The notes under the pieces: model-generated | The model's database searches: none | What the model saw: only the letters and a program-made list of their open reading frames with translations | What the model was told of the DNA's origin: nothing | Made by a program: the position numbers and the translations under genes | Assembly (NCBI GenBank): GCA_900314605.1 | Contig: OMVX01000008.1 | Location: forward strand, 1 to 44,804 | Length of the DNA stretch: 44,804 nt | Reading direction: 5' to 3' | Source of the DNA: an uncultured Methanobrevibacter sp. | Lineage (GTDB): Archaea > Methanobacteriota > Methanobacteria > Methanobacteriales > Methanobacteriaceae | Part shown: one piece after another, positions 1 to 44,804 of the stretch | Layout: every line of letters starts with the position of its first letter | Numbering within the stretch: the stretch's first letter is position 1

Positions 1-1
1 A

Positions 2-88
2 TTTAGAACAGAACAAGGCATATTTAACCAAATTTTCAACAGAAAAAATGGATGGATGAAAAAAATAAAATCCCAACTAACAAAATGA
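2..88 (+). CDS. C-terminal fragment of an unidentified protein (cut by window edge)
   Basis: An open frame enters from the left edge and ends at a TGA at 86-88. The visible 28-residue tail is basic (residues such as NRKNGW and KKIKSQ). I do not recognise the family. A basic tail of this kind could end a transposase, but nothing in the window tests that. No SD or start is visible, so it is either the 3' end of an upstream gene or chance open sequence. Confidence 0.3.
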   Translation, partial: FRTEQGIFNQIFNRKNGWMKKIKSQLTK

Positions 89-421
89 CAAAGCCATTAT
101 AGGAAACATTTATAAGTAATTATACGAATATTATATAATGTCTAGTTTTCTAGAATTTCATTAATTACTAAATTTTATTAATCTAGTATTAAGACAAATA
201 CTTTTATATAAAAAATATTAATATTGAAAATATAATCCTTCTATTTTTATTTTAAGGGATTTATTTAGTGATATATGATATATTTAGATTATTATAGACT
301 TTTATTAAATTTTTTAATCTTATTTAAGATTAGAGAATATGCAAGTTATTTATATTCAGTTTACTGTTTATAATATTTGCTGATGGATGGCTTAAGCCAG
401 ATGAAAAAGGAGGTAAATAAT
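89..421 (+). promoter_or_regulatory. Upstream region of the ribosomal cluster with a candidate TATA box
   Basis: This 333-base AT-rich stretch has no convincing ORF. TTTATAAG at 109-116 and TTTTATATAAA at 202-212 both resemble archaeal TATA boxes. The second would place transcription start near 235, giving a leader of about 185 bases before L7Ae. The leader ends in the hairpin described separately. Choosing between the two boxes needs transcript mapping. Confidence 0.4.
383..414 (+). promoter_or_regulatory. Kink-turn-like hairpin next to the L7Ae ribosome binding site
   Basis: A 4-bp stem TGGC (388-391)/GCCA (396-399) with a TTAA loop is flanked on both sides by GA (386-387 and 400-401). That is the tandem sheared G-A arrangement of a kink-turn, with ATG (383-385) as the possible three-base bulge. 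The SD AAAGGAGGT follows at 406-414. A wider 7-bp pairing, TATTTGC (374-380) with GTAAATA (413-419), would enclose the hairpin and SD. L7Ae is itself a kink-turn binding protein, so autoregulation is plausible. The helix on the bulge side is weak, which is the main doubt. Confidence 0.45.
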
Positions 422-793
422 ATGGCAAAACCAATTTATGTAAAATTTGATACACCTGAAGAAATTGCAAATAAAGCAGAAGAAGCTTTAGAATCTGCTC
501 AAAATAGTGGTAAAGTAGCTAAAGGAACTAATGAAGTAACTAAATTCATAGAAAGAGGTAATGCAGCATTAGTTGTTATTGCAGAAGATGTTGATCCTGC
601 TGAAATTGTTGCACACATTCCTGTTCTTGCTGAAGAAAAAGAAATTCCTTATGTTTACTTAGCAACTAAAGAGAAAGTCGGTGGAGCTGCAGGTTTAACT
701 GTCGGTACTGCTTCAGCTTGTATTGTTGATGCTGGAGATGCTGAAGAATTAGTAAATGAAGTTGTTGAAAAAATCGCAGAACTTAAAAACTAA
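422..793 (+). CDS. rpl7ae: Ribosomal protein L7Ae
   Basis: A 123-residue L7Ae/L30e/S12e/Gadd45-family RNA-binding protein. It binds kink-turns in 23S rRNA and, in archaea, also in box C/D and H/ACA guide RNPs and RNase P. The sequence shows the family core, with GTNEVTKFIERG near residue 40 and a VGGAAGLTVGTASA-type stretch near residue 95. The start at 422 is chosen over an in-frame ATG at 377 because AAAGGAGGT lies 7 bases upstream and the protein then begins MAKPIYVKF, as in homologues. It leads the S28e-L24e-Ndk cluster. The leader hairpin suggests autoregulation. Confidence 0.96.
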   Translation: MAKPIYVKFDTPEEIANKAEEALESAQNSGKVAKGTNEVTKFIERGNAALVVIAEDVDPAEIVAHIPVLAEEKEIPYVYLATKEKVGGAAGLTVGTASACIVDAGDAEELVNEVVEKIAELKN

Positions 794-848
794 TTGTTTT
801 AGCTCTGTAGAAAGATGAGTCTTTCGATTTAGTTAAAATGGTGATTAT

Positions 849-1055
849 ATGGAAGATGGAGTACCTGCTGAAGTTATAGAAGTTCTTAAAAGAACTGGTA
901 TGACTGGTGAGGTAATGCAAGTTAAATGCAGAATCCTCGATGGAAGAGATAAAGGTAGAATTTTAACAAGAAACATCATGGGTCCTGTCAGACAAGGAGA
1001 TGTTTTAATGTTGCTTGATACTATTAGGGAAGCTAAAGAAATTAGAACTCCATAG
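849..1055 (+). CDS. rps28e: 30S ribosomal protein S28e
   Basis: A 68-residue small-subunit protein with an OB-like fold, at the normal family length. Recognisable features are [27 protein letters not shown] and a C-terminal REAKEIRTP-type tail. The start is ATG behind GGTGAT, a second SD style used widely in this window. It lies 55 bases after L7Ae and 21 bases before L24e, an archaeal arrangement of ribosomal genes that is probably co-transcribed. Confidence 0.97.
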
Positions 1056-1076
1056 TATTTTTAAGAAGGTGTTAAC

Positions 1077-1247
1077 ATGAGAACTTGTTCATTCTGTGGT
1101 GAAGAAATAGAAGAGGGCACTGGAAAGATGTATGTTAAAAAAGATGGTTCTATCTATTTCTTTTGTAGTAGTAAATGTGAAAAAAATATGATTAAGCTTG
1201 GTAGAGTGCCAAGAAAAGTTAAATGGGTTAAAAAAACTGTTAACTAA
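1077..1247 (+). CDS. rpl24e: 50S ribosomal protein L24e
   Basis: A 56-residue zinc-ribbon ribosomal protein. It starts [16 protein letters not shown] and has the paired cysteine motifs CSFC (residues 4-7) and CSSKC (30-34), which bind one zinc. SD AAGGTG lies 5 bases upstream of ATG 1077. The gene sits between S28e and Ndk with short gaps, the usual archaeal S28e-L24e-Ndk order. Confidence 0.95.
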
Positions 1248-1260
1248 GGGAGGTTAGTTG

Positions 1261-1713
1261 ATGATTCAGAAAACTTATGTAATGTTAAAACCTGATGCAA
1301 TTGCTCGCCGTTATATAGGAAAAATTTTAACCCGTTTTGAAGATAAAGGTTTAAAAATTGTTGCTATGAAATTAAGAATGATTTCTGAAGAGATAGCTAA
1401 AGAACATTATGGTGAACATAAAGATAAGCCTTTTTTCGATGGTTTGATTAAATATATTACTTCTGGACCTGTACTTACTATGGTCATTGAAGGTGATGAA
1501 GCAATTAGTGTTGTTAGAAAACTTTCTGGTGCAACTAATCCTCAGGAAGCAGATTTTGGCACTATTAGAGGCGATTTTGGAATGGATACAGGAAGAAACA
1601 TTATACATTCATCTGATTCACCAGAGTCTGCTTCAAGAGAAATTAATCTTTTCTTTGATGAAGATGAAATTATAGACTATTCTATGTCTGATGAATCTTG
1701 GATTTATGAATAG
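1261..1713 (+). CDS. ndk: Nucleoside diphosphate kinase
   Basis: A 150-residue NDK that transfers the gamma-phosphate of NTPs to NDPs through a phosphohistidine. The catalytic histidine is H116 in NIIHSSDS. The N-terminal TYVMLKPDA strand and the NPQEADFGTIRGDFG motif are also present. ATG 1261 is preferred to the adjacent TTG 1258 because SD GGGAGGT ends 6 bases before the ATG. It follows L24e by 13 bases and belongs to the translation cluster. Confidence 0.96.
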   Translation: MIQKTYVMLKPDAIARRYIGKILTRFEDKGLKIVAMKLRMISEEIAKEHYGEHKDKPFFDGLIKYITSGPVLTMVIEGDEAISVVRKLSGATNPQEADFGTIRGDFGMDTGRNIIHSSDSPESASREINLFFDEDEIIDYSMSDESWIYE

Positions 1714-1807
1714 TTCTCTTTAAAATATTTAAATTTTAATTCTTTTATTATTAATTTAAAACTTAAATTAAATTCATATATTTAATAATTATAATGTGGA
1801 GATAATA

Positions 1808-3598
1808 ATGAATATACGATCACCTATTGTTTCTGTTTTAGGCCATGTGGACCATGGAAAAACCACTTTATTAGATAATATTAGAGGTTCTACTATTGCT
1901 AATAAAGAGGCCGGTGGTATTACTCAACATATAGGGGCAACTGAAATTCCTATTGAGACAATATCCAATATTTGTGGTCCGTTAGTTGATAAATTATCAA
2001 TTGTAGATACTATCCCTGGTCTTTTCTTTATTGATACCCCAGGACATGCTGCTTTTATTTCACTTAGAAAACGTGGTGGAGCATTGGCAGATTTAGCAAT
2101 ATTAATAGTTGACATTAGTGAGGGTTTTAAACCTCAAACTTTTGAAGCATTAAATATTCTTAAAATGTATAAAACTCCTTTTATTGTTGCTGCTAGTAAA
2201 ATTGATAAATTATTTGGATGGGATTCAATTGAAAATAGTTCTTTTACTGAAAGTTTTAAAAGACAAGCTCCAAATGTTCAACAAGACTTAGAAATGAAAT
2301 TATATGAACTTATTGGTGTATTACATGATGAAGGTTTTCAATCAGAACGATTTGATCGTGTTAGTGATTTTGCTTCTCAAATTGCTATTGTTCCAATTAG
2401 TGCAAGTACAGGGGAAGGTATTATTGAATTAATTACTATGTTACTTGGACTTGCTCAAAAATATTTAACATCTAAACTTGAAATTCATGAAGATGCCCCT
2501 GCTAAAGGTACTGTTCTTGAAGTAAAAGAGGAAGTAGGTCTTGGAACTACAATTGATGCTATTATTTATGATGGTATTTTAAAAACTAATGATGAGATAG
2601 CACTAATGGTTTCAGATGATGTTTTAACTACAAAAATTAGATCTATATTAAAACCTCGTCCATTAGAGGAAATAAGAGAATCTAAACATAAATTTGAAAA
2701 AATTGATGCAGTAACTGCTGCAGCAGGAGTTAAGATTTCTGCTCCTAATTTAGATGATGTTATTTCAGGGTCTCCATTGCAAGTTGTAAATGATAATATT
2801 AAAGTTAAAGATGAAATTTTAGATGAGATGGATGATGTTACTATAGATACAGAAGATGAGGGAGTATTAGTAAAAGCTGATACTTTAGGTTCCCTTGAAG
2901 CTGTGGTAAATCTTTTAAAGGATTTAGAAGTTCCAATACGTTCTGCTAATATTGGTGATGTATCTAAAAGAGATATTATTAATGCAAATATTGCTCTTGA
3001 AGAAAATGCAGAGTATGGTGTTATATTTGCATTTAATGTAAATATTCACTCTAAAGCGATAGAAGCTTTAAATGATTCTGATATTAAGTTGTTTCAGGGA
3101 GATGTTGTTTATCAATTAACTGAAGATTATGCTGATTGGATAGAAGAGCGTAAAGAAGCTCTTAGGAAAGCTTATCTTGAAGCAGTTATTAAGCCAGGTA
3201 AGATTATTTCTATTCCAAAATTGATTTTCAGACAAAGTAAACCGGCTATTTGTGGTGTTGAGGTATTAAGTGGAACTATTAAACCTAATTATCCTTTGAT
3301 TAATGCAAATGGTCATCCTGTAGGTAAAATTATAAGTATGGAAGATAATGGCGAATCTTTACAATTTATCTCCAGAGGTCAAAAAGTTGCTATGGCTATT
3401 GATGGTGCTATAGCAGGTAAAGACTTTGAAGAAGGAGATGAATTATATGTTGATATACCTGAAAATCATTATAAGGTATTAAATCGTGAATTTAAAGATA
3501 AACTTTCTGAAGATGAATTCAGAACTTTAGAAGAATTTTTAGAAATCAAAAGACGTAATGAACTTAACTGGGGTAAATTAGGTCTATTTGAAAATTGA
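1808..3598 (+). CDS. infB: Translation initiation factor aIF5B (IF-2 type)
   Basis: A 596-residue GTPase that promotes ribosomal subunit joining during initiation. The G domain shows GHVDHGKTT (G1), GGITQHIG (switch I), DTPGHAAF (G3), SKID (G4, with Ser for the usual Asn) and SASTGEG (G5). Domains II, III and IV follow, and the length suits archaeal aIF5B, which lacks the long eukaryotic N-terminus. An in-frame GTG at 1796 precedes, but GTGGAG there looks like the SD for ATG 1808, giving [13 protein letters not shown]. No intein is present. Confidence 0.96.
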
Positions 3599-3693
3599 GT
3601 TTAATTAATTATTTAAATATTAAAAGAATCATGTTTAAAATTATAAATAAGAATAATCTTTTTATTTTCTAATAAATTTATAGGAGGAATTCT

Positions 3694-4071
3694 GTGGTAT
3701 TTAAAGTAGTAGTTTCAGATAAAGGGTCAACTTACCAAATTGAAACTGAAGATAAAAATCTTGTTGGTTTAAAAATTGGTGACGATTTTGACGGTAGTTT
3801 TCTTGGTTTAGATGGATATAATTTAAAAATAACAGGTGGATCTGATAAAAACGGATTTGCTATGAGAAGTGATGTTCCTGGACCTAGAAGAATAAGAACT
3901 TTAGTATCTGGTGGTGTAGGTTATAAACCTCATACTGCTGGTGAAAGAAGAAGAAAAACAGTAAGAGGAAACACTATATCTGATGATATTGTACAAGTTA
4001 ATACTGTTGTTTTAAGTAGCGGATCTAAGTCATTAGAGGACATTTTAGGTTCTACTGAGGAAGAAGAATAG
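3694..4071 (+). CDS. rps6e: 30S ribosomal protein S6e
   Basis: A 125-residue archaeal S6e. The family stretch GSDKNGFAMRSDVPGPRR and the basic AGERRRKTVRGNTI segment are clear. It starts at GTG 3694 behind AGGAGGAAT. It lies between aIF5B and aIF2-gamma, an order common among archaea. The acidic TEEEE end is normal for the short archaeal form. Confidence 0.96.
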   Translation: MVFKVVVSDKGSTYQIETEDKNLVGLKIGDDFDGSFLGLDGYNLKITGGSDKNGFAMRSDVPGPRRIRTLVSGGVGYKPHTAGERRRKTVRGNTISDDIVQVNTVVLSSGSKSLEDILGSTEEEE

Positions 4072-4136
4072 TTTTCACTATTCTTAATTTAAAATTTTAT
4101 AATTAAAATATACAAAGATTAATTAAGGTGTAATCT

Positions 4137-5369
4137 GTGAAAGTACAGGCTGATGTTAACATAGGTTTGATTGGACATGTAGATCATGGTAAAACTACTC
4201 TAACAAAAGCTTTATCTGGTGTATGGACTGATACACACAGTGAAGAAACTAAAAGAGGTATCTCTATTCGTTTAGGATATGCAGATATTGATTTAAGAAA
4301 ATGTCCGAATTGTGATGAACCTATGTCTTATACTACTAAAGAAGTATGTGAACATTGTGGTAGTGATACTGATATTATTAAAAAGGTTTCATTTGTAGAT
4401 GCTCCAGGTCACGAAACTTTAATGGCTACAATGTTGTCTGGTGCTGCAATTATGGATGGTGCAGTTTTAGTAATAGCTGCAAATGAATCTTGCCCTCAAC
4501 CTCAAACTAAAGAACATTTAATGGCTCTTGATGTTATAGGTGTTAAAGATGTTATTGTAGTACAGAATAAAATAGATATTGTTTCTCGTGAGAGGGCTAT
4601 TGAAAGTTATAATGAAATTAAGGAGTTTGTAAAAGGTACCTGTGCCGAGGATGCCCCTATAATACCAGTTTCTGCTCAACATGGTGCAAATATTGATATT
4701 TTAATTAAGGCTTTAGATAGTAATATTAAACTACCACGTCGAAGTGTTCGAAAATCTCCATTAATGTATGTTGCTCGTTCATTTGATATTAATAAACCTG
4801 GTTCTTCTCCAAAGAAACTTAAAGGAGGAGTCATTGGTGGAACTTTAGTTCAAGGTACACTTCGTTTAGGAGATACTATTGAAATTAGACCTGGTGTCGA
4901 TGCTAGTTCTGTTAAAGATAAAACTTCTAATTGGATTTCACTTAAATCAGAAATCATTGGTTTAGAAGCAGCGGGTCAACAGGTAGAGAAAGTCACTCCT
5001 GGAGGCCTTGTAGGTATTGCTACTAATTTAGATCCTGCTCTAACAAAGGCAGATTCTTTAAGTGGTTCTGTTGCAGGTAAAGAAGATAAATTACCCGAAG
5101 TTTTATTTGATTGTGAAATGGAAGTTAATCTATTAGAACGTGTAGTAGGAACTAAAGAAGAAAGAGAAGTTTCTCCAATTAAACTTAAAGAACTTTTAAT
5201 GATTAACTGTGGTACAACGACAACTATTGGAGTAGTTACATCTCTTAAGGGTGGTCTTGTCCATGTTAAATTAAAATTACCTATCTGTGTTGATAAAGAT
5301 ACTAGAATTGCTTTAAGTCGTAGAGTTGGGGCTCGTTGGAGATTAATAGGTTTTGGTATTATAAAATAA
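4137..5369 (+). CDS. eif2g: Translation initiation factor aIF2 subunit gamma
   Basis: A 410-residue GTPase subunit of aIF2, which delivers initiator Met-tRNA to the 30S subunit. G1 [10 protein letters not shown]3 DAPGHE, G4 NKID and G5 SAQHGANID are present. A zinc-binding knuckle inside the G domain (CPNC near residue 60 and CEHC near residue 75) is diagnostic of the gamma subunit, as opposed to EF-Tu or SelB. Beta-barrel domains II and III follow. It starts at GTG 4137 with AAGGTG upstream. Confidence 0.97.
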   Translation: MKVQADVNIGLIGHVDHGKTTLTKALSGVWTDTHSEETKRGISIRLGYADIDLRKCPNCDEPMSYTTKEVCEHCGSDTDIIKKVSFVDAPGHETLMATMLSGAAIMDGAVLVIAANESCPQPQTKEHLMALDVIGVKDVIVVQNKIDIVSRERAIESYNEIKEFVKGTCAEDAPIIPVSAQHGANIDILIKALDSNIKLPRRSVRKSPLMYVARSFDINKPGSSPKKLKGGVIGGTLVQGTLRLGDTIEIRPGVDASSVKDKTSNWISLKSEIIGLEAAGQQVEKVTPGGLVGIATNLDPALTKADSLSGSVAGKEDKLPEVLFDCEMEVNLLERVVGTKEEREVSPIKLKELLMINCGTTTTIGVVTSLKGGLVHVKLKLPICVDKDTRIALSRRVGARWRLIGFGIIK

Positions 5370-5448
5370 GATTTTATTTATCGATTTCAATTTTTTAATT
5401 GATTTAATTTAGTTTAAATTTTGACAAATTATTTCTAGAAGGCATTCA

Positions 5449-5835
5449 ATGGTTTATGAGGTAATTATTGATACAAATTTTTTTATGGCTGTATTTCAAT
5501 TTAAAATTGATATAATAAGTGAGCTTAAAAAGATTTTACCCTCATATAAATTAACCACTCCTAAATTTGTTATAAGTGAACTTGAAGGATTAAAAAAAAA
5601 TAAAAATCTGAATATTAGAAAACAAGCTACTATGGCTTTAAAAATAGCCAAATCTAATGATATTGAAATAATGGATATTTCAACTTTAAAGGGAGAATCT
5701 GTTGATGATGCTCTTGTTAGGATATCTAAATCAAAAATTCTTGCAACAAATGATAGTCAATTAAAAAAACGTGCTAAAGAAGCATCTATTAGAGTAGCAT
5801 ATATTCGTCAAAAAAGATATGTTGTAATTGATTAA
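5449..5835 (+). CDS. PIN-domain protein (FCF1/VapC9-like putative RNase)
   Basis: A 128-residue single PIN domain. The metal-binding acidic positions are visible: D8 in VIIDTNFFM, E45 in VISELEGL, the D in ESVDDALV near residue 88, and the D in LATNDSQLKKRAKE near residue 101. The last matches the FCF1/Nob1-like archaeal subgroup. Such proteins are predicted RNA nucleases, some with roles in rRNA processing. There is no antitoxin gene beside it. Its position between aIF2-gamma and RpoE1 argues for a housekeeping role over a toxin, but function is inferred. Confidence 0.85.
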   Translation: MVYEVIIDTNFFMAVFQFKIDIISELKKILPSYKLTTPKFVISELEGLKKNKNLNIRKQATMALKIAKSNDIEIMDISTLKGESVDDALVRISKSKILATNDSQLKKRAKEASIRVAYIRQKRYVVID

Positions 5836-6016
5836 TTAAAATTATTATTTTATCTTAATATCACTACTAATATTGTAGATTATTAAGTCCAAAATTATAT
5901 TTTACTTCAAATATATATTTTAAATATATATAATTAATATATTAATAAAATTAAATTAAATATAATATTTTATATTTTATAAATTATTAAATTCTATAAT
6001 AATATGAGGGATTATT

Positions 6017-6592
6017 TTGTATTATGAGACAAAAATTGAGGATACAGTAAGGATTTCTCCTTATAGATTTAAGGATCCTTTAGAAAAAGTTGCTATGGAT
6101 ACTCTTAATGAATCATATGTCGGTAAACTTGATAAAACTTTAGGTTTACTTGTTTGTGTTTTTAAAATTGATGATATTAGTGAGGGTAAATTAGTTATTG
6201 GTGATGGAGCAACTTATCATCATGTTACTTTTTCAGCAATCTTTTATAGACCAGAACAACAAGAGGTTGTTGAAGGTCATGTTAATGAAATAGCTGAATT
6301 TGGAGCATTTGTAAATATTGGTCCTATGGATGGATTAGTTCATGTTTCTCAAGTTACAGATGATTTTATTAATTATGATTCTAAAGGTAGAACCCTAGTT
6401 GCAAGTGAATCTAATAAAATACTTTCAGAAGGAGATACAGTTCGGGCAAGAATTGTTACTTTATCTTTAAAGTCTAAAACTATTAAAGATAATAGGATTG
6501 GCCTTACTATGAGACAACATTCTTTAGGAAAACCTGAATGGATTCAAGCATCAAAAAATAAAAAAAAAGATAAATCTAAAACTAAAGAATAA
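6017..6592 (+). CDS. rpoE1: RNA polymerase subunit Rpo7 (RpoE')
   Basis: A 191-residue stalk subunit of archaeal RNA polymerase, orthologous to Rpb7. An N-terminal RNP-like domain begins [17 protein letters not shown], and an S1 RNA-binding domain at about residues 82-160 contains [20 protein letters not shown]. The C-terminus is lysine-rich. It starts at TTG 6017 behind GAGGG. The start matches related archaeal RpoE proteins and gives a full N-terminus. Spt4 follows 12 bases later. Confidence 0.95.
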
Positions 6593-6604
6593 AGAGATGA
6601 TATA

Positions 6605-6790
6605 ATGGCTGAAAATGCTTGTACTAAATGTAAAAGGATAACTAGTAATGAAATTTGTCCTGTTTGTGATGGTAAGATACCAACTTCTGATAATTGGAGT
6701 GGTCTTTTAATTATTCTTAATCCAGATTCTATAATGGCACAAGAATCAGGTATTACCTTAAATGGAGAATATGCTTTAAGAGTCAAATAA
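6605..6790 (+). CDS. spt4: Transcription elongation factor Spt4 (RpoE'')
   Basis: A 61-residue zinc-binding elongation factor, the partner of Spt5. Four zinc ligands are visible: CTKC near residues 6-9 and CPVC near residues 18-21. The family signature around NWSGLLIILNPDSIMA follows and ends in GEYALRVK. It follows rpoE1 with 12 bases between, the standard archaeal pairing. Confidence 0.94.
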   Translation: MAENACTKCKRITSNEICPVCDGKIPTSDNWSGLLIILNPDSIMAQESGITLNGEYALRVK

Positions 6791-6915
6791 TGCATTTAAA
6801 TTTTAACTTTTTATTTAATTTAAAATATTCATTAATCTTAAGAAATTAATAATATTTTATTAATAAAATTTAAATTATACAAATTATAATATAATAATTT
6901 AATGGTGTTTTTTTC

Positions 6916-7416
6916 ATGTTAAAAATTACTGAAGAGTTAATTAGAGATTTAAAACGTCCTCTTGGAGATTTATATCCTGATTTTGAAGATGCAATTGATC
7001 GGATTAAATCCTCTAAATTTTTAATATCTGCTGGTGATTATACATTAAATAAACTCATATCTCATAATATTTATCCTGATGTGGGGATAATTGATAATTA
7101 TATTCAAAGAAGTGACTGTGATACTAATATAGTTTATACTAATAATTTTTTACATACAGTTAACCCTGCTGGAACTATAACAGATGATCTATGGGCAACC
7201 ATAGAAGTTGCTATCGAAAATTCAATTAAAACTAAAGACAAATATATAATTGAAGTTGAAGGGGAAGAAGATCTTGCAGTTCTTCCTATTATTATTTTAG
7301 CTCCAGAGGATACTACTGTATTATATGGACAACCAAATGAAGGCTTAGTTTTACTAAATTCTGCTGATTTAAAAGACCAAGCTCAGAAATTTATCAATGA
7401 TTTTACTGAAGTTTAA
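6916..7416 (+). CDS. GTP-dependent dephospho-CoA kinase (DUF359)
   Basis: A 166-residue member of the DUF359 family, shown in Thermococcus to be the archaeal GTP-dependent dephospho-CoA kinase that performs the last step of CoA synthesis. Family features seen are KRPLGDLYPD at the start, VGIIDNYIQR, NPAGTI, the acidic VEGEEDLAVLP motif and YGQPNEGLVLL. It lies in the usual place between Spt4 and S24e. The SD before ATG 6916 is poor, so expression may rely on a short leader. Function is by family knowledge. Confidence 0.9.
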   Translation: MLKITEELIRDLKRPLGDLYPDFEDAIDRIKSSKFLISAGDYTLNKLISHNIYPDVGIIDNYIQRSDCDTNIVYTNNFLHTVNPAGTITDDLWATIEVAIENSIKTKDKYIIEVEGEEDLAVLPIIILAPEDTTVLYGQPNEGLVLLNSADLKDQAQKFINDFTEV

Positions 7417-7462
7417 TCTTTTGATAAATTATTTACATTAATAAAATTAAATGAGGGTTAAT

Positions 7463-7804
7463 ATGGAAATAGATATTTTTGAAGAAAAAGAAAATAAAAT
7501 TTTTAATAGGAATGAAGTTAAATTTTACATTAATTATGAAGGAGAAGCTACTCCTAATATTTTTGATGTTAAAAATAGATTAGTTGCTCAGCTAGATTCT
7601 AAAAAAGATTTAGTTGTAGTTGATACTATCGACCCATACTATGGTGAACCTAAAGCATTAGGTTATGCTAAAGTATATGCAAGTAAAGAAGATGTAGAAT
7701 ACATTGAATCTGAAAGTGTTTTACTTAAAAATAAAGAACCTGAAATAGAAGAACCAGAAGAAACTGATGAAGCTGAAGAAGTAGATGAAGCTGAAGAAGA
7801 ATAG
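7463..7804 (+). CDS. rps24e: 30S ribosomal protein S24e
   Basis: A 113-residue S24e with a [18 protein letters not shown] strand pair and the [19 protein letters not shown] signature. An in-frame ATG lies at 7451, but GAGGGTT between the two ATGs is the SD for 7463, so the protein begins MEIDIFEEK. The last 25 residues are a highly acidic Glu/Asp repeat tail (EEVDEAEEE), longer than in many archaea. S27ae follows 14 bases later. Confidence 0.94.
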
Positions 7805-7818
7805 TTGGAGGATTTCAC

Positions 7819-7974
7819 ATGAAAGTTTCTAGTTTATATGAAGTTAATGATGATAAAATAGTTAGAAAAAATCCTATATGTCCTCGTTGTGGTGGAGGCG
7901 TCTTCATGGCTGACCATGGTGATAGATACGCTTGTGGTAAATGTGGATATACTGAAATGAAAAATAAAGATTAA
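7819..7974 (+). CDS. rps27ae: 30S ribosomal protein S27ae
   Basis: A 51-residue zinc ribosomal protein. Two knuckles, CPRC near residues 21-24 and CGKC near 39-42, bind zinc. The ending GYTEMKNKD is typical. SD GGAGGAT is 6 bases upstream of ATG 7819. It closes the ribosomal cluster, and the strongly AT-rich 7975-8195 separates it from ArgH. Confidence 0.94.
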
Positions 7975-8204
7975 TATTATTTCTAAGTTTTAATTTTTCT
8001 TATTTTTCTTTTCATTCCATTAATTTTTATATTAAGTTATTTTTTATCTCAAATATTGTTTTTATTTTCATTTGTTCTTTTTATATCTCTTTTTTTTAAT
8101 CTAATTTTATGAATTAATTATTTATATTAACTTTATAAAATAATATATTAGTAAGTTAAATTTTTATATTTCATTATTTTAAACATTATTTTAAGGTGAG
8201 TTTT

Positions 8205-9620
8205 TTGAAAATACGTAGTGGAAGATTAGATAAGGAAATGACTGATGAAGCTGCAGAGTTTACTTCTTCACTCGAAGCAGATAAAGAGATTTTTTATGCA
8301 GATATTAAATGTAATTTTGCTCATACGACTATGCTTAAACAAGAGAGCATTATTGACAGCGATATTGCAGATAAAATATTAAATGCTCTTTTACAACTTA
8401 AAGAGGAAGGTTACTCTGTTTTAAATTTTGACCCTAGTGTAGAAGATATACATATGGCTATTGAAAATTATGTTACTTCTATTGTAGGTCCTGATGCAGG
8501 ATTTATGCATACTGCTAAATCTAGAAATGATCAGGTAGCTACAGATATTCGAATTGTTTTAAGAGAAAAAATTAGGGATATTCAATTAAATATTTTAGAT
8601 TTTATTGATGATTTAGTGGATATGGCGGATAATTATAAAGAATCTGTTTTCATTGGTTTTACTCACCTTCAACATGCTCAACCAATTACTATTGCTCATC
8701 ATTTGATGGCACATGTTCAAGTATTAAAAAGAGACTATGAAAGATTAGATGATACGTATAAGCGTGTAAATCTTAATCCATTAGGTTCTGCTGCTATGAC
8801 TACTACTAGTTTTCCTATTAATAGGGATCTTACTACTAAACTTTTAGGATTTGATGGGTATCTTGAAAACTCTATGGATGGAGTATCAGCACGCGATTTT
8901 GCAGCTGAAGCCATATTTGATTTATCCTCTCTTTGCACTACCTTATCTAAAATATGCGAGGAGCTTATTCTATGGAGTACTTATGAATTTTCTGTTATTC
9001 GAATGGATGATGCATATTGTTCTACTTCATCTATTATGCCTCAAAAGAAAAATCCAGATGTTGCAGAAGTAGCACGTAGTAAGGCTACACGTGTAAATGG
9101 AGAACTTGTGACCGTATTAACTATGCTTAAAGCATTACCCTACACTTACAATAGAGACCTTCAAGAAATTACTCCTCATTTATGGAATAGTTTTTATGAG
9201 TCTAATGCTGTTTTAAGTATTGTATCTAAAATGTTACTTTCAGTTAAATTTAATGAAGATGTATGTTTAAATTTAGCTGGGAAAAATTTTGCAACTGCAA
9301 CAGACCTTGCGGATATTATGGTTCGTGAGAAGAAAATTCCATTTAGAACTGCTCATCAGATTGTAGGTAGAGTAGTAAATGAGGCAACAGTAAAAGGTAT
9401 GGAAGCTACTGATGTTACAAGTGAGTTTGTAGATAATGTATGTAGAGAACTTGAAATTCATGAGTTAAATCTTGATGATGAACTTGTTAAAAGTGCTCTT
9501 GATCCTCTTGAAAATGTTAAAATGAGAAAGGTTCCAGGTGGTCCTTCACCTGAAATGGTTACAATTGCAATGAAAAATATTAAAGAGTTTATAAAAAAGG
9601 AAAGAGAATCTAAGTTTTAA
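8205..9620 (+). CDS. argH: Argininosuccinate lyase
   Basis: A 471-residue enzyme of the fumarase/aspartase superfamily that cleaves argininosuccinate to arginine and fumarate. The superfamily signature [13 protein letters not shown] near residue 275, [13 protein letters not shown] near residue 105 and [11 protein letters not shown] near residue 155 are present. I chose TTG 8205 ([12 protein letters not shown]) because AAGGTGAG at 8193-8200 is the SD. GTG 8196 inside that SD would add three residues. The gene is monocistronic, convergent with the following minus-strand gene after 13 bases. Confidence 0.95.
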
Positions 9621-9633
9621 ACTCTTTAGATAA

Positions 9634-9930
9634 TTATATTCCTAATTCTTCTAATTTTTTTTCTAATTCTTCATCAGATAATACTTCTTCGTCTTTAGCA
9701 TCATCACAATATGTACCTGCTAATATTTTTATTCTATCTTCTTCTGCTTGGGCCATAATTTCTTCTTTATTTAATTGCCAGTTTTTAGTAATTTTTTCTT
9801 CTAGTTCTTTATCAGCTTCTATAATAGGTCCTGTATAATCACAGTCATAACATTCCCATTTTGACCATACTTGTGGTATAATGGTTTCTACATTACGTGA
9901 GCCACATCTTGGACAAATTTTTACTTTCAT
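9634..9930 (-). CDS. Small zinc-ribbon protein of unknown function
   Basis: A 98-residue protein with an N-terminal zinc ribbon (CPRC at residues 6-9, CYDC at about 27-30) and a charged C-terminal half rich in Glu and Lys that should form helix. I know no specific function. Similar small ribbons in Methanobacteriales are annotated only as hypothetical. The ribbon suggests nucleic-acid or protein binding. It could share a transcript with tRNA-Thr, which lies 23 bases upstream on the same strand. Confidence 0.8.
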   Translation of the reverse strand: MKVKICPRCGSRNVETIIPQVWSKWECYDCDYTGPIIEADKELEEKITKNWQLNKEEIMAQAEEDRIKILAGTYCDDAKDEEVLSDEELEKKLEELGI

Positions 9931-9953
9931 ATTATCATTGATTATTTTTTAAA

Positions 9954-10025
9954 AGCCTTATAGGGGAATTGAACCCCTAATTCTCGTTTACGAGACGAGT
10001 GTTTTACCATTAAAACTAATAAGGC
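9954..10025 (-). tRNA. tRNA-Thr (anticodon CGT)
   Basis: On the minus strand a full cloverleaf folds. The acceptor stem is GCCTTAT/ATAAGGC, with a D arm GTTTT/AAAAC, an anticodon stem CTCGT/ACGAG with loop CTCGTAA, and a T arm AGGGG/CCCCT with loop TTCAATT. The anticodon CGT (plus-strand 9990-9992) reads ACG. The discriminator base is T, as in archaeal tRNA-Thr. There is no encoded CCA and no intron. Length is 72 bases. Confidence 0.95.
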
Positions 10026-10046
10026 CTGGTATTATATTATTTTTTA

Positions 10047-10057
10047 AAATATATAAG
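10047..10057 (-). promoter_or_regulatory. TATA box of tRNA-Thr
   Basis: On the minus strand CTTATATATTT is centred about 27 bases before the first tRNA base, the standard distance from an archaeal TATA box to the transcription start. Transcription would begin within a few bases of the mature 5' end. Confidence 0.6.
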
Positions 10058-10103
10058 TATTATTTATATTTATTTTTTTATTTTTTTTTAACCATATTAT
10101 TTT

Positions 10104-11165
10104 TTATGCTCTATAAAAACTCCAAATTAATTCTAGTGCTTCTCCAACTTCTAATGCTCCAGCACGGGTTTCTCTTAATATTCTCTGAATAGAATATTTT
10201 TTTAAATGAGGGTATTTTTTATGAACTTCATATAGGAGTGGGCATCCAAATCCTTTAATAGATTTTACAGGATAGTTTTTAATTAAATTTTTACCTTCTA
10301 ATTTCCCACATGATAGTGTAGAAGGTAGATTTAAACGTTTGATATTTTGATTATTATGGATCTTATCTGTTATACATTGGCTACCTGTTGATAGCATATC
10401 TCCAAATATTACAAGGGATATATTATTGTTCAATGCATATTTAAAAATTCCTTCTTCTATTTGCTTAGAACATCTTCCACAGGGGTGAATTTTACCGGAT
10501 AAAGCTTCATTAATTAATTCTTCATTATTAATTTTGATATATTCATGTTCCACATTTAATTTTTTTGTTAGATTGTTTATATTCTGTTTAAATTGACTTG
10601 GAAGTATTATACTTCCAGGGTCTACACTTATTGCTTTTGGTTTAAAACCTAAATATTTAGCAACAAGAAGTGAAAAACTACTATCAACTCCTCCAGATAA
10701 TGCCACTACAGATAAATGTTTGTTGTTTTTTTCTTTTAAATTTTTTATAAAGTTTTCATCTAAATATTTTTCTAAATTAAAGGTGTAAATATTATTTATT
10801 TTATATTTTAAGGTATTTTTAAGATTTATTAATGGAATTCTTACGGGGTTATTATCATCTAGGGAATCTATTACACTTTCTATTCTTTCATATGACAATT
10901 TTAACCTGTATTCTTTTTGAATAAAATCAGTATAACTTTCAACGTGTATACTGTTTAAATTTAAATCTTCTTTTAACCTTCCAACAACCCATCCTCCTTT
11001 TCCAATAATAGAAGATTTATCGGGTCTATCTGTTGTTATAATGGTTAATTCATTTAAATCTTCATTAAAATTCAATTCTTTAATGTTAATTTCCATTTCA
11101 TCATGGCCAATTTCCTTTCTGATTCTTTTAACATTATTTTTAATTTTATCTTTATCTATTCCCAT
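10104..11165 (-). CDS. KH-like domain plus PP-loop ATPase (COG1365-type)
   Basis: A 353-residue protein. Residues 40-95 hold a KH-like RNA-binding segment with SSIIGKGGWVVGRL, including the GxxG loop. Residues 150-310 form a PP-loop ATP pyrophosphatase domain with SGGVDSS at 157-163. A CGRC motif at 229-232 and cysteines at 264, 286 and 308 resemble those of tRNA thiolation and related adenylating enzymes. Together these suggest RNA-directed modification by adenylation, possibly sulfur transfer. The substrate is unknown. It starts at ATG behind AAAAGG. Confidence 0.8.
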   Translation of the reverse strand: MGIDKDKIKNNVKRIRKEIGHDEMEINIKELNFNEDLNELTIITTDRPDKSSIIGKGGWVVGRLKEDLNLNSIHVESYTDFIQKEYRLKLSYERIESVIDSLDDNNPVRIPLINLKNTLKYKINNIYTFNLEKYLDENFIKNLKEKNNKHLSVVALSGGVDSSFSLLVAKYLGFKPKAISVDPGSIILPSQFKQNINNLTKKLNVEHEYIKINNEELINEALSGKIHPCGRCSKQIEEGIFKYALNNNISLVIFGDMLSTGSQCITDKIHNNQNIKRLNLPSTLSCGKLEGKNLIKNYPVKSIKGFGCPLLYEVHKKYPHLKKYSIQRILRETRAGALEVGEALELIWSFYRA

Positions 11166-11603
11166 TTTATGCCTTTTAGAATTTTTATTTTAAATATAAA
11201 TATTTACTTAGAATTCAACAATTAATATTAAATTTAATCTAATTAATTTATATTATAATATTTTTTTTAAATTTTACTTATTTTCTTTTTATAATTTTCA
11301 TTTTTAAAATAATACAAATTTTTCTATATTTTCATCTATTGTTTAAAATAATATTTTTCATATATTTAATTAAAAATATTTTAAATCCATTAAATTTACT
11401 TTTATTATTAAATATGTCTTGAAAATTATTATTTTTTATTTTAGAATAATCCCTAAAATTTTTTTTTTAATATATTATAACTTGTCAATTTTTAATAAAG
11501 ATAATATTTATATATAAGTGAGTACATATATTTTATTACTAAATATAATTATTATTAAATAATTATTAGATATACGAATTTTTTTTAATAATGGTATGTA
11601 AAA
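11166..11603 (+). promoter_or_regulatory. Divergent intergenic region with TATA box at 11507-11518
   Basis: This is 438 bases of very AT-rich sequence with no ORF that I can support. TTTATATATAAG at 11507-11518 is a strong TATA box and would start transcription near 11541, giving a leader of about 60 bases for the acyltransferase gene. I see no structured RNA. Confidence 0.5.
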
Positions 11604-12221
11604 ATGTCAAGATTATTAGGTCTATTAAATGATGATAATGATAGTAACGTTGACCGTTACGGTTCTAGATTTGTAGAAGATAATATTAAATTAGGTGTAA
11701 GTTATAAAAGGTTTTCTAAAGAACCTATTGTAGGTAAAAATCCTTTAATAAGATCTAATACAGTTATCTATAATGATGTTGTAATTGGTGATGATTTCCG
11801 AACAGGACATAATGTTCTAGTTAGAGAAAATACAACCATCGGTGATGATGTATTAATTGGAACTAATACTGTCATTGAAGGTAATTGTGTTTTAGGGGAT
11901 AATATTAGTATTCAGTCTAATGTCTATATTCCTTCTAATAGTATTATAGAAGATAATGTATTTATTGGTCCATGTACTTGTTTTACAAATGATAGATATC
12001 CTGTTAGAGTTGATTATGATCTTAAAGGACCTCAAATCCGAAGAGGTGCTTCTATTGGTGGAAACTCTACATTCTTATCTAATTTAGAAATAGGTGAAGG
12101 TGCTATTGTAGCTGCAGGTGCTGTTGTTACTAGGAGTGTCCCTCCTTATTATTTAGCTATTGGAACTCCTGCTAAGATTAAACCACTTCCAGCTTCACTT
12201 AGAGTTCCAAATATGATTTAA
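11604..12221 (+). CDS. Left-handed beta-helix (hexapeptide) acyltransferase
   Basis: A 205-residue hexapeptide-repeat protein. From about residue 40 to 175 it carries repeated [IV]-G-x-x-x-x units ([42 protein letters not shown]), which build a left-handed beta-helix. An insert with [12 protein letters not shown] resembles WbpD/PglD-type sugar N-acetyltransferases that act on amino-sugar nucleotides. A role in surface glycan synthesis is likely, and galE, galU and SDR genes are in the same window. The exact substrate is not determinable. Confidence 0.82.
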
Positions 12222-12552
12222 TTTTTAAATAAATCAGTTATTTTTTTTATTAAATAGTATTATTTATTAATTATTTTAATCTTCTATTTTTGTATTAACT
12301 TTATTTTTTATTATTTATTTTTAAATGATTATGTATAGAATAACTTTCCTATTTTTCTTATTTTTTATATATATTTATTCTATTGTTAGTGTATCATATT
12401 TTAAGTTATTTTAAAATATTTTAAGATTATATTACCTATAAAAATTAATTTAAGAAAACTTTTAAATATTATAATATAAATATTATATATAATATTGAAT
12501 TTTTATTATGATTATTTTTTATCATTTTATTATTTAATAGGAGAATATTATT
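12222..12552 (+). promoter_or_regulatory. Intergenic region upstream of the ferredoxin-GGR pair
   Basis: A 331-base AT-rich spacer with no supported ORF. AAAACTTTTAAATATT around 12456-12470 could serve as BRE/TATA for the downstream pair, giving a leader of roughly 60 bases that ends in AGGAGA. No hairpin stands out. Confidence 0.35.
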
Positions 12553-12717
12553 ATGATTGTAAAAGATTGGTGTTCTTATTGTGGTGAGTGTGCAGGAGTT
12601 TGTCCTAGAAATTTAATCACAGTTAAAGAGTATTCATTAGAGTTTAAAGATGACGAATGTAAAGATTGTAGTACATGTATTCTTGCATGTCCAATTAGTG
12701 CATTAGAAAAGGAATAG
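12553..12717 (+). CDS. Small 2[4Fe-4S] ferredoxin
   Basis: A 54-residue ferredoxin with two complete cluster motifs of the form CxxCxxCxxxCP: C7, C10, C13 and C17 (CSYCGECAGVCP), then C36, C39, C42 and C46 (CKDCSTCILACP). It starts at ATG 12553 with AGGAGA upstream and ends 7 bases before the geranylgeranyl reductase start. In Methanosarcina a ferredoxin encoded beside geranylgeranyl reductase is needed for full lipid reduction, so this is probably the dedicated electron donor. Confidence 0.93.
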   Translation: MIVKDWCSYCGECAGVCPRNLITVKEYSLEFKDDECKDCSTCILACPISALEKE

Positions 12718-12724
12718 GGATATT

Positions 12725-13909
12725 ATGATTGAAACAGATGTATTAGTAGTAGGAGCAGGTCCTGCAGGGTCTACAGCTGCAAAACATGCAGCTTTAGGTG
12801 GAGCAAAAGTAATTTTAGTAGATAAAAAATCTGAAATTGGATCACCTAAAAGATGTGCTGAAGGTGTTTCTAAAAAAGGTCTTAAAAAATTAGGTATTGA
12901 ACCTAATCCACGATTTATTGCAAAAGAATTAGATGGTGTTAGATTAGTTTCTCCTAATGGAACAGATGTATGGATGACTTCTGAAGAAATTGAGCTTCCA
13001 GAAGCAGGTTATATTTTAGAGAGAAAAGTTTTTGATAAATTTATGGCTATGGATGCTGCAAGAGCTGGTGCTGAGATAAAAGTTAAAACATTAGTTACTG
13101 ATGTAATAAAATCTGAAGAAGGTTACATAGTAACTTGTGAGTCTATGGGTAAAGAATTTGATATTAAGTGTAAAATTCTTATTGCAGCAGATGGTCCTGA
13201 ATCTCATGTTGGAAGATGGGCTGGCTTAAAAACTTCTCAAAAAGCAGTTCATATGGAATCAGGTATTCAATATGAAATGTGTAATTTACATTTTGAAAGA
13301 GATGGTGTAATTGAATTTTACTTTGGAAGTTGTGCTCCAGGGGGATATGTTTGGGTATTCCCTAAAGGTGATGATATAGCAAATGTTGGTTTAGCTGTAA
13401 TTGCACCTAAAGCTGATAAACCTGCTATTGAATATTTAGATGACTTTGTTTCCAAAAGTCCTATAACTAAAGATGGACAGGCTGTTGAAATAAATGTAGG
13501 TGGAGACCCAGTCGGAGGTATGCCTAAAAAGATTTATGATGACCATATAATGGTTGTAGGTGATGCAGCAGGGCAAGTTAATCCTTTAACTGGTGGAGGT
13601 ATTATTAGTGGAATGACTGGTGGAATGTATGCTGGTCAAGTAGCTGCTGAAGCTATTAAAGATGGAAATTATTCTAGTAAATATCTTAAAAAATATGACA
13701 CTTTAGTTAGGGATGATATTGGACATGAAATTAAAAAATACAGTATTGTCCAAGAATACTTACTTACATTAAATGATGAGGAATTAGATGAAATTGCTGC
13801 TGAATTCCAAAATGTTAATTTCTCCAAAGTTTCTACAACTCAACTTATTAAAAATTTAATTAAAATTTCTCCAAAAGCTGCTTTAAAATTAGGTAAAATT
13901 TTCTTATAG
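12725..13909 (+). CDS. Geranylgeranyl reductase (archaeal lipid saturating enzyme)
   Basis: A 394-residue FAD enzyme that reduces the double bonds of digeranylgeranylglyceryl lipids to saturated phytanyl chains. The N-terminal dinucleotide-binding motif VVGAGPAGSTAAKHA, the GGR motif with YVWVFP near residue 215 and the FAD-pyrophosphate motif GDAAGQVNPLTGGGI near residue 280 are clear. SD GGGAT precedes ATG 12725. It forms a tight operon with the ferredoxin. Confidence 0.93.
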   Translation: MIETDVLVVGAGPAGSTAAKHAALGGAKVILVDKKSEIGSPKRCAEGVSKKGLKKLGIEPNPRFIAKELDGVRLVSPNGTDVWMTSEEIELPEAGYILERKVFDKFMAMDAARAGAEIKVKTLVTDVIKSEEGYIVTCESMGKEFDIKCKILIAADGPESHVGRWAGLKTSQKAVHMESGIQYEMCNLHFERDGVIEFYFGSCAPGGYVWVFPKGDDIANVGLAVIAPKADKPAIEYLDDFVSKSPITKDGQAVEINVGGDPVGGMPKKIYDDHIMVVGDAAGQVNPLTGGGIISGMTGGMYAGQVAAEAIKDGNYSSKYLKKYDTLVRDDIGHEIKKYSIVQEYLLTLNDEELDEIAAEFQNVNFSKVSTTQLIKNLIKISPKAALKLGKIFL

Positions 13910-13991
13910 ATATTAAACATGTCTATAAACAATTTTTTATAAATTTTAATTTAATTGAAATATGTTTAATTAATGAAAATTATGTGGTATT

Positions 13992-14963
13992 ATGATTTTA
14001 ATTACTGGTGGAGCAGGATATATTGGTTCTCATGTTAATAAATTATTAAATCAGTCTGGTTATGAAACTGTTGTTTTAGATAATCTTTCTTATGGTTATA
14101 AAGATTTTGTTAAATGGGGAGAATTTGTTGAAGGTAATATATCTGATGAGGATATATTAGATTATATATTTGAGACATATAATATTGAAGCTGTAATGGA
14201 TTTTGCAGCTTTTATATCTGTAGGTGAATCTATAGATTATCCTGAAATGTATATGAAAAATAATTTTGAAGATACCCTTATTTTAATTAAACATATGAAA
14301 AAACATAATGTTAGAAAATTTATTTTTTCTTCAACAGCAGCTGTATATGGAATTCCTAATGAAGTTCCAATAAAAGAGAATCACCAACTTAAACCTATTA
14401 ATCCATATGGTGAATCTAAATTAAAAGTAGAACAAACTTTATCAAATGATGATGATATTGATTATGTCATATTTAGATATTTTAATGCTTCAGGAGATGA
14501 TCCAGATTGTGAAATAGGTGAATTACATATTCCTGAAACACACTTAATTCCACTGGTTCTAGATACTGCTCTTGGGCTTAGAGATAGCATATCTATATTT
14601 GGTAATGATTATAATACTCCTGATGGAACATGTATTCGAGATTATATTCATGTTAATGACATTGCTAGTGCTCATTTAATGGGTTTAGAATATTTATTAA
14701 ATGATGGAGAAAGTGATATTTTTAATATAGGTAATGGAAAAGGATTTTCTGTTAAAGAAGTTATTGATGTATGTAAAAAAGTAACAGGTAAAGATTTTAA
14801 AGTCAATATTGAATCTAGACGTCCAGGTGATCCAGATATACTAATTGCAGATAGTACGAAATTAGAAAAGAAACTTAAATGGAAAGCTAAATATTATAAT
14901 TTAGAAAGTATTATAGAAACAGCATGGATTTGGAGTCAAAAAATTAATGAAGATAAAATTTAA
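13992..14963 (+). CDS. galE: UDP-glucose 4-epimerase
   Basis: A 323-residue extended SDR that interconverts UDP-glucose and UDP-galactose. The Rossmann motif GGAGYIGSH lies at residues 5-13. Also visible are DNLSYG, the catalytic Ser in FSSTAAVYG near residue 117, YGESK with the Tyr-Lys pair near residue 141, and the GalE-like RDYIHVNDIASAH. It probably supplies UDP-galactose for cell-wall or surface glycans together with galU at 24076. The GalE call rests on these motifs; a related UDP-sugar epimerase cannot be fully excluded. Confidence 0.88.
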   Translation: MILITGGAGYIGSHVNKLLNQSGYETVVLDNLSYGYKDFVKWGEFVEGNISDEDILDYIFETYNIEAVMDFAAFISVGESIDYPEMYMKNNFEDTLILIKHMKKHNVRKFIFSSTAAVYGIPNEVPIKENHQLKPINPYGESKLKVEQTLSNDDDIDYVIFRYFNASGDDPDCEIGELHIPETHLIPLVLDTALGLRDSISIFGNDYNTPDGTCIRDYIHVNDIASAHLMGLEYLLNDGESDIFNIGNGKGFSVKEVIDVCKKVTGKDFKVNIESRRPGDPDILIADSTKLEKKLKWKAKYYNLESIIETAWIWSQKINEDKI

Positions 14964-15211
14964 CTAATTATAAAAAGTAAATAGGTTAATTTTCATTTTT
15001 TATTTTTTTTTCTTTAATTTAACATAAGTTTATAATTTAATCTATCCTTTTATATAATTTTTTAAATATAAATATTAATTGATTACTTTCTTTATATTAT
15101 ATTTATTTAAGTTAAACTTAATTTTTTTAAATAAATTTATACTATTAGTAGAAGGAAGAAATTTATCATTTATAAGCTATAAATTTTTAAAATCAAGAAG
15201 GTATTTTTTTC

Positions 15212-16729
15212 ATGTTTGAGGATAAAAAAGGCCGTAAAAGTAGAAAAAATCTACATCCATTGAATGGAGATTCATCTAATGCAAAATCTTATAAAAATCA
15301 TGAAAATATTCTCGATGAATATGAGGATTATTATTCTTATTTAGATGATAATCCTAATAATCAATATTATGAAACAACTTCTGATGATTTTAAATATGAT
15401 TATCCTGAATCAAATGAAAAAACTGATAATGATTCTACAGAAAATATTACAAAAAATAAAGAAGACGATTCAGATAAAAACAAAAATCATATAATACCTA
15501 AAAAAACACTTAAAAATGAAGAAATTCTTAGAAAAAACATAGTTTTTACACAAGATACAGTAGATAATGTAATTAGTATTCTTGAGGAAGAGGATAAAAA
15601 AACCAGATCCATAGATCCTAATATATCTAATACAACAATTTATAAACAAACACCTAAAAAACCTAGTTCTAATTATCTAAATAATAAAACTAAAGATAAA
15701 GACAATTCTTCTAAAATAGATCTTATAGATTTTGATTTTGATAATGATTCTTCTCAATCCAATACTACAGCAGGTGTCATTGACTTAAGAATTATTGTAA
15801 ATAATTCTAAAAATGCAGAATGTTTAAATAAAGCTACCGAAAATATTCAACTTAATGATTATAATATTGTAGTTTCAGCAATTATACAAACTTTTGATTT
15901 AGAAACAGCTAAAAGTACAACTGACGGTGCTGATATAATATTTATAGCTAATGAAGCAGATAAGGATGGACAATTATTATATTATCAACTTTATGACCAT
16001 CTTAAAACTGAGGGTAATTATATTGATTTTTTACAAATACCTTCTGCTAAAACTGAAAATGATCTTATTAAAGAATTAAATTATAATATTCGTAAATTAA
16101 TTGTTAATATAGGATTAAATTCAATTTTTAACTGCACTGATTTTAATAAACTTAAAGGTAAGATTAAAAAATTAGAACAAGCTTATGTTGAATTTTTAAA
16201 TGAAAATGCTACTTTGGATAAGGATAATTCAAATTTGCAAAAAAAGATTAATGAATTAAATGAGGATATCACCAATTATCAATCAGAAATTAATGATTTA
16301 AAAAATGCTAATGATGATTTAAAAAATGCTAATAATGATTTAAACGAAGAGTTTGAAGAGTATAAATCCACTTCTTCTAATATCCCTAATAATGGAGGTA
16401 TTATGACATTTCCATTAAAAGATTTATGGTATGAAATTTTCGATGAAGAAATGAAAGTAGATATGATTATATTAGCAACTAATAAAATAAAACCTAAAGG
16501 CATTATTGTAGGTCAAGGTTTAATTGGAGCAAAAGATTTAAATCATGCAGTTGATTGGTTAAAAATTGTTAGAACTGCTATTATATATGCTGAACAAACT
16601 AAAAATAATTCTAAAAATAAAAATGTTCATGATAAAAATGATTTAGATAAATATTATTCTGATAAAATTGCTTCTGATAATAATGAATCTGATAAAAAGG
16701 ATTTAGATAATATTGATACTAAAAAATGA
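15212..16729 (+). CDS. Degenerate TOPRIM-like, coiled-coil protein of unknown function
   Basis: A 505-residue protein. Residues 1-185 are low-complexity and hydrophilic (Asn, Asp, Lys, Ser). Residues 188-300 look like a TOPRIM fold: strand DLRIIVNNSKNAECL, then VVSAIIQTFD, then DGADIIFIANEADKDGQ followed by LLYYQLYDHL. The usual strand-1 catalytic Glu position reads Asn-Asn, and the DxD site reads EAD. A coiled coil spans about 310-390, with tandem DLKNAN units. A compact C-terminal domain (400-470, KPKGIIVGQGLIGAKDLN) and a charged tail follow. There are no signal peptide or membrane segments. I infer a non-catalytic nucleic-acid-associated or scaffold role. Confidence 0.75.
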   Translation: MFEDKKGRKSRKNLHPLNGDSSNAKSYKNHENILDEYEDYYSYLDDNPNNQYYETTSDDFKYDYPESNEKTDNDSTENITKNKEDDSDKNKNHIIPKKTLKNEEILRKNIVFTQDTVDNVISILEEEDKKTRSIDPNISNTTIYKQTPKKPSSNYLNNKTKDKDNSSKIDLIDFDFDNDSSQSNTTAGVIDLRIIVNNSKNAECLNKATENIQLNDYNIVVSAIIQTFDLETAKSTTDGADIIFIANEADKDGQLLYYQLYDHLKTEGNYIDFLQIPSAKTENDLIKELNYNIRKLIVNIGLNSIFNCTDFNKLKGKIKKLEQAYVEFLNENATLDKDNSNLQKKINELNEDITNYQSEINDLKNANDDLKNANNDLNEEFEEYKSTSSNIPNNGGIMTFPLKDLWYEIFDEEMKVDMIILATNKIKPKGIIVGQGLIGAKDLNHAVDWLKIVRTAIIYAEQTKNNSKNKNVHDKNDLDKYYSDKIASDNNESDKKDLDNIDTKK

Positions 16730-17107
16730 AAAAGTCTTTTTATTGTATATGAGATAATTTTTATTCTAGATTAATATTTTTTTCGAAAGTATAGATAAGC
16801 TTAGCAAAATTAGTTTTTAAATTTTTATTTTTAATAGTATTTTTAATCTATTATATTCTCTAATTTTATTAGATTTTTTAATTTAACTTTTTTTATATTA
16901 ATTTATCAATTACAATTATATTTTAAATATTTAAATCTTTTTTATCTTATAATATCTCTTTGTTTTTTGTTAGTCCATTTTTTATTTTTTTTATATAATT
17001 TACCCTCTGAAAATAAGATTTTGTTTATACATCAAAATGTATATATTATAAAATTTATAAAAAATAAAATATAATTTTAATATAATATACAATTATAAGT
17101 TTTTTTC
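16730..17107 (+). promoter_or_regulatory. purF upstream region with inverted repeat at 17026-17043
   Basis: A 378-base AT-rich spacer. TATACAT (17026-17032) and ATGTATA (17037-17043) form perfect 7-base arms around CAAA, the shape of a dimeric-regulator operator. It sits just upstream of ATTTATAAAAAAT (about 17051), a candidate TATA box for purF. Nothing else was recognised in the spacer. Regulator identity is unknown. Confidence 0.4.
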
Positions 17108-17119
17108 ATGAGGAATACA

Positions 17120-18553
17120 ATGAAGGATAAATGTGGTATTGTAGGTATATACTCTAAAAATCATGATAAAGATATTTCAGCATCAATTTATTATGCTTTA
17201 TATGCTTTACAACATAGAGGACAAGAATCTGCAGGTATTGCAACCCATAATATTAATAAAGGTATAAATTATTATTGTGGTATGGGTTTAGTAGCTGATG
17301 TTTTTAAAAATAATGAACTTAAAGAATTAAGTGGAGATATTGGAATTGGTCATGTAAGATATTCAACTACAGGTCAATCTCGCATTGAAAATTCACAACC
17401 TTTTGTAACTGAATTTGAAGGTGGATATATGGCTATGGCACATAATGGTGACATAGTTAATTCTAAACATTTAAGGAAACATCTTGAAGAGAAGGGTTAT
17501 GAATTTGATTCTGATACAGATAGTGAAGTTTTATGTTATCTTATTAAAGAGGAATATAGGAAAAATGAGGATATTATTAAAACTTTAGAAAAAATTTCAA
17601 AAATGATTATTGGTTCTTATTCTATTGTTATCTTGATTAATGATGAGTTATATGCTATTCGTGATCCGAAAGCTATGAAGCCTTTAGCTATTGCTAAAAA
17701 AGATGATATGTATATTATTGCAAGTGAATCTGTAGCATTTGATGTTATTACTGCAGATTTTATTAGAGATTTTAAACCCGGTGAGATAATATCGATTGTT
17801 GATGGGGAACTTACAAGCCATCTTCTAGAAATTACATGTAAGTGTAAAAATGCAAGGTGTATGTTTGAATATGTTTACTTTGCAAGGCCTGATAGTATTA
17901 TTGATGAGAAATCTGTTTTTGATGTAAGATTACAAATGGGTAAAAAATTATATGAAGAATTTCCATTTGAAGCTGACTTAATTGTACCTGTACCAGATTC
18001 TTCTATTCCCTGTGCTTTAGGTTATTCACGTGCAAGTGGAATACCATATGGTGAAGCTTTAATAAAAAATAGGTATGTTGGAAGAACATTTATAATGCCT
18101 TCTCAGGAAGAGAGGGAATTAGCAGTTAAACTTAAATTAAACCCTCTTAAAGAGGGAATTAAAGGTAAGGACATTGTACTTATTGATGATAGTATTGTTC
18201 GAGGAACTACGTCAGCAGAGTTAATTAATATTTTAAAAGATGCGGGGGCTTGTAAAATATATTTACTTATAGGTTGTCCTCCAGTTATTGCCCCATGTTT
18301 CTATGGTGTAGCGATGGCATCAAAAAAGGAATTAATTGCTGCAAATTATACAGTTGAAGAGATTAGGGAAAAATTAAGTGCTGACGCTTTAGGTTATATT
18401 AGTATTAATTCTCTTATTGAATCTATTGGAATGGATGAAGATGAACTTTGTCTTGGTTGTGTTAATGAGAATTATCCAACTGAAATTCCAGATGATTTGG
18501 AAGCGGAATCTTATTATGATTTCTTAATTCAAAATTTGTCAAAAGATGATTAA
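17120..18553 (+). CDS. purF: Amidophosphoribosyltransferase
   Basis: A 477-residue enzyme for the first committed step of purine synthesis (PRPP plus glutamine to phosphoribosylamine). The N-terminal glutaminase nucleophile is Cys5 in KCGIVGIY, which implies removal of a short propeptide. The PRPP loop VLIDDSIVRGTTS lies near residue 355. Cysteines in CMFEYVYFARPDS, APCFYG and CLGC match the [4Fe-4S]-binding positions of the Bacillus-type enzyme. ATG 17120 is chosen over ATG 17108 because GAGGA between them is the SD. Confidence 0.94.
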   Translation: MKDKCGIVGIYSKNHDKDISASIYYALYALQHRGQESAGIATHNINKGINYYCGMGLVADVFKNNELKELSGDIGIGHVRYSTTGQSRIENSQPFVTEFEGGYMAMAHNGDIVNSKHLRKHLEEKGYEFDSDTDSEVLCYLIKEEYRKNEDIIKTLEKISKMIIGSYSIVILINDELYAIRDPKAMKPLAIAKKDDMYIIASESVAFDVITADFIRDFKPGEIISIVDGELTSHLLEITCKCKNARCMFEYVYFARPDSIIDEKSVFDVRLQMGKKLYEEFPFEADLIVPVPDSSIPCALGYSRASGIPYGEALIKNRYVGRTFIMPSQEERELAVKLKLNPLKEGIKGKDIVLIDDSIVRGTTSAELINILKDAGACKIYLLIGCPPVIAPCFYGVAMASKKELIAANYTVEEIREKLSADALGYISINSLIESIGMDEDELCLGCVNENYPTEIPDDLEAESYYDFLIQNLSKDD

Positions 18554-18674
18554 TAGATTATATTTTTTATACTATTTTTTTTTTATTCGACTTTTTATTA
18601 TTTACAATATTATATTTTATAAGCCAATTTTATCAATAATTTATATTTTTTTAAAGAAAATTAATTGTGATTTC

Positions 18675-19931
18675 ATGGTAGAACTACTTTCACCTGCTGG
18701 AGACTTTACATCACTTAGTGCCGTTGTTAAAAATGGTGCAGACGCAGTTTATATTGGGCTTGAAGGTGTTAATATGCGTATTAATGCCTCTAACTTTCAA
18801 ATAAATAATATTAAACAGGTCTCTAAAATCTGTCAAGATTATGGTTCTAAATTATATGTTTGTACAAATACTATACTGAAAGATAAGGATATACTTAGTT
18901 TATCTAAACAGATTCCACTCCTTGCAGAATATGATGTAGATGGTATTATATTATCAGATATTGCTCTTATAGAAAACTGTACAGATTGTGGCCTAGAAGC
19001 ACATATTAGTGTTCAGGAAAATATTACTAATACAAAATCTCTACGGGTTTTAAAAAAATTACATGCAAAAAGGGCGATTTTATCAAGGGAATTATCAATT
19101 AATGAGATTAAAAATATTGCTTCTAAGTCTCCTATTGAAACTGAAATATTTATACATGGTGCAATGTGTATGGCTATATCAGGTAGATGTTTTTTAAGTT
19201 ATGGTTTATATGGACGTAGTGCGAACTGTGGAGACTGTCTTCAACCATGTAGGAAAAATTGGAAATTAAGTTTTGATTATGATAAAAATGATAAAGTAAT
19301 TAACAGTAGTGATTTAAAAACTGAAGAGGAATCATTTTATATATCTGAAGCTTATGATAATTCTTATAGAACAACATTCTTCTCACCAAAAGATATGGCA
19401 ATGATTGAATATATGCCTGAATTAATAGATACTGGTGTAGATGCATTTAAAATAGAAGGCCGTGCTAGATCAGCAGATTATGCTGCAGCTGCAACAAGTG
19501 TATATCGTGAAGCTATTGATTTATATCAAAAAGATAAAGATAATTATCAATATAATCCTAATTGGATGAGACGACTTAATGAAGTATTTAATAGAGGATT
19601 TGATACAGGTTTTTATTTTAATACTCCCTATGAAATTAATGAAAATAATAAATCTAAATATATTAAAAAAGATATAGGTAAAGTAATTAATTATTATAAT
19701 AAGGTTGAAGTAGCAGAAATAAAAATTTGGGATAATTTAAGAATTGGTGATGAGCTAATGATTCAAGGGCCAACAACTGGTTCTGTTAGACATGTCATAG
19801 ATTCAATGGAAATAAATAATAATAAGACAGATTTTGTTCATAAAGGTCAAAATGTTGGTGTCAGAATACCTTATAAATTACGTAAAAATGATTTTGTATA
19901 TAAATTAACTAAAAGAGTTGAAGGTAATTAA
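18675..19931 (+). CDS. Peptidase U32-family protein
   Basis: A 418-residue U32 family protein. The N-terminus [27 protein letters not shown] forms the TIM-barrel start. The family signature region, with [17 protein letters not shown] then CGDCLQPCR, supplies the conserved cysteines. Family members include collagenase-annotated proteins and RNA hydroxylases (RlhA/TrhP type), so RNA modification is as likely as proteolysis. The open frame extends upstream to 18546, but that part is AT-rich and hydrophobic. ATG 18675 has TGTGAT three bases upstream. Its stop is one base before the cfbC start. Confidence 0.85.
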
Positions 19932-19932
19932 T

Positions 19933-20733
19933 ATGAATGAAAAAAGAATAGCTATTTACGGAAAAGGAGGAATTGGTAAGTCTACAACTGTAGCTAATTT
20001 ATCTGCTGCTTTAAGTAATAAAGGTTTAAAAGTTATGGTTATTGGTTGTGATCCTAAGGCAGATACTACAAGAACATTATATGGTCAAAGATTACCTACC
20101 ATCATAAACACTATAAAAGAGAATAAAAATCCTTCTATTGATGATATTGTTTTTAAGGGATATAATGATATTTTATGTACAGAAAGTGGTGGTCCAGAAC
20201 CTGGTGTAGGTTGTGCAGGCCGTGGTGTAATTGTTGCCATGAAAAGTCTTGAAAAATTAAATGTTTTCAGTGATGATTTGGATGTAAGGTTTTATGATGT
20301 ATTAGGTGATGTTGTATGTGGTGGTTTTTCTGTACCTCTTAGAAAAGAATATGCTGATGATGTTTATATTGTATCATCAGGTGAATATATGTCACTTTAT
20401 GCTGCTAATAATATTTCCAGAGGAATTAAAAAATTGAAAGGTCGTTTAGGAGGCATAATCTTAAATAAACGTAATGTGTTTAATGAAGAGGAGATTGTTT
20501 CAAGTTTTGCAGAGAAAATTGGTACTAAAGTTGTAGGTGTTATTGAAAGAAGTAATCTTATACAAGATGCTGAGCTTGATGCAAAAACTGTTGTTGAAAA
20601 GTATCCTGAATCTGATGAGGCAGAATTATATTCTGTACTTGCAGAGAATATTTTAAACAATGACGAATATTCTACACCTCAACCAATTGATGATGATAAA
20701 TTTGAAGAATTTTTCAAATCTTTTTCTAGTTAA
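19933..20733 (+). CDS. cfbC: CfbC, NifH-like reductase of coenzyme F430 synthesis
   Basis: A 266-residue homologue of nitrogenase iron protein. The P-loop GKGGIGKS is at residues 10-17, GCDPKAD at 39-44, and the [4Fe-4S] ligands Cys94 (VGCAGRG) and Cys129 (VVCGGF) match those shared by a NifH homodimer. In methanogens without nitrogenase genes nearby this family is CfbC, which with CfbD reduces and cyclises Ni-sirohydrochlorin a,c-diamide. Single NifH-like genes can be hard to assign, but the lack of nif genes supports CfbC. ATG 19933 has AAGGT upstream. An earlier TTG at 19918 overlaps the U32 gene. Confidence 0.85.
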
Positions 20734-21169
20734 TTTCCTTAAAGTCCTCGAGATTATAATGGTCTAAATTTAAATTTTCATATCCCTTGATACTAGATTG
20801 TTTTGCTTCATTAATATTTTTAAAATAATAAAGATGACTTATACAATTACAGTCACTTGAACCAAAACTATCTATGTGATTATCTGCTTGATTATTTATA
20901 TATTGTGATAATTTACACTCAATATTTTTACTGGATATGGTAAATATTACATCAACTATTTTACTATTTTTATCTTTAAGTAGGTAATCTATATGCCAAT
21001 GTAATTTTTTATCATCTTTTAAGTGTCTTTTTATACGAGATACTAAAGAGTTCATTGCAGAACCAACATAAATATAGTATCCTTTCCTAAATTCAATCTT
21101 ACCTAAAGCACCAATTTTTATAGTGGATTTTTCTTTTTGTTCTATAATTAGGCAGTATGTTCCTTTCAT
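20726..21169 (-). CDS. DUF123 / GIY-YIG-like protein
   Basis: A 147-residue protein. The segment [20 protein letters not shown] resembles the GIY-YIG nuclease core, and HWHIDYLL is typical of DUF123. Some archaeal relatives are fused to endonuclease III or stand alone with an unproven nuclease role. Later [10 protein letters not shown] aligns with the family C-terminal region. It is convergent with cfbC, and the two reading frames overlap by 8 bases at 20726-20733. Confidence 0.8.
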
Positions 21170-21358
21170 ATTAATCTCTTCATTTTTTCTATTTTTTATT
21201 TATTGGATAATTATTATTTAGTTTAAGCTTTTCTTAATTAATTGAATTGTATATTTATCTTTTATTTTTATTTAATTTTAATTTTAATTTTTTAATTTTA
21301 TAAGTTTAAATATTAAATTTGCTAATATATTTTATTAACAATTATTTGGATACTTATT

Positions 21359-21772
21359 ATGATTTTTAAAATAAAAGCTAAAGGGCATGAAAATATTACT
21401 GCTCATCATCGTTCAACTTTTGAAATTACTAAGGATAATACTTTAACTAAAGCAGGGGATTGTATTATTGGTTTAGAAATTGATAAAACTATGGTTGATT
21501 TTCCAGAGGATTTTAAAGAAAAAATTAGAAATGATAATACTATAATTACTGTTCGACTTAAAACTGAGAATGGTTATGATGAAATTCATGGACAAGGAGA
21601 TCATAGATTGGCTTTAGATCATTTAACTGATATTGTTATAAGAAAAAGTAATTTCATTTGTGGTAGAACATTAATGATTCATGCTGATAAGGCGGCAGTT
21701 GATTTAAATAAAGATTTAATTAATGATTTAGCTAATCTTAAAGATTTGGATATTGAAATAATATTAAATTAG
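21359..21772 (+). CDS. DUF371 family protein
   Basis: A 137-residue archaeal DUF371 protein. The family motifs GHENITAHHRSTFEITKD at the start and LTKAGDCIIGLEID near residue 33 are clear, followed by GQGDHRLALDH. Function is unknown in the family. It is monocistronic between the DUF123 gene and tRNA-Leu. ATG 21359 has TTGGAT upstream, a modest SD. Confidence 0.85.
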   Translation: MIFKIKAKGHENITAHHRSTFEITKDNTLTKAGDCIIGLEIDKTMVDFPEDFKEKIRNDNTIITVRLKTENGYDEIHGQGDHRLALDHLTDIVIRKSNFICGRTLMIHADKAAVDLNKDLINDLANLKDLDIEIILN

Positions 21773-21924
21773 GATTTTATTATTTTTATCTTTTTTCAAT
21801 ATCTTTCAATTTTTAAAATTTTATAATAACTTTTTTATTTATTATTTAAGTGATTATATCATTTTTAATTTTATTTTTTTCAATTTAGCTATTTTTTCTC
21901 TTAAAATATAAGAATATAGATACA

Positions 21925-21958
21925 TTTATATACTATTATTTTAATATATTTATATACT
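21925..21958 (+). promoter_or_regulatory. Duplicated TATA boxes before tRNA-Leu
   Basis: TTTATATACT occurs twice, at 21925-21934 and 21949-21958. The second is centred about 27 bases before the mature tRNA 5' end and is the likely functional TATA box. The upstream copy, 24 bases away, could be an alternative start or a remnant of duplication. Confidence 0.55.
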
Positions 21959-21979
21959 GTAATTTTGTTTAATTAAATT

Positions 21980-22060
<81 letters not shown>

Positions 22061-22063
<3 letters not shown>

Positions 22064-22090
22064 CTAAAATATATGATAGTGCTTTTTTTT
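22061..22090 (+). terminator. Hairpin plus T8 downstream of tRNA-Leu
   Basis: GCACTA (22061-22066) pairs with TAGTGC (22077-22082) across a 10-base loop and is followed at once by eight T residues (22083-22090). The T run alone is the usual archaeal termination signal. The hairpin reuses the last three tRNA bases, so it competes with the acceptor stem. Confidence 0.6.
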
Positions 22091-22327
22091 AAGTTTTAAC
22101 AATATTTTATCTTTTCATATTTAAGAATAGTTAATTATTTGTTCTTCCTTTATCTTTTTTTATTATAATGATGTTGGCTAAAATTATATTTTTTAATCAT
22201 TCATTATTTATTTTTAAAATAATGGATTTCATGGAAATTTTAGAAATAAGTTTTAGAGTTTTGGGGAAGACTCATGTTTATAATATATTTTAAAAAAATG
22301 CATAGTGTTATAATAAATAAAAGAAAG

Positions 22328-22355
22328 AACCCATTTTCATAAATACTAATGGGTT
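22328..22355 (-). terminator. Hairpin downstream of the MATE gene
   Basis: AACCCATT (22328-22335) pairs perfectly with AATGGGTT (22348-22355) over a 12-base loop. On the minus strand it lies about 30 bases past the MATE stop codon and is followed by a T-rich tract. The plus strand also has a T-rich tract after it, so it could act on both strands. The rest of 22091-22386 shows no gene. Confidence 0.5.
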
Positions 22356-22386
22356 GTTATTTTTTATGTTTTTTCTAATTTAATTT

Positions 22387-23763
22387 TTAAATTTCGTTTA
22401 TATTATCCATATTAAATGTTTTAACAACATCTTTATTTTTGTATTTTTTATCAAAATTCATGAATAAATATTTTAAGAAGAAATAATATACAAATGCAAA
22501 TATCACTTCAGAAAGTGTTATTCCAATTAAAACACAAATTCCATGAGATAATAGATTATATAATAGAATTATGAGACCTAATTGAATACTAATTTTTATT
22601 GCTGTAAATACAAGTGAGTACATACTTTTTCCAAATCCATCTAACATTTTTGATGATATTGTTGCAATAGAAATTGATAGCATTATAAATATTCCAAATA
22701 TTACAATATAATTTATTTCTGTTGCTCTTCCACTAATGGAAAAAAAGTTGTATGCTTGTTCACGTAAAATTATGAATAGTATCATTACTACAACGGTGGT
22801 TATAACTGAAACTTTAAGTGTGTATCTATACATTTCATATAATTTTTTAAAGTTATGTGCACCGAATAAATGTCCTGTAACACTCATTAATGCGCTACCA
22901 TAACCTTTAGTTGGTGCGCTTAATAATGTTCTAAGTTTATTTGATACAGAATAAAGTATGGGTCCAATTTCGCCCATTGTTACTATTAATATACCATTAA
23001 TAAATGATGATGAAAAAGCCCATAATCCACTATCTAAGAAATTAGGAATAGCCACTTTGAAAATTTCCTTAATTATATATCCTCTAAATTTAAAGTATTT
23101 TTTAGATAAAGGTACTTTGGTTCTTCCAGATAAATATAAATATAAAAAGGTTACAAATGGGATGACTCCAGATAAAACAGTAGTATATGATGCGCCTTTA
23201 ACCCCTAAATTAAAAGTAAATATAAGAATAGGATCTAATATTATATTTAAAACATTTGATGTTATCATTAATACGGTTGGAATTTTTGAATTTCCTTCTG
23301 CTTGAAATGTTTCAGCAAATACATTACTTATAATGAATAAATATGCAAATGTTATAATTGGAATTAAATAATCCCAAACTAAAAGATACGATTCAGATTG
23401 GTCAACATCATATAATATGCCTTGGGCAAATATAGTAGAAATTACAATAAGAACCCATACTATAGTAGAAAAAATCAATCCATGAATTAATGCATTATAT
23501 GCACTATCATAATCACCAGCTCCCATAAAACGAGACATTATGGAATTTGTTCCCATACCAATAGAATCACCAAAAGCAAATATGAGTGAAACAAAAGGTA
23601 TTGAAACTCCAACTGCAAAACTGGCATGAATATTTATTTGTGATATCCATGCCATATCTACAATACCATAAAAAACATTAAAAATACAAAAACCAATTAT
23701 AGGTATACTTAAATGCCAAAATGTCTTTTTAGGTTCTGAAATTAAATCCACTTTTTCTTTCAT
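22387..23763 (-). CDS. MATE-family multidrug/metabolite efflux transporter
   Basis: A 458-residue membrane protein with about twelve hydrophobic helices. MATE features include FWHLSIPIIGFCIFNVFYGIVD at the start, the SIGMGTNSIMSRFMGAGD loop near residue 70, AETFQAEGNSKIPT near residue 152 and a pseudo-repeated second half. Such proteins export organic cations or other small molecules using Na+ or H+ gradients. The substrate is unknown. There is no SD, and a TATA-like element about 30 bases upstream would permit a nearly leaderless transcript. A second, distinct MATE gene is at 35118. Confidence 0.92.
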   Translation of the reverse strand: MKEKVDLISEPKKTFWHLSIPIIGFCIFNVFYGIVDMAWISQINIHASFAVGVSIPFVSLIFAFGDSIGMGTNSIMSRFMGAGDYDSAYNALIHGLIFSTIVWVLIVISTIFAQGILYDVDQSESYLLVWDYLIPIITFAYLFIISNVFAETFQAEGNSKIPTVLMITSNVLNIILDPILIFTFNLGVKGASYTTVLSGVIPFVTFLYLYLSGRTKVPLSKKYFKFRGYIIKEIFKVAIPNFLDSGLWAFSSSFINGILIVTMGEIGPILYSVSNKLRTLLSAPTKGYGSALMSVTGHLFGAHNFKKLYEMYRYTLKVSVITTVVVMILFIILREQAYNFFSISGRATEINYIVIFGIFIMLSISIATISSKMLDGFGKSMYSLVFTAIKISIQLGLIILLYNLLSHGICVLIGITLSEVIFAFVYYFFLKYLFMNFDKKYKNKDVVKTFNMDNINEI

Positions 23764-24075
23764 AATTATATTATAAGTTATTATCTATAATATATAATTA
23801 TTTGTATTATTTTGCTAATCTTGAAATAATTATCTTATTGTATTTAAGTTAAATATATTAATGAAAATACTAAAAATTATGATTTTATTCAAATTTTTTC
23901 ACAAAGTTTTAATATTTTTCTTATAAAATTTTGTCTAAATCAAATAGCTTATACAAAGTCAACATTATTTTAAAATTTTATAATATAAAAAATACTAAAA
24001 TTATTTAAATTATTAAAGGTAATATTTTATTAATAGAAATTTTTCAAATTTATTAAAATTATATTGGGTGTTATT
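23764..24075. promoter_or_regulatory. Divergent spacer between MATE and galU
   Basis: A 312-base AT-rich spacer carrying both promoters. TTATATATTATAG on the minus strand, around 23787-23799, would serve the MATE gene with a very short leader. No ORF or stable structure stands out on the galU side. Confidence 0.35.
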
Positions 24076-24918
24076 ATGAAAGCGGTAATTCCAGCAGCAG
24101 GTTTCGGAACTAGATTTTTACCTGCTACTAAAGCACAACCAAAAGAGATGTTACCAGTATTTGATAAACCTACTATTCAATATGTTATTGAAGAAGCTGT
24201 AGCTTCTGGTATTGATGATATTTTAATTGTCACTGGTAAAAATAAAAGATCTATTGAAGATCATTTTGATAAATCTTTTGAACTTGAATACACTTTAAGA
24301 GAAAGTGGTAAAAAGGATGTATTAAAACAAATTCAAGAAATCACTGATTTAGCAGATATTTGTTATGTTCGTCAAAAAGAACAAAAAGGTCTTGGAGATG
24401 CTATTTATTGTGCTAAAAAGCATATTGGAGAAGAACCTTTTGCAGTTATGTTAGGAGATACAATTACTAAAGGTAAAATTCCTTGTACTAAACAATTAAT
24501 TAATGTTAACCAAAAATATAATTCTTCGGCTATTGCTGTTGAGGAGGTCCCTAATGAGAAGGTGGAAAGGTATGGTATTATTAAAGGAAGACCTGTTGAA
24601 GATTGTGTTTATAAAATTGATGAACTTGTTGAAAAACCATCACTTAAAGAAGCACCTTCTAATCTTGCAATTATGGGAAGATATGTTTTAACTCCTGATA
24701 TTTTTGATTGTATAGAAGAAACAGAACCTGGTAAAGCTGGAGAAATACAACTAACAGATGCTTTAAGTAAATTAAATGTTATATACGGTTCAATATTTGA
24801 TGGTAAAACATTTGATATTGGTAATCGTTTAGAATGGCTTATGACATCTATTGAATTTGCATTAGATGATGAAAAATCTCATTATCAGATTTTAGATTTT
24901 ATAAAAACCAAAATTTAA
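24076..24918 (+). CDS. galU: UTP-glucose-1-phosphate uridylyltransferase
   Basis: A 280-residue nucleotidyltransferase that makes UDP-glucose. Motifs are the N-terminal AVIPAAGFGTRFLPATKAQ with its GxGTR loop, PKEMLPVFDKPTIQYVIEE, and VEKPSLKEAPSNLAIMGRYVL-like residues from about 190. ATG 24076 is preferred to TTG 24064 because GGGTG between them is the SD. It is followed on the same strand by an SDR epimerase and a glycosyltransferase, so UDP-sugar and glycan synthesis is the shared theme. Confidence 0.93.
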   Translation: MKAVIPAAGFGTRFLPATKAQPKEMLPVFDKPTIQYVIEEAVASGIDDILIVTGKNKRSIEDHFDKSFELEYTLRESGKKDVLKQIQEITDLADICYVRQKEQKGLGDAIYCAKKHIGEEPFAVMLGDTITKGKIPCTKQLINVNQKYNSSAIAVEEVPNEKVERYGIIKGRPVEDCVYKIDELVEKPSLKEAPSNLAIMGRYVLTPDIFDCIEETEPGKAGEIQLTDALSKLNVIYGSIFDGKTFDIGNRLEWLMTSIEFALDDEKSHYQILDFIKTKI

Positions 24919-25010
24919 TTATTAATCTTTTTTACATTTTTTTATTAAACAATCAATTTTATATTTTTCAGTCAAAAAAATTTTTTTATATATAATAGGA
25001 TGTGTATTTT

Positions 25011-25979
25011 ATGGAAACTCAAAGAATTTTAGTAACAGGCGGAGCAGGTTTTATAGGAACCAATCTTGTAAATGAACTTAGATCTCGAGGTCATGAAGTT
25101 TTATCTGTAGATTTATTACATCATGAAGATGAGGCAGATTTATATGCAGAGGAATATTCTGATTATGTAAGGGGGGATGTAAGAAATTATCGTCAAATCG
25201 AAAGAATATTTGAGGATAATGATAAATTTGATTATGTTTACCATCTTGCAGCAGAATATGGTCGTTGGAATGGTGAAGCATACTATGAAAACTTATGGGA
25301 GACTAATGTTATTGGTCTTAAAAATATGATTAGACTTCAGGAAAAGTTAAAATTTAGAATGATTTCATTTTCTAGCTGTGAAGTTTATGGTGATTATAAA
25401 GGTATAATTACTGAAGATTTAATGGAAACACATCCAATTAATGAAACTTATCAGATGAATGATTATGCTATTAGTAAATGGGCTGGAGAATTAATGTGTA
25501 TGAATTCAGCTGAAATGTTTGGAACCGAAACTGTCAGGGTAAGACCTTTAAATTGTTATGGTCCTCATGAAGCATATTCTCCATATAAAGGATTTATACC
25601 TATTTTTATCTATAAAGCATTACATGACCAACCATACTCTGTACACATGGGTCATAAAAGAATTATTGATTATGTTGAAGATACTGCAAATACTTTTGCA
25701 AATATTGTAGATAATTTTATTCCAGGAGAAGCATATAATGTAGGTAGTAAACCAGAATGGGAAAAAGAAATTAAAGACTATTCTGATATTGTTCTTAAAG
25801 CATGTGGAAAAGATGATTCTCTTGTACAATATACTCCTCCTGAACCATTTACAACTAAAGTTAAAACAGTTGACTGTTCTAAAGCTATTCGTGATTTAAA
25901 ACATGATCCGAAAGTTTCACCTGAAGAAGGTATAAAAAGAACTGTAGAATGGATGAAAGAATATTATAGGATTGAATAA
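25011..25979 (+). CDS. NAD-dependent epimerase/dehydratase (extended SDR)
   Basis: A 322-residue extended SDR. It has the Rossmann motif GGAGFIGTNL near residue 10, the catalytic SSCEVYG region near residue 120, the YAISK Tyr-Lys pair near residue 153, and a C-terminal sugar-binding part starting GPHEAYSPYKGFIPIF. Close in type to nucleotide-sugar dehydratases/epimerases, but no motif fixes the substrate. ATG 25011 is preferred to GTG 25002, with AGGATGTG as SD. It lies between galU and a GT2 enzyme. Confidence 0.85.
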   Translation: METQRILVTGGAGFIGTNLVNELRSRGHEVLSVDLLHHEDEADLYAEEYSDYVRGDVRNYRQIERIFEDNDKFDYVYHLAAEYGRWNGEAYYENLWETNVIGLKNMIRLQEKLKFRMISFSSCEVYGDYKGIITEDLMETHPINETYQMNDYAISKWAGELMCMNSAEMFGTETVRVRPLNCYGPHEAYSPYKGFIPIFIYKALHDQPYSVHMGHKRIIDYVEDTANTFANIVDNFIPGEAYNVGSKPEWEKEIKDYSDIVLKACGKDDSLVQYTPPEPFTTKVKTVDCSKAIRDLKHDPKVSPEEGIKRTVEWMKEYYRIE

Positions 25980-26048
25980 TTTTTATTATCAGACATTGAA
26001 TATTTATTTTAATTTTTTTTTTATTATTCATTCTCAAATGGTGTTTTA

Positions 26049-26732
26049 ATGGTTAACATAATTGCTTTAATACCTGCTTATGATGAGGAAGTTGCAATAG
26101 GTTCTGTAATTCTTAGAACATTACAGTATGTTGATGATGTATTGATTGTTGATGATGGAAGTAGTGATGCTACCAGTCAAGTTGCTAAATTAGCTGGTGC
26201 AAAAGTAATTACACATCCTACAAACCTTGGTAAAGGTGAAGGTTTAAAATCTGGTTTTCACTATATTGGTGATAATTATGACATTATCCTTACTATTGAT
26301 GGTGATGGTCAGCATAATCCTGACGAAATTCCTAAATTACTTAAACCTATTCTTGATGGAGAATCAGATTTAGTAAATGGTAGTAGATATATGAATGGTC
26401 CTGAAGAAAATACTCCTGCATATAGGCGGGTTGGCCAACAGGTTTTAGATAAAGCAACTAATATTTCTGCAGGCATTAGTATTACTGATTCACAAAGTGG
26501 TTTTAGGGCATTTGCATCTAAAATAACACCTTGTTTTAGATTTAAAGATACAGGTTTTGGTATTGAAAGTGAAATGTTAGTTGATGCTGCTGAAAATGGT
26601 TTTAGAATTAGTGAAGTTCCAATTACTGTTCGATATGATGTAGATGGTTCTACAAAAAATCCTGTAACTCATGGTGTAGGTGTATTATTAACAATTTTAA
26701 AAGATAAAGTTATTAGAACTGTTAAAAAATAA
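26049..26732 (+). CDS. Family 2 glycosyltransferase (dolichol-phosphate sugar synthase-like)
   Basis: A 227-residue GT2 enzyme with a GT-A fold. The N-terminal IIALIPAYDEEVAIG, VDDGSSDAT, the metal-binding DGDGQHNPDEIP and VNGSRY are diagnostic. The short form without membrane helices resembles soluble dolichyl-phosphate glucose/mannose synthases, which load sugars onto lipid carriers for glycoprotein or glycan synthesis. Acceptor unknown. It follows the SDR gene by 69 bases on the same strand. Confidence 0.88.
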   Translation: MVNIIALIPAYDEEVAIGSVILRTLQYVDDVLIVDDGSSDATSQVAKLAGAKVITHPTNLGKGEGLKSGFHYIGDNYDIILTIDGDGQHNPDEIPKLLKPILDGESDLVNGSRYMNGPEENTPAYRRVGQQVLDKATNISAGISITDSQSGFRAFASKITPCFRFKDTGFGIESEMLVDAAENGFRISEVPITVRYDVDGSTKNPVTHGVGVLLTILKDKVIRTVKK

Positions 26733-26847
26733 TTTAATATTTTTTTAATTTTATCTTTTTTTATATATTTTTAAGTAACTTTTTTTATATCTAAAATTTT
26801 TTAAAGATAATAAAAGCTTAAATAATTAATCGAATAAGAGATTAAAT

Positions 26848-27987
26848 TTATTTAGTCATCAAATCCATTATTGTAAATGGTTCTCCTTCTTCTTTTTCTT
26901 GCGAAGTTTTAGCACCTGGCATTCCAGGTATACCATTTTTTATTAAATCCTGTTTCTGGCGATCTTTCATATTTTGGAATATTAATTTATATGCCTCACA
27001 TTGGGGGTCTACTGCTTTTGGACTTTGTGCTGCTACTATTCCATTATATGGACAACCACCATTACAGTGTTTTATGAATCTACATCTTTTACAGTCTTCT
27101 TTTACATAGTCATTAAATTCATGTAATAGTTTATATGCATTAGATGATTCTAAATCTTCTACTGTAGGTTTGTCTTTTACATTCCCCATAATATATTCAT
27201 CCATTCCTACAAATCTGTAACATGGGTATATGTTACCATCATGACCTACTGCTAATGTGTCTCCTACACAGTCATTAAATGCACATAAGGTTCCTCTTCT
27301 TATAAAGCTACTTTTTGCCATATGGTCAAAATCCATTATTTGGAATTTATCTAAATCATATAGATATTTATCTAAAAGTTCTACCATTAATTTTCCATAA
27401 TCTTCCTGATTTAATGCCCATGGGTCTGCATTTTCTCCTCTTAGTGATGGTAGTGCAGAATGAATTTTAACAGTTGCTTTTAAGTCTTTAAAGTAGTCAT
27501 ATATTTCACTAGCATAATCTTTTGAGTATGATGTAAATGTACAAACATAACTTACATATAATCCTTTATCTTCTGCAAGGTGAACACTTCTCATAGTTTT
27601 ATCATAGTAACCTTCACCTCTTTGATAATCGGTAATTTCTTTAGGTCCATCTATACTAGTTGATAAAATTACATTGTTTTCTACTAGAAGGTCAGCTATT
27701 TCATCATCAAGTAGCCATAAATTAGATTGCATTGAGTAACCACTATGATTTGGAAGGGTGTTTAATATTTTAAATGCATCTTTATAATAATCATATCCTG
27801 GAAGTAGAGGTTCACCACCATGAAATGTAAAGTGTACCTCATCATCACATCTAAAACATTCTAACCATTCTTTAATATTTTCAACTATACTTATATCCAT
27901 AATTTCTGCTTGTTTATCTGAGCCCCAACAGTATTTACACATACCAGGACATCTTAATGTTGGAATTATCATTATATGAAATGGCAT
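26848..27987 (-). CDS. Radical SAM/SPASM-domain enzyme, probable peptide maturase
   Basis: A 379-residue radical SAM protein. The CxxxCxxC cluster (C13, C17, C20 in LRCPGMCKYCWG) and HGGEPLLPG are present in the N-terminal TIM barrel. The C-terminal third has SPASM-type cysteines (DCVGD, YPCYRF, CKRCRFIKHCNGGCP). This architecture belongs to maturases of ribosomal peptides or sulfatases. No Cys-rich precursor or sulfatase gene lies beside it. I chose ATG 27987 because TGTGAT lies three bases before it; TTG 27999 would overlap that SD. Confidence 0.88.
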   Translation of the reverse strand: MPFHIMIIPTLRCPGMCKYCWGSDKQAEIMDISIVENIKEWLECFRCDDEVHFTFHGGEPLLPGYDYYKDAFKILNTLPNHSGYSMQSNLWLLDDEIADLLVENNVILSTSIDGPKEITDYQRGEGYYDKTMRSVHLAEDKGLYVSYVCTFTSYSKDYASEIYDYFKDLKATVKIHSALPSLRGENADPWALNQEDYGKLMVELLDKYLYDLDKFQIMDFDHMAKSSFIRRGTLCAFNDCVGDTLAVGHDGNIYPCYRFVGMDEYIMGNVKDKPTVEDLESSNAYKLLHEFNDYVKEDCKRCRFIKHCNGGCPYNGIVAAQSPKAVDPQCEAYKLIFQNMKDRQKQDLIKNGIPGMPGAKTSQEKEEGEPFTIMDLMTK

Positions 27988-27999
27988 TTTATCACACAA

Positions 28000-28437
28000 A
28001 ACTTTTAATAAATGATTATTATAATTATCATATTTTCTTTTAATATATCTATATCTTTATTTTATAAAATTTATTCTCTAATTTAATTATTATTATCTTA
28101 AAGAATTAGAATAATATATTTTTTATTATTATTTCATAAAATCTACATGTTCTCATTTTTTTGGTATACTTTATTAATAGATACTCATTTAAGTGAGTGG
28201 TAGTTTATTAATGGTACTCATAAAAGTATGATACTTAATATAATAGAACACATTTAAGTGAGTGAGTTAAGCATGTACTTTCAAAAAGAAATTTAATAAT
28301 TATACTTAAATATATATACATTTAAAATAAACTAGAATAATTAAGTAGATAATGGATAAAAACAGTTAATGGATACAAATAATAATTTTATTTAAATAAA
28401 ATGAGTATAAAATTATTAAAAAATTAAAACTTAAAAT
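28000..28437. other. Intergenic region with a short repeat cluster
   Basis: A 438-base spacer between two minus-strand genes. No ORF is supported. It contains the repeats listed at 28186-28264. The rest is AT-rich and unremarkable. It is the 5' region of the radical SAM gene. Confidence 0.5.
28186..28264. repeat. Direct 14-base repeats with palindromic cores
   Basis: CATTTAAGTGAGTG occurs at 28186-28199 and again at 28251-28264. The first copy sits in ACTCA-(6)-TGAGT, an inverted pair. Between the copies, AAGTATGATACTT (28224-28236) is a perfect 13-base interrupted palindrome, and TTTATTAAT plus TACTCAT recurs around 28171-28220. There is no CRISPR-like regular spacing. Likely protein-binding sites or a decayed small mobile sequence. 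Confidence 0.55.
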
Positions 28438-28647
28438 TTAATAAATTTTTTTATTTAATTCTTTAACATACTTGCTTTTTGGATCTTCTGAATGGTCTTC
28501 TGCACCTTCAAATTCATATCCACATTCACTACATTTAAAATAAGCAGTTTCAGCATGTGCACTTTGTGTGTCTATAAATTTACGGCGTACAGTTTTATCT
28601 GTAGATCCACAGTTAGGACATTCTTTAATTATATCTTCTACTTTCAT
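28438..28647 (-). CDS. TFIIS C-terminal-like zinc ribbon, stand-alone
   Basis: A 69-residue protein consisting of one zinc ribbon (CPNC at 10-13, CSEC at 39-42) with QSAHAETAYFKCSECGYEF. This resembles the C-terminal ribbon of TFS/TFIIS/Rpb9-type proteins. Archaeal TFS normally has about 110 residues with an N-terminal domain and an acidic SADE tip; here the tip reads SAHAE and the N-terminal domain is missing. It may be an RNA polymerase-binding paralogue without cleavage activity. A charged 15-residue tail follows. Function is inferred from resemblance. Confidence 0.75.
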   Translation of the reverse strand: MKVEDIIKECPNCGSTDKTVRRKFIDTQSAHAETAYFKCSECGYEFEGAEDHSEDPKSKYVKELNKKIY

Positions 28648-29075
28648 ATTCTCACCAATAAATTTTATTGTAATTATTTTAATATTATTCTTTTTAACTT
28701 ATAAATTTATATAATTTTATTAGAAAATGTGTAGATTTTATTGTAGATAATACGCAGCTGTTTAAGTTTAATAAAGCAGACCTTATTTATTTATATAATT
28801 CTCCATTCCTCTGCAGGATTATATCTGGTGTAGGATGTACAATAGATAAGATACTTAAAGTGTCAATGATTTATAAACAGGTGATTGGTGCAATAACTTC
28901 AAGAAAATACTTTAATTTTAAACAAGATTAATTAGTATATTTAAATCATAACTTAATTGATAATAGTTTTTGTCCTTATGAACTTATTTAAAATTACAAA
29001 TATAGCAAAAAATAAATAATGTTAAGTTTTTAAAAAAATTTAATAATTATTCTAGATTATATTTTAATACTTTAC

Positions 29076-29354
29076 CTATAAACCCACAGAAATGCTTAAT
29101 AACATGCAAAATGGTATTGTAAAAAAATGTCCAATATTAAAAAACTGCTTATAAAACCAATAATTGCACCGTAAGTATAGCATATGAAGTTTCATTATTA
29201 GTAATAAAACCTGAAATAGCTCCACCAATAATCAAGCCCATTATATCTATAGATCCAATATCTGTTATAATCCAATTAAAATCATAATTACTGATACAAT
29301 TACTCCTTTAACAATTGGTATTAATTCAACATTAATTGCAATATCTTCTGACAT
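29076..29354 (-). pseudogene. Frameshifted small membrane protein (DUF5518-like)
   Basis: From an ATG at 29354, behind a good GGTGAT SD, the frame gives MSEDIAINVELIPIVKG and a hydrophobic segment, then stops at 29265-29267. Coding character continues in shifted frames with Gly/Ile-rich membrane sequence (GLIIGGAISGFITNN, then GAIIGFISSFLI). At least two frameshifts are needed to join them, so the gene is broken. The Gly-rich hydrophobic pattern resembles the small membrane proteins labelled DUF5518 in Methanobacteriales, but that match is from memory and weak. Confidence 0.55.
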
Positions 29355-29366
29355 GGTTATCACCAT

Positions 29367-29495
29367 TTATTTTATTATCTTATCAAGAAGTTCTTCATCT
29401 GGCATAGTATTATCACCAAATCTGTCATAAATGAGGGGAACTATTATAAAAATGACTTTATCATTATAAAAATATATTTCAATAAATTTTCCCAA
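29367..29495 (-). pseudogene. C-terminal remnant of a small protein
   Basis: A 42-residue frame ends with VPLIYDRFGDNTMPDEELL before TAA at 29367. It has only a TTG head with no SD. An overlapping frame starting at an ATG near 29513 stops early, so a frameshift may have split one gene. It lies 12 bases upstream of the broken membrane protein on the same strand, suggesting a former two-gene unit. Confidence 0.4.
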
Positions 29496-29771
29496 AACAT
29501 ATAAAAAGAAGAAAGAAAAAAGTGATTTAATTAAAATAATTTAAAATTAAATTAATTAGTATGTGAATAATCTTAATTAAAAATTAGCACATAATTTTTT
29601 TAAAGAACCATTTAAACCTATAGATTTATATATTTATAATATAATATAATATACTGTAATTAATATAATTAATATAATATAATATAATAGGGATTAACTT
29701 ATAATTATTTTTGATGTGGTTATCTATTGTTGATTTAAAAGTCTGATTTAGTACACATATCTCAAAAAAAA

Positions 29772-29779
29772 TATATAAA
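29772..29779 (+). promoter_or_regulatory. TATA box of the GGDEF-like/adhesin operon
   Basis: TATATAAA preceded by an A run (29764-29770) forms a strong BRE/TATA-like element. Transcription would start near 29800, leaving about 110 bases of leader before the SD AGGAGG at 29901-29906. The leader contains a 21-codon ATG ORF (from about 29800 to a TAG near 29864) of unknown meaning. Confidence 0.5.
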
Positions 29780-29912
29780 CATTAATAAAGAGTATAAAGA
29801 TGAAAATTCTATTGAAGAGCATGAATAAAGGTAATATTACTAGTGTCGAATATTTAATTTATTAGTCTCTTATAAACCAGAATATTTAAACAATAATTTT
29901 AGGAGGAAAATT

Positions 29913-30839
29913 ATGGAAATAAAATCTGCGAAAATTTTATTAATTAGCGATGATAAGGAAAAAATGTTTTTTAATAAAATTAAGAATATATTTAAAAATG
30001 ACAAATCAATTAATTTAATTTATTCTAATTCTTCTACTCATAATTTAAATAATCATATGTTTTTTGATTTATCTATGATTTTTATTGATTACGAATTTTT
30101 AAATACTGATATAGAAGAATTATTATCATTTATTATATCTTATTTATCTTATAAACCTTTTGTTATTATATTTTCAAAAAAACAGCATAATCTATCATCT
30201 AAAAACATTTATGAAAATGCTCTTATATTTAGTAAACCTATAGATGAGAATTTTTATAATTCCACTAAAAATATGCTTGATATTTTAAGGTATAAACTGG
30301 AGATTAGTGATGTAACTTTATTACCAGGATTATTAGAACTTACTAATGTTTTAGAAGAAAAATTCGACAATAATGAAAATTTCTCCTTACTTTATATAGA
30401 TATTGATAAATTTAAATCTTTTACTGATTATTATGGTTTAAAAAGGGCTACTGAACTTTTAATTCATTTATCACAAATTATTATTAATGTAATGAGCGAA
30501 TATGTTGATTTTCTTAATAATATATATAATATTGGTGGAGATGATTTTGCTATAATTTTGGCTGATGACCATAATATTAAAGAACTGGGTGATAAAATAA
30601 TTGAAAGGTTTGATGAAATTGTGCCTAAATATTATGATGATGAAGATTTAAGAAAAGGATATATTTCTGTGTTAAATAGAGAGGGTATTTATGAAGATTT
30701 TTCTTTAATATCTTTATCTATTATTTCTGTTACAAATAATTTTAATAAATATCATTCTATAATGGATATATATAATGAAATGAAGCAAATGAAATATAAT
30801 GCTAAACAATTTGGAGGATCTATTTTATTGCAGACATGA
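29913..30839 (+). CDS. Receiver-like plus GGDEF-like signalling protein (first of pair)
   Basis: A 308-residue soluble protein. Residues 6-125 form a receiver-like domain with acidic D13-D14, candidate phosphoacceptor D59 (MIFIDYEF), S88 and K108-P109. Residues 135-305 match a GGDEF domain: PGLLELTNVLEEKF, the metal-site YIDIDKFKSF (D163, D165) and GGDDF at 208-212 in place of GGDEF. Guanine-contact positions are altered: FKxxND reads FKSFTD and the following GD reads A179-T180. SD AGGAGG is strong. The second paralogue starts 16 bases downstream. It may be an active nucleotide cyclase with changed specificity or a binding-only domain. Confidence 0.8.
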   Translation: MEIKSAKILLISDDKEKMFFNKIKNIFKNDKSINLIYSNSSTHNLNNHMFFDLSMIFIDYEFLNTDIEELLSFIISYLSYKPFVIIFSKKQHNLSSKNIYENALIFSKPIDENFYNSTKNMLDILRYKLEISDVTLLPGLLELTNVLEEKFDNNENFSLLYIDIDKFKSFTDYYGLKRATELLIHLSQIIINVMSEYVDFLNNIYNIGGDDFAIILADDHNIKELGDKIIERFDEIVPKYYDDEDLRKGYISVLNREGIYEDFSLISLSIISVTNNFNKYHSIMDIYNEMKQMKYNAKQFGGSILLQT

Positions 30840-30855
30840 TTAGGAGTTTTATTTT

Positions 30856-31773
30856 ATGAAAGATAAAAATATTTTAGTTATTGATGATAAAGGCGATGTA
30901 ATTAAATTAATGTTAGATTTATTTAAAAATGATTCTCATATAAAAATCAAATCTATCAAATCTAATATTGAAGATTTAAAGAAAAATTTTACAATCCTTG
31001 ATTATATGATTATAATAAATGAAGATGATTTAGATTGTGATTTAAATGATATTATCAATTTTTTAAATTATCATTTTTCACAAAAATTGCCTATTTTTAT
31101 TATTTCTAGTGATGAGGGCACTGTTAAAAATCATAAATTTATGTCTTCAGTTTATAATTATATACTTAAACCTCTAGAAAAAGATGAATTTAAAAATACA
31201 ATTAAATATATTATTAAGGTATGTGATTATAATAAAAATTGCAATCCATTTTCTAATATTCCTGGAAGATTTATTTTTAAAAATAAAGTTCAAAATGAAA
31301 TAAAAAATGGAACAAATTTTAATGTTTTATACGTCGATTTGAATAATTTTAAAGAATTTAGTGAATATGTAGGTCTAAAAAAAACGAACGAAGTACTTGT
31401 TATGTTTAGTCAATTATTATTTAATATAACCAAAAAATATTTTAATACTAATGATGTTATAGGGCATGTTGATGGTGATGATTATGTATTATTATTAACC
31501 GATACTACTAAGACTGAAATTATATGTGATAAAATTATTAAAGAGTTTGATAAAAAAATCGTCGATTATTATTCAAATGAAGATTTAAAAAAGGGGTTTA
31601 TTGAAGTTTTAAATAGATCAGGTCATCTAGAAAAAATCAATATTATGGGAATTTCAATTGTTATTATGAAATCATCAGATTTTTTAAACAAAACCCCTGA
31701 TGATATTTACATTCAAATGATGAAACTTAAAAGAATCGCAAAAACAAAAAAATGCTCTACTATAATGTCTTAA
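30856..31773 (+). CDS. Receiver-like plus degenerate GGDEF-like protein (second of pair)
   Basis: A 305-residue paralogue of the preceding gene. The receiver-like part keeps D10-D11 and K105-P106, but the phosphoacceptor position reads Asn55 (MIIINEDD). The GGDEF-like part has YVDLNNFKEF (second metal Asp replaced by Asn163) and DGDDY at 206-210 where the first protein has GGDDF. Both share an unusual segment near residue 240 (EDLxKG[YF]IxVLNRxG). Loss of key residues suggests a pseudo-enzyme partner or nucleotide sensor. The adhesin begins 31 bases downstream, so all three probably form one transcript. Confidence 0.78.
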   Translation: MKDKNILVIDDKGDVIKLMLDLFKNDSHIKIKSIKSNIEDLKKNFTILDYMIIINEDDLDCDLNDIINFLNYHFSQKLPIFIISSDEGTVKNHKFMSSVYNYILKPLEKDEFKNTIKYIIKVCDYNKNCNPFSNIPGRFIFKNKVQNEIKNGTNFNVLYVDLNNFKEFSEYVGLKKTNEVLVMFSQLLFNITKKYFNTNDVIGHVDGDDYVLLLTDTTKTEIICDKIIKEFDKKIVDYYSNEDLKKGFIEVLNRSGHLEKINIMGISIVIMKSSDFLNKTPDDIYIQMMKLKRIAKTKKCSTIMS

Positions 31774-31804
31774 AATATTATTAATAAATTAAGGAGGAAA
31801 AGTT

Positions 31805-34800
31805 ATGAACAAAAATTATTTTTTAATATTAATTTTATGTTTAATGTTTTTATTGGTATCTACAGTATCTGCTAATCCATATGATGATTCAAATATTAAT
31901 TCTACTTATGAAGATTATAATAATAAAATAAATGAAAATAAATTTATTAATAATGATTATGATACTTCTTCAAATGGGTATGTTAATGATACTTCTTCAA
32001 ATTGGTATGTTAATGGAAGCCGAAATGAAGATGGTAATGGAACAATGGAAAATCCCTTTAATAATCTTGAAAGTTCATTGATACATTCAAATGATGGAGA
32101 TACAATATATATTGCTTCTGGAACATATAAAGGCATTAAAAATCTTAATTTAACTATTAATAAAAGATTAAATTTTATTAATTATGGTGGTGAAGTAATT
32201 TTTGATGGTGAGCATAAATATACGATTTTTAATGTTACTACAAATTCATTGAATATTACGGGTTTAACATTTACCAATGCTTATTCTATAACAAATGGGG
32301 GATGTATTAATTTTGAAACAGGTTTAATAAATAGTAAAATTAATGCAAATTTCATTAATTGTTCAGCATTTTATGGGGGAGCAATATATTTCAATGGTGA
32401 TGTTATTAATAATATTTTTATTGGTTCATTTATTAATAATACGGCATTAGGTCATGGTGGTGCTATTTATTTAAATTCTAAATTAAAAAATAACTTGTGG
32501 GATATCATTTGTAATGGAAATTTAGCTCATTTTGAAGGTGGAGCTATATACGTTGATGCTGATTCTATAAATAATACTTTCATTGGTCTTTTCACAAATA
32601 ATACAGCGAATTCTGTTTCTGGTGGTGCAATTATTTTTAATAAAACTTCAAATAATGATATATTTAGTGGGAACTTTTATAATAATACTGCAACATATTA
32701 TGGTGGTGCAATCAAGTTCTATGATGAAGTAAAATATTGTTTATTTTCAGGTAATTTTTCATATAATTTTGTTACTGCTGGATCTGATGCTGCATTATCT
32801 TTTGATTATAATTCTGTAGTTGAATATTGTAATTTTTCAGGTAATTTCATTCATAATCATCTAAATGAATTCCAAACAGGTGGAATAGGTTTTTTGGGTA
32901 TTGCTAATAATAATATCATCGACGGTTATTTCCTTAATAATTCTGATGGTGCTATTTATTTTCAACTAAAATCTACTAATAATACAATTAATGCTACTTT
33001 TATAAATCATACCCCTAAACATGTAGGTGTTATTCATTTTGAGGATATTTCTATTAATAATATTATTGATTCTAAATTTATTAATAATAAAATATTAGAG
33101 CATGGAGCTGCTATTACATATTATGCAGGAGCTATAAATAATATTATAAAAGGGGAATTTATCAATAATACTGCAGAATATAATGGAGGGGCAATTGCTA
33201 TTTATCAAGCTCAAGGTTATATTGAACCTGTTTATAACCTTACAATTTCCGGAATTTTTATCAATAATACTGCAAAACAAAAAGGAGGGGCAATATATAT
33301 CAATTATGCTTACAATGTCTTATTTGATAATTGTACATTTGATAATAATTATGGATTGCAAGGAGGTGCAATATTTATTGATAAAAATGTTAATGCCACT
33401 ATAATTAATTCAAGATTTACTAATAATAACAATGATGCTAAACTCAGTAAAAATGTTTTAGGTGGGGCTATTTTTCTAAACACTTCTAATATTAATATTG
33501 ATTCATGTGATTTTGATAATAATCAAGCTTATTATGGAGGAGGAATTTTTTTCGAAGATAGTGGTACTGTAATCAATTCTAAATTTATTAATAATAAAAG
33601 AGCATTCGGAGGTTCTGGAATTTATTTTAAAAATGATGGAATTGTTATAAATTGTAATTTTACTAATCATACCAGTGAATTTGATGGTGCAGCTATATAT
33701 TTCCAATCTAATGCAACTATAATAGATTCTATTTTCACTGAAAATTGTGTATCTTCTTATGGTGGTGCAGTATATGTTAAAGGTTTAGCTAATATTACAA
33801 ATTCACAATTTATACTTAATAATGCTACTTGTGGTGGTGCAATCTACTTAGAAAACTTAGGATATATAGTCTCATGTATTTTTAATAGTAATTCTGCAAA
33901 AAATAATGCTGGAGGAGCAATTTTATCCAATAATATTATTACTATTAATAATTCTACATTTACTAATAACACAGCAATAAAAAAAGGAGGAGCAATTATA
34001 ACTTATGGTGGTGGAATAATTAGAAATTCTATTTTTATAGATAATTCCGCTCATTCTGGAGGAGCTATATCTACTACTAATATGTTAAATATTTCACAAA
34101 ATATATTTCAGGGTAATATTGCTATAGATGGAACAAATGATTTTAATTTAGAAAATAATTCTATATTAAAATATATAGTTGATCTTAATTTAATAGAAAT
34201 TAAAGATATTAAATATGGAGATAATGTTAAAATTAATATTTCAGTATTTTGTGAAGGTAAACCATTAAATGAGGGTAAGGTGACTGTTAATATTAAAGGT
34301 TTAGAATATTCTGCAAAGGTATATAATGGAAAAGCAGTTATTTTAATCCCAAAATTAAATGTTGGAAATTATACTGTTAATGTGAATTTTAATGGAGGAA
34401 TAAATTATACCCAAGCATTTTTACCTGTAACTTTTTCTGTTTTAAAACAGAATGCAAAAATTTTAGCTACATCTAAAACATTTGTAATTAATTATGGTGG
34501 GAAATATTCTATTACATTGAAAGATGTTAATAATAAACAAATCTCCGGTTTAAAAATTTCATTTAAATTTAATGGTAAAAATTTATATGCTACCACTAAT
34601 TCTAAAGGTATTGCTACTATTAAATTTAGTTCAGATATTCTTAAAAAGGCTAAAGCAGGTAAACATAATCTAGTAATTACTCTTAATAATAAAAATTATA
34701 ATACAATTACTAAGACTGTTAAAATAAATATTAATAAAGAAAAAACAAAATTGATTGCTCAAAATACGAAGTTTAAAAAATATTTAAAGATAAAAAAATA

Positions 34801-35023
34801 TGGAGTTATTTTAAAAAATAGTAAAGGAAAAGCTATTAAAAATGCTAAACTAGCCTTAAAAATTAATGGTAAAACTTATCAGGTCAAAACAAATTCTAAA
34901 GGTATAGCTTGTTTTAAAATAACTAATTTACGAGTTAAGGGTAAGTTTATAGCTAAAATCCTATTTAAAACAACACCTTACTATCAATCTATTAGTAAAA
35001 CTGTTAAGATAACTGTACAATAA
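31805..35023 (+). CDS. Secreted adhesin-like protein with parallel beta-helix and Ig-like repeats
   Basis: A 1072-residue surface protein. A signal peptide (about residues 1-23, ending STVSA) leads into an Asn-rich linker. Residues 55-785 carry many repeats of the type GGAIYF...N..F.NN[TS]A, the right-handed parallel beta-helix of adhesin-like proteins (ALPs). About three Ig-like modules follow (788-880, 881-970, 975-1072), the last two with KT[FN]SKGIA-type turns. Many NxT/S sites could be glycosylated. No C-terminal membrane helix is seen, so attachment may be through the basic C-terminal modules. SD AAGGAGG precedes ATG 31805. Confidence 0.92.
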   Translation: MNKNYFLILILCLMFLLVSTVSANPYDDSNINSTYEDYNNKINENKFINNDYDTSSNGYVNDTSSNWYVNGSRNEDGNGTMENPFNNLESSLIHSNDGDTIYIASGTYKGIKNLNLTINKRLNFINYGGEVIFDGEHKYTIFNVTTNSLNITGLTFTNAYSITNGGCINFETGLINSKINANFINCSAFYGGAIYFNGDVINNIFIGSFINNTALGHGGAIYLNSKLKNNLWDIICNGNLAHFEGGAIYVDADSINNTFIGLFTNNTANSVSGGAIIFNKTSNNDIFSGNFYNNTATYYGGAIKFYDEVKYCLFSGNFSYNFVTAGSDAALSFDYNSVVEYCNFSGNFIHNHLNEFQTGGIGFLGIANNNIIDGYFLNNSDGAIYFQLKSTNNTINATFINHTPKHVGVIHFEDISINNIIDSKFINNKILEHGAAITYYAGAINNIIKGEFINNTAEYNGGAIAIYQAQGYIEPVYNLTISGIFINNTAKQKGGAIYINYAYNVLFDNCTFDNNYGLQGGAIFIDKNVNATIINSRFTNNNNDAKLSKNVLGGAIFLNTSNINIDSCDFDNNQAYYGGGIFFEDSGTVINSKFINNKRAFGGSGIYFKNDGIVINCNFTNHTSEFDGAAIYFQSNATIIDSIFTENCVSSYGGAVYVKGLANITNSQFILNNATCGGAIYLENLGYIVSCIFNSNSAKNNAGGAILSNNIITINNSTFTNNTAIKKGGAIITYGGGIIRNSIFIDNSAHSGGAISTTNMLNISQNIFQGNIAIDGTNDFNLENNSILKYIVDLNLIEIKDIKYGDNVKINISVFCEGKPLNEGKVTVNIKGLEYSAKVYNGKAVILIPKLNVGNYTVNVNFNGGINYTQAFLPVTFSVLKQNAKILATSKTFVINYGGKYSITLKDVNNKQISGLKISFKFNGKNLYATTNSKGIATIKFSSDILKKAKAGKHNLVITLNNKNYNTITKTVKININKEKTKLIAQNTKFKKYLKIKKYGVILKNSKGKAIKNAKLALKINGKTYQVKTNSKGIACFKITNLRVKGKFIAKILFKTTPYYQSISKTVKITVQ
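31961..32014 (+). repeat. 27-base tandem duplication in the adhesin N-terminus
   Basis: Bases 31961-31987 and 31988-32014 are direct repeats with one mismatch. They encode two copies of a DTSSNxYVN unit in the linker after the signal peptide. In-frame expansion by slippage would change linker length without breaking the gene. Confidence 0.85.
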
Positions 35024-35117
35024 TGTCATTGTATTAAACATTATATTATTATTATTTAATCCTTATGATTGCACTTAAAAAATTTTTATAATAATGATAT
35101 AAAGTTAGGTTGATAAT

Positions 35118-36488
35118 GTGGAAAAAGATAATATTAATATTTTAAAAGAAGATCCTAAAGAATCTATAATGAAAATTGCAGTACCACTTATGATTACGAC
35201 CCTAATAACCAATCTTTATAATATAGTAGATGGAATGTGGATTACTGGTTTAGGCATAAATGCAATTACAGGTATTAGTTTGATAACGCCTATATTTACT
35301 CTGATTAATGGTGTTGCAACAGGATTAGGTAATGGAGTAATCAGTACTATTAATCGTTTTAGGGAGGAATATGGAAAAGATTCAGCCTCTACAGTAGGTA
35401 GTCAGGCTATAGTAATTAGTATATTTATTTCAATATTAATGACCATTGTTTTATGTATATCTTTAAATTATTATTTAGATATTTATGGAGGATCTTATCT
35501 TATAAATAAAGAGGCAATTTCATATGCTACTCCATTATTTCTAGGTTTATCAAGTTTTGTAGTGTCTATTATATTTTCTAGCATTCTTAGAGCAGAAGGA
35601 GACACTAAAAGATCTATGTATGCTCTTTCATTTGGATTAATCTTGAATGCATTATTGGATCCGGTATTTATATATACATTTAAATTAGGTTCAGCAGGAG
35701 CATCTATATCAACAATTTTTACATCACTAATTAGTGCATTGATAATGTATTATTGGATTTTCATTAAGAAGGATATTTCTACTAAAATTAATGTAAAAAA
35801 GGTCTTAAAATCCAAATGGGAATGGTTTATTACAAAAGACATTTTAAAAACAGGTATTCCAGCTTCTTTTGTATTATTTACTTTATCTTTTTCAACACTG
35901 ATTTATTATATATTCATTTATTTAATTGGTGGTGAATTAGGTATATCAATATATTCTTCAGGTTATAGGATTTATATTTTAGGGAATATGCCAATTACAG
36001 CAATCTCAAATGCATTGGTGATTATTATTGCAACATTTTATGGTGCTAATAATATTAAATTTTTAAAACGAGCCCATACTTATGGTACAATTACAGCTTT
36101 TAATTTATCATTATTAATTTGTGCAATATTTTTCATATTTTCAGATCAAATAGCTTCTATATTTATGATAACTACAAATTATCCACCATTAACTGAGGGT
36201 ATTTCTCAGTATATTCGTATTACAGCCTTTTGTATCCCATTTTTAGGTTTAGGATTACCCTCTACTTATTTATATCAGGGAACAGGTAAGGCTTTTATGA
36301 GTTTATTATGGACAATAATGTCTGAAATAATATGTGTAGTTCCAGCAGTGTATTTTATTGTATTTTATTTCAATACTGGATTAATTGGTATATGGACTGG
36401 TTTTGTTGTTGGAAGAGCTATTTCAAATATTTTGAATCTCATATTTGCCCGTATATATATTTACAAATTAGAAAAAAAGATTATATAA
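35118..36488 (+). CDS. MATE-family efflux transporter
   Basis: A 456-residue, roughly twelve-helix MATE transporter, only distantly similar to the one at 22387. The start ESIMKIAVPLMITTLITNLYN, the loop NGVATGLGNGVISTINRF and RAEGDTKRSMYALSFG are family features. It starts at GTG 35118 with GGTTGAT upstream. It follows the adhesin gene by 94 bases on the same strand; whether it is co-transcribed is unclear. Substrate unknown. Confidence 0.92.
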   Translation: MEKDNINILKEDPKESIMKIAVPLMITTLITNLYNIVDGMWITGLGINAITGISLITPIFTLINGVATGLGNGVISTINRFREEYGKDSASTVGSQAIVISIFISILMTIVLCISLNYYLDIYGGSYLINKEAISYATPLFLGLSSFVVSIIFSSILRAEGDTKRSMYALSFGLILNALLDPVFIYTFKLGSAGASISTIFTSLISALIMYYWIFIKKDISTKINVKKVLKSKWEWFITKDILKTGIPASFVLFTLSFSTLIYYIFIYLIGGELGISIYSSGYRIYILGNMPITAISNALVIIIATFYGANNIKFLKRAHTYGTITAFNLSLLICAIFFIFSDQIASIFMITTNYPPLTEGISQYIRITAFCIPFLGLGLPSTYLYQGTGKAFMSLLWTIMSEIICVVPAVYFIVFYFNTGLIGIWTGFVVGRAISNILNLIFARIYIYKLEKKII

Positions 36489-36712
36489 AATATATTCATT
36501 TCGATTTTGAACTTATTGAAAACTAAAATATCCAATTGCCAAAAAAGAATACATAATATTTTTTTCCTAAAATTTTTCTCAAAACATTTTTAAAAAAGAA
36601 TGAATATAGAAAAGGGACTTTTATTAAGATTTATCTTAAAAATTAATTAGGAAACTTAATAATGGTAATTAAATATTACCACAATTTTTAAAAAAAAATT
36701 AAAATCAAAAAA

Positions 36713-36723
36713 AAATATATAAG
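36713..36723 (+). promoter_or_regulatory. TATA box giving a leaderless transcript
   Basis: AAATATATAAG is centred about 26 bases before ATG 36744. With the usual archaeal spacing the first transcribed base would be at or next to the ATG. No SD exists in the intervening sequence. The rest of 36489-36743 shows no gene. Confidence 0.5.
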
Positions 36724-36743
36724 ATAATTAATATAATATCTTT

Positions 36744-38375
36744 ATGTTATATGAAGAGAATATCACTTTAAAGTCTTTAGATGATATCGATATTAGAGTT
36801 GGTTTAATTTATCCAGATGTTTATGAAAATGTTACTTTATCTACTGGATTTGAACTTTTATATCATATGATAAATGATAGAAATGATTGCTATTGTGAAA
36901 GATTTATTTATCCTCATACAAATAGTTTAGAAACAAAATCCTCTTTAAAAGAATTTGATATATTAAGTTTTACTATACATCATACAGATGCTTATTTTAA
37001 AATAATTGAAATATTGAAAAAAGCTGATATACCTATATTACGTGAAAACAGAACAAATGATGATCCATTAATTATTATAGGAGGTCCAATAACAACATCA
37101 AATCCTGCACCACTCAGTAAATTCATAGATATTTTTTGTATTGGTGAGGGTGAATGTATATTAAATAAGTTAATTGATACTTATAAAAAATTTGAAAACC
37201 CTAAAGAACACTTAAATGAATTTCTAGATATTCAAGGAGTATATATTCCTAAATTTAATAATCATACAAAAATAGCTTTAATTGATAATATGGATGAAAA
37301 ATTTCACAACACCAATCCCATTATTGTTAAAAACGAAGATAATGAAATTGTTAATACTATTAGACTTGATGTTTTAAGGGGTTGTAGTCATGGATGCAGA
37401 TTTTGTATGGCAGGTTATTTATATAAACCTTCACGAGAAACATCTTTGGAAAAACTAATAGAAATTGCTGAGGCAGCACGTGAAAATACAGGTATCAGCT
37501 CAGTATATTTAGTGGGGCCTGATATAGCTGATCATTCTAGATTTCTTGAATTAATTGATGAACTCAATAAAAGAAACTTTAATGTAGGACTTCCATCTAC
37601 AAGGATAGAAAAAATTTCTAGAAATATGTTACAAAATTTAAAAGATTCAGGGACAGATCACTTTGATATAGCGCCAGAATCAATTTATAAAATTAGAAGA
37701 TCAATTAATAAAGATTTTGAGGATGAAAAAATAGATTATGTTATGAAAACTGCATTTGATATTGGTCTTAATTTAAAATTTTTATTCCTAATAGGTTTTC
37801 CACAAGAAACAAATGAAGACATTGTTGATTTATCCAAATATATTAAATCAATTATAAAAACAAGAGATGATTTTGATAAGAATATTGAATTAGATTTCAG
37901 AGTCTCTCCTGTAGTGCCAAAACCAAATACTACTCTTCAATGGCAACATTTTGATATTGATACTATTAATTCTAAAATTGATATATTTTTAGACGAATTA
38001 AATGATTTGAATCTTGAATGTATTGGAGATACTATGATGGGTCGTACTTATACGAATTATTCTATTAATTTGAGATTTGATTTTATTTCAAATGAAGATT
38101 GTTTTAAAGATTATATTCTAAGTTGTGGAAATAGTGAACTTGGAGATTTAATAATGAATGGTAGTTTTAATAGTCCTTTATCTCAATGGGAACAATATGC
38201 TCCAAAATATGATTTTGATGATGTACTACCATGGGATTGTATAGATTTAGGTTATAGAAAGGGTTTTATTAAGGCAGAATATAAAAGAATGCTAAAAAAC
38301 AAGTTAACCTTATGGTGTGTCGAAAATAAATGTTATAATTGTAAAGATAACTGTTTTGAAAATGATTTTATTTAA
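36744..38375 (+). CDS. B12-binding-type radical SAM protein
   Basis: A 543-residue radical SAM enzyme. Residues 15-170 resemble a cobalamin-binding-like N-domain (VGLIYPDVYENV, IIIGGPITTSNPAPLSKFID, GEGE). The radical SAM core follows with CxxxCxxC in RGCSHGCRFCMAGYLYKP near residue 215, then IAPESIYKIRRSINK and LFLIGFPQETNEDI. A cysteine group at the C-terminus (CVENKCYNCKDNC) may bind a further cluster. It resembles archaeal/clostridial TIGR03960-like proteins; the substrate is unknown. Probably translated from a leaderless mRNA. Confidence 0.87.
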   Translation: MLYEENITLKSLDDIDIRVGLIYPDVYENVTLSTGFELLYHMINDRNDCYCERFIYPHTNSLETKSSLKEFDILSFTIHHTDAYFKIIEILKKADIPILRENRTNDDPLIIIGGPITTSNPAPLSKFIDIFCIGEGECILNKLIDTYKKFENPKEHLNEFLDIQGVYIPKFNNHTKIALIDNMDEKFHNTNPIIVKNEDNEIVNTIRLDVLRGCSHGCRFCMAGYLYKPSRETSLEKLIEIAEAARENTGISSVYLVGPDIADHSRFLELIDELNKRNFNVGLPSTRIEKISRNMLQNLKDSGTDHFDIAPESIYKIRRSINKDFEDEKIDYVMKTAFDIGLNLKFLFLIGFPQETNEDIVDLSKYIKSIIKTRDDFDKNIELDFRVSPVVPKPNTTLQWQHFDIDTINSKIDIFLDELNDLNLECIGDTMMGRTYTNYSINLRFDFISNEDCFKDYILSCGNSELGDLIMNGSFNSPLSQWEQYAPKYDFDDVLPWDCIDLGYRKGFIKAEYKRMLKNKLTLWCVENKCYNCKDNCFENDFI

Positions 38376-38735
38376 GTTTATAAATCTCATCAAAATTCAT
38401 TCCAAATTTTAGATATTAACAAAAAATTATAAAAGATAATTTATCATTATAAATTTTTTATTTATAATTATTTTTAATGATTGATTATATTTTTTCTATA
38501 TTTTTTTTAATCTATGGACTTATTTTTTATAAATTTAAAAAATATAATATAATTATCCATAATAGGGTAATTATAATTACATTTAAATATATTAAAGATA
38601 TATGTGTATGTTTTCATTATAGATTATTTTCTTAATTTATCATTATAATTATAATTTATCATGATTTTTACAAAAGTTTTAATATTAAAAAAAAGAAAAT
38701 AAGTATAACTTTAATCAACTTCAAAAGGGATTTTT
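38376..38735 (+). promoter_or_regulatory. Spacer upstream of the CBS regulator with repeated motifs
   Basis: A 360-base AT-rich spacer. AATTTATCATTATAA occurs at 38438-38452 and 38634-38648, and a shorter AATTTATCAT at 38653-38662. ATAATTATCC (38549-38558) and GGGTAATTAT (38565-38574) can form a 10-bp stem with one wobble. These may be operator sites for the regulator encoded next. No ORF was supported. Confidence 0.4.
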
Positions 38736-39638
38736 ATGATTACATCTGTACAAAAGGAAATTTTACAAAATTTAATTAATTTATATCAAACTTCTGCTGG
38801 TAAGTCTATTAAAGGAGAAGAGATTGCTGAGATTATGGGTAGAAATCCTGGAACAATCAGAAATCAAATGCAATCTTTAAGAAGTTTAGGTTATGTTAAA
38901 GGAGTTCCAGGTCCTCGTGGAGGTTATAAACCTACAATAGAGGCTTATCATAATTTAAATATTCCAGTATCAGATAATGATTCTAAAGTTCCTATATATG
39001 TGGATAATGAAAAATTAGAAGGTTTATCTGTTGCTAAAATTGAATTTACCAGTGTTCCACATCCTGCAGAGTGTGAAGCTGCTATTAAAATTTTAGGAAA
39101 TATTAAAACTTTAAATATAGGGGATACAATAAAAATTGGTCCTACACCAGTAAATAACCTGGGAGTTATTGGTAAAATTGTAGGTCGTGATGATACTGAT
39201 AATATTTTACTTGTTGAAACTAATACTATTAGAAGTATTCCTAAAAAAACAGTTAGTGAAATAGGTACTAATAATTTAATTACATTATCACCAGAGAATA
39301 CTATCCGTGAAGCAGCTTCTATATTTGATGAAAACACTATTAATGGTGCACCTATTATTGTTGATAACATTGTTGTTGGAATGTTAACTGTTACAGATTT
39401 AGTTAGAGCTATTTCTCAGAATAATGAAGATTCTACTGTTAGTGATTTTATGTCTGGTAAGGTTGTCAGTGTTAATAAAGATATGCGAATTGCTAATGCT
39501 GTAGAAATCATGTATAAACATAAAATAGGAAGATTAATCATAACCGATGATAATAATAATCCTATAGGCATTGTTACAAGAACAGATCTTATTGAATCAA
39601 TGACTAATCTTAAGAAGTTCCCTATAACTAGTGATTAA
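38736..39638 (+). CDS. Winged-helix plus CBS-domain transcriptional regulator
   Basis: A 300-residue regulator. Residues 1-70 form a winged helix (IKGEEIAEIMGRNPGTIRNQ then LGYVKGVPGPRGGYKPT). A middle domain at 80-165 is of the archaeal HTH-CBS type. Two CBS motifs at about 180-235 (AASIFDENTINGAPIIVDN) and 240-295 (HKIGRLIITDDNNNPIGIVTRTDL) probably bind an adenine nucleotide. This architecture is common in methanogens, and the ligand and regulon are unknown. SD AAGGGAT precedes ATG 38736. Confidence 0.88.
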   Translation: MITSVQKEILQNLINLYQTSAGKSIKGEEIAEIMGRNPGTIRNQMQSLRSLGYVKGVPGPRGGYKPTIEAYHNLNIPVSDNDSKVPIYVDNEKLEGLSVAKIEFTSVPHPAECEAAIKILGNIKTLNIGDTIKIGPTPVNNLGVIGKIVGRDDTDNILLVETNTIRSIPKKTVSEIGTNNLITLSPENTIREAASIFDENTINGAPIIVDNIVVGMLTVTDLVRAISQNNEDSTVSDFMSGKVVSVNKDMRIANAVEIMYKHKIGRLIITDDNNNPIGIVTRTDLIESMTNLKKFPITSD

Positions 39639-39732
39639 AGACTAATTTCTTTTTTTTTCAAATCAAATTTTTATTAAATATATTTAATTTATTTTTTTAG
39701 GGATAATTTTTATTTATTAATAAAAAGGATAA

Positions 39733-41469
39733 TTACTTTAATATAAGTTTATCTTTTGCTAATTGCCGTATTTCTGGGAATTCATTATCATCATCTGCAA
39801 TTTCTTGTAATATTTCTTTATCATCACTTAACTCTACAACTACTTTATGTGTTTCAAAGTTTTCTTGACTTAATGCTAGTGTTAAAGTTTTATCTTTACC
39901 TTCTTTAGAAACATCATTTACCATTTCTTTAAATTTAGAGATTTGTTCTCTACAAAGCTTTTGATTTTCTTTAATTTGAGCTAAATCTTTTTCGGATGTT
40001 TTTCCTTTTTGGTGATATTCTTCTTCTAATTCCATGTAGTGTCTTAAAGTTTTTTCATAAGGTATAAGTAATGTATCCATAAAGAATTTTTTATTTTCAA
40101 TATATTCGTTTAGGGGTACGTTTTGATTTTTACTTTCTTTATATGTGTCATAGAATAATTTGGAGTCTGTAGTATTATTTAAAATATCATGTAATACTTC
40201 TTTTATATTACCTATTTTTTCATTAGCTATTACACGAATTTCCCAGACAGAATCATTTTCACCTATTTCTTTAAGTATTTTCTCATCACTAATTTTATCA
40301 ACTATGACTTTTCTAATATTTGCATTTTTTGTATCTTCATAAATATGCTTTAATTTTTCATTGTTTGATATTTTTTCTATAATACCTACTTTAACCTTAT
40401 AAGAATCATTTGCTTTATATAAATCATATATTAAATCTTCATTATCCAAATTATTTATTATTACCACTTGAATGTTTTCATTATTAGTTTTTTCATAAAT
40501 TTGTGTTAGAGATTCTTCTGATTCAATTCTTGGTGCAATAGTTTCTATGACCTTATCATCATTTGTTTCAAGTGCGATTTTTAACAGTAAATCAGGATTA
40601 GAAATTTTTTCAATTATACTATTTTTAAAGTCACTTTTTTCAGCTTCTATAGCTATATCATATAATATTTCTTCATCTTCAATTTTTTCAAGTGCAACAT
40701 AAGCCATATCATTATCTTTATTTTTAATAGCAATTTCTTTTAATGCTTTAAGATTATAAATCTTAGTAGTTGCAAGACCTCTTGAATTTAAACATTTACT
40801 GTTTAATGCAATATTTATTAATTTTTCTTCATCTTTAATCTTTTCAAGTGCTATAATACCAATATCTGCATTATCATCTTTAATTGCAATTTTTTCCAAT
40901 ATATCTTCATTTTTTATTAATTCTGTTGTTATGAAACGAGTTTTAACACATTTACTATTTAAAGCTATACAATAAATATCCTCTATTGATGTTATATGGC
41001 TTAATGCAAATTTACCTACAGTAAAATCTTTATCTTGTATTGCAGCTTTTTTATATATGTTTTCATCATTTATTTTTGATAGAGCTATATTACGTATTGA
41101 AGGGTCAGAATCTTCAAATGCCACTTTTTTAAGAGTAGGTATGTTATGGATTTTAGAGAGGGATATTTTTCTTAATTCCGCATTTGTTGAGTTTAAAGTA
41201 AATTTATTTAGTAATTCTATATTTTTTATTTTTCTTATAGCATATAATCCATTATCTAAATTAGGATCATTATATGCAATTTCAAGGTATCCATAATCAT
41301 CAGAACCAATCCTCATATATGCTGCACTTCTAACCTGCCAGGAGGGATCCTTATGAGCTATTTCTACAAGTTTTTCTAAAGTTAAATCTCCATTTTCTAC
41401 CATTTCCAATCTTTGTTCAATTGAATCACTGTAAATTCCTTTTTTATTAAATTTATCCATAAAACCCAT
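39733..41469 (-). CDS. HEAT-like repeat protein of unknown function
   Basis: A 578-residue, cytoplasmic, charged protein without signal or membrane segments. From about residue 20 to 440 it consists of repeats of roughly 25-30 residues, each with a pattern like L.[KE]IA..D.D..[IV]...AL.KI.DE..L (for example IALEKIKDEEKLINIALNS). These form alpha-alpha HEAT or LRV-like solenoids. A helical, probably coiled segment lies at 450-520 (KGKTSEKDLAQIKENQKL), then one more repeat. It is probably a protein-binding scaffold. ATG 41469 has CGTGAT three bases upstream; a TTG at 41511 is in frame but has no SD. Confidence 0.8.
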   Translation of the reverse strand: MGFMDKFNKKGIYSDSIEQRLEMVENGDLTLEKLVEIAHKDPSWQVRSAAYMRIGSDDYGYLEIAYNDPNLDNGLYAIRKIKNIELLNKFTLNSTNAELRKISLSKIHNIPTLKKVAFEDSDPSIRNIALSKINDENIYKKAAIQDKDFTVGKFALSHITSIEDIYCIALNSKCVKTRFITTELIKNEDILEKIAIKDDNADIGIIALEKIKDEEKLINIALNSKCLNSRGLATTKIYNLKALKEIAIKNKDNDMAYVALEKIEDEEILYDIAIEAEKSDFKNSIIEKISNPDLLLKIALETNDDKVIETIAPRIESEESLTQIYEKTNNENIQVVIINNLDNEDLIYDLYKANDSYKVKVGIIEKISNNEKLKHIYEDTKNANIRKVIVDKISDEKILKEIGENDSVWEIRVIANEKIGNIKEVLHDILNNTTDSKLFYDTYKESKNQNVPLNEYIENKKFFMDTLLIPYEKTLRHYMELEEEYHQKGKTSEKDLAQIKENQKLCREQISKFKEMVNDVSKEGKDKTLTLALSQENFETHKVVVELSDDKEILQEIADDDNEFPEIRQLAKDKLILK

Positions 41470-42018
41470 ATTATCACGAAAATAATTAAATTTTTCAAAT
41501 TTGTAATTCAATAAATCTTTATTTTAAAGAATTTATATCCTTTTTAAAAACTTATTTAATAAATTAATTAATTTGAATAGTTTATATCCAAATTATCTGT
41601 TTCTTCTTAATTTAAAAACTAATAATAAAAAAAATAAATTATTGTATTTATTTACTATATATATAATAATATATATAAATTTTTTATTTCTTAATTTTGG
41701 CAATTTCAAAAACTTGAGTGATAAAATTTATTTCAATTTTTTCACCTTAAAAAATTTGGTTTAACAAGTCCAAACATACTCAAGAGCTTTAATTTTTATA
41801 TTACACAAATAATATATATGTTTCACTTAATATATTAAGTAATAGTTTTTTAAATTAAAAATAAATAATAAATCGACTGAAAATTTTTGAGTTGTATATT
41901 TGTAAAAATTAAAATCACTTCAGTTTTTGAAAATGCCCTAATTTTTATATTTCTTCTAAATTTAGGATTTATCTCAATTATTCTTAATTAAATTATAATC
42001 ATTTTGTTTTTAAGATTT
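41470..42018. other. Intergenic region with a 16-base perfect palindrome
   Basis: A 549-base AT-rich spacer between two minus-strand genes. ACTTAATATATTAAGT at 41825-41840 is a perfect palindrome. A short hydrophobic open frame at 41573-41764 on the plus strand lacks an SD and looks like chance. The rest is featureless. Confidence 0.4.
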
Positions 42019-42969
42019 TTAAATTTTGGATTGGTTATTTCTCTTTTGGAATAACTTAATTATTATAGGATATATTAACATTATAAAAATCATCACAACA
42101 AAGAATTGTAAAAATCCTCCAAGAGGGTCATCTCCTAATAAGGGACTTAAACATTTTTTAATAATTATCAATGGTATTAATCCACATATAAACCTTAATA
42201 TTTTTCTTTTGAGAGTACCTTCTGTTGAAAACTTAATGTATCTTCTTTCGATTGGCCAGCTTAAAAAGACACCTACTCCTAATCCAACATATTTAAATGT
42301 ATCTATGGTCATAATTGCAGGATCTACAATCAATTTTCCTGCAGAATTATAATCTAATGGGTATGATTTTGTCATTGTATAAATTAATATTAAAATTCCT
42401 ATTATTATAGCAACACTAGAAATGATAATATTTAAATTAGGTTTTTCATCCAGCATATCATATAATTTTGAAAAGAATACTAATATTATCAATGTAAATA
42501 TGATTGCAAATGATACATCTATTATTGTATGTACACCTAAATAAATACGACTAAATCCTACTAATAATATTCCTGCTATTAAAATAATTTTCAATGCTTT
42601 AGAAAGATGCCCTCTTAAAACTAACCCACCAAATAAGTTTGTTGCATTTGTAGTATGTCCACTTGGAAATGAATATCCTGTCGCAGTAGGTATAGCTTCT
42701 TTAACCGGATGTACTCTGGGGTCAAGTATCCATGGACGATATATACAAGCAATTATCTTCACAAAGCCATTAACAAAGTATGCAGCACCTTGAGATATAA
42801 ATAGGTATTCACCTAATTTTTTATCAATACACCAATAAATTAGAATTGTAATTATAACAAGATATTGTTCTGCTAAAAAAGAACAATAAAGAAAAATAGG
42901 ATTTAAAATACCGCCAGTACTTTCTCTTATAAACTGTAAAAATAATATGGGGTCTATTAAAATGTTAAT
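42019..42969 (-). CDS. PAP2-family membrane phosphatase, probable ATT start
   Basis: A 316-residue multi-helix membrane phosphatase. The full active-site triad of motifs is present: K-x6-RP (KIIACIYRP), PSGH (GYSFPSGHTT) and SR-x5-H-x3-D (SRIYLGVHTIID). The family acts on lipid phosphates such as undecaprenyl/dolichyl diphosphate or phosphatidate. The first ordinary start is GTG 42762, which would begin exactly at the catalytic Lys region and lose a hydrophobic N-terminus. The same frame stays open 69 codons further, encoding DPILFLQFIRESTGGILNP, to ATT 42969-42967, three bases after a TGTGAT SD. I therefore extend it to the ATT. Confidence 0.82.
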   Translation of the reverse strand: MNILIDPILFLQFIRESTGGILNPIFLYCSFLAEQYLVIITILIYWCIDKKLGEYLFISQGAAYFVNGFVKIIACIYRPWILDPRVHPVKEAIPTATGYSFPSGHTTNATNLFGGLVLRGHLSKALKIILIAGILLVGFSRIYLGVHTIIDVSFAIIFTLIILVFFSKLYDMLDEKPNLNIIISSVAIIIGILILIYTMTKSYPLDYNSAGKLIVDPAIMTIDTFKYVGLGVGVFLSWPIERRYIKFSTEGTLKRKILRFICGLIPLIIIKKCLSPLLGDDPLGGFLQFFVVMIFIMLIYPIIIKLFQKRNNQSKI

Positions 42970-43215
42970 ATTATCACACCATTAACACGTTTATTTTTTT
43001 ATTATTATTTTACCCTTTTTAAATATATAAGTTGTATTGAATATAATACACTAATTATATTATTTATAAATTAATTTTTTTCATTAATTTTAAGAGTAAT
43101 TTTTAAAAAATTTTTAGTCTACCAATATGTGATGTTTTTATATAAGTGTAATCTTAATATATTATTAATTAAATTTCTATTTTTTTATTTAATTATTGTA
43201 TTATAAAGTGATATG

Positions 43216-44214
43216 ATGGTTGATAATAGTTTAAATAATATCTCTACAAATTTTAATTCTAAATTAAAAGACCATAAAGTTAAACAAATTGATTTAAAAA
43301 ATCAAATGACAGTAAATGAACTTATTAATCAATTTGATTCATCTGGAGTATTAGGTTCAGGACGAGTATCAAGAGCTCGAAATTTACTTATAGAAATGAT
43401 TAATGATGATAATATGGAAATATTCTTATCTGTTGCAGGACCAATGGTTCCAGGAGGTCTTAGAAATATCATATCTAATATGATTCGTCAAAAACAAATT
43501 CGCACTCTAATTACAAGTGGTGCTAATTTAACTCATGATCTTGTTGAGGCTTTTGGTGGAAGACATTATAAAGACTTTGGGTTTAATGATGAACAATTAA
43601 ATGATTCAGGTATTGGTCGAATTGCAGATGTTTATACTCAAGCAGGAGATTTTGAAATTTTTGAAGAGAAATTCACAGAAATATTAGAGAAAATCTCTAA
43701 TAAATATAATAACCCTAAAGATAAAAGTATTATTTCTGTTGAAAAATTATTATATGAAATTGGAATGCTTATAGATGATGAAAATTCTATAATTAGACTT
43801 GCTGCAATAAATGGGGTTTCAATTTTTTCTCCGGGGATTATTGATAGTATGATTGGTCTACAATTATTTATTTTCTGTCAAGATCATGATCTTCATTTAG
43901 ATGTTGTTGCAGATATGCATCATTTATCTGATATAGTTTTTGAAAAAGAGAAGGTTGGAGCTATTATGTTGGGAGGAGGTATTCCTAAACATTATACATT
44001 AGCTAGTAATCTTCTTAAAGGAGGTATTGATGCTGGTTTTCAGATTACTATGGATAGAGCTGAAACTGGCAGTTTAAGTGGTGCACCACTTGAAGAAGCA
44101 ATTAGCTGGTCTAAAGCTAAACATAAATCCAATCTTGTAACAGTTATTGGTGATACGACTATTCTTTTCCCATTAATATATGCTGGTGCAATGGACCATT
44201 TTAAACAAATTTAA
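43216..44214 (+). CDS. dys: Deoxyhypusine synthase
   Basis: A 332-residue NAD-dependent enzyme that transfers a butylamine group from spermidine to a lysine of aIF5A. Seen are TSGANLTHDLVEAFGG, MLGGGIPKH near residue 256 and the catalytic stretch SGAPLEEAISWSKAK, in which the Lys of SWSK corresponds to the active-site lysine of the family. Two adjacent ATGs exist. 43216 is chosen because GTGAT then sits three bases upstream, the spacing used by other genes here. Confidence 0.93.
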   Translation: MVDNSLNNISTNFNSKLKDHKVKQIDLKNQMTVNELINQFDSSGVLGSGRVSRARNLLIEMINDDNMEIFLSVAGPMVPGGLRNIISNMIRQKQIRTLITSGANLTHDLVEAFGGRHYKDFGFNDEQLNDSGIGRIADVYTQAGDFEIFEEKFTEILEKISNKYNNPKDKSIISVEKLLYEIGMLIDDENSIIRLAAINGVSIFSPGIIDSMIGLQLFIFCQDHDLHLDVVADMHHLSDIVFEKEKVGAIMLGGGIPKHYTLASNLLKGGIDAGFQITMDRAETGSLSGAPLEEAISWSKAKHKSNLVTVIGDTTILFPLIYAGAMDHFKQI

Positions 44215-44804
44215 TTTAATTAATAATATAAAATCAATTTTTTTTATTTATACTTTTAGAAATACTTGTAAAATAAGTGAATATTTTGTTTTATGATAGT
44301 TCATAATCTACATTTCATTCATTGTTTTTTTTTCTTAATATTTACTTTATTATAGCTATTTACAAGTCATATTATTTTTTTTTAATATAATAATATATAT
44401 TCAAATTATTATTTAATGATTTTTTTTTCAACCTTATTTTTAAACTACTAACATGTTTTTTTATTATTTAATAAAAATTAATATATTTAATAGACTGATT
44501 CTTTATTAACAAATCAGGGTAAATTATCTTTTTTATATAATTTAGGATAGTTTCTATTTATTTCTTGAAATTTTTTAATGATTGCTCTAAATAATATTTT
44601 TTTTTTTTTAATTTAGTTTTATCCTTTTTTTCACTTTATTTTTTTGAATTTTGAATTTTAAATAAACAGTTAGGGGCTGTAAAAAATTTAACTGATAAAC
44701 CCTCGATTAACTTAAAAAAATATATGCTTATTTTAATTTACACTTGAAATTGTTCTATGAGTTAAAATAGAATTTAATTTATTACAAATCCTTTAATAAC
44801 GATT
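44215..44804. other. Gene-free AT-rich end of the window
   Basis: A 590-base stretch of AT-rich sequence with long T runs. I see no ORF, RNA gene or convincing promoter. It may contain the terminator of dys and the 5' region of a gene beyond the edge. Confidence 0.4.

Follow-up and report, generated by a model that had tools for sequence, protein, structure and literature searches.

The conserved partner of two receiver-GGDEF proteins encoded by an uncultured Methanobrevibacter sp. is, judged from gene order and phylogeny, a MATE transporter and not the adhesin with which the initial annotation had linked them. The two genes, here called A and B, lie within a 44,804-nucleotide stretch of DNA (the window). 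Relatives show A/B crossing the archaea-bacteria divide together with MATE, which points to a compact unit for transporter control more than to a c-di-GMP biofilm switch of the classic type. We consider the chances evenly balanced that A and B form a cross-domain-transferred, noncanonical REC-GGDEF pair controlling the co-encoded MATE exporter. The cluster provides a specific case of GGDEF proteins that stand outside a c-di-GMP network, and it raises a hypothesis open to test: that two GGDEF-fold proteins control, or supply, a MATE transporter.

Gene A (29913..30839, 308 aa) and gene B (30856..31773, 305 aa) are followed by the adhesin gene (31805..35023, 1072 aa) and the MATE gene (35118..36488, 456 aa), all on the + strand. 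The first three open reading frames had been placed correctly by the initial annotation, including the gaps of 16 bp between A and B and 31 bp between B and the adhesin. The strong Shine-Dalgarno sequences that it mentioned are also present on the + strand, with AGGAGGA (29901..29907), AGGAG (30842..30846) and AGGAGGA (31792..31798) preceding the starts of A, B and the adhesin gene, respectively. Its single TATA box is borne out by modest evidence: a predicted BRE/TATA-like element, AAAAAAATATATAAA (29765..29779, + strand), lies 133 bp 5′ of the gene A start (shuffle P 0.028), and no comparably unusual element was found in the A-B, B-adhesin or adhesin-MATE gaps (shuffle P 0.25, 0.90 and 0.17). 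On a contig of 25.7% GC this makes a modest case for AAAAAAATATATAAA as the candidate single promoter of the cluster. An Rfam scan of positions 27900-36700 found no riboswitch or other known RNA.

Both proteins score above the curated Pfam cut-off for GGDEF (PF00990, 23.8 bits), gene A with 44.6 bits (E 1.7e-11) and gene B with 45.6 bits (E 8.1e-12). The receiver half is weak by sequence, B reaching 14.2 bits against a Response_reg cut-off of 30.2 bits and A giving no Pfam Response_reg match. No DNA-binding domain was found in either protein by Pfam. The predicted structure of A (pLDDT 71) gave full-length Foldseek matches to WspR, PleD and DgcR (best E 1.6e-10), and that of B (pLDDT 81) to DgcR, WspR and PleD (best E 1.2e-13); DosC was also among the GGDEF-fold matches. 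On these models A and B are REC-GGDEF-fold proteins, in keeping with the tandem receiver-like and GGDEF-like pair first described, and the proposed comparison with PleD and WspR returned GGDEF-like predicted folds for both.

GGDEF domains had been flagged as rare in Archaea, and we likewise judge two REC-GGDEF-fold proteins in one archaeon to be rare. A census of complete archaeal genomes reported that none of their response regulators had a GGDEF output; the one archaeal GGDEF domain known to it was that of Methanocella, and whether others were contamination was left undecided (PMC5847659). The window contig carries core methanogen genes (IF2/aIF5B, aIF2-gamma, S6e, NDK and others) and a second archaeal genome bearing the pair, G042, is one 2.27-Mb contig; A/B are therefore genuinely archaeal. 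Contamination was rejected for both, and the Bacteroidales copies have syntenic chromosomal flanks. A REC-GGDEF pair is thus documented twice in Archaea, once in a genome assembled as a single contig and once on a contig with core methanogen genes, and the bacterial counterparts have the same gene neighbours. The strong canonical GGDEF matches in three other genomes (G076, G024 and G128) belong to different proteins on small contigs that may be contaminants, and they were left out of account. Phage and plasmid carriage were rejected, there being no relative among viral contigs and no full-length match among plasmids.

The MATE protein scores 183.7 bits against NCBIfam TIGR00797 (cut-off 147.4). 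Its closest solved structure is Pyrococcus furiosus PfMATE (E 1.7e-100), with which both N-lobe Asp positions align, a pair that we take to be D41/D184; it differs from PfMATE in being clustered with REC-GGDEF genes. A literature search found no paper linking MATE and GGDEF in one operon. Gene A orthologues were found in G042 and in six Bacteroidales MAGs, and no GGDEF protein other than the A/B pair was found in the window genome, in G042 or in any Bacteroidales carrier. Three gene arrangements hold A, B and MATE together on one strand: A-B-adhesin-MATE in the window, A-B-MATE in G042 (gaps of 10 and 20 bp) and A-MATE-B in five Bacteroidales MAGs, where A and MATE are 3-6 bp apart and MATE and B overlap or are separated by 7 bp. 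All Bacteroidales carriers belong to a single lineage and do not count as independent cases. In the MATE tree, the Bacteroidales module MATEs group with the archaeal module clade as its sister (100/99), at a great distance from the other MATEs of the Bacteroidales genomes. In a close Bacteroidales relative, G450, which is syntenic with G154, A and MATE are gone and approximately 39 codons of B remain between the same flanking genes, a joint loss of the three. The neighbourhood is thus conserved, as initially supposed, but that account stopped one gene short of the cross-domain partner. The association is not strict. At locus L016, A-B occurs without MATE between or directly downstream on a contig that begins 308 bp before A, and no MATE match was found in that 1.6-Mb genome at E 1e-30. 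Same-clade MATEs also exist without GGDEF partners (G000:C8 and G007:C15), which shows that the transporter can do without the A/B pair. In the window, MATE is set apart from B by the adhesin gene and then by 94 bp that contain a weak TATA-like site, and may therefore have its own transcript.

The DID-x-FK and GGDDF motifs noted earlier in gene A are indeed read there (YIDIDKFK and GGDDF), and gene B carries YVDLNNFK and DGDDY; neither GGDDF nor DGDDY fits the active-cyclase motif [G/A/S]G[D/E]E[F/Y]. The metal-site Asp, the Lys and GGDD are retained in A and in all B except that of the window. At the equivalents of the guanine-contacting residues N335 and D344 of PleD, window A has Thr and Thr, and window B has Ser and Asn. 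Both equivalents are missing from all members of the gene A family (8/8) and from archaeal B, and are present only in Bacteroidales B. The R446 equivalent is missing from every module member, and none has an RxxD I-site. The strand-3 phospho-acceptor position is Asp in A of both archaea, Asn in B and His or Asn in Bacteroidales A. Finally, the Hypr position (GacA 348) is Thr in window A, Ser in G042 B and Gly in the other A copies.

Taken with the trees, in which the A family and the B family each include archaeal and bacterial copies, A and B would be divergent REC-GGDEF paralogues whose duplication is older than the archaeal/bacterial split of the unit. A, B and MATE may constitute a small accessory unit common to gut Bacteroidales and methanogens via horizontal transfer. 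The two proteins would work as a pair, probably a heterodimer with noncanonical GGDEF domains, that binds a nucleotide or signal in the cytoplasm and regulates the PfMATE-type exporter outside any c-di-GMP network. A partial precedent is PelD, a catalytically degenerate GGDEF protein that regulates a co-encoded membrane export machine (PMC7112168). The likeness lies in a degenerate GGDEF beside a co-encoded exporter; however, PelD binds c-di-GMP via RxxD, which is absent in A/B, and both the architecture and the exporter differ. WspR, PleD and Leptospira DgcR, the top PDB fold matches, share domain order and predicted fold with A/B. Unlike these proteins, A/B lack the RxxD I-site, have altered guanine contacts and a REC below the Pfam cut-off, B is missing the phospho-Asp, and the genome is without EAL or PilZ. 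The GGDDF motif also occurs in Omnitrophota REC-GGDDF proteins (L017-L020) and in the EAL-CBS-GGDEF proteins P. aeruginosa PA3258 and P. fluorescens RapA, as do the LPGN...DFIGHIGGDDF signature and the FYxxxDxxxGYI...NRxG insert. In these proteins the N335/D344 equivalents are retained and the setting is that of a kinase or an EAL domain, whereas A/B are two diverged paralogues with MATE. A plasmid-borne EAL-CBS-GGDDF protein is, by its layout, presumably PA3258-like. PA3258 itself had no c-di-GMP effect according to a study cited in PMC8835794, and apparent PDE and DGC activity according to PMC12900916.

The methanogen A and B could alternatively be remnants of an acquired bacterial system, drifting to loss beside a useful MATE and adhesin. 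Such decay would fit the great length of the window branches (1.81 for A and 1.37 for B), the degenerate DGDDY and DLN and lost specificity residues of B, the complete lack of GGDEF in the close relatives G006-G008, the loss of the unit from G450 and a pseudogene that adjoins the module in G042. The long branches, together with a dN/dS of 0.64 between the window and G007 MATEs, hint at relaxed constraint in archaea. However, the A and B frames are intact behind strong Shine-Dalgarno sequences, and 38-41% identity, the same fold and a conserved core across two archaeal genera imply long-term selection. In Bacteroidales A the specificity residues are already lost, yet dN/dS there is 0.06-0.15. 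Taken over A, B and MATE of Bacteroidales, dN/dS is 0.05-0.15, so these genes evolve under purifying selection and are not junk. We regard decay as rather unlikely.

Regulation of the adhesin by the A/B pair, upon phosphorelay or a nucleotide, is unlikely. The adhesin is a beta-helix/Ig-like protein with Chlam_PMP, Beta_helix and Big_3_5 domains all above the Pfam cut-off and a hydrophobic, secretion-signal-like N-terminus, and by these sequence features is a methanogen adhesin-like protein. The proposed link gains from the fact that this adhesin and the one next to the G042 module are each other's best full-length match, from the adhesin-MATE pair kept in G007 (80% identical adhesin), and from the 31-bp gap and strong Shine-Dalgarno that follow B. 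However, no adhesin lies alongside the Bacteroidales copies, in G042 it sits on the opposite side of MATE, and A and B lack a DNA-binding domain. Such a neighbour is also less surprising given how many adhesin-like genes these genomes carry (in G000, >100 stretches match). The adhesin was therefore rejected as a core cross-domain partner and kept as an archaeal-side neighbour, co-oriented and possibly co-transcribed.

It is quite unlikely that a dinucleotide, cyclic or linear, is synthesised by B or by the A/B pair and exported through MATE as an extracellular signal, and very doubtful that a REC-GGDEF heterodimer produces a dinucleotide other than c-di-GMP (or a cGAMP-like one) for export by a cross-domain unit. 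We know of no MATE that exports a cyclic dinucleotide. The retained metal-site Asp, Lys and GGDD, together with an intact-looking Bacteroidales B, are consistent with catalysis, and GGDDF can be active, as in GSU1937, which makes cGAMP/c-di-GMP (PMC8835794). The Thr of window A and Ser of G042 B resemble the specificity residue of Hypr cGAMP synthases (GacA, GSU1937), and a lack of EAL and PilZ is expected if the product leaves the cell. Against this, both archaeal proteins lack both guanine contacts, R446 is gone throughout and, unlike in Hypr enzymes, the N335 equivalent is also replaced, the Ser/Thr is not kept among orthologues and there is no I-site. Were the pair active, it would bear on unusual dinucleotides in archaea and gut Bacteroidales; were its product exported, gut methanogens and Bacteroidales would release a nucleotide signal without internal EAL/PilZ machinery.

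That a diguanylate cyclase here runs ordinary c-di-GMP signalling at a local scale is highly improbable, although A and B exceed the GGDEF cut-off and A retains its metal-site residues. EAL phosphodiesterases and PilZ receptors were each found in 0/9 carrier genomes, there is no I-site, both window proteins have lost their guanine contacts, and B has DGDDY and no phospho-Asp; bacterial-style cyclic-dinucleotide control of adhesion, as first envisaged, is likewise not supported.

Lastly, a radical SAM protein adjoins the cluster in the window (36744..38375, + strand), and an eroded pseudogene of the radical SAM protein lies directly 5′ of A in G042.

Re-reading of the sequence bore out the three ORFs, intergenic gaps and Shine-Dalgarno sequences of the initial annotation, namely two receiver-like and GGDEF proteins, A (29913-30839, +) and B (30856-31773, +), followed by an adhesin (31805-35023, +) with beta-helix and Ig-like repeats. 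A and B each score above the Pfam GGDEF cut-off, and no further GGDEF protein was found in this genome. A BRE/TATA-like site lies 133 bp 5′ of A (P 0.028); the ~1.9 kb preceding A (28000-29912) contain no ORF of ≥80 aa, and Rfam gave no match from 27900 on. The suggested GGDEF-like fold, for which comparison with PleD and WspR was proposed, was upheld by AlphaFold models of A (pLDDT 71) and B (pLDDT 81) based on alignments of six sequences. Full-length WspR, PleD and DgcR were the best solved-structure matches of both models. The receiver half is weak by sequence; these full-length matches show that it is real as a fold. Whole-chain TM-scores reached no more than 0.3-0.5, and such low values would be expected from a different placement of the two domains.

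Scanning 84,980 species' genomes with patterns of A, an approach that requires an exact eight-residue stretch and misses divergent members, revealed six full-length relatives, all from Bacteroidales MAGs, several of which have titles naming water-buffalo rumen or omasum. All six genomes encode both A and B and no other GGDEF protein. Five of them have a MATE gene between A and B, with a 3-6 bp gap on one side; on the other, the genes either overlap by 4 or 28 bp or are 7 bp apart. The order in the archaeal relative G042 is A-B-MATE (gaps of 10 and 20 bp), whilst in the window MATE (35118-36488, +) is the fourth gene, 94 bp 3′ of the adhesin. MATE is the partner that the initial annotation missed. 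Within Bacteroidales, dN/dS is low for A (0.06-0.15), B (0.05-0.14) and MATE (0.06-0.15), and these genes are therefore constrained rather than debris. In Bacteroidales G450, syntenic with G154, a single block comprising A, MATE and almost the whole of B has been lost, leaving ~39 codons of B.

Core methanogen genes occur on the window contig, and among 152 Methanobacteriota genomes the pair was found in the window genome and G042, a single-contig genome of 2.27 Mb; the pair is therefore rare and accessory, not an assembly artefact. G060, another of the 152, lacks the pair but encodes one REC-GGDDF protein (L050 9551-10540, -), near a histidine-kinase-like gene (8712-9473, +). This protein has no MATE partner and keeps the equivalent of N335 but not of D344. 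No GGDEF was found in the same-genus relatives G006-G008. G007 retains adhesin-MATE-radical SAM; its contig starts inside the adhesin and thus says nothing on A/B there. Strong canonical GGDEF domains in G076, G024 and G128 (L053, L054, L055; 150, 147 and 122 bits) lie on small contigs of Methanobacteriaceae assemblies, and are either contamination or separate acquisitions.

Residues were placed in PleD numbering by alignment, and their roles are those of established diguanylate cyclase structures. The specificity position is also given in PMC6456294. A retains D327, D329, K332, GGDD and K442, whilst in 8/8 copies T or C replaces N335 and G or T replaces D344. Bacteroidales B retains N335, D344 and GGDDF; N335 and D344 are D and S in G042 B, and S and N in window B, which carries DLN and DGDDY. 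The phospho-Asp occurs solely in archaeal A. R446 is gone from all module copies, and the module proteins have no RxxD I-site. GGDDF is no proof of inactivity, since GSU1937, a GGDDF enzyme, is active (PMC8835794) and PA3258 showed apparent diguanylate cyclase activity in one study (PMC12900916). A plasmid-borne P. aeruginosa protein shares layout and signature with PA3258. None of the nine carrier genomes encodes an EAL or PilZ domain.

The simplest account is a noncanonical GGDEF pair, A and B, that would control the MATE exporter; A/B may form a heterodimer that binds a ligand and couples to MATE. The latter is PfMATE-like (E 1.7e-100) with both N-lobe Asp positions conserved, and so is probably a working antiporter. 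Export machines with a degenerate GGDEF regulator have been described, as for PelD (PMC7112168). REC-GGDEF proteins, GGDDF variants and MATEs are already known; no report of a REC-GGDEF pair tied to MATE and common to methanogens and Bacteroidales was found in the literature searched. Complete archaeal genomes reportedly lack GGDEF response regulators (PMC5847659).

Three other readings are possible: that the unit makes a dinucleotide and exports it, that A and B are decaying in archaea, and that the pair controls the adhesin. An adhesin gene also lies near the G042 pair, but in a different position: in G042 it follows MATE, whereas in the window it follows B and precedes MATE. The two adhesins are mutual best full-length matches (summed pieces ~480 bits in each direction), although in one comparison one segment of a C29 protein has a higher score. 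No adhesin was found beside the Bacteroidales modules. The radical SAM gene 3′ of MATE in the window (36744-38375, +) has as its counterpart an eroded pseudogene directly 5′ of A in G042 (L049 7678-8192), which supports common ancestry of the two archaeal loci.

In the MATE tree, archaeal and Bacteroidales module MATEs group together (100/99) within a methanogen-rich clade (100/100), whilst nine further MATEs from Bacteroidales genomes are placed separately. Archaeal and bacterial copies occur in the A family and in the B family alike, and the A/B duplication is therefore older than the transfer; the A/B tree has long branches and moderate support, and sampling for the transfer question comprises one Bacteroidales lineage and two archaea. 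Between the window and G007, dN/dS is 0.64 for MATE (35118-36482 against L125) versus 0.30 for the radical SAM neighbour, a hint from sequence that selection on MATE has been relaxed or has changed. Close paralogues of the module MATE (63-64%) occur without GGDEF partners in G000:C8 (L126 7781-9157) and G007:C15 (L127 822-2192). Lastly, the window genome holds at least 16 MATE-like genes, and a second, distant one lies on the same contig (22387-23763, -).
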